A DNA stretch of 33,890 nt from Anaerolineae bacterium. Its GTDB lineage: Bacteria; Chloroflexota; Anaerolineae; B4-G1; SLSP01. Below, piece after piece: positions 1-33,890 of this stretch. The first letter of the stretch is position 1. The number at the start of each line of letters is the position of its first letter. Location of the stretch: positions 1 through 33,890 of the forward strand of contig JALXBP010000146.1 in NCBI GenBank assembly GCA_026991395.1. Reading direction: 5' to 3'. The notes below the pieces were generated by a model. The model was not told the origin of the DNA. It ran no database searches and was given only the letters and a program-made list of their open reading frames with translations. A program made the translations under genes and the position numbers.

Positions 1-48
1 GCGCGGCTCCGTCGCGGCTGGGAGGCTGGGGGGAGGCTGGAGGGCGCG

Positions 49-3000
49 ATGGCGGAGACGTTGTTGCCGCCGCTGCTGGCGGCGCTGATGGAGGATCACG
101 CCGCGCCGACGCTGCTCGTCGTCCCCACGGTGAAGGAGGCCCGCCGCATGCTCCAGGCGCTGCGCACCTGGATGCTGCCACAGGTGCCGCTCCTCGACTT
201 CCCCGAACCGCCGCTGCTCCCCTACGAGCACGCGCCTTGGCCGCCGGAGAGCCGCGAGGGGCGGATGGCGGTGCTCGCCGCGCTCTTCCTCCACCGCGTG
301 GGGGCACGTCCCGCGCCGCTCATCGTCGCCTCGGCGGCGGCGTTGGTGCGCCGCGTGCTCCCCTACCGCCAGTTGAGGAAGGCGGCGCTCGAAATCCGGC
401 GTGGTGGCCATCATCCGCTGCGTGCGCTGGCCCGCGCGGCGCGGGGCGTGGGTTACGAGACGGTCTCCGTCGTAACCGCACCGGGGCAGATGGCCCTGCG
501 CGGCGGCCTGCTCGATCTCTTCCCGCCCCACGCCGACCACCCGCTGCGGCTGGACTACTTCGGCGAGGAGGTGGAATCCATCCGCACCTTCGATCCCGCG
601 ACACAGCGTTCGCTGGGCGAGGTGGACTCCTTCTGGCTGCTGCCCGTCCGCTCGCCGCTGCCGCGCGATGGAGCGCGGGCGCTGCCCGCCGTGCAGGCGC
701 TGATGGAACGTCCGCTGCCGCCCGACCTCACCGCGCCGCTGGAGGCGGTGGCGCTTGCGCTGGAGGCGGGCCATCCCTTCCCGGAGCTGGAGTTCTACCT
801 GCCGCGCTTCTACGCTGAGGTGAACGCGCTGCTTCACCACCTTCCGCCCACGGCGCGGCTGGTGGTGTGGAAGGAGGAGGCGGTGCGCTCGCAATGGGCG
901 GCGCTGCTGGCGCGGGAGGCCGATCTGCGCGAGGCGGCACTGGCGGAAGGGCGCATCCTCCCCGATCATCCCTCGCCCTACCTGGACTGGGCGCGATGGA
1001 CACAGGTCGCCTCGCGCTTCCCGCAGATGCACTTCGTGCCGGAGGGGGAGGGCGCTCCGCCGCTCCTGCCCGACGTGGAGCCGCAGCCGACCTGGGGCGG
1101 CCGTCTGGACGAGGCGCTGGGCAAGGTGCGCCAGTGGGTAGGCCTGGGCGATACGGTCGTCCTCGTCAGCCGACAGGCGGCGCGGCTGGCCGAGTTGTGG
1201 GAGCGCTTCAATCCGCCGCCGGTCGTCGAGGGGCTGACGACGTTGCCCTCGGCGCAGATCACCTTCGTGCGCGGGGCGGCCTTCGGCGGCTTCGAGGTGG
1301 TGGGGGAACGGCGGAGCCGCCATCTCCTCACCGACGAGGAGCTTTTCGGCTGGCGGCCTCCCCTGCCGCGCCGCCGTCGCCGCCGCAGGGTGGAATCGCC
1401 GGAGCGTCCTTTTGGCGATCTGCGCGTGGGGGAGCCGGTCGTCCACGAGGATTACGGCGTCGGCCTCTTTCGCGGGCTGGTCTGGCGCACGGTGGACGAG
1501 GTGGAGCGCGAGTACCTGCTGGTGGAGTACGCGGGCGGCGATCGGCTCTACGTCCCCATCCACCAGGCCGACCGGCTGAGCCGCTACATCGGCACGGGGG
1601 AGGCCCCGCCGCCGCTCCACCGGCTGGGCGGAGGGCGCTGGGCGGAGGCCAAGCGTCGCGTGCGCCGCGCGACGGATGCGCTGGCGCGCGAGTTGCTCGA
1701 TCTCTACGCGCGGCGGCGGCTGGTGAAGGGGCACGCCTTCTCGCCCGATACGCCCTGGCAGGCGGAGTTGGAGGCCTCCTTCCCCTACGTGGAGACGGAG
1801 GATCAGGCCGCCGCCATCGAGGCGGTGAAGCGCGATATGGAGCGCCCCTATCCGATGGATCGTCTCATCTGCGGGGATGCGGGCTACGGCAAGACGGAGG
1901 TAGCGCTGCGGGCAGCCTTCAAGGCGGTGATGGACGGCAAGCAGGTGGCGCTCCTCGTGCCGACGACGATCCTCGCCCAGCAGCACTTCGAGCGCTTCCG
2001 GCGGCGGCTTGCGCCCTATCCGGTCGTCGTCGAGTTGCTCTCCCGCTTCCGCACGCCTGCCGAGCAGCGCGAGGTGTTGCGGCGGCTGGCCGAGGGGCAG
2101 GTGGATATCGTCGTCGGCACCCACCGGCTGCTGCAGGAGGATGTCCGCTTCCGCGACCTGGGGCTGGTGATCATCGACGAGGAGCAGCGCTTCGGCGTGG
2201 CGCACAAGGAGCGGCTGAAGCGGATGCGCACCGAGGTGGATGTGCTGACGATGACGGCGACGCCCATCCCGCGCACGCTCTACCTGGCGCTGAGCGGGGC
2301 GATGGAGATCAGCCTCATCGAGACGCCGCCGCAGGAACGGCTTCCCATCGCGACCTACGTCGGCCCCTACGATGCGGAGATCGTCCGCCGCGCCGTCCTG
2401 CGAGAGTTGAAGCGGGGCGGGCAGAGCTTCTACCTGCACAACCGCGTCGAGACGCTGCCCAGCGTGGTCGAGCGACTGCGCAAGCTCGTGCCGGAGGCCC
2501 GCGTCGGGATGGCGCACGGGCAGATGGCGGAGCGCGATCTGGCGCGGGTGATGACCGCCTTCGCGGAGGGGGAGATCGACCTGCTGGCGGCGACGACGAT
2601 CATCGAGAGCGGGCTGGACTTCCCCAATGCCAACACGATCTTCATCGAGCACGCGGAGCATTTCGGGCTGGCACAGCTCTACCAACTGCGCGGCAGGGTG
2701 GGACGGGGGAGCCGTCGCGGCTACGCCTACCTCTTCCACAGCCGCCATCTCCCGGCAGAGGGACGGGCGCGGCTGCGGGCGCTGGTGGAAAGCGACAGCC
2801 AGGGTGGGGGCTTCGCGCTGGCGCTGCGCGATCTGGAACTGCGCGGCGGCGGTGAGTTGCTGGGGGCGCGGCAGCACGGCCACATCGCCGCCGTCGGCTT
2901 CACGCTCTACACGCGGATGCTCAATCGCGCCATTGCCCGCCTCAAGGCGGCGATGGAGGGCGCACCTCCACCGCCGGAGCCGCTGGGCGCGATCACGTTA

Positions 3001-3444
3001 GAGTTGCCGCTGCCCATCGGCTTCCCGGCCCGCTACATCCCCGACGAACGGCTCCGGCTGCGGCTCTACCGGCGGATGGCGGAACTGACCTCGGCGGAGG
3101 AGATCGCGGCGCTGGAGGCGGAGTTGCGCGATCGCTTCGGCCCCCTGCCGGAGGAGACGGCCAACCTCCTCTACCAGCTTCGGCTGAAGGTGCTGGCGCG
3201 TCAGGCGCGGGTGGAGGCGATCACGGTGCAGAGCGGGCAGGTGGTGTTGCGGATGCCGTGGCTTTCGGCGTGGCCTGCGGAGCAACGCGCCCGCCTCGTC
3301 GCGGCCTTGAGGGGGACGGGCGGGCGCGTGGGTCGGGATGCCGTTTGGCTGCCCTTGGCCGTCGAGGAGGCGGCCTGGCGGGCAGCGCTGGAGCGGCTGC
3401 TGGTGCGGCTCAGCGATCGCGTGCCAGCGGCGGGTAAGCCTTGA
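49..3444 (+). CDS. mfd: transcription-repair coupling factor Mfd (5' end uncertain)
   Basis: Mfd is a DNA translocase that removes stalled RNA polymerase from lesions and recruits UvrA. Visible in order are the UvrB-homology region (about residues 130-230, with GGLLDLFPP and [11 protein letters not shown]), the RNA-polymerase-interacting CarD-like domain (about 455-530, [12 protein letters not shown]), the helicase core with Walker [10 protein letters not shown] near 609 and the DEEQRFG box near 709, the TRG-type LRGRVGRG motif and the C-terminal TRCF domain. The length of 1131 residues is slightly below the usual 1150 or so. The ATG at 49 has GGAGGG at 39-44 (4-base spacing), but the frame is open back to base 1, and family members usually have about 40-50 more N-terminal residues, so the true start may lie outside the window. 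The 3' end overlaps the convergent S-component gene by 35 bases. Confidence 0.95.
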
Positions 3445-3919
3445 GGACGGCGAAGTAGAGCGGGATGCCGATCACCGCGCCGCTGAGCGCCTGGATGAGG
3501 TTGGGAACGATGTCGGCGAGCGCCGCGCCCATCCCCATCAGCACCAGCCCGGCGAGGAAGTAGCCACCGGCGATGATGACGAGGCTCGCCGCCGTCGCGG
3601 CGATGAGGGAGGGGAGGGAGCGGCTGCGCCGCGTCAGCGTGCCGATGGCCCATCCCTGCAGGCCGTGGATGACGAGCGAGAAGGGTGCCCAGGTCGGATA
3701 GCCGGAGGTGAGGTCGGCCAGGGCCGTCCCCAGCCCCCCGGCGACCGCGCCGACCCACGGCCCGAAGGCGAGCGCGGTGAAGGTGATGCCGCTGTCGCCC
3801 AAGTGGATGTAGCCCTTGCCCGGCGTGGCAATCTGCACCGCGCGGGTGAGGACGAGGATGAGGGCGGCCATCAGCGCGGTGAGGGTGAGCGTGCGGATAT
3901 CCGGCTTCTTCTCGTTCAT
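3410..3919 (-). CDS. ECF-type transporter S component (substrate-binding membrane subunit)
   Basis: A 169-residue, very hydrophobic protein with about five to six membrane segments. The N-terminal region has GYIHLGDSG followed by FGPWVGAVAGGLGTALADL and a GY-aP-x-HGLQGW stretch, the pattern of energy-coupling-factor S components in the riboflavin/HmpT-like group (PF07155 type). It would bind a vitamin or vitamin precursor and pass it through a shared EcfAA'T module, none of which is in this window. The start was set at the ATG preceded by AAGGAGGT with 6-base spacing. The longer frame upstream has no ribosome binding site. The leader from the predicted promoter is only about 45 bases, too short for a riboswitch, so the substrate cannot be inferred from regulation. 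Confidence is high for the family and low for the substrate. Confidence 0.8.
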   Translation of the reverse strand: MNEKKPDIRTLTLTALMAALILVLTRAVQIATPGKGYIHLGDSGITFTALAFGPWVGAVAGGLGTALADLTSGYPTWAPFSLVIHGLQGWAIGTLTRRSRSLPSLIAATAASLVIIAGGYFLAGLVLMGMGAALADIVPNLIQALSGAVIGIPLYFAVLKAYPPLARDR

Positions 3920-3970
3920 AGAAGACCTCCTTGTGGCTGGTAACGATCGCCTCTCCCTTGGCGACGGGCT

Positions 3971-3998
3971 ATGATAGCATTCGACGCAGGGAGAGCAA
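3971..3998 (-). promoter_or_regulatory. candidate promoter of the S-component gene
   Basis: On the minus strand, TTGCTC, 16 bases, then TATCAT. The -10 is preceded by TGC, giving an extended -10 (TG-N-TATCAT), which may offset the weak -35. Transcription would start about 45 bases before the ATG. Confidence 0.45.
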
Positions 3999-4021
3999 CC
4001 CGTCGCGGGCGGCTTCGCCAT

Positions 4022-4049
4022 TTGACAAGAGCGTCGAGATGCGTATAAG
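4022..4049 (+). promoter_or_regulatory. strong sigma-70-type promoter of the transglycosylase gene
   Basis: TTGACA at 4022-4027 is a perfect -35, followed by a 16-base spacer and TATAAG at 4044-4049 (five of six). This is the best promoter match in the window. The predicted start of transcription near 4056 lies about 27 bases before the chosen TTG start codon. Confidence 0.75.
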
Positions 4050-4069
4050 TGTTTCGTGAAACCCGAGGA

Positions 4070-4085
4070 GGAGGTGAGATCGTTG
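4070..4085 (+). promoter_or_regulatory. ribosome binding site that selects a TTG start
   Basis: GGAGGTGA at 4070-4077 sits 5 bases before TTG at 4083. The in-frame GTG at 4056 coincides with the predicted transcription start and has no Shine-Dalgarno sequence, so TTG is preferred. It also places the signal peptide directly at the N-terminus. Confidence 0.7.
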
Positions 4086-4865
4086 GCACGTTTGAGGATA
4101 GCGTTGCTGCTGATGCTCGTTGTCGTGATGGGCGTAGCGGTGCCGATCTCGGCGGCAGGAACGCCGGGGACGGGGGAGGAAAAGCAGACGGCGACGCTTT
4201 CGCCCTACTGGTCGCCGCGGGTGCAGCGCTGGTCGCCCTATATCGTCGAGGCGGCGCAGGCGCGTCAACTCGACCCCGATTTCCTCGCCTCGCTCGTCTG
4301 GATGGAGTCGCGCGGTGATCCGCGGGCCGTCGGTCCGGTGGGCGCGGTTGGCTTGATGCAGGTGATGCCCAAGGAGGCCGGTTTCTCCTGGCGGCCCTCC
4401 CGCCAGGCGCTGATGGACCCGCAGACGAATCTCCAGGCCGGCTGCCGCACGCTGGTGGATATCGTTCACCAGGGGCGGGGCGATCTCTTCAACACGCTGG
4501 CCGCCTACAACGGCGGCTGGGAGCAGATTATGTACCGCGGTCCCAGGTACTTCGCCACGACGATTATGCGCGACTACGCCGCCGCCGTCGCCCTCCGCTA
4601 CGGTCTGGAGCCGGGAGCGGCGTGGCAGGCTATCTTCGCGCCGCGTTCGGGGGAGCGCATCGTCGGGCCGATCTGGGTCGTCGATACCCGGCGGCCTGAT
4701 GTCTTCTACTTCGGCGACAACCTCCACCTCCCTGACGGGAGCCTGCTCGTCCCTTCGGGCATCCCGCCGGCCTCGATCGTCGCCCGCTACCGGCTGGACG
4801 ACCGTCCGGCGGAGATCGTCGTCTGGCTCTACGATGCGCGGACGCAGCAATGGTTGACACCCTGA
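4083..4865 (+). CDS. secreted lytic transglycosylase (SLT domain)
   Basis: A 260-residue exported protein that would cleave peptidoglycan between MurNAc and GlcNAc. Residues 1-25 form a signal peptide (RLR, then a long hydrophobic run ending near ISAAG). The SLT/lysozyme-like fold spans about residues 45-170, with the catalytic Glu in WMESRGDP (E75), then GAVGLMQVMP and LAAYNGG, the standard family signatures. The C-terminal 60 or so residues, with a WVVDTRRP segment, resemble no domain I can name. The start is TTG on the strength of an ideal ribosome binding site. The gene is monocistronic between its own promoter and a terminator that begins inside the stop codon. It could act in wall turnover or in assembly of an envelope-spanning machine; nothing adjacent decides this. 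Confidence 0.88.
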   Translation: MARLRIALLLMLVVVMGVAVPISAAGTPGTGEEKQTATLSPYWSPRVQRWSPYIVEAAQARQLDPDFLASLVWMESRGDPRAVGPVGAVGLMQVMPKEAGFSWRPSRQALMDPQTNLQAGCRTLVDIVHQGRGDLFNTLAAYNGGWEQIMYRGPRYFATTIMRDYAAAVALRYGLEPGAAWQAIFAPRSGERIVGPIWVVDTRRPDVFYFGDNLHLPDGSLLVPSGIPPASIVARYRLDDRPAEIVVWLYDARTQQWLTP

Positions 4866-4890
4866 AGCCGGTCTGACCGGCTTTTCTTTT
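4865..4890 (+). terminator. Rho-independent terminator after the transglycosylase gene
   Basis: AAGCCGGTC at 4865-4873 pairs with GACCGGCTT at 4875-4883, and a T-rich tail (TTCTTTTC) follows. The stem starts on the last base of the stop codon. Confidence 0.8.
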
Positions 4891-4927
4891 CGTGAGGAAA
4901 CTCATCCCGCTTCAGGAGGAAGCTCTC

Positions 4928-4955
4928 TTGGCCCCCGTGCTGCGGGGACTATACT
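4928..4955 (+). promoter_or_regulatory. candidate promoter of the aminotransferase-serA-DUF1015 operon
   Basis: TTGGCC at 4928-4933, a 16-base spacer, then TATACT at 4950-4955. The spacer holds a dyad, CCCCG-TGCTG-CGGGG (4933-4947), placed where a repressor could bind. A ribosome binding site AAGGAGG at about 4986-4992 precedes the ATG at 5000. Confidence 0.55.
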
Positions 4956-4999
4956 TCTCGTTGATCCTGTTCGCATCATTTTGCTAAGGAGGCTTTCCG

Positions 5000-6076
5000 A
5001 TGTACCAGAAACTCTTTATCCCCGGTCCGACGCACGTTCGGCAGAAGATCCTCGACGCGCAGGCCGAGCCGATGATCGGCCATCGCAGCAAGGCCTATGC
5101 CGACCTGCAGGCGGAAGTTACGCCGAAGTTGCAGAAACTGCTCTACACCGAGCAGCCCGTTTTCCTCTTCACCAACTCCGGCACGGGCGTGATGGAGGGG
5201 TCGATCCGCCAGGCGGTCCGTCCCGGCAAGAAGGCGCTGGTAACCGTCTGCGGGGCCTTCTCCGACCGCTGGCACAAGATTGCCGTCGCCAACGGCGTCC
5301 CCGCCGACCGCGTGGATGTCCCCTGGGGGCAGGCAATCACACCGGCGCTGGTGATGGCGGCGCTGGAGCAGGGCGATTACGATGCCGTTACCGTAACCTA
5401 CAACGAGACCTCGACCGGCGTCCTCAACCCGCTCAAGGAGATCGCCGCCGCCGTGCGCGAGAAGTACCCCGACATCCTCATCCTCGTCGATGCCGTCTCG
5501 GCGATGGCCGGGGCGAAGGTCGAGTTCGACGCCTGGGATTTGGACGTCGTCCTCTCCAGTTCGCAGAAGTGCTTCGCGCTCCCGCCGGGACTGGCCGTCG
5601 CCGCCGTCAGCGAGCGTGCGCTGAAGCGGGCGGAGGCGGTGCCCAATCGCGGTTACTACTTCGACTTCCTCAACTTCCTCAAGTACTACAAGCGCAACCA
5701 GACGCCCGCAACGCCGGCCATCAGCCTCATCCGGGCGCTCAACGTGCAGATGGACGACATCCTCGCCGAGGGGCTGGAGGCCCGCTGGGCGCGGCATCAG
5801 CAGATGGCCGAGTTGGTGCACGCCTGGGTGCGGAAGTACTGGGACTTCTTCGCCGACCCGAACTACCTCTCGCCGACCGTGACGGCGGTGAAGAATACGC
5901 GCGGCATCAGCGTCGTCGAGTTGAACAAGGCGCTGGCCGAGCGCGGCGCGGTCATCTCCAACGGCTACGGCAAGCTGAAGGAGCAGAGTTTCCGCATCGC
6001 CCATATGGGCGATCTGACGCCGGACGACATCCGCTGGCTGCTGGATCAGATTAGCGACATTCTCGGCCTGGCCTGA
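5000..6076 (+). CDS. class V aminotransferase (serine-pyruvate / alanine-glyoxylate / phosphoserine type)
   Basis: A 358-residue fold-type I PLP enzyme. The PLP lysine is in SSSQKCF (K190), preceded by LILVDAVSAMAG, where the Asp binds the pyridine nitrogen. The N-terminal IPGPTHV motif and the TNSGTGVMEGSIRQ stretch that cradles the cofactor phosphate are typical of the serine-pyruvate/alanine-glyoxylate group. The next gene is serA, so the likely role is transamination in the phosphorylated serine pathway (3-phosphohydroxypyruvate to phosphoserine), as in organisms that lack a classical serC; a glyoxylate aminotransferase is the alternative. The start ATG has AAGGAGG 7 bases upstream. It is first in a three-gene operon, 24 bases before serA. 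Confidence 0.88.
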   Translation: MYQKLFIPGPTHVRQKILDAQAEPMIGHRSKAYADLQAEVTPKLQKLLYTEQPVFLFTNSGTGVMEGSIRQAVRPGKKALVTVCGAFSDRWHKIAVANGVPADRVDVPWGQAITPALVMAALEQGDYDAVTVTYNETSTGVLNPLKEIAAAVREKYPDILILVDAVSAMAGAKVEFDAWDLDVVLSSSQKCFALPPGLAVAAVSERALKRAEAVPNRGYYFDFLNFLKYYKRNQTPATPAISLIRALNVQMDDILAEGLEARWARHQQMAELVHAWVRKYWDFFADPNYLSPTVTAVKNTRGISVVELNKALAERGAVISNGYGKLKEQSFRIAHMGDLTPDDIRWLLDQISDILGLA

Positions 6077-6100
6077 GATTGCACAAAGAGGAGGTGTGCC

Positions 6101-7003
6101 ATGACCAAGGTTCTGATTTGCGATCCCACGTCCGCGAAGGCGATCGAAGCGATGCGGGCGATGGGCGTCGAGGTTACCGTTCGCGATACGATCACGGTGG
6201 ACGAACTGGCGGAGGTCATCGCCGACTACGATGCCATCGTCGTGCGCAGCCGCACGAAGGTGCGCAAGCCGCTCATCGACAAGGCCGTCCCCGGCCTCAA
6301 GGCGATCATCCGCGGCGGCGTGGGACTGGACAACATCGACGTGGCGTATGCCCGCAGCAAGGGCATCCAGGTCTTCAACACGCCTCGCGCCAGTTCCAAC
6401 GCGGTGGCCGAACTGGTTACCGGCCTGATGTTCGCCCTGGCCCGCCACATCCCCCGCGCCGACGCCTCGATGAAGGCGGGGAAGTGGGAGAAGAAGAAGC
6501 TGAAGGGTACCGAGGTGGCGGGCAAGACGTTGGGCATCATCGGCTACGGGCGCATCGGGCGGACCCTGGCCTCGAAAGCCAGGGCGCTGGGGATGAAGGT
6601 CGTCGCTTACGACCCCTACGTCGAGGGCGAGGTCATCGTGCCCATCGATACGCTGCTGGCCCAGGCGGACTACATCAGCCTGCACATCCCCCACACGCCG
6701 GAGACGCACCACTTCATCGATGCGGAGAAGATCGCGAAGATGAAGGCGGGGGCGTACCTGATCAACGCCGCGCGGGGCGGCGTGGTAGACGAGGCGGCGC
6801 TGCTGGAGGCGCTCGAGAGCGGCCACCTGGCGGGGGCGGCGATGGACGTGTACAGCGAGGAGCCGCCCAAGTCGGAGACGTTGCGGGCGCTGATCGAGAT
6901 GCCCAACTTCGTGGCGACGCCGCACATCGGCGCGGCGACGAAGGAGGCGCAGGCCCGCATCGGCGACGAGATCGTCGCCATCGTCAAAGAGCACCTGATG
7001 TAG
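6101..7003 (+). CDS. serA: D-3-phosphoglycerate dehydrogenase, short form
   Basis: A 300-residue NAD-dependent 2-hydroxyacid dehydrogenase that would oxidise 3-phosphoglycerate to 3-phosphohydroxypyruvate. The substrate domain carries VRSRTKV and RGGVGLDNID. The Rossmann domain has GIIGYGRIGRTLA near residue 147. The catalytic Arg is in NAARGG (R225), the Glu in VYSEEP (about 253) and the His in PHIGA (H275). The protein ends shortly after the catalytic His, so the ACT/ASB regulatory domains of long SerA forms are absent and serine feedback through ACT is not expected. The ribosome binding site is GAGGAGGTG. It sits between the aminotransferase and DUF1015, which supports serine synthesis over other hydroxyacid substrates. 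Confidence 0.88.
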   Translation: MTKVLICDPTSAKAIEAMRAMGVEVTVRDTITVDELAEVIADYDAIVVRSRTKVRKPLIDKAVPGLKAIIRGGVGLDNIDVAYARSKGIQVFNTPRASSNAVAELVTGLMFALARHIPRADASMKAGKWEKKKLKGTEVAGKTLGIIGYGRIGRTLASKARALGMKVVAYDPYVEGEVIVPIDTLLAQADYISLHIPHTPETHHFIDAEKIAKMKAGAYLINAARGGVVDEAALLEALESGHLAGAAMDVYSEEPPKSETLRALIEMPNFVATPHIGAATKEAQARIGDEIVAIVKEHLM

Positions 7004-7015
7004 GAGGCCGAACCG

Positions 7016-8335
7016 ATGGCGACCATCCGACCCTTCCACGGCCTCCGCTACGATCCGCAGAAGGTGGGCGACCTTTCGCAGGTCATCACCATGCCCTACG
7101 ACCGCATCCACGCGGCGGAGCAGGCGAGCTACTACGCCCTCTCGCCCTACAACTTCGTGCGCATCATCCAGGGGCTGCGCGAGCCGGATGAGCCGACGAA
7201 CAACGTCTACACGCGGGCCAACTGCTACAAGCAGACCTGGCTCACCGAGGGGGTGATGGCCCGTGAGCCGAGGCCCGTCCTCTACGTGCTGGAGCAGCAT
7301 TTCACTACGCCGGACGGGAAGACCCACGTCCGCCGCGGCTTCACCGCCGCGCTCAAGCTGACCCGCTTCGACGAGGGCGTCATCCTGCCCCACGAGCGGA
7401 CGCTCAGCGGCCCGAAGATCGACCGGCTCAACCTGACGCGGGCGACGAAGACCGCCTGGGGGCACATCTTCATCCTCTACCCCGACGCCGACAACGCCAT
7501 CGATGCTTTGCTCCAGCCCTACCTGGAAAGCCACCCGCCCTTCGTGCTCCGCGAGCAGGTCATCGAACCGGCGGTGGAGCAGCGCTTCTGGGTGGTGGAG
7601 GACGAGGCGCTCATCGCCGCCGTCGTCGAGGCAATGGAGCCGAAGCGCAACCTGATCATCGCCGACGGCCACCACCGCTACGAGACGGCGCTCAACTACC
7701 GCGACGAGATGCGGGCGAAGTTCCCCGACGCGCCCGCCGAGGCCGCCTTCAACTACGTGATGGCGACCTTCGTCAGCATGAGCGATCCGGGGCTGGTCAT
7801 CCTGCCGACCCACCGCCTCATCCACGACTACGGGCGGATGAGCGGGACGCAGTTGCTGGAGGCGATCGCGCCCTACTTCGAGGTTGAGCCGATGGCCGAC
7901 CGCGCGGCGATGGAGGCGGCGCTGGCCCAGGCGGAGCCGGAGCATCCGCGCTTCGGCTTCTACGACGGCCGCTACCATCTCCTCACGCTGAAGTCGCTCG
8001 CGGCGATGAACGACCTCGCCCCCGACCGCGATCCGGCCTGGCGGGCGTTGGACGTCGCCGTGCTGCACACGATCATCTTGGAGCACGTGATGGGGCTGAC
8101 GAAGGAGAGCATCGCCCGCAAGGAGAACATCGACTACCTGCGCGATCCCGCCCCCGGCTACGCGGCGGTGGATGCGGGCAAGGCTGACTTCCTCTTCCTC
8201 CTCAACGGCACGCGGATGGAGCAGGTGCGAGCCTGCACGGCGGCGGGGGAGAAGATGCCGCAGAAATCGACCGATTTCTACCCGAAGATCGTCAGCGGGC
8301 TGGTGGCCTTGTCCCTCGAAGGAACGATGGCATAG
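7016..8335 (+). CDS. DUF1015 family protein linked to serine synthesis
   Basis: A 439-residue protein of the DUF1015/COG4198 family, for which I know no settled reaction. Features seen are an N-terminal IRPFHGLRYDP segment, a central ADGHHRYETAL motif (H219, H220, R221, E223) resembling a nucleotide- or metal-handling active site, an HTIILEHVMG helix, and a C-terminal FLLNGTRMEQ plus PQKSTDFYPKI that are conserved in the family. There is no signal peptide or membrane segment, so it should be cytosolic. Starting 12 bases after serA with AGGAGG upstream, it is clearly co-transcribed. The same three-gene linkage is familiar in other bacteria, so a role in serine metabolism is a reasonable inference, but the chemistry is unknown. 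Confidence 0.85.
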   Translation: MATIRPFHGLRYDPQKVGDLSQVITMPYDRIHAAEQASYYALSPYNFVRIIQGLREPDEPTNNVYTRANCYKQTWLTEGVMAREPRPVLYVLEQHFTTPDGKTHVRRGFTAALKLTRFDEGVILPHERTLSGPKIDRLNLTRATKTAWGHIFILYPDADNAIDALLQPYLESHPPFVLREQVIEPAVEQRFWVVEDEALIAAVVEAMEPKRNLIIADGHHRYETALNYRDEMRAKFPDAPAEAAFNYVMATFVSMSDPGLVILPTHRLIHDYGRMSGTQLLEAIAPYFEVEPMADRAAMEAALAQAEPEHPRFGFYDGRYHLLTLKSLAAMNDLAPDRDPAWRALDVAVLHTIILEHVMGLTKESIARKENIDYLRDPAPGYAAVDAGKADFLFLLNGTRMEQVRACTAAGEKMPQKSTDFYPKIVSGLVALSLEGTMA

Positions 8336-8353
8336 CCGACGTTGGCGGTGCAG

Positions 8354-8385
8354 CGTCCCCGGTACCCTCGGTGCCGGGGACGTTT
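8354..8385 (+). terminator. Rho-independent terminator of the serine operon
   Basis: A 13-base stem (8354-8366 pairing with 8370-8382, one G-U pair, CTC loop) is followed by TTTG. It lies 18 bases after the DUF1015 stop codon. Confidence 0.75.
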
Positions 8386-8391
8386 GCGTGC

Positions 8392-8419
8392 TTGTCATCT
8401 CGGCGGCCTTGACGACAAT
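8392..8419 (+). promoter_or_regulatory. candidate promoter of the ABC exporter operon
   Basis: TTGTCA at 8392-8397, 16-base spacer, GACAAT at 8414-8419. It lies just after the terminator and 22 bases before the first permease ATG. The -10 is only four of six, so this is tentative. Confidence 0.35.
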
Positions 8420-8441
8420 GGCGGCATAACGGAGGCGTGCG

Positions 8442-9569
8442 ATGGGCTTGCGTATCTGGGCCGTGATGCAGAAGGAATTCATCCAAACGCTGCGCGATCG
8501 TCGCACGCTGTTGCTCCTGCTGAGCATCCCCATCATCGAGCTTTTCCTCTTCGCCTACGCCATTCGGATGAACGTCGATCACCTGCGCACCGTCGTCGCC
8601 GGAGCGGAGGGGGCGGAATGCTACGCTTACGTGCAGGCGCTGGAGGCGAGCGGCTATTTCGACGTCGTGGCTTACGTCGATGACCAGGCGGAGGTCATCC
8701 GCGCCATCGACGGCGGACGGGCGAGGGTCGGCGTCGTCTTCCCCCCGACCTTCGCCCGCGACCTCCAGCGAGGGACGGCGCAGGTGCTCATCCTGGTCGA
8801 TGGCTCCGATTTCTTCCCCGCGCAGACGGCTTACGGCATGGCGGGGGTTACGGCGCAGGATTACGGCTTTTCGGTGATGGTGGAGCGCCTGGAGCGCAGC
8901 GGCTACGATACGCGCTTCCTGCATCCGCCCCTCGATATGAGGATGCGCATTCTCTACAATCCCGATATGAGCGACCTCGTCTTCCTCCTGCCCGGCCTGC
9001 TGGCGATGCTCCTGCAGACGCAGACGCTGGTGCTGACCTCGGCGGCCATCGTCCGCGAGCGCGAATTGGGGACGATGGAGGCGCTGCTCGTAACCCCTAT
9101 CCGGCCTCTGGAGTTGATGTTGGGCAAGATCATCCCCAACATCATCCTCGTCATCCTGGATATGCTCCTCATCCTCGCCTTGGGGACGGGCTTGCTCAGG
9201 GTGCCCTTCCGCGGGAATGTGCTGTTCTTCTTCGCCGTCTCCGCGCTCTACCTGCTTTCCGGCCTGGGATTGGGCATCCTCGTCTCCAGCATCTCCCGCT
9301 CGCAGAAGCAGACCCAGCAGATCGTGATGGTGGTGGTGCTCCTCGGGGCCATCCTCAGCGGCTTCATCTTCCCCCGCTACGCGATGCCCAAGTGGGTGCA
9401 GATGGTCGGCCTGCTCTTCCCGCTGACCTACTTCCTGGGTATCTCGCGGGGCGTCATCAACAAGGGGATCGGCTGGTCGGTGCTGCGTCCTTCCGTGCTC
9501 TCCATTGCGCTCTACGTCCTCGTCGTCCTGGGCGTGGCCGTCGTCTCCTTTCGCCGGAGGCTGGAATGA
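8442..9569 (+). CDS. ABC-2 type transporter permease (first copy)
   Basis: A 375-residue inner-membrane permease of the ABC-2 (YhhJ/YbhS/YbhR-like) group. An N-terminal amphipathic segment (MQKEFIQTLRDRR) leads into one membrane helix at about residues 20-40. A soluble extracytoplasmic domain of about 150 residues contains repeated sequence shared with the next gene (ASGYFDV, AEVIRAIDGGRARVG, ILVDGSDFF). Five membrane helices follow, with VRERELGTMEALLVTPIRP, the conserved cytoplasmic coupling loop of the family. It should pair with the second permease and the two downstream ATPases in one exporter. The substrate is unknown; relatives export drugs or lipophilic compounds. The stop codon overlaps the next ATG (ATGA). 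Confidence 0.88.
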   Translation: MGLRIWAVMQKEFIQTLRDRRTLLLLLSIPIIELFLFAYAIRMNVDHLRTVVAGAEGAECYAYVQALEASGYFDVVAYVDDQAEVIRAIDGGRARVGVVFPPTFARDLQRGTAQVLILVDGSDFFPAQTAYGMAGVTAQDYGFSVMVERLERSGYDTRFLHPPLDMRMRILYNPDMSDLVFLLPGLLAMLLQTQTLVLTSAAIVRERELGTMEALLVTPIRPLELMLGKIIPNIILVILDMLLILALGTGLLRVPFRGNVLFFFAVSALYLLSGLGLGILVSSISRSQKQTQQIVMVVVLLGAILSGFIFPRYAMPKWVQMVGLLFPLTYFLGISRGVINKGIGWSVLRPSVLSIALYVLVVLGVAVVSFRRRLE

Positions 9570-10696
9570 TCGACCTGCAGCGGCTCAGGGCTGTACTGCG
9601 CAAGGAGTTGACGCAACTGCTCCGCGACCGCATCACGCTCCTCCTCATCTTTATGATGCCCCTCCTGGAGCTTTTCTTCTTCGCCTACGCGGTCAATCTT
9701 AGCGTCGATCACATCCCCACCGCCGTCTGCGATCTGAGCCTGGACGTGCGCAGCCGCGATTTCATCGATGCGCTGGTCGCTTCCGGCTACTTCGACATCG
9801 CGGAATACGCGGCGGGCGAGGCGGACGTCATCGCGGCACTGGATGAGGGGCGGGTGCGGGCCGGCATCGTCATCCCCCCCGACTTCGCCGCGCAGGTCGC
9901 GCGCGGCCAGGGTGAGGTGCTGATCATCCTCGACGGCTCCGACACCTACTCCGTGCAGGCGGCCTACAGTGCGGCGACCGCCATCGCGCAGCATCACGCG
10001 CTCGATCTGATGGTGGAAAAGCTGCGCCGTCAGGGGCAGACCTTCGAGCTGATGCCCGTGGAAAGCTCGGTGCGCGTCCTCTACAACCCCACGCTGGACG
10101 GCCTCATCTTCATCGTCCCCGCCCTGATTGCGATGTTGCTCCAAATCCTCACCGTGAACCTGACGGCGCAATCCATCGTCCGCGAGTGGGAGCTGGGGAC
10201 GATCGAACAGCTTCTCGCCACCCCCATCCGCCCGCTGGAGCTGATTTTGGGCAAGCTCCTGCCCAACCTGATCATCGCCGCCGTGGCCCTTGTGCTCATC
10301 GCGCTCATCGGCTTCGTGGGGATGGGGGTCCCCTTTCGCGGCAGCGTGCTGCTTTTCCTCTTCCTTTCCCTCCTCTTCGCCATCTCCGGCCTGGGCCTGG
10401 GGCTGCTCGTTTCCACCGTGGCCCACACGCAGAACGAGGCGGAATCGATCACCTCGATGCTGATGCTGCTGAGCATGCTGCTCACCGGCTTCATCTACCC
10501 CCGCGAGCCGATGCCGGCCATCGTCCGCCTTGTCGGCGACCTCATCCCGCTGACCTACTTCGTGCGCATCGTGCGCGGCGTGGTAACGCGGGGCGTCGGC
10601 CTGACGTTGGTCTGGCAGGATGTCGCGGCTTTGGCGATCTACGCCGCCCTGGCGATGTATCTGGCCGCCCGCTTCTTCCACCTGAGGCTGGACTGA
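9566..10696 (+). CDS. ABC-2 type transporter permease (second copy)
   Basis: A 376-residue paralogue of the preceding permease with the same layout: LRKELTQLLRDRI, one N-terminal membrane helix, a large external domain (ASGYFDIAEY, ILDGSDTY), then five helices with VREWELGTIEQLLATPIRP. The shared motifs show a gene duplication, and the two probably form a heterodimer. The ATG at 9566 was chosen because it forms an ATGA overlap with the upstream gene. The frame is open further upstream, but that extension lies inside the first permease and does not look like coding sequence. GCCGGAGG lies just upstream as a ribosome binding site. Confidence 0.87.
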   Translation: MIDLQRLRAVLRKELTQLLRDRITLLLIFMMPLLELFFFAYAVNLSVDHIPTAVCDLSLDVRSRDFIDALVASGYFDIAEYAAGEADVIAALDEGRVRAGIVIPPDFAAQVARGQGEVLIILDGSDTYSVQAAYSAATAIAQHHALDLMVEKLRRQGQTFELMPVESSVRVLYNPTLDGLIFIVPALIAMLLQILTVNLTAQSIVREWELGTIEQLLATPIRPLELILGKLLPNLIIAAVALVLIALIGFVGMGVPFRGSVLLFLFLSLLFAISGLGLGLLVSTVAHTQNEAESITSMLMLLSMLLTGFIYPREPMPAIVRLVGDLIPLTYFVRIVRGVVTRGVGLTLVWQDVAALAIYAALAMYLAARFFHLRLD

Positions 10697-11655
10697 TGGA
10701 CGAGCGAGTTACACTCTACGCCCGCAATCTGGTCAAGGTCTTTCACACCCGCCGCGGCGAGGTGCGTGCCGTGGACGGGCTTTCGCTGGAGGTGCACCGC
10801 GGGGAGACGGTGGGCCTCATCGGGCCGGACGGGGCGGGGAAGACGACGACGGTGCGGCTCATCCTCGGCCTCCTCCGGCGGACGGCGGGGGAAAGCGGCG
10901 TCCTCGGCTACGATTCGATGCGCGATCCCTTTGCCATCCGCGCCGCAACCGGCTACATCGCCCAGCGGTTCGCCCTCCCGCCCGACCTGACGGTGCAGGA
11001 GAATATGCGCTTCTTCGCCAACGTGTACGGCGTCCCGCGGCACGAGCAGCGCGACCGCATCGACCGCCTGCTGGCCTTCGCCGGCCTGCTCGACTTTCGC
11101 TCCCGATTGGCCGGGCACCTTTCCGGCGGGATGAAGAAAAAGCTGGCCCTGGCCTGCAGCCTCGTCCACAATCCGCGCGTCCTCATCCTCGACGAGCCGA
11201 CGTTGGGGGTCGATCCGGTGAGCCGCCGTGAGTTCTGGAACCTGCTCAACGATCTGCGGGCCGTCGAGGGCGTCAGCATCCTCGTCTGCACGCCCTACAT
11301 GGACGAGGCCGAGCGCTGTCAGCGCGTCGCGCTCATCGCCGAGGGACGCCTCATCGCCTGCGACAGTCCCGCCGCCATCCGCCGCCAGGTGGCGGGGGAG
11401 CTGCTGGAATGCCGCCCTTCCGATGTCCGGCGGGCGAAAGCGCTCGTCGCCGAACTTCCCGGTGTCCTGGAGGTGCAGACCTACGGGCCGAGCCTGCACA
11501 TCTTCGTCGATCGCGCGGATGAACGCCGCGCGGCGATCGTCGCCGCGCTGGAGGCCGCCGGAATCCGGTGCCGGGGGATGCGCCGCATCATCCCGCAGAT
11601 GGAGGAGGCGTTCATCTCGTTGCTGCGCCGTCGGCAGGAGCGTGAGCATGCCTGA
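10696..11655 (+). CDS. ABC transporter ATP-binding protein, H-loop histidine replaced
   Basis: A 319-residue ATPase with one nucleotide-binding domain. It has Walker A GPDGAGKTT (43-51), signature LSGGM near 143 and Walker B LILDEPT near 164. Where the H-loop histidine should follow, the sequence reads VCTPYMDEAE with Pro at residue 200 (codon CCC at 11293-11295), so the switch histidine is missing. The partner ATPase downstream keeps it. This asymmetry recalls the N-terminal half of YbhF-type double ATPases and suggests one regulatory and one fully catalytic site. The C-terminal 90 residues form a small domain ending in MEEAFISLL. The start codon overlaps the upstream stop by one base (TGATG). 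Confidence 0.88.
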   Translation: MDERVTLYARNLVKVFHTRRGEVRAVDGLSLEVHRGETVGLIGPDGAGKTTTVRLILGLLRRTAGESGVLGYDSMRDPFAIRAATGYIAQRFALPPDLTVQENMRFFANVYGVPRHEQRDRIDRLLAFAGLLDFRSRLAGHLSGGMKKKLALACSLVHNPRVLILDEPTLGVDPVSRREFWNLLNDLRAVEGVSILVCTPYMDEAERCQRVALIAEGRLIACDSPAAIRRQVAGELLECRPSDVRRAKALVAELPGVLEVQTYGPSLHIFVDRADERRAAIVAALEAAGIRCRGMRRIIPQMEEAFISLLRRRQEREHA

Positions 11656-12592
11656 ACCGGCCATCATCGCGCACAACTTGACCAAGCGCTTCGGCGATTT
11701 CACCGCCGTCGATCACGTAACCTTCGAGGTCCCGCGGGGCGAAGTCTTCGGATGGCTCGGTCCGAACGGCGCGGGGAAGACGACGACCATCCGCATGCTC
11801 CTCGGCCTGCTCCGTCCCACGGAAGGTTACGCCCGCGTCGTCGGCTACGATGCGGCGAAGCAGGCCCACGAGATGCATTTCCACGTCGGCTACATGTCGC
11901 AGCGCTTCACGCTCTACCAGGACCTGACGGTGCGCGAGAATATCCGCTTCTACGGCCACGCCTACGGCCTGCGCGGCGAGGCGCTCCGTCGGCGGGAGGA
12001 GGCGATCGTGAGGATGGCAGGACTGCACGGGCGCGGGGACCCGCTCACCGCCAACCTTTCCGGCGGGTGGAAGCAGCGGCTTGCCTTGGGGTGCGCCATC
12101 GTCCACAAGCCCCAGGTCGTCCTCCTCGATGAGCCGACGGCGGGCGTCGATCCCATCAGCCGCCGCGAGTTCTGGGAACTGATCTACGCCATGGCCGCGG
12201 AGGGCGTTACCGTTCTCGTGACCACGCACTACATGGACGAGGCGGAACTCTGCGAGCGCGTCGGCTTCATCAGCCGGGGGCGGCTCGTGGCCTTGGGCAG
12301 TCCGGAGGAACTCAAGCGCACGCAGATGCGCGGCGACGTCCTGGAGGTGGCGATGGAGGAGCCGGAGCGCGGCCTGCGTTACCTCAAGAGCCTCCAGGCG
12401 ACGGGGCGGCTGCCGCTGGACGAGGTCGCCCTCTACGGCGTCCTGCTCCACGTCGTCGTGCCGGAGGCCGAACGCTGGCAGGAGCGGCTGCGCCGGGCGT
12501 TGGAGGAGGCCGGTTTCCGGGTGCAGCATGTCGCCTGGATCGAACCGACCTTGGAGGATGTCTTCATCTCCGCGGTGAAGGCGGCGGGCTGA
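11648..12592 (+). CDS. ABC transporter ATP-binding protein, canonical copy
   Basis: A 314-residue ATPase that completes the exporter. It has Walker A GPNGAGKTT (38-46), signature LSGGWKQR, Walker B VVLLDEPTAGVDP and an intact H-loop TTHYMDEAE (His near 194). The C-terminal domain ends with PTLEDVFIS, the common ending of ABC-2 exporter ATPases. It overlaps the preceding ATPase gene by 8 bases. The order permease-permease-ATPase-ATPase corresponds to the parts of YbhFSR/YhiH-YhhJ-like exporters, but there is no HlyD-family adaptor gene nearby, so export across a single membrane is likely. Its 3' end overlaps the convergent phosphatase gene by 29 bases, leaving no room for a terminator. Confidence 0.9.
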   Translation: MPEPAIIAHNLTKRFGDFTAVDHVTFEVPRGEVFGWLGPNGAGKTTTIRMLLGLLRPTEGYARVVGYDAAKQAHEMHFHVGYMSQRFTLYQDLTVRENIRFYGHAYGLRGEALRRREEAIVRMAGLHGRGDPLTANLSGGWKQRLALGCAIVHKPQVVLLDEPTAGVDPISRREFWELIYAMAAEGVTVLVTTHYMDEAELCERVGFISRGRLVALGSPEELKRTQMRGDVLEVAMEEPERGLRYLKSLQATGRLPLDEVALYGVLLHVVVPEAERWQERLRRALEEAGFRVQHVAWIEPTLEDVFISAVKAAG

Positions 12593-13223
12593 AGGGCAGC
12601 GGCTCGCGCAGGTGGCAGCGCTCGTTGAGCACGGCGATGTAGAAAGTCCCGTGCTCGTTCTGCTCCAGCCTGGTGATGGAGGCGTTGCCGAAGCGCAGGG
12701 TGAGCGTCGGCAGGTCGGGCAGGCCGAGGATGTGCCCCAAGTAGGTGCGGAAGACGCCGCCGTGCGCGACGACGATCACATCCCCGCCCTCTGCGCCGTG
12801 CCGCGCGATGATCTCGTCGAAGAAGTCGGTGATCCGTGCCCGCGCCGATTCCGGCGGCTCCGCGCCGGGCAGGTGGGGCAGGACGCTCTTCCCCGCCGCG
12901 TCGATCGCCAGCAGGTGCGGGTACTTCTCCAGCAGTTCCTCCCAGGTGTGCCCCGTCGCCTCGCCCATATCGTGCTCGCGCAGGCGCGGATCGGGGCGGA
13001 TGGGGAGGTGCAGGCGTTCGGCGATCGGCTCCGCCGTCTCCATCGCGCGGCGCTGATCGCTGCTGTAGAGCGCCGAGGGATGCTCGACCTGCGCAGCCAG
13101 CGCCGCGGCGACGCGCTGCGCCTGCCAGCGCCCAAGCTCGCTCAGCGGCGGGTCGGCGCGTCCCTGCAAGCGCCGCTGGGCGTTCCAGGTGGATTGTCCG
13201 TGTCGGATGAGCCAGAGCCTCAT
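12564..13223 (-). CDS. histidine phosphatase family protein (phosphoglycerate mutase-like)
   Basis: A 219-residue member of the histidine phosphatase superfamily. The phosphate-accepting His is in IRHGQSTWN (H8). The second catalytic His lies in VVAHGGVFR, and the acid region reads EHDMGEATGHTWEEL. The protein has the size of small phosphatases such as CobC, GpmB or PhoE and lacks the inserts of true phosphoglycerate mutases. It is the last gene of the minus-strand run, and its ATG overlaps the meaB stop (ATGA), with GGAGGGGGAG upstream. A role in cobamide metabolism is suggested only by position. The substrate cannot be read from the sequence. Confidence 0.85.
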   Translation of the reverse strand: MRLWLIRHGQSTWNAQRRLQGRADPPLSELGRWQAQRVAAALAAQVEHPSALYSSDQRRAMETAEPIAERLHLPIRPDPRLREHDMGEATGHTWEELLEKYPHLLAIDAAGKSVLPHLPGAEPPESARARITDFFDEIIARHGAEGGDVIVVAHGGVFRTYLGHILGLPDLPTLTLRFGNASITRLEQNEHGTFYIAVLNERCHLREPLPFSPPPSPRR

Positions 13224-14227
13224 CGCTCCCCCTCCGCGCGGAGCAGAGCGTCGAGGAGCGTGCCCGCCGCCGTGATCGGGTCGAGACGGCGGCGCTGCAC
13301 CGCCTCGACGGCCTCCTCGACCGCGCCGCCGCCGAGCCGCCGTTCCAGCAGGGCGAGGAGGTGGCGCTGGAGCCAGGCTTCGACGTCGGCGCGGGCCAGG
13401 CGGCGGCGTCGATTCTCCCACGCGCCGCTGCGCTGCAGGTAGGCGCGGTGCGCCTCGATCGCGTCCGCCAGTTCCGCAAGGCCGCGGTTTTCGATGGCGC
13501 TGCTCTGCAGGATGGGGATGTCCCATCCTGCGGCTTCCTCGTCCTTCGCAGAGGGAGCCGCCCCGTGATGCCCGGCGCTGCGATCCCGTCCCAGCGCGGC
13601 GCGGATCGATTGCAGCGTGATGCGGGCGGCGGGATTGTCCGCTTTGTTGACGACGATGATGTCGGCGATCTCCATCAGCCCCGCCTTGAGTGCCTGAATC
13701 TCGTCGCCCATCCCCGGCGCTTCGACGAGGACGACGGTGTGGGCCAGGCGGGCGATCTCCACCTGCGCCTGGCCTGCGCCGACCGTCTCCACGAGGATGA
13801 GGGGATAGCCGACGGCGTCGAGCACGTTGGCGACGTCGCGCGTGGCGGCGGCGACGCCGCCGGGATGGCCGCGCGAGGCCATGCTGCGGATGAAGACGCC
13901 ATCGTCGGTGAGCAGGTCGCGCATCCGCAGGCGGTCGCCGAGCAAGGCCCCGCCGGAGTAGGGGCTGGTGGGATCGACGGCGACGATGGCCAGCCGCTTC
14001 CCGCGCCGTCGGAACTCACGGGCCAGCTTGCCGACGAGCGTGCTCTTCCCCGCGCCGGGTGCGCCGGTGATGCCGACGATGTGCGCCTCGCCCGTGCGCG
14101 GGTAGAGCGCGCGCAGGGCCTCCGCCCCTTCCGCCGTGCCGTTTTCCACCGCCGAAAGGAGCCGCGCCAGCGCCCGGCGGTCGCCCCCCAGCGCCGCCTC
14201 GACGAATGTCGGGGCTGTGCCGCTCAT
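13220..14227 (-). CDS. meaB: MeaB/ArgK-type GTPase chaperone of a B12-dependent acyl-CoA mutase
   Basis: A 335-residue G3E-family GTPase. P-loop GAPGAGKST (55-63), [16 protein letters not shown], the switch segment ETVGAGQAQ (near 147-155; the more common form is ETVGVGQSE), the KAGLMEIAD stretch and NKAD (194-197) are all in place. MeaB proteins load and protect adenosylcobalamin in methylmalonyl-CoA mutase and related mutases. The gene starts inside the stop codon of the B12-binding subunit gene (ATGA), so partner and chaperone are translationally coupled. A short acidic/histidine-containing insert after NKAD (near residues 212-230, [13 protein letters not shown]) looks lineage-specific. 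The C-terminal dimerisation arm appears present. Confidence 0.92.
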
Positions 14228-14616
14228 TTGGCCACCACGCGCCGCACGAAGTCGATCGTCGTCTGCGTCGGCGTGCCGGGGCCGAAGACCTCGACGACGC
14301 CCATCGCCTTCAGCTTCGGCACATCGTCCGGCGGGATGATGCCGCCGACGAAGAGGGGGATGTCGCTGATGCCGCGCTTCTCCATCTCCTCGATGACGCG
14401 CGGGACGAGCGAGAGGTGCGCGCCGGAGAGGATGGAGAGGCCGACCACGTCCACGTCCTCCTGCAGGGCGGCCTCGGCGATCATCGCCGGGGTCTGGCGC
14501 AGGCCGGTGTAGATGACCTCCATCCCGGCATCGCGCAGGGCGCGGGCGACGACCTTCGCGCCGCGATCGTGCCCGTCGAGGCCGGGCTTGCCTATCAGCA
14601 CGCGGATCTTTCTCAT
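14224..14616 (-). CDS. B12-binding small subunit of acyl-CoA mutase (McmA2/MutB C-terminal type)
   Basis: A 130-residue stand-alone cobalamin-binding domain. The DxHxxG motif is DGHDRG (residues 14-19, with H16 the expected cobalt ligand), followed by [10 protein letters not shown] and VGGIIPPDD, the other two base-off/His-on signatures. This is the small subunit of split methylmalonyl-, isobutyryl- or ethylmalonyl-CoA mutases. The large TIM-barrel subunit is not in this window, so the substrate is open. AAAGGAGC precedes the ATG, and the gene is fused by overlap to meaB. Propionyl-CoA or branched-chain oxidation is the likely pathway, which would fit the 2-oxoacid oxidoreductase elsewhere in the window. 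Confidence 0.92.
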
Positions 14617-14642
14617 CGGATCGCTCCTTTCTCTCCCCGCGG

Positions 14643-15278
14643 CTACCGCCACCAGCGGCTGTAGCGCTGGAGATGGGAGATGTCGTTCATCAGCGTAACC
14701 TGCAGCAGTTTGCCCGTGTCGGTGATGATGTTCACAGCGCAGTTGCGCTGGGCGAGTTTCCAGAAGGCGTTGTTGTCCAGGCCGAGCACGTCGAGCAGGA
14801 GGGCGCGGTTGACGACGGCGTGGCCGACGGCGACGATCCATTGGCCGCGGTGCTGTTCCAGCCAGCGGTGGAGGCCCTCGTGGACGCGGGCACGCACATC
14901 GGCCAGCGATTCGCCGCCGGGGATGACGACGTCGCCCGGACAGCATTCCCACTTGCGCAGTTCCTCCGGCCAGAGCCGGATGACCTCATCGATCGTCTTG
15001 CCCTGCCAATCGCCGAAGTTCATATCCAGCAGCGCCTCATCGGTGATGACGGGGAGGTCGAACTGGCGGGCGATGGCCTGGGCCGTCTCCTGCGCCCGTC
15101 CCATCGGGCTGCTGTAGACCGCCTCGACCGACCAGGAGGCGGCGATGCGGCGGGCCGTTGCCTCGGCCTGTCGCCGCCCGAAGGCGTCGAGCGGAATCTC
15201 CTTGCGACCGCGGAAGTGCGGGACTTTGTTCCACGCCGTGCGTCCGTGGCGGACGAGGATGATGTGGGTCGAATTCAT
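14643..15278 (-). CDS. histidine phosphatase family protein, CobC-like
   Basis: A 211-residue phosphatase with [10 protein letters not shown] (H11 phospho-acceptor), [27 protein letters not shown] and [12 protein letters not shown], the motif order found in CobC (alpha-ribazole phosphatase), GpmB and related enzymes. The GDWQGKT and PGGES segments make it closer to CobC-type members than the second phosphatase of this run. It lies 26 bases upstream of the B12-binding mutase gene, so dephosphorylation of a cobamide precursor is plausible but unproven. The ATG at 15278 forms an ATGA overlap with the zinc-ribbon gene and has AAAGGAGC upstream. An in-frame extension exists further upstream, but it lies inside the zinc-ribbon gene and looks non-coding. 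Confidence 0.85.
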
Positions 15279-15883
15279 CGTTGTCGTGCTCCTTTCAGTA
15301 GTGCGCCGCACTGGGTGCAGCGTTCGTTTTCCGGATCGTTGAGGAAGCCGCAGCGAGGGCAGGCGATCGGCTGTACCTCGACCAGCGGGGCCTGGCAGGC
15401 GGAGCAGGTGAGCCGTCCGACGGGATTGGGTGTGCCGCAGTAGGGGCAGATGACGTGGGAGAGCGTCGCCTTCCCCGCCGAGCCGTGGAGACGGCAGTAG
15501 CTTTCCACCGCCGCCCACAGTTCGTCGTGCAGGCGGAATTTGCGCAGGTTTCGGGCGACATCATCCAGTTCGGTAAGCAGCGTTATCGGCCTGAGGAGGG
15601 CCTTCAGCCCCGTCTTCGCCAGATCGGCGCCTACGCCCAGGAGATGCTCCTCGCTCATCGTGACGACGATCCCCGTCGGGGTGGGGGTGATGCGCAGCGT
15701 CAGCGTGAGCACCGGGTCGTCCGTCTCCACGCGGGGCGTCCACACCTGGACGGTCGCCCCGCCGTCGCGCAGCTTGACCCAGCGCGACCGCGTCGTTCCG
15801 CCGTCGAACTGGAGTGCCAGCGCTTCGGCCATCGCCAGCGGGTCGATCTCGCCGTGATAGGCTCGTTGTTCTACCTTTGCCAT
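15275..15883 (-). CDS. double zinc-ribbon protein of unknown function
   Basis: A 202-residue cytosolic protein. Residues 1-135 or so form an alpha/beta domain I do not recognise. The C-terminal 65 residues hold two zinc ribbons: CPYCGT with CSAC, and CPRCGF with CTQC, eight cysteines in all. Such double ribbons usually mediate protein or nucleic-acid contacts. CAAAGGAGC lies 6 bases before the ATG. The upstream MFS frame runs 323 bases into this gene in another frame, which is unusual (see the MFS entry). The shared operon suggests an accessory or regulatory job, but nothing in the sequence fixes it. Confidence 0.75.
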   Translation of the reverse strand: MAKVEQRAYHGEIDPLAMAEALALQFDGGTTRSRWVKLRDGGATVQVWTPRVETDDPVLTLTLRITPTPTGIVVTMSEEHLLGVGADLAKTGLKALLRPITLLTELDDVARNLRKFRLHDELWAAVESYCRLHGSAGKATLSHVICPYCGTPNPVGRLTCSACQAPLVEVQPIACPRCGFLNDPENERCTQCGALLKGARQR

Positions 15884-17189
15884 CTTCGCTCCTTTGTGAT
15901 GCTTTCTGTGGGGGTTTGCGGCCTCGATTGCCCTCGATGAGGAGGGCGAAGAGCAGGGCCGCGACCAGTCGCAGCGCTGCCGAGGTGAGGAAGAGCGTCC
16001 GGTAGCCCCTCACCTGCGCCAGCCATCCCCCCATCGCCGCGCCGCCCGCCATCCCCAGCCCCGCCAGCGCCTGGTAGAAGGCGACCAGCGAGGCCCGATG
16101 ATCCGCCCGCGTCCGTTCCAGCAGGTAGTTGAAGGCGGCGAGGTTGTACCCGGCCCAGACGAAGCCGGAGAAGATCTGGAGCAGGTAGGCCTGCCACGGA
16201 GCGCGGATGAATCCCCACAGTGCCGGAACGAGGGGGATGAAGAGGCCCGTTCCGCGCTGGACCCATCCGGCCCCCAGCCGGTCGTTCAGCGGCCCGAAGA
16301 AGCGCTGCCCCGGCACGGCGGCGAGCAGGCCGACCGCGCTGACCATCCCCAGCACCGAGGCGGTCGCTCCGACTTCCTCCACCAGGTAGATGAGGAAGAA
16401 GGGGCCGGCCACCATCACCGTGAAGTTCCACAGCGCGCCCACGGCGGCAAAGAGGAGGAAGGGGCGGTCGAGGGCGTGCCACCACCGCCGCTTCCCCGCG
16501 CTGCCGGAGGGGAGGGGCGAGGGCGGTTCGTCCACCTGCGCCAGGAAGAAAGCGGCTCCGAAGCCCAGCAGCGCCGCCGTCCCCAAGGCCGCCTGGTAGC
16601 CGAGCGGCTCGCCGAGGTGGGCGCTCCACCGTCCGACGGCGAGGAGGACGGCGAAGGCCCCCAGTCCCATCACGATGTTGCGGGTGCTGAAGTAGCGTCC
16701 GCGCCAGCGCATGGGCACCAGCTTGCCCAGGAAGGCTGTCCAGGCCGGTGTAACCAGGTTGACGAGGAAGGCCCGTGCCGCCGCGATCCCGATCCCTACG
16801 CCGACCAGGCGCACGCTCAGCGGCACGGGTATCCAGGGGAGGAGGATGAGGAGCAGGAGGAGCGCCCGTGCCGCGACCATCGGCCAGAGGATCAGCCCCT
16901 TGTAGCGCCGTCGCCGTGCGGCCAGATAGCCGCCGGGGATCATCGCCGCGGGCATCATCAGATTGCTCAGCGAACTCAAGGTGCCGATCTCCGCCCGCCC
17001 CGCGCCCAAGGCGAGGAGGTAGACGGAGAGATAGGTATTCACCAACGTGTTGCTCGCGTTGGCGAAGAGACCGCTGCCCATCAGTCGGCGCAGATTGCGG
17101 CGGCTGTTGGGCGGCAGGTGGAGGCTCCACCGTCCCCCGGCAGCGAGGAGGGCCAGGCGCTCGCCGATTCGCGACCCTTTCGGCCTCAT
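15561..17189 (-). CDS. MFS transporter with run-on C-terminus (natural end probably near 15871)
   Basis: Residues 1 to about 430 form a 12-helix major facilitator with an N-terminal segment reading SGLFANASNTLVNTYLSVYL, GGYLAARRRR after helix 2 and FFLIYLVEEVGA at the start of the second half. The literal frame then continues through KPPQKASQRSEDGKG into about 107 codons that overlap the zinc-ribbon gene and have Arg/Gly/Pro/Ala-rich composition typical of an antisense or out-of-frame shadow. One extra base in the C5 run at 15910-15914 (minus-strand C) would move the frame to a TAG at 15871-15873, giving an ordinary 13-base overlap. So the coding end is doubtful. The ATG overlaps the stop of the upstream PII-like gene (ATGA). 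The substrate is unknown. Confidence 0.75.
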   Translation of the reverse strand: MRPKGSRIGERLALLAAGGRWSLHLPPNSRRNLRRLMGSGLFANASNTLVNTYLSVYLLALGAGRAEIGTLSSLSNLMMPAAMIPGGYLAARRRRYKGLILWPMVAARALLLLLILLPWIPVPLSVRLVGVGIGIAAARAFLVNLVTPAWTAFLGKLVPMRWRGRYFSTRNIVMGLGAFAVLLAVGRWSAHLGEPLGYQAALGTAALLGFGAAFFLAQVDEPPSPLPSGSAGKRRWWHALDRPFLLFAAVGALWNFTVMVAGPFFLIYLVEEVGATASVLGMVSAVGLLAAVPGQRFFGPLNDRLGAGWVQRGTGLFIPLVPALWGFIRAPWQAYLLQIFSGFVWAGYNLAAFNYLLERTRADHRASLVAFYQALAGLGMAGGAAMGGWLAQVRGYRTLFLTSAALRLVAALLFALLIEGNRGRKPPQKASQRSEDGKGRTTSLSRRDRPAGDGRSAGTPVRRRNDAVALGQAARRRGDRPGVDAPRGDGRPGAHADAAHHPHPDGDRRHDERGASPGRRRRSGEDGAEGPPQADNAAYRTG

Positions 17190-17452
17190 CCAACCTGGAC
17201 GAAACGCTCGGCAGGGAGTACGAAGAGCGTCGCCTTGTGCTCGCCCGCGGCGGGCGGGGCGCAGGTGGCCTCGATGGCCTCGATGACGGCCTGGACCTCA
17301 TCCTGCTCGACGCCGATGAGCAGCGTAACGTTGCCGCGCCGCAGGAAGCCGCCCGTGCTGGCGATGCGCGTTACGCGGAAGCCGAGTTCGACCAGACGGT
17401 CGCTGACCGCGACGGCGTCGTCGTCCCGCACGATGACCACGAGCAGTTTCAT
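17186..17452 (-). CDS. PII-like protein, c-di-AMP receptor (PstA/DarA) family, short form
   Basis: An 88-residue small trimeric-type signalling protein. It carries STGGFLRRGNVTLLIGV (from about residue 32), the diagnostic motif of PstA/DarA c-di-AMP receptors, and the terminal strand LFVLPAERF. Compared with the usual length near 109, the long loop and the GGATVF strand entrance are missing and replaced by a short APPAAGEHK stretch. Only half of the known binding pocket therefore remains. The gene lies 10 bases after the longer paralogue with GAGGAGGG upstream, and it overlaps the MFS start. It could sense c-di-AMP or another nucleotide and control the coupled transporter. The family call is firm; the ligand is inferred. 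Confidence 0.82.
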   Translation of the reverse strand: MKLLVVIVRDDDAVAVSDRLVELGFRVTRIASTGGFLRRGNVTLLIGVEQDEVQAVIEAIEATCAPPAAGEHKATLFVLPAERFVQVG

Positions 17453-17462
17453 CCGTCCCTCC

Positions 17463-17795
17463 TCATCCGATCTGTACGAAACGTTCTACCGGCAGGATGA
17501 AGACCGTCGCTCCGCCGACGCTCACCTCCATCATCATCGGCGCGGTGGGCGCGAAGACGTTGCCCGCGCGCAGGGAGATGTATCGCCGCCGCCGCGGGCA
17601 CCGCTCTTCCACGAGGTGCAGGAAGCGCTCCACCTGCTGCTGCGGCAGGCCGACGATGAGCGTAACCATCGCTTCGTGGAAGAAGCCGCCGACGGCATCG
17701 ATGATCGTCGCGCGGAACCCTGCGTCGCGCAGGGCGTCGAGCAGCGCCCGTGTCTGCGAGCCGTCCACGATGATGATGGCCATTCGATCGATCAT
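17463..17795 (-). CDS. PII-like protein, c-di-AMP receptor (PstA/DarA) family, full-length divergent form
   Basis: A 110-residue paralogue of the next gene, with the expected family length. The C-terminal half keeps MMMEVSVGGATVFILPVERF, the loop-and-strand signature of PstA, but the N-terminal ligand motif is degenerate: AVGGFFHEAMVTL replaces the usual TGGFLRxGNTT. The start was set at the ATG preceded by GGAGG (MIDRMAIII). A longer frame begins at 17828, but its ATG overlaps the predicted -10 box and so would not be in the transcript. It is first in the minus-strand operon. Losing the motif that its partner keeps suggests the pair may form hetero-oligomers. Confidence 0.8.
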   Translation of the reverse strand: MIDRMAIIIVDGSQTRALLDALRDAGFRATIIDAVGGFFHEAMVTLIVGLPQQQVERFLHLVEERCPRRRRYISLRAGNVFAPTAPMMMEVSVGGATVFILPVERFVQIG

Positions 17796-17826
17796 CCGTC
17801 CTCCGGTGGTGAATTCCTCCTTCTTC

Positions 17827-17854
17827 ATTATAATCTAACCCTTGGATTAGTCAT
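17827..17854 (-). promoter_or_regulatory. promoter of the PII-like/MFS/B12 operon
   Basis: On the minus strand, ATGACT, a 16-base spacer, then a perfect TATAAT (17832 down to 17827). Transcription should begin near 17820, about 25 bases before the chosen start codon. Confidence 0.65.
17835..17850. promoter_or_regulatory. imperfect palindrome between -35 and -10, possible operator
   Basis: CTAACCC-TT-GGATTAG, seven-base arms with one mismatch, fills the spacer of the minus-strand promoter and lies in the divergent region ahead of the ACR3/BASS-like gene. The position fits a repressor site that controls one or both directions. Confidence 0.4.
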
Positions 17855-17916
17855 TTCCGCGCGGGTGTCCGGATACTCCGACCGCCCGCGGGGTGCTCGA
17901 AGGGAGGCGAGGACAG

Positions 17917-18939
17917 GTGGCGGGACTTTTGCTACACATCAAGAAGCGGCTCTATCTCTACGTGGCGCTGGACTTCGTGCTGGCCTTGTGGGTGGGGACG
18001 CACGTCGATCTGCAGTCGATCAACATCAAGCCAATCAGCCTCCTGGCCGTTTTCCTGATGCTCTATCCGATGCTGACGGGCATGGTCGTCGAGAAGGTCA
18101 AGCGGGCCGGACGCAACTACAGGCTGATCGCGCTGACGCTGACCTTCGCCTTCGTCGTGGCCTCCATCACCGCCTACGTCGTCTCGCGCCTGCTCTTCGC
18201 GGACTATCCGGAGTTGGCGTTAGGGATCATCCTCGTGGGCGCTATCCCTTGCTCGAATATGCTCATCGGCTGGAGCGGCATCGCCGACGCCAGCGTCGAG
18301 GATGCGCTGGTCATCGCTGTCATCGGGTTGCTGCTGATCCCGCTCCTGTCCCCGCTCATCGTGCGCATCAGCGGGGGGCCTTTGCTGCCTATCGATACGA
18401 CGCGGCTCATCCTCAACCTCCTGCTCTACATCCTCGTGCCGCTCATCTTAGGGTATTTCACGCGGCGGGCGATCATTCGTCGGCGGGGTATGGCCTACTT
18501 TATGGAGATCAAGCGCTATTTCCCCGGCCTGTCGGCGTTGGGCATTCTGCTCATCGTCTTCTTCTCCGTCGCCAAGGTCAGTGGCCGCGTGCTCCAGCAT
18601 CCGGTGGTCTTTTTCCTCGTTGCCGCCGGACTCTTCCTCTACTACCTCATCCAGACCGCCCTGGCCGTTGCCGCAGCCCGGTTCTTTCACCTCGACTACG
18701 CGCAGGGGATGATCCTGATTTTGGGCGCGACGGCCAGTTCGCAGGCGATCTCCCTCGCCCTGGCGGCGACGATGTTCGGCAGCATGACCGTTTTCGCCCT
18801 CTCCTTCAAGCCCATCCTCCAGGTGGCCTACATCATGCTGCTGATCTACGGGTTGGGGCCGTACCTGCGGCGCTTCCTCGACGGACCGCCGCATCCGGCG
18901 GGCGGCGCCGAGGCCCCGCGGAAGGGGATGGAGCTATGA
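17917..18939 (+). CDS. ACR3/BASS-superfamily membrane transporter
   Basis: A 340-residue protein with about ten membrane helices. The stretch LGIILVGAIPCSNMLIGWS matches the ACR3 arsenite-efflux segment that holds the essential cysteine, and a second re-entrant region reads ATASSQAISLALAATMFG, where ACR3 proteins have a similar helix-break but with an Asn-Phe-Glu-Leu motif. The architecture is therefore that of the bile acid/arsenite superfamily, while arsenite as substrate is uncertain because the second motif differs and no arsR or arsC is nearby. The GTG at 17917 was chosen because AGGGAGG lies 9 bases upstream. An in-frame GTG at 17893 has no such site. It is coupled to trmI by ATGA and divergent from the PII-like operon. 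Confidence 0.7.
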   Translation: MAGLLLHIKKRLYLYVALDFVLALWVGTHVDLQSINIKPISLLAVFLMLYPMLTGMVVEKVKRAGRNYRLIALTLTFAFVVASITAYVVSRLLFADYPELALGIILVGAIPCSNMLIGWSGIADASVEDALVIAVIGLLLIPLLSPLIVRISGGPLLPIDTTRLILNLLLYILVPLILGYFTRRAIIRRRGMAYFMEIKRYFPGLSALGILLIVFFSVAKVSGRVLQHPVVFFLVAAGLFLYYLIQTALAVAAARFFHLDYAQGMILILGATASSQAISLALAATMFGSMTVFALSFKPILQVAYIMLLIYGLGPYLRRFLDGPPHPAGGAEAPRKGMEL

Positions 18940-19724
18940 CGACCAGCTTCGCGCAGGAAGGCGACATCGTCCTCCTCCTGGGGAAGGACAAGCGCGAGTT
19001 TATGTTCCGCCTGCAGGCCGGGGCGGAGTTGCACACGCATCGTGGCATCATCCGCCACGATGAGGTGATCGGCCACCGCTGGGGGGAGACGCTGACGACG
19101 CATATCGGCTACCCCTACCTCCTCCTCCAGCCGTCGCTGGATCAGCTCATTCGCGGCATCCGCCGCAATACGCAGATCGTCTATCCCAAGGAGATCGGCT
19201 ACATCATCGTCAAGATGAATATCGGCCCCGGCGTGCGCATCATCGAGGCGGGGACGGGCAGCGGCGGCTTGACCATCGCCCTGGCGCGGATGGTGGGGGC
19301 GACGGGGCACGTGTACACCTACGAGGCCCGTCCGGCGATGCAGGCGCTGGCCCGCCGCAATCTGGAACGGCTTGGTCTGGAGGGAAACGTAACCTTCCAC
19401 CTGCGCGACATCGCCGAGGGCTTCGAGGAGCAGGAGGCGGACGCGCTCTTCCTCGACGTGCGTGAACCCTGGCTCTACCTCGAGGCGGCGCACGCGGCGC
19501 TGCGCAGCGGCGGCTTCTTCGGCGCTCTCCTCCCGACGACGAACCAGGTCTCTGCGCTGCTCGCCGCGCTGGAGGAAAGCCGTTTCGGCTTCGTCGAGGT
19601 GGAGGAACTGCTGTTGCGGGCTTACAAACCGGTTCCCCAGCGCCTTCGTCCTGAGGATCGCATGGTCGCCCATACCGGCTACCTCGTCTTCGCCCGCTCG
19701 CTCATCGCGCAGACGCCGACGTAG
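18936..19724 (+). CDS. trmI: tRNA (adenine-N1)-methyltransferase, TrmI family
   Basis: A 262-residue SAM-dependent enzyme expected to form m1A58 in the T-loop of tRNA. The N-terminal small domain contains the GKDKREFMFRL stretch and THRGIIRHDEVIG. The Rossmann core has IIEAGTGSGGLTIALA (SAM site, about 102-117), then YTYEARP and LFLDVREPW, where the conserved Asp binds the target adenine. VAHTGYLVFAR closes the protein. TrmI acts as a tetramer and is common in thermophiles, where m1A58 stabilises tRNA. The gene overlaps the transporter stop (ATGA), an unusual partner for a tRNA modification enzyme. Confidence 0.92.
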   Translation: MTTSFAQEGDIVLLLGKDKREFMFRLQAGAELHTHRGIIRHDEVIGHRWGETLTTHIGYPYLLLQPSLDQLIRGIRRNTQIVYPKEIGYIIVKMNIGPGVRIIEAGTGSGGLTIALARMVGATGHVYTYEARPAMQALARRNLERLGLEGNVTFHLRDIAEGFEEQEADALFLDVREPWLYLEAAHAALRSGGFFGALLPTTNQVSALLAALEESRFGFVEVEELLLRAYKPVPQRLRPEDRMVAHTGYLVFARSLIAQTPT

Positions 19725-19785
19725 CACGCAACACGGGACACGCAACACGCAACACGGAATACGCAGTACGGAACACGCAATGCGT
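19725..19785. repeat. degenerate 14-base tandem repeat in the spacer after trmI
   Basis: Three to four imperfect units of the form yACGCAnnACGGrA start immediately after the trmI stop codon (19725, 19739 with a 7-base internal duplication, 19760, 19774). The last unit runs into ACGCA-A-TGCGT, a perfect short palindrome at 19775-19785. No promoter hexamers are obvious here, so the downstream lipoprotein gene may depend on read-through. AGGAGGT follows, 5 bases before the ATG at 19808. Confidence 0.7.
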
Positions 19786-19807
19786 AGCGCGTAACTCAGG
19801 AGGTCCT

Positions 19808-22800
19808 ATGAAACGCGGTCTGATTCTGGCTATCGTGGTGGCACTATTCCTCAGCGCCTGCCTCCCTGCTTCCCCGACACCTGCGCCGACGGTCGAGCGG
19901 CCCGCGGCGATCCCGGCGCATCTCCTCATCGGCGAGGTGATGCCCGGCGCTGCCGCCGACCATCAGCAGGAGTACATCGAACTGTACAACGCGGGCACGG
20001 AGGCCGCCGATCTGAGCGGCTGGCAGCTCCTCTATCGGCTCACCGATGAGCAGGAGCCGCAGGTGCTCTACGCCTGGGAGGGGGGCGAGGTCCCCGGCCA
20101 CGGCCACTACCTGCTCCAGTTCGAGGGGAGCGACTTCGGCATCGTGCCGGATGCCGAGTACGATCGCCCGCTCTTCGAGCGCAAGGGCGCTCTCCTCCTC
20201 GTGGATGCGTCGGGCGAGGTGGTGGATCGCGTGGGGTGGGGCGCGGATGCGCCGCGTTCGGCGACGGAGGGCGAGGCGGCTCCGGCCCCCGCGAAGGGCG
20301 AGGCCCTGGAACGGCTTCCCGGTGGGGAGGCGGGGAACGGTCAGGACACGGACGACAACCGCGCCGATTTCCGCCTCCTCGCCGACTTCGTGCCGCAGAA
20401 CAGCGGCAGCCGCCCCACGCCGCCCTTCGCCGCCGCCCTTCAGCTTGCCGTCGAGGTGCCCCCCGCCGTCGAGCCGGGGGCCTCGCTGACCGTGACCTTC
20501 GCCCTCACCAATGCGACCGGCATCGCGCAAGACGGCGTCGTCGTCGTTGCCCCCCTGCCCGCGGACTACGAGCCGCTCTCCCTGCCCGACGGGGCGACCG
20601 TCGCCGACGGACTGCTGCGCTGGCCGGTCGGCACGCTGGAAGCCGGGGAGTCGGTGCGCGGCGAGGCCGTCCTCCAGGCCCCCTGGACCTACGAGAGCGA
20701 ACTGCTCGGCGGCTTCCACGCGGAGGCGGCGACGTGGCCGGTGCGGGCTTACGCCGGGCCGCAGCGCTTCACCATCGCCGGAGGGACGATCCCCGTCGCC
20801 ACGGCCCGCACGCTCGTTGGCCAGGAGGTTACGGTCGAGGGGATAGCCACGATGTACACCGGCGGCTTCTACGCCGGGAGCAGCGGCACGAAGTTCTACG
20901 TCGAGGATGAGACGGGCGGCATCCAGGTCTACTGTCCGGGCGGTCAGGGCAAGGTCGAAGTCGAGGTCGGCGAACGGGTGCGTGTGCACGGCACGATCGA
21001 CCTCTACCGCAACGCCGTGGAGATCATCCCCAGCACCTACCCCGACGACGTGGAGATCGTCGATTCGACGCCGATCACGCCGACCCCGACGGAGGTCCCC
21101 ATTGCGACGCTGCACGAGGCGCAGGCGGCGGGCGATGAAAGCTGGCTCGGCCGCTACATCGCCATCACCGGCACGCTGACGGCGCTCACGGAGGGGAACT
21201 ACGACTATCGCGCGACGCTGAGCGACGACGAAGGCTACGATTTCCCCATCGTCATCGAAAAACAGACCGGCGTGGACGTGGAGCCGCTGGAGGTCGGGCG
21301 GATGTATCGCATCGCTGGTCTCTGCGAGCGCTACGTCAACACGTGGGAACTCAAGCCGCGCCTGCAGTCCGACTTCGAGCCGCTCTATCCCCCGGAACTG
21401 ATGCTTTCGATGATGGCGCAAAACAGCGTGCTCCCCGGCGGGGCGATAACCTACACGCTGATCGCCGTCAATCACACCGCCGCGACGCTGCACCACCTCA
21501 CCATCGCTGCCAGTCTCCCCACCGAGGGCGTGGAGGGCGTCGATCTGCTCGACGGCGGGCGCGTCGAAGGCAGCGAAGCCGTCTGGTCGATCGACAGCCT
21601 GCCGCCCGACGGAGGGGCCGTTACCGTAACCTTCGTCGCGCGGGTGAGCGCGGAGGCCGCCGACCGCATCGTGAGCGAGGGCGCGATCGCCACCGCCGAC
21701 GAGTGGCCAACGCCGGTCGTCGTCCCCGCGTGGACGACCTACGTCGGCAACGGCGTGCCCATCGCGGCCATCCAGGGGCCGGGGATGAGTTCCCCCTACG
21801 TGCGCACGCGGGCCTCGGCGGAGGGCGTCGTCACTGCCATCTTCCCCGACCTGGGCGGCTTCTGGATCGAATCCCTGGCTCCGGATGACGACCCGGCGAC
21901 CTCCGAGGGCCTCTTCGTGCTGATGGAAGAACTGCCGATCACCGTGAGTGTCGGCGATGACGTGATCGTCTCCGGCAAGGTGCGCGAACGCTCCGGCCAG
22001 ACGCTGCTCGATCCAGCGCAGGAAAGCGATCTCGTCATCGTGCGCCACGGCCTGCCCCTGCCGTCCCCTGCGCCCTTCGATCCTCCGCAGGAGACGGAGG
22101 CGGCGCAGCTTTACGACGAGTCGCTGGAGGGCATGCTCGTCCGTCTGGAGGGGGAGGCGCGTGTCGTCGGCCCGACGACGAAGTACGGCGAGACCGCCCT
22201 CGTCGCCGACCGCTGGGAAATCGACCTGGTGCGGCGCGGCATGCCCACGGGGATGCTCATCTACATCGACGACGGCTCCTTCGCCGCCTACACCACGCGC
22301 GAGGAACTGCCCTACTTCGCCGAGGTGGGCGATACCGTCCTCTCGGTGAGCGGGCCGCTGGCCTTCACCTACGGCCACTACAAGATCGAACCGACGGAGC
22401 CGCCCCTCATCGCCCACGCGGACCATCCGCTGCCCTCGCTGGAGCCTGCCGCGGCGAACGAGGTCAGTTTGGCGACCTTCAACACGGAGAACTTCTTCGA
22501 CTTCAAGCCGCCCAATCCCTCCAGCCCGCCGATGCCGACGGTCAGCGAGTACCACCGCAAGCTGAAGAAGGTCGCCGACGCCATCGCGCGGATGGGGATG
22601 CCGACGATCGTCGGCCTGGAGGAGGTGGAAAACATCGGCGTGCTGGAGAAACTGGCCGCGCAGCCCGCCATCGCCGAGGCGAACTACGTCCCCATCCTCA
22701 TCGAGGGGACGGACAGCCGCGGCATCGACGTCGGCTTCCTCGTGCGCGGCGACGTGGCGACCGTCGAGGGCTTCGCCGCCTACCCGGCACCCGGCGGCCT

Positions 22801-23299
22801 GACCAGCCGCCCGCCCTTGGTGATCACCGTAACCGTCCATCTGCCGCAGGGCGACCTGCCGCTCTACGCCATCGTCAACCACTTCACCTCGATGGGCGGC
22901 GGGGTGGAGGCCACCGAGCCGCGGCGTGTCGCTCAGGCCGAGTGGAACGTGGAACTGGTGCACCGCCTGCAGGCGGCCCATCCCCAGGCGATGATCGCCG
23001 TGATGGGCGATCTGAATGCCTACTACGATGCGCCGACGCTGCAGACGCTCCGCGACGGCGGCTTGCGCCACGTCTACGAGGCCGTTGCCGAGAGCGATCA
23101 TCCTTTCACCTACATCTACCAGGGCGAGGCGGAAACGCTCGATCACATCCTCGTCACGCCGCCGCTCTTCGAGCATCTGGTGCGCGTGGAGGCGCTGCAC
23201 ATCGACGCTCCCTTCACTCTGCCGCTGGAGGAGGACGAGACGGCGCGACGAGCCTCCGATCACGACCCGCTGGTCGCCGTTTTCCGCTTCGGCGAGTGA
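19808..23299 (+). CDS. multidomain extracellular nuclease lipoprotein (lamin-tail, OB-fold and EEP nuclease domains)
   Basis: A 1163-residue surface protein. The signal peptide ends in lipobox LSAC, followed by a Pro/Thr linker. Next come a lamin-tail domain (about 36-140, EYIELYNAGTEAADLSGWQ), a DUF11-like beta domain (210-300), two OB-like modules (325-415 and 425-525), a second DUF11-like domain (530-640), and a third OB-type module (650-750). A C-terminal endonuclease/exonuclease/phosphatase domain (885-1163) carries FNTENFFD, GLEEVEN, NHFTSMGGG, MGDLNAY and SDHDPLVAVF, so all metal and catalytic residues of the fold are present. This is the ExeM/NucH-like architecture of secreted DNases, probably lipid-anchored outside the cell for nutrient DNA use or matrix turnover. 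AGGAGGT precedes the ATG. Confidence 0.88.
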   Translation: MKRGLILAIVVALFLSACLPASPTPAPTVERPAAIPAHLLIGEVMPGAAADHQQEYIELYNAGTEAADLSGWQLLYRLTDEQEPQVLYAWEGGEVPGHGHYLLQFEGSDFGIVPDAEYDRPLFERKGALLLVDASGEVVDRVGWGADAPRSATEGEAAPAPAKGEALERLPGGEAGNGQDTDDNRADFRLLADFVPQNSGSRPTPPFAAALQLAVEVPPAVEPGASLTVTFALTNATGIAQDGVVVVAPLPADYEPLSLPDGATVADGLLRWPVGTLEAGESVRGEAVLQAPWTYESELLGGFHAEAATWPVRAYAGPQRFTIAGGTIPVATARTLVGQEVTVEGIATMYTGGFYAGSSGTKFYVEDETGGIQVYCPGGQGKVEVEVGERVRVHGTIDLYRNAVEIIPSTYPDDVEIVDSTPITPTPTEVPIATLHEAQAAGDESWLGRYIAITGTLTALTEGNYDYRATLSDDEGYDFPIVIEKQTGVDVEPLEVGRMYRIAGLCERYVNTWELKPRLQSDFEPLYPPELMLSMMAQNSVLPGGAITYTLIAVNHTAATLHHLTIAASLPTEGVEGVDLLDGGRVEGSEAVWSIDSLPPDGGAVTVTFVARVSAEAADRIVSEGAIATADEWPTPVVVPAWTTYVGNGVPIAAIQGPGMSSPYVRTRASAEGVVTAIFPDLGGFWIESLAPDDDPATSEGLFVLMEELPITVSVGDDVIVSGKVRERSGQTLLDPAQESDLVIVRHGLPLPSPAPFDPPQETEAAQLYDESLEGMLVRLEGEARVVGPTTKYGETALVADRWEIDLVRRGMPTGMLIYIDDGSFAAYTTREELPYFAEVGDTVLSVSGPLAFTYGHYKIEPTEPPLIAHADHPLPSLEPAAANEVSLATFNTENFFDFKPPNPSSPPMPTVSEYHRKLKKVADAIARMGMPTIVGLEEVENIGVLEKLAAQPAIAEANYVPILIEGTDSRGIDVGFLVRGDVATVEGFAAYPAPGGLTSRPPLVITVTVHLPQGDLPLYAIVNHFTSMGGGVEATEPRRVAQAEWNVELVHRLQAAHPQAMIAVMGDLNAYYDAPTLQTLRDGGLRHVYEAVAESDHPFTYIYQGEAETLDHILVTPPLFEHLVRVEALHIDAPFTLPLEEDETARRASDHDPLVAVFRFGE

Positions 23300-23304
23300 G
23301 AGCG

Positions 23305-24150
23305 ATGGTGCAGTGGCTGCGGGGTGCGCTGCCCCCCCTCCTCGTCGGCCATCGAGGGGCGAAGGCGGTTGCACCGGAGAACACGATGGCTTCCTTCCGC
23401 CGTGCCTGGCGCGATGGCGCGGACGCGATCGAGATGGACGTGCGGCTCACCGCCGACGGCGCTGTCGTCGTCATCCACGATGAAACGGTCGATCGCACCA
23501 CCGACGGCCACGGCGCGGTCGTCGAGATGTCGCTGGAGGAACTGCGTCGTCTCGATGCGGGAAGCTGGTTTGCGCCGGAGTACGCCGGGGAGCGCATCCC
23601 TACGCTGGAGGAGGTCGTGGCGTGGGCGCGGGGCAGGATCGCGATGCTCGTGGAACTGAAGTATCCGAACCGCCGCTTCCGCCCCGATCTCGTCCCCGCG
23701 GTCTTGCCGCTGATCGAGCCAATGGGGGAGGATGTGGCGGTCATCTCCTTCGAGAGCGCGGCCATCGAACAGGTGCGGCGGGAGGCTCCGGCGCTTCCGG
23801 CGGGGGTGATGGAGCCGGAGCGCTGGTTCCAGCCGCCGGTGGCATGGCTTGTGCGGCACCTCCCCTCTCTGGCGAGGTGGGCACTCGTGCGCGCTCTGCT
23901 CCTGCGCCCCCTAGAGATAGCGCTGCGGCACGGCGCGACGATGGTGCTGCCGCACAGCCGCTCGCTTTCCGCCCTGCTCATCGCCGAGGCGCACAGACGG
24001 GGGATGCCGGTCAGTCCCGGCGGGGCGCAGTGGGACTATCGCTGGGCCATCTCGCTCGGCGTGGACACGATCGCCGCCGATGACCCCGGTGCAGTCCGTC
24101 GGCGCTATCTGCCGAAAGCCTTGGCCGATTCTGCAGGAGGTGAACGATGA
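23305..24150 (+). CDS. glycerophosphodiester phosphodiesterase
   Basis: A 281-residue GDPD-family enzyme that would split glycerophosphodiesters into sn-glycerol 3-phosphate and an alcohol. The catalytic HRGAKAVAPENT (His16), EMDVRLTADG (E43 and D45, metal ligands) and VIHDETVDRTT (H58) are intact, as is the ELKYPN strand. The C-terminal strand reads GVDTIAADDPGAV, close to the usual GVDGIITDxP. No signal peptide is seen, so it is probably cytosolic and acts on lipid breakdown products. It starts 5 bases after the nuclease stop with a weak ribosome binding site, which implies coupling. The C-terminus overlaps the next gene by ATGA. Confidence 0.88.
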   Translation: MVQWLRGALPPLLVGHRGAKAVAPENTMASFRRAWRDGADAIEMDVRLTADGAVVVIHDETVDRTTDGHGAVVEMSLEELRRLDAGSWFAPEYAGERIPTLEEVVAWARGRIAMLVELKYPNRRFRPDLVPAVLPLIEPMGEDVAVISFESAAIEQVRREAPALPAGVMEPERWFQPPVAWLVRHLPSLARWALVRALLLRPLEIALRHGATMVLPHSRSLSALLIAEAHRRGMPVSPGGAQWDYRWAISLGVDTIAADDPGAVRRRYLPKALADSAGGER

Positions 24151-25043
24151 TTCTCCGCGCCGTCTACGGCGAAGTGGAGCCGGTCGAACGAGGGCGCAAG
24201 GGCGCGGAAGGGGCCTTCATCCGCCTGAGCGATGGCATCACGCACTACGAACTCGGCGGCGAGTCGTCGGCCCCGCCGGTCGTCCTCGTCCACGGCTTCT
24301 CCGTGCCCTGCTTCATCTGGGACCCGACCTTCGAGGCGCTGACGAAGGCGGGCTTCCGCGTGCTGCGTTACGACCTCTTCGGGCGCGGGCTGTCCGACCG
24401 CCCGCCTGTGCGCTACGACAAGGCGCTCTTCCTCCGCCAACTCGAAGAGCTCATCGAAGCGCTGGCCCTGCCGCGGCCCTTCGCGCTCTTCGGCCTTTCG
24501 ATGGGCGGGGTGATTGCGGCGGCTTTCACCGCGGCGCACGCCGACCTGGTACGGCGGCTCGTCCTCATCGATCCCGCCGGTCTGCCCTATCCCCTCCTGC
24601 TGCGGATGCGGCTGCTCCTCGTCCCCGTGCTGGGGGAGTTGCTGATGGGCTTTTTCGGGCGGCGGACGCTCATCCGCGGGCTGCGCGATGATCTGGGCGC
24701 GGAGCATCCGGCGCTGGCGCACTACGAGGCGCGTTACCGCCCTCAGATGCGCTACTTCGGCTTCCGGCGTGCGCTCCTCTCGACGCTGCGCTCCGGCCTG
24801 CTGCGCAGCGGGGAGGCCGATTTCGCCCGTGTCGGCGCTTTGGGCCTGCCCGTCCTCCTCATCTGGGGCGAGGAGGATGAGGTCGTGCCCTTCGCGCTGC
24901 ACCGCGCTCTCCTGCGCCTCATCCCGCAGGCCGAGTTCCACCCCATCCCCCGAGCCGGGCACATCCCCCACTACGCCAGGCCGGAGGTCGTGAATCCCAT
25001 CCTGCTCGATTTCCTGCGGAGGGACGATGAGGCTCACCGCTGA
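24147..25043 (+). CDS. alpha/beta hydrolase
   Basis: A 298-residue alpha/beta-hydrolase-fold protein. The oxyanion-hole segment is LVHGFS, the nucleophile elbow GLSMGG (Ser118), the acid is in WGEEDEVVP and the His in AGHIPHYARPE, so the triad is complete. A lid region rich in Leu/Arg (about residues 145-200, LLLRMRLLLVPVLGELLMG) may cover a lipophilic substrate pocket. The nearest familiar relatives are esterases, haloperoxidase-like hydrolases and MhpC-type C-C hydrolases; sequence alone does not choose between them. It overlaps the GDPD gene by 4 bases and the AcnX gene by 17. Confidence 0.85.
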   Translation: MILRAVYGEVEPVERGRKGAEGAFIRLSDGITHYELGGESSAPPVVLVHGFSVPCFIWDPTFEALTKAGFRVLRYDLFGRGLSDRPPVRYDKALFLRQLEELIEALALPRPFALFGLSMGGVIAAAFTAAHADLVRRLVLIDPAGLPYPLLLRMRLLLVPVLGELLMGFFGRRTLIRGLRDDLGAEHPALAHYEARYRPQMRYFGFRRALLSTLRSGLLRSGEADFARVGALGLPVLLIWGEEDEVVPFALHRALLRLIPQAEFHPIPRAGHIPHYARPEVVNPILLDFLRRDDEAHR

Positions 25044-26223
25044 GGAGCGGTCCTGGCTGGGCGGCGAGGCTGGCCCGGCGCTGCAGCGGGCGATGGAGAT
25101 CGTCGTCGCTTTGGGGCGCATCTACGGCGCGGAGCGGCTGATCCCCGTCGAAAGCGTGCAGATCTCCGGCGTCTCCTACCGCAATCTGGGCGAGGCCGGT
25201 CTGCGCTTCCTGCGCCGATGGGTGGAGGAGGGGGCGCGGGTGCGTGTGCCGACCTTCCTCAACCCGACGGCGATGGATTTGGCGGCCTGGCGCGAACAGG
25301 GGTTCGACCCGCATTTCGCCGCGCGGCAGGCGGAGATCGTCGATCTCTTCGCGCAGATGGGGGTGGGGGCGGGGGAGCCGATGCCGACCTGTGCGCCCTA
25401 CTACCTCGCTCGGCCTCCGCGGGCGGGGAGCCACGTGGCGTGGGCGGAATCCTCCGCCGTCTCCTACGCCAACAGCCTGCTGGGAGCGCGGACGAACCGC
25501 GAGGGAGGCCCCGGAGCCATCGCCGCTGCACTCACCGGCAGAGTGGCCGAATACGGCCTGCACCTGGAGGCCAACCGTCGTCCGACGGTAACCGTGGCGG
25601 TGCAGGAGCCGCCGCGCACGGTTGCCGACTTCAGCGCCCTGGGGGCGCTGGTGGGCCGCGAGATCGGGCGCGGCATCCCCTACTTCGTCGATCTGCGGGT
25701 GGAAGAGCCGCTGCGGGAGGCGAAGCTGAAGGCGCTGGGCGCGGCGATGGCGGCGACGGGCGCGGTGGCGCTCTATCACGTGGCCGGTGTTACGCCGGAG
25801 GCGGCACAGTTCACGCCGCCCGCGGCGCGGCTGACCGTCGGGTCGCTGCGGGAGGGCTATGCCATGCTCGACGAGGGCGGCGACGTCGATCTCCTCTGGG
25901 TCGGCTGCCCGCACGCCTCGCTGGAGGAGATCGAGCGGGTGGCGGCGCGGGTCGCCGGTCGGCGGCTGCGGCGTCCCCTGTGGATCACTTGTTCACGCGC
26001 GGTGCGCCGCGTCGCGGTCGAGGCGGGCTGGGCGGAGCGCATCGAGGCGGCGGGCGGACGGCTCTACGCCGATGCCTGCCTGGCCATTGCGCCGCTGCGC
26101 GACCTGGGCATCAGGGCGGTGGGGACGACCTCCGCGAAAGGGGCCTTCTATCTGCGCAATCTGGCCGGGGTTGCCGTCCGCTTCGGGACGCTGGACGATC
26201 TGTTGGACTCGGTGGTTTCGTGA
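25027..26223 (+). CDS. aconitase X catalytic (large) subunit
   Basis: A 398-residue AcnX (DUF521) protein. Family landmarks are VQISGVSYRNLGEAG, the PTCAPYYLARPPRAGSH segment, WAESSAVSYANSLLGARTNREGG, VGCPHAS and DACLAIAPL. Candidate Fe-S cysteines are C122, C294 and C351, with a further Cys at 322. AcnX enzymes dehydrate hydroxyacids: archaeal forms act on mevalonate 5-phosphate in the modified mevalonate pathway, and bacterial forms on cis-3-hydroxy-L-proline. The large and small subunits are separate genes here, as in the archaeal enzyme. Which substrate applies cannot be told by eye. GGAGGG lies 2 bases before the ATG, and the start overlaps the hydrolase gene. Confidence 0.9.
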   Translation: MRLTAEERSWLGGEAGPALQRAMEIVVALGRIYGAERLIPVESVQISGVSYRNLGEAGLRFLRRWVEEGARVRVPTFLNPTAMDLAAWREQGFDPHFAARQAEIVDLFAQMGVGAGEPMPTCAPYYLARPPRAGSHVAWAESSAVSYANSLLGARTNREGGPGAIAAALTGRVAEYGLHLEANRRPTVTVAVQEPPRTVADFSALGALVGREIGRGIPYFVDLRVEEPLREAKLKALGAAMAATGAVALYHVAGVTPEAAQFTPPAARLTVGSLREGYAMLDEGGDVDLLWVGCPHASLEEIERVAARVAGRRLRRPLWITCSRAVRRVAVEAGWAERIEAAGGRLYADACLAIAPLRDLGIRAVGTTSAKGAFYLRNLAGVAVRFGTLDDLLDSVVS

Positions 26224-26657
26224 TGGCGGAGGAACGGCTGCTCTACACGTGGAAGGGTCGCCTGGTCAAGGCGGGGCACGCGGTGGGGCGCGCGCTCGTC
26301 TCGCCGGAACCGATCGGCTTCCTCGGCGGGGTGGACGGCGCGACGGGGGTCGTCGTCGAACGCGGCCATCCGCTGGAGGGACAATCGGTCGCCGGACGGG
26401 TGCTCGTCTTCCCGCACGGGAAGGGGAGCACGGTCGGCTCCTACGTGCTCTACCAGTTGGCGGAGTGCGGCTGTGCGCCCGCGGCCATCCTCAACGCGGA
26501 AAGCGAGCCGATCGTCGCCGTGGGCGCGATCATCGCTGAGATTCCGATGGTCGATCACCTGCCGATTCACCTGCTGCGCACCGGTGATCGCGTCGAGGTG
26601 GAGGGCGAGACGGTGCGCGTCTGGCGGGCGGTCGAGGATCAGGGGCAGGTGCGGTAG
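26223..26657 (+). CDS. aconitase X small (swivelling) subunit
   Basis: A 144-residue DUF126 protein and partner of the preceding gene. It holds GFLGGVDGATGVVVERGHP and FPHGKGSTVGSYVLY, where the Ser of GKGST (S69) is the expected catalytic base region. AILNAESEPIVAVGAI and IPMVDHLP complete the family pattern. The start codon overlaps the large-subunit stop by one base (TGATG), consistent with a fixed one-to-one complex. Its end overlaps the convergent patatin gene by 19 bases, so neither gene has room for an independent terminator. Confidence 0.9.
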   Translation: MAEERLLYTWKGRLVKAGHAVGRALVSPEPIGFLGGVDGATGVVVERGHPLEGQSVAGRVLVFPHGKGSTVGSYVLYQLAECGCAPAAILNAESEPIVAVGAIIAEIPMVDHLPIHLLRTGDRVEVEGETVRVWRAVEDQGQVR

Positions 26658-27595
26658 CGCGGGGCCTTCCAGGCGGCGACGGCGCGCCGCCAGCGGCTGC
26701 GCCAATCCTCCAGGTGCCGACGCCACGGCGGTGGGAGCGGAGCGTCGCGCAGCGCACGCAGTTCCGTCAGGTGCTCGCGGGCGACCCGTTCCCCCGCGTC
26801 GATGATCTGCCGGTTGAGGTGGCTGGCGAAGGTGCCGACGTTGGGCAGCGAGACGGTGAGCACCAGGTCGGGCGGAGCAAGCTCCATCCGGCGACGGGTT
26901 ACCAGGGCGATCGTGTGGCCGACGCTCGCCTCGGCGATGACGAAGGGGTGGTACCATTCGCCAGGACGGGTGAAGAGGCGCAGGAGCGTGATGCGCTCCA
27001 GCCGCCTGCGGGGTGTTGCGGCGCTTTCCTTCAGGCCCAGCTTCACGCTCGGCGGCGTGGCGACGCCGATGACGCGGTCGGCGCCCATCGCCCGCACCTG
27101 ATCGAAGGGGAAGTTGTTCGTCGTGCCGCCGTCCACCAGCCAGCGCCCGCGATGATGCACGGGGGCGAACATCAGCGGGAAGGCGGAGGTCGCCATCATC
27201 GCCGGGATGACGGGGCCTTCGTCGAGGACGACCATCTCGCCCGTCTCCACGTCGGTGGCGATGACGAGGGCGGGGAGCTGCAGGTCGGCGAAGGTGAGGT
27301 CGTCGCGCCCCAGGAGGCGGGCAAGGAAGGCCCGCATCTTCTCGTGTCCGATGAGGCCGCGCCGTGAGGGGTCTGGAGAGGCGATCTGCAGCAGGTGCAC
27401 CTCCTCGCCGACCTCGCGCAGGCGCTTCGGCGGCACGCCCGCGGCGTAGAGCAGGGCGATGATCCCGCCCATGCTCGTCCCCGCGATGAAGTCCACCGGA
27501 ATGCCCTCCTCCTCCAGCACCGAAAGGACGCCGATGTGCGCCAGGCCGCGCATGCCGCCGCCGCTGAGCGCCAGGCCGATCTTCGCTCGTCTCAT
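26639..27595 (-). CDS. patatin-like phospholipase (RssA/YlbK type)
   Basis: A 318-residue patatin-family lipid acyl hydrolase. The oxyanion motif is SGGGMRG (about 11-17), the nucleophile elbow GTSMGG (Ser41) and the catalytic Asp in VDGG (D155), so the Ser-Asp dyad is complete. It resembles the bacterial RssA/NTE-like group and has no signal peptide or clear transmembrane helix. The C-terminal 40 residues are Trp/Arg-rich (WRRHLEDWRSRWRR) and may be amphipathic, suitable for membrane contact. AAGGAGG lies 7 bases before the ATG. It starts only 17 bases after the T-run of the oxidoreductase terminator, so expression depends on read-through or an unseen promoter. Confidence 0.88.
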   Translation of the reverse strand: MRRAKIGLALSGGGMRGLAHIGVLSVLEEEGIPVDFIAGTSMGGIIALLYAAGVPPKRLREVGEEVHLLQIASPDPSRRGLIGHEKMRAFLARLLGRDDLTFADLQLPALVIATDVETGEMVVLDEGPVIPAMMATSAFPLMFAPVHHRGRWLVDGGTTNNFPFDQVRAMGADRVIGVATPPSVKLGLKESAATPRRRLERITLLRLFTRPGEWYHPFVIAEASVGHTIALVTRRRMELAPPDLVLTVSLPNVGTFASHLNRQIIDAGERVAREHLTELRALRDAPLPPPWRRHLEDWRSRWRRAVAAWKAPRYRTCP

Positions 27596-27611
27596 CGTCA
27601 GCCTCCTTGCG

Positions 27612-27643
27612 TGGGAAAAGGGGCGGCACGGAGCGCCGCCCCT
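27612..27643 (-). terminator. Rho-independent terminator after the 2-oxoacid oxidoreductase operon
   Basis: On the minus strand, AGGGGCGGC (27643-27635) pairs with GCCGCCCCT (27627-27619) across a 7-base loop, followed by TTTTCCC. It lies between the gamma-subunit gene and patatin. Confidence 0.8.
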
Positions 27644-27665
27644 CGCGGTTGTCTCTCTCCTCGGC

Positions 27666-28202
27666 TTACGCTTTGGAAGCCCCGATCTGCAGCGCTTTCT
27701 TGTCCGCCTCCAGCCACTTGCGCTGGCGCTGCGAAAGGTGCTCCTCCAGTTGCTCCATCACCGTTTCCAGGGAGACGATCCCCGTCGCCTCGATGTAGGC
27801 CCCCAGCAGGACCATATTCGCCATCCGCGGGTTGCCGAGTTCGGTGGCGATGTCGCTGGCGGGGAGGGCGATGACGCGGATGTCCTCGCGCTCGCACTGC
27901 TTGGGGATGAGGGATGCGTTCATCACCAGCAGTCCGCCCGGTTTGATCAGCGGCCCGTACTTCTCCAGCGAGGGGAGGTTGAGCACGATGGCCGAGGTGG
28001 GGTTGCGGATGATCGGCGCGCCGATCTCCTCTTCGGAGACGATGACGGTGCAGTGCGCCGTCCCGCCGCGCATCTCCGGCCCGTAGGAGGGGAACCAGGT
28101 TACGTAGAGGCCCTCGGCGATACCGGCGTAGGCCAAAAGCTGCCCGGCGAAGAGGGCACCTTGTCCGCCGAATCCGGAAAAGATCGATTCTTCGTGTCGC
28201 AT
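27666..28202 (-). CDS. 2-oxoacid:ferredoxin oxidoreductase, gamma subunit
   Basis: A 178-residue POR/KOR gamma domain with FSGFGGQGALFAGQLLAYAG at the N-terminus, then SYGPEMRGGTAHCTVIVS, the strongly conserved family signature, and NPRMANMVLLGAY. In the complex it bridges the alpha/beta core. The sequence is closer to VorC-type subunits of 2-ketoisovalerate oxidoreductases than to pyruvate ones, judged by eye. Two ATGs occur in tandem; the second is preferred because AGGAGG sits 5 bases upstream, versus 2 for the first (28205). It is last in the four-gene operon, 12 bases after the beta subunit. Confidence 0.88.
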   Translation of the reverse strand: MRHEESIFSGFGGQGALFAGQLLAYAGIAEGLYVTWFPSYGPEMRGGTAHCTVIVSEEEIGAPIIRNPTSAIVLNLPSLEKYGPLIKPGGLLVMNASLIPKQCEREDIRVIALPASDIATELGNPRMANMVLLGAYIEATGIVSLETVMEQLEEHLSQRQRKWLEADKKALQIGASKA

Positions 28203-28214
28203 CATCGCCTCCTT

Positions 28215-29006
28215 TTACCGCACCTTCAGTGCCTTCACCGCGTCGGTCATCTTGAAGGTGCCCAGCGGGAAGTACTGCGTCATATTCGTCTTCACCCACT
28301 CCATCGCCTCCCAGGGGGAGACGTTCCAGTTGGTGGGGCAGGTGGAAAGGACCTCGACACAGGAGAAGCCCAGCCCGTTCATCTGCGTGAGGAAGGCCCG
28401 TTTGATGGCCTTCTTCGTCTTGTTGATGCTCGGCAGGTCGGTAACCATCTCGCGGGTGATGTAGGCCGAGCCGGGGATGGTGGCGAGAATCTCCGACATC
28501 TTGACCGGGTAACCGGCAATGCGCACATCGCGCCCGAAGGGCGTGGAGGTAGTAACCTGTCCCGGCAGCGTCGTCGGGGCCATCTGGCCGCCCGTCATCC
28601 CGTAGATGGCGTTGTTGATGAAGACGGTGGTGATCAACTCGCCACGGTTGGCGGCGTGGATGATCTCCGCCGTGCCGATGGCTGCCAGGTCGCCGTCGCC
28701 CTGGTAGGTGAAGACGATCTTGTCGGGGTTGACGCGCTTCAGCCCCGTGGCCATCGCCGGAGCGCGTCCGTGCGAAGCCTCGGCGAAGTCCACGTCGAAG
28801 TAGTAGTAGGCGAGCACCGAGCAGCCGACCGGCGCGATGCCGATCGCCTTGTCCTTGATCCCCAGTTCGTCGAGCACCTCCGCAATCAGCCGGTGGACGA
28901 TACCGTGCGTACAGCCGGGGCAGTAGTGCGTATCTTTCTTGGTCAGCGAGTCCGGATACTTGTAGACAAGCTCCATATCCTTGGGAAGTTTCACTTCGAC
29001 GGTCAT
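28215..29006 (-). CDS. 2-oxoacid:ferredoxin oxidoreductase, beta subunit (TPP-binding)
   Basis: A 263-residue thiamine-diphosphate-binding subunit. HYCPGCTHG (C29, C32) and GCS (C62) supply Fe-S cysteines. The TPP/Mg motif runs from GDGD (103-106) to NN (131-132), followed by IYGMTGGQMAPTT. This composition is shared by 2-ketoglutarate and 2-ketoisovalerate oxidoreductases. The start is the ATG at 29006 with AAAGGAGC 7 bases upstream; an in-frame ATG six codons earlier lies before the ribosome binding site and is rejected. It transfers electrons from the oxidised 2-oxoacid to ferredoxin through the delta subunit. Confidence 0.92.
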   Translation of the reverse strand: MTVEVKLPKDMELVYKYPDSLTKKDTHYCPGCTHGIVHRLIAEVLDELGIKDKAIGIAPVGCSVLAYYYFDVDFAEASHGRAPAMATGLKRVNPDKIVFTYQGDGDLAAIGTAEIIHAANRGELITTVFINNAIYGMTGGQMAPTTLPGQVTTSTPFGRDVRIAGYPVKMSEILATIPGSAYITREMVTDLPSINKTKKAIKRAFLTQMNGLGFSCVEVLSTCPTNWNVSPWEAMEWVKTNMTQYFPLGTFKMTDAVKALKVR

Positions 29007-29020
29007 AGCTTGTGCTCCTT

Positions 29021-30085
<1,065 letters not shown>

Positions 30086-30107
30086 AGTCGTGCTCCTTTC
30101 TCCTCGT

Positions 30108-30362
30108 TCAGGCATTCGCCGCCGCGGCGACGGTGCGCGGTTTGCGCTTGCGCCGATAGACGGTGAAGACGACGTCCGGACAGATCATCGCGCAGGCGGC
30201 GCAGCCGATACACTTGTCCATATCGGTAACGATGACCGGATGGTAGCCCTTGGCGTTGAAGGCGTCCGGCGAAAGCTGGAGGATATGTACCGGGCAGACG
30301 TGGACGCAAAGCTCGCAGCCTTTGCATCGGTCTGTGTCGATGACGACATAGCCTCGACCCAT
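30108..30362 (-). CDS. 2-oxoacid:ferredoxin oxidoreductase, delta (2x[4Fe-4S] ferredoxin) subunit
   Basis: An 84-residue ferredoxin with two complete CxxCxxCxxxC(P) motifs (C13, C16, C19, C23 and C51, C54, C57, C61), enough for two [4Fe-4S] clusters. It begins the operon in the order delta-alpha-beta-gamma, which is typical for Vor/Kor enzymes, and passes electrons out to soluble ferredoxin. The basic tail (RRKRKPRTV) could aid docking on the alpha subunit. AAAGGAGG precedes the ATG. A promoter lies about 55 bases upstream. Confidence 0.93.
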
Positions 30363-30414
30363 AGAGAAGCCTCCTTTCGGTGATGTTGGGGGTTTGTGTG
30401 CCCCGTGTGGGGGT

Positions 30415-30442
30415 ATCTTACTCTTCTTCGTGAGGCTGGCAA
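30415..30442 (-). promoter_or_regulatory. promoter of the 2-oxoacid oxidoreductase operon
   Basis: On the minus strand, TTGCCA (30442-30437), 16-base spacer, TAAGAT (30420-30415). It begins just after the phosphopantetheinyl transferase stop. A CCCC-GTGT-GGGG hairpin lies at the predicted transcription start. Confidence 0.5.
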
Positions 30443-30456
30443 ATGGGGGAAGGGTG

Positions 30457-31146
30457 CTACGGGGTGCGGCCTGCGGGGATCTTCACGGCGACGGCGGCGA
30501 CGTATCCCTGCGCCGGGACGACGTCGATCACCTCCCATCCACGCGGCGGATGAAGGGTGCTCACGCGCTTGGGGTGTCGCAGCCCTTCGCCTGTGCCTTT
30601 GAGCAGTGCCTCCTTGCGCACCCAGAGGCGGAGCAACGCCGACGATCCGCCGCCGGCCTCATCGAGCAACTGCCTTTCCTCCGCCGTGAGGACGAAGCGG
30701 GCAGCGCCTTCGCCCACCTCCCGCAGCCGTTCGACATCCACGCCGACCGGCTGTGAACTGACGGCGCAGAGGGCCAGGCCCGCCGTGTGGCTCAGGTTGA
30801 AGTGGACACAGGGGCAATCGGACAGGGCCGGTTTGCCGTGTGCGCCGTAGGTCAGGCGGAGCGCAGCGGCAGGCCGCTCACAGTAGGCTGCCAGCAGGCG
30901 ACGGAGCGCCGCCCGTACGACGACGAATCGCTGCCGCACCTCGATGAGGCGGTAGCGTGCGGCCCGTGCCCGCTCCTCCTCGTCGAGGAGCGCCCAGGCC
31001 GCCGCCACCGTCTCCCGATCCGGCGAGGGACGCAGCCGCCAAAGCTGCAGTCCCGTCGCCGCTATGAGCCGCTCGCCGCCAGCGAGCGCCGGTACGAGCG
31101 TCCAAGCTCCGTAGGTGCGCTGACGTAGAATTCGGTATAGCCGCAT
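30457..31146 (-). CDS. Sfp-type 4'-phosphopantetheinyl transferase
   Basis: A 229-residue enzyme that would transfer phosphopantetheine from CoA to carrier-protein serines. The core motifs are GKPAL with HFNLSHT (near 103-121), GVDVER (D137 and E139 bind Mg) and WVRKEALLKGTGEGL (E179, K183). Sfp length is about 224. The ATG at 31146 lies deep inside the zinc-ribbon gene (85-base overlap) with no ribosome binding site, and the family-like sequence begins only near residue 33. No ATG, GTG or TTG lies between, so the true start is uncertain. At the end of the Pfa-like cluster, it should activate the acyl carrier domains of the synthase encoded upstream, the role of PfaE in marine bacteria. Confidence 0.85.
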   Translation of the reverse strand: MRLYRILRQRTYGAWTLVPALAGGERLIAATGLQLWRLRPSPDRETVAAAWALLDEEERARAARYRLIEVRQRFVVVRAALRRLLAAYCERPAAALRLTYGAHGKPALSDCPCVHFNLSHTAGLALCAVSSQPVGVDVERLREVGEGAARFVLTAEERQLLDEAGGGSSALLRLWVRKEALLKGTGEGLRHPKRVSTLHPPRGWEVIDVVPAQGYVAAVAVKIPAGRTP

Positions 31147-31313
31147 TGGGTGCAGACCCAGGCCTTGATGGGGAAGGTGCGCATCCCGCGCAGGACGATA
31201 CCGGCCTTTTCGTAGATGCGCACGGCCAGCGCATTGCCGCCGATGGTCTCGGCGTTGGGCACGATGGCCCGTGAACCACATTTCGGACAAATGCCTTCTC
31301 GCAGACTGCTCAT
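31062..31313 (-). CDS. small zinc-ribbon protein in the Pfa-like cluster
   Basis: An 83-residue protein with CPKC near residue 9 and CTQC near residue 54, one split zinc ribbon with an intervening alpha/beta stretch (ALAVRIYEKAGIVLRGMRTFPIKAWVC) and the end motif CGYTEFYV. Similar short ribbons are seen as uncharacterised proteins in bacteria, and I know no function. It starts 13 bases after pfaD with GAGGAGGG upstream, so it is co-transcribed with the synthase genes. Its stop codon TAG overlaps an ATA codon of the transferase frame. An accessory or regulatory role is possible, but an unrelated passenger cannot be excluded. Confidence 0.75.
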   Translation of the reverse strand: MSSLREGICPKCGSRAIVPNAETIGGNALAVRIYEKAGIVLRGMRTFPIKAWVCTQCGYTEFYVSAPTELGRSYRRSLAASGS

Positions 31314-31326
31314 CTTTCCCTCCTCG

Positions 31327-32874
31327 TTAAGCCTCGTCCCGTCGTCGGGCCAGGTGATACCGCCGCAGGCGGTAGAGCGCGGCGGCTTCGTCCATCAACA
31401 GCTTGCCGATCTCGGCGACGCGGCGTTCCTCGGGACGCGCCAGGGGCGTTCCGCGCACCCAGTCGTTGAAAGCGCCCATCGCCGGCCCGCACCAGATTTG
31501 GTAATCCTGCTTGCGCTGCGGATCGCCGCGGATGGCCCAGTAGGTCGCCAGGCCGAGATACCAGCGGAAGACGAGGGCCATCTTCTTCTTCGGATTGCGC
31601 TCCGCCTTCTCGATCTGGGAGGGATCGCGCTCGCTGAAGAAGTCGATACAGGCTTGCCAGACCTCCTCGATGGACATACGGAAGGTCTGCCGCTCCAGCT
31701 TCTCCCGCTCCTTCGGGGGGATGGCCTCCAGGCTCTCGTAGGTGCGGTAGAGTTCGTAGAGCTTGCGTGCCCGCATCGGGAAGAGCGTCCCCCGCTTGAG
31801 CACCTGCACCTCGACGCCCATCTCGAACATATCGGCTGCGGGGGCCATCATCACATCGGTCATCGACGCCTCCGCCAGCATCTGCTTGACCGTTGCCGAG
31901 GTGCCCGCCTCGACACAGCTTTGGTTGATCGAACCGGTGAGCACGTAGGCCGCGCCCATCATCAACGCGCCGAGGACGGCCTGCGGCGTGCTGATCCCTC
32001 CGGCTGCGCCGATGCGTACCGGCGAGGGGTAGTGCCGCTCGGCCTGCACCTCGTCGCGCAGGGCGAGCATCGAGGGGAGCAGGTTGACCAGCGGGCGGTT
32101 GTCCGTGTGCCCGCCGGAATCGGCCTCGACGGTGATGTCGTCCGCCATCGGCACTTGGGAGGCCATCGCCGCCTGCTCGGCGGTGATCTTCCCGGCAGCA
32201 ACGAGGTCGCGCAGCAGCCGCTCCGGTGCCGGTTCGAGGAAGCGGCGGGCGACCTCGCGGCGGGAAAGCTTCGCCAGCACGCGGTGGCCGATGACGATCT
32301 GCCCGTCGGGGTCGCGGTGCAGTCCGGCGGCGCGGTAGTGGACGAGGTAGGGCGTCAGCCGCATGTAGGCCGAAGCCTCGATGACCGGCACGCCGTAGCG
32401 CAGGTACAGGGCCGCGGTCGCCTCCTCCATCGCCGGTTCGATGGGATTGTGGATCAGGTTGAAGGCGTAGGGGCCGTTGGGCAGTGCCGCCTGCACCTCC
32501 CGAATGGCCGCTTCCAGCCGCGGCGGAGCCATCCCCCCCGCGCCGAAGCTCCCCAGCATCCCCGCCTTCCCCAAGGCGATGACCATCGCCGTGCTGGAGA
32601 TGCCGTTGGCCATCGAGCCGCCGACGTAGGCGTAGCGCAAGCCGTAGGTGCGCTTGAAGGCCGGATCGCCCCAGTCGCGCCCCGTCATCGGCGGCAGCAC
32701 GTCCAGGAGCGGGAGGCCGTCGTCGAGCACGGGCCGCCCCTCCGCGGTTGCGCCGATGCCCTCCGGCGTTTCGACCACGTAGAGCCTTCCCTTTTCCCGG
32801 CGCACGAGGGCCTCCGCCGCTGCGCCGTATCGCACCGAAGCGGCATCGCCTTTCCATCCGAGATTGTTCGTCAT
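31327..32874 (-). CDS. pfaD: PfaD family protein (trans-acting enoyl reductase, nitronate monooxygenase-like)
   Basis: A 515-residue FMN-dependent TIM-barrel protein. Seen are VGGSMANGISST and FGAGGM near residues 84-115, YAFNLIHNPIEP, the ADDITVEADSGGHTDNRPL segment, IGAAGGISTPQAVLGALMMGA and TGSINQS. These are shared with nitronate monooxygenase/FabK-like reductases and, with the long C-terminal region (MRARKLYELYRTYES, DFFSERDPSQ), mark the PfaD group of polyunsaturated fatty acid and polyketide enoyl reductases. AAAGGAGAG precedes the ATG. It lies 22 bases after the FabA-like dehydratase gene. A second 515-codon frame on the same strand is an out-of-frame shadow. The enzyme acts in trans on acyl carrier-bound chains made by the upstream synthase. 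Confidence 0.93.
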   Translation of the reverse strand: MTNNLGWKGDAASVRYGAAAEALVRREKGRLYVVETPEGIGATAEGRPVLDDGLPLLDVLPPMTGRDWGDPAFKRTYGLRYAYVGGSMANGISSTAMVIALGKAGMLGSFGAGGMAPPRLEAAIREVQAALPNGPYAFNLIHNPIEPAMEEATAALYLRYGVPVIEASAYMRLTPYLVHYRAAGLHRDPDGQIVIGHRVLAKLSRREVARRFLEPAPERLLRDLVAAGKITAEQAAMASQVPMADDITVEADSGGHTDNRPLVNLLPSMLALRDEVQAERHYPSPVRIGAAGGISTPQAVLGALMMGAAYVLTGSINQSCVEAGTSATVKQMLAEASMTDVMMAPAADMFEMGVEVQVLKRGTLFPMRARKLYELYRTYESLEAIPPKEREKLERQTFRMSIEEVWQACIDFFSERDPSQIEKAERNPKKKMALVFRWYLGLATYWAIRGDPQRKQDYQIWCGPAMGAFNDWVRGTPLARPEERRVAEIGKLLMDEAAALYRLRRYHLARRRDEA

Positions 32875-32896
32875 CGTCTCTCTCCTTTGCCTGTCG

Positions 32897-33890
32897 TCAT
32901 TCGTCGCTCACGATCAGCGCCAGTGGGGCCACGGCGTAGAGCCGCCGTTCGTCCAGCCAGAGACTGCCCTCCCCTTGCACGAGCCAGCCTCCCCGGGGAC
33001 GGGGCGTCACGGCGTCGAGGGAGACCTCGACGCGGAAGCGGGAGGCGCTCGGCGTGAGCTGGCCGCGATAGCGCCACACAACGCGGTGCTCCGTAGCGGG
33101 ACGGGCTTTCCGGCCCAGACCGCGCCATTGCGCGAAGGCGGCCAGCGCCTGGTGCATCGCCTCGACGCCCAATGAGCCGGGCATCACCGGGTCCTGGTAG
33201 AAATGAGCGTCGAAGAACCAGGCGTCGGGGTGGACGGGGCCCTCGGCGTGGACGCAGCCCAGCCCCTTCTCGCCGCCCCGCGCTGCGAAGTGGAGCTTGT
33301 CGAGGAAGCGCAGGTGGCCGCCGGGGAGATGGAGGGCCGAGGCCTTCCGGCTTTCGCCCTCTCGGGGATGGCCTTCGTGCCAGGGCGGGCGCCGGTCGAT
33401 CCCCTTCTGCATCTCCAAGGCGCGGCGCGTGAAGTAGCCGAAGGTCGCTTCGCCCTCGTAGAAGGTGCGGCCCTCGCAGCGCAGCGCGAAGCGGTAGCGC
33501 TGGATGATCGTCCCGCCCGTCGCCGTGTGGCCGAGCAGTTCGGCCCGATTGACGACGCGCTTGCCACGCAGATCGGGGAGGTGGTGCAGGTATCCGCTCC
33601 CGTCGAGATTGCGGAAGTAGAAATCCACGTCGGGATAGGGCAGCGTGGAGCCGAGGTAGGCGGCCAGGAAGCCGCAGGGCTGCAGCGCCATCTCCATCAC
33701 CACGGCGTAGGGCACCACCCCGCCGTTGTCGCGGAGGAACCAGGCGTCGGGGGCGACGTCGTGCTCGCTCGTCAGCGATGCGCCGACGGCCACCCGTCCC
33801 ATCTCGCCCTCCACCTCGATGACGCGGTCCATCAGCAGCAGGTCGCCGTTGGGAAGCCGGGGCACGCGCCGTCCGCGGAAAGGGGCGTAG
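32897..33890 (-). CDS. FabA-like double hotdog dehydratase region of a Pfa-type synthase (5' end beyond the window)
   Basis: The frame is open to the window edge (YAPFRGRRVPRLPNGDLLLMDR), so only the C-terminal 330 or so residues are seen. Two hotdog folds of the PfaC type follow one another. In the second, DAWFFDAHFYQDPVMPGS aligns with the FabA active-site strand (WFFGCHFIGDPVMPG in E. coli), with His at 33203-33205 and, where FabA has Asp84, a Glu in LGVEAMHQ. The first reads DAWFLRDNGGVVPYAVVMEM, where no His is visible at the aligned place, so it may be structural or non-canonical. The protein would introduce the trans or cis double bonds that PfaD partly removes. The start codon is outside; a GTG at 33863-33865 is internal. 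Confidence 0.88.
   Translation of the reverse strand, partial: YAPFRGRRVPRLPNGDLLLMDRVIEVEGEMGRVAVGASLTSEHDVAPDAWFLRDNGGVVPYAVVMEMALQPCGFLAAYLGSTLPYPDVDFYFRNLDGSGYLHHLPDLRGKRVVNRAELLGHTATGGTIIQRYRFALRCEGRTFYEGEATFGYFTRRALEMQKGIDRRPPWHEGHPREGESRKASALHLPGGHLRFLDKLHFAARGGEKGLGCVHAEGPVHPDAWFFDAHFYQDPVMPGSLGVEAMHQALAAFAQWRGLGRKARPATEHRVVWRYRGQLTPSASRFRVEVSLDAVTPRPRGGWLVQGEGSLWLDERRLYAVAPLALIVSDE

Follow-up and report, generated by a model that had tools for sequence, protein, structure and literature searches.

The structures of PstA and DarA were solved in 2014. PstA is a homotrimer in which the c-di-AMP contacts span two neighbouring subunits, R26, T28, G47 and Q108 on one and F36, L37, N41 and F99 on the other (PMC4316997; residue numbers here follow S. 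aureus PstA/DarA throughout). The N41A replacement makes binding about 26-fold weaker (Kd 9.6 vs. 0.37 µM), the T28A and GGFL-AAAA variants never saturate with c-di-AMP, and PstA Δ71-87 shows normal c-di-AMP binding in lysates (PMC4316997). Ligand binding shifts the ensemble of a loop thought to bind partners, and these partners were still only presumed in 2025 (PMC12435418), while DarA was still called a protein of unknown function in 2021 (PMC7900238). Among the transport proteins under c-di-AMP control is the cation/proton antiporter CpaA (PMC4316997).

The window, that is, the whole stretch of 33,890 nucleotides analysed here, contains two adjacent, intact minus-strand genes of PF06153 ('Cyclic-di-AMP receptor', the PstA/DarA family, with a Pfam cut-off of 27 bits), which we call L (long) and S (short). 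Beyond them, no PF06153 gene was found in the window's genome. The features of the locus are as follows.

17463 to 17795, minus strand: L, long PII-like protein, 110 aa, ATG at 17795 (PF06153, 78 bits)
17649 to 17714, minus strand: ligand-site stretch of L (PstA 26-47), with R26, T28, GGF and G47 kept (alignment)
17520 to 17588, minus strand: B' loop of L, presumed output loop, about 25 residues (alignment to PstA/DarA)
17186 to 17452, minus strand: S, short PII-like protein, 88 aa (PF06153, 84 bits; AlphaFold2 pLDDT 91.5)
17312 to 17377, minus strand: ligand-site stretch of S, with R26, T28, GGFL, G40, N41, T43 and G47 all kept (alignment)
17213 to 17233, minus strand: C-terminal strand ATLFVLP of S, with the F99 equivalent (alignment, AlphaFold2)
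15561 to 17189, minus strand: MFS transporter ORF, inner-membrane carrier, next gene conserved in the window's clade (PF07690, 98 bits)
15275 to 15883, minus strand: double zinc-ribbon protein, 202 aa, farther downstream, kept in 14 loci (PF12773)
17827 to 17854, minus strand: sigma-70-like promoter, ATGACT-16-TATAAT, just upstream of L (10/12 matches)

The tandem PII-like pair proposed by a first-pass annotation of this DNA was thus borne out, and the co-translation that it assumed was supported. The gap from L to S is 10 nt, a GGAGG ribosome site lies directly ahead of the S ATG, and the S stop overlaps the ATG of the MFS gene (ATGA). The promoter upstream of L contains a perfect TATAAT and was the only one found, against 0.2 expected in shuffles. 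At Rfam gathering thresholds, no match to a c-di-AMP or other riboswitch was found near the operon. The MFS frame runs about 320 bases into the zinc-ribbon gene in another frame (window 15561-15883); because the MFS ORF is shorter in relatives, its stop in the window may be shifted. A divergent SBF/ACR3-like symporter gene (window 17893-18939, plus strand) starts about 100 bases from L, and it was not found as a conserved neighbour of the pairs.

Both proteins are clear members of PF06153 but fall below the 140-bit cut-off of the DarA equivalog (NCBIfam NF058593; 78.1 bits for S and 75.3 for L). Against classical PII (GlnB/GlnK, PF00543, cut-off 25 bits), S scored 21 bits and L gave no match, and the TGxxGDGKI B-loop of classical PII is absent from both translations. 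The PII-like fold was judged for S by AlphaFold2 and structure matching and for L by profile only. The S model has a complete beta-alpha-beta-beta-alpha-beta core, including a strand at residues 74-80, and aligns over its full length with residues 1-110 of PstA (4rwx; Z 13.5). Foldseek searches with single domains recovered only PstA/PII.

We found that S keeps the full published contact set, including F99 and Q108 near its C-terminal end (KATLFVLPAERFVQ), where K-A-T-L-F-V-L-P...F-V-Q aligns to PstA A96-F99 and Q108. Its B' loop is reduced to 5 residues versus 25-27, and two glycines before the strand are also gone. The state produced in PstA Δ71-87 is therefore the natural state of S, and the published mutants fit its anatomy. 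In L, L37 is replaced by F, the conserved G40 by A and N41 by M, leaving the contact set incomplete; F99, Q108, the B' loop and the GGATVF strand are kept. The three motifs read by the first-pass annotation, STGGFLRRGN in S and AVGGFFHEAM and EVSVGGATVF in L, are all present, but its reading of them stood only in part. S does lack the long loop; the last strand, which was thought missing as well, is there, and a truncated S gene was ruled out by the alignment, the AlphaFold2 model and the PstA structure match. The ligand motif of L is indeed lost at G40 and N41, but GGF, T28 and R26 are still present. Moreover, the window pair does not form the two half-sites that had been suggested: the ligand set of S is complete, and the loop of L lies outside the binding site, as PstA without its loop binds normally (PMC4316997). 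As judged from the aligned residues, the window pair is split into a pocket without an output loop (S) and an output loop with a broken pocket (L).

Co-conservation of the two genes, which the annotation had proposed as a check, proved consistent. Of 48 genomes in the order to which the window's genome belongs, about 31 have L and then S, and pairs are also found elsewhere across the class; in a collection-wide scan they appeared in Thermoflexus sp., Thermoflexales and Anaerolineaceae, and in two isolates, Anaerolinea thermolimosa IMO-1 and Longilinea arvoryzae KOME-1. Because the order and the division of residues are seen again in about 95 pairs, counted after removal of shared contigs, the pattern is not due to chance. 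Between close relatives, the dN/dS of L and S is 0.01-0.06, with intact frames, indicating strong purifying selection. In a tree that left out most trait columns, nearly all S proteins grouped together (103 rows, support 96), and the two subclades within this group mirror the two L clades (support 97 for 41 rows, support 87 for 62 rows); built on just 77 columns, the tree resolves inner branching weakly. The window belongs to clade I; its sister is clade II (Anaerolineaceae and others). Some loci depart from the simple pair. At L238:5258-5530, an additional short copy that is more diverged comes straight after the pair (L-S-S), and L189, L201, L207 and L197 have two pairs in tandem or near each other, of which the first L is antiporter-fused (partial at the contig start in L197) and the second is free.

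The two clades differ in which ligand residues were lost. In the single-copy-type Chloroflexota homologues, T28, GGFL and N41 are kept in 33 of 33, while R26 and Q108 vary. In clade I (34 pairs), S retains T28 in 34 and N41 in 31, and L retains T28, G47 and Q108 in all 34 but N41 in none. In clade II (61 pairs), S keeps T28 in 61 and R26 in 59 but N41 in only 18, and L keeps N41 in 54 but T28 in 30 and R26 in 2, so that L has been eroded on opposite sides in the two clades. Since the PstA contacts come from two neighbouring subunits, the S:L interface of clade II carries T28 together with N41, which is the case in 54/61 pairs, compared with 18/61 for S:S and 24/61 for L:L. Within clade II, the pair tree requires no fewer than 10 changes of N41 in S and no fewer than 13 of T28 in L, and the loss is thus recurrent. 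There are exceptions: N41 is missing from both partners in 6 of 61 pairs, and in 24 of 61 the L protein still has T28 as well as N41. The idea of complementary half-sites, not supported for the window itself, therefore finds a place in clade II, where ligand residues are divided between the partners across 61 pairs, if imperfectly; on residue patterns, it suits clade II better than the window.

Transporters accompany some of the pairs in both clades. In about 12 clade II loci, L is fused as a C-terminal domain to a CPA1 Na+/H+ antiporter (PF00999 + PF06153, 633-702 aa) and S is usually the next gene; NCBIfam TIGR00831 was above cut-off in the one fusion examined. The fusions listed below are all CPA1-type antiporters with a C-terminal CdAMP_rec domain.

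L133:2300-4321, L134:2248-4353, L189:2401-4383
L201:3020-4975, L207:2424-4373, L217:3077-4990
L231:3095-4993, L234:3071-4993, L238:2978-4993
L276:1495-3312, minus strand

In other clade II pairs, a CPA2, KefB/C-like antiporter is encoded upstream; counting fused and upstream genes together, an antiporter accompanies 18 of 62 pairs in clade II and none of 33 in clade I. The transporter link of clade I thus rests on the MFS neighbour, which was found in 17 of 58 loci, all with a window-type L, and was absent elsewhere; the MFS and zinc-ribbon genes often follow clade I pairs. Other genes often found beside clade II pairs encode an MGH1-like glycoside hydrolase, DUF4013 membrane proteins and a secreted-looking protein with no family assignment. 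L and S may also be joined to each other: in families f33, f16 and f41, a long-loop domain is followed by a short-loop domain in one ORF of 222-242 aa, and at L137 and L146 a Na+/Ca2+ exchanger (CaCA) gene lies downstream of such an ORF. Because most of these ORFs fall outside the L and S clades, the L-S fusions may be independent and parallel. An AlphaFold2 model of a natural L-S fusion (pLDDT 72.9, pTM 0.71) has an inter-domain geometry that is not readable. The antiporter fusions are the strongest hint to the target of the PstA-type receptor family.

The absence of a diadenylate cyclase (DAC) was named by the first-pass annotation as refuting its reading, and it was not encountered. The window's genome encodes a CdaA-type DAC (138.6 bits) adjoining a YbbR/CdaR-like ORF, and DACs are present in 46/48 genomes of the order and in 22/22 further genomes with pairs or fusions; a missing cyclase is thereby ruled out. 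Loci in which either gene stands alone with its degenerate motif would likewise have counted against that reading, and no clear case was seen. The apparently lone S at L214, which has lost N41, is not solitary, since an antiporter-L fusion lies about 6.5 kb away on the same contig; the other apparently lone S, at L196, is about 700 bases away from the start of its contig, and its genome gave a single PF06153 match. A lone window-type L with V in place of N41 occurs at L163 (G158:C216:26432-26740), and the same genome also has a complete pair. A third PF06153 group consists of single genes (L123, L158-L162, L164, L166 and L170; e.g., L123:3055-3465, minus strand) in which SRGGMLRQAQ replaces TGGFLxxGN, Q replaces N41, and the protein ends in a conserved FVWDLERxExY. 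At G030:C1:1632346-1633191, the C-terminal half of a full CdAMP_rec gene (profile 63-108) is repeated after it as three partial copies, spaced regularly at 174 bases.

On balance, we consider it probable that L and S together form a PstA/DarA-like, hetero-oligomeric receptor for c-di-AMP that controls a membrane transporter; the mixed trimer, its ligand, the transporter as target and the sign of regulation are what we infer. Sensing and output would be divided between two duplicated subunits. S would act as the sensor, with a whole ligand pocket and no B' loop, and L as the output subunit, which keeps the loop and could not respond alone because its pocket is crippled. In a mixed trimer, c-di-AMP at an S-containing interface would reposition the loop of L, which would pass the signal to the transporter encoded alongside. 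For the window's clade, the MFS carrier is the probable target; the target in relatives may be the L-fused CPA1 Na+/H+ antiporter, a CPA2 K+/H+-type antiporter or a Na+/Ca2+ exchanger. That the hetero-oligomer is 'obligate', as was first suggested, we would put less strongly, and homotrimers of S are possible because S has every residue for a homotypic site. An obligate S-L heterotrimer that holds c-di-AMP between paralogues each keeping one side of the pocket, and whose loop subunit is or once was part of a cation/proton antiporter, is a tentative proposal, and we lean slightly away from it.

Two separate homotrimers, with S as a c-di-AMP receptor or buffer without a B' loop and L as a c-di-AMP-independent PII-like regulator, would account for the complete ligand set of S, for the binding by loop-less PstA, itself a homotrimer (PMC4316997), and for an L that keeps GGF and T28 under purifying selection. 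We nevertheless regard this arrangement as unlikely, considering that the pairing and order of L and S are near-invariant, that L-S fusions exist, that the loss of ligand residues in clade II is specific to each half, and that L is found in trans where S stands alone. A changed ligand, in which L or the pair binds another nucleotide or metabolite and the replacements at G40-N41 are adaptive rather than losses, is still less probable. The replacements do follow family lines (L/M in f1; T in f2, f3 and f47; K/R at G40 in clade II) instead of being random, and L has T28, G47 and Q108 throughout the window's clade, but S keeps its c-di-AMP set and nearly every pair-bearing genome tested has a diadenylate cyclase. 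Finally, decay of L into a functionless duplicate, to which the loss of an N41 invariant in single-copy homologues might point, is ruled out for practical purposes by its dN/dS of 0.01-0.06, its frame, intact throughout, and its antiporter fusion in about 12 loci.

The hetero-oligomeric receptor that we favour would have sensing on one polypeptide and output on another, and could serve as a natural experiment in the way PII-like loops relay ligand binding. With a PstA-type domain naturally fused to a Na+/H+ antiporter and its partner subunit encoded by the next gene, there is a concrete target to test, and the cultured pair-bearing strains A. thermolimosa IMO-1 and L. arvoryzae KOME-1 make the system accessible. 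If the obligate S-L heterotrimer were true, ion transporters would be the direct output of PstA/DarA-type proteins.

In the open-access literature, outside which most subscription journals fall, we found no description of a tandem DarA or of a PII-antiporter fusion; the parts belong to a known family, but neither the division of labour nor the antiporter fusion was described in the papers covered. The pair resembles PstA of S. aureus and L. monocytogenes and DarA of B. subtilis in its PF06153 fold and the CdaA in the genome, in the T' loop motif TGGFLxxGN and ligand residues of S, and in the long B' loop and GGATVF strand of L. It differs from them in having two co-transcribed paralogues instead of one gene, an S without a B' loop and an L without G40-N41, scores far under the DarA equivalog cut-off for both, and a linkage or fusion to transporters. 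As in GlnK-AmtB and GlnB/GlnK, a trimeric PII protein is proposed here to act through a loop on a membrane transporter, and as in GlnB/GlnK, two PII paralogues co-exist. Mixed trimers of GlnB and GlnK are known. Unlike GlnB/GlnK, the pair has another ligand-site motif, and its paralogues are fixed as a tandem, with loop and pocket split between them. The inferred action of c-di-AMP on K+/Na+ transport is shared with CpaA, KtrA and KdpD, which have RCK/USP domains, whereas here a PII-like PstA domain is attached and a second subunit is free.
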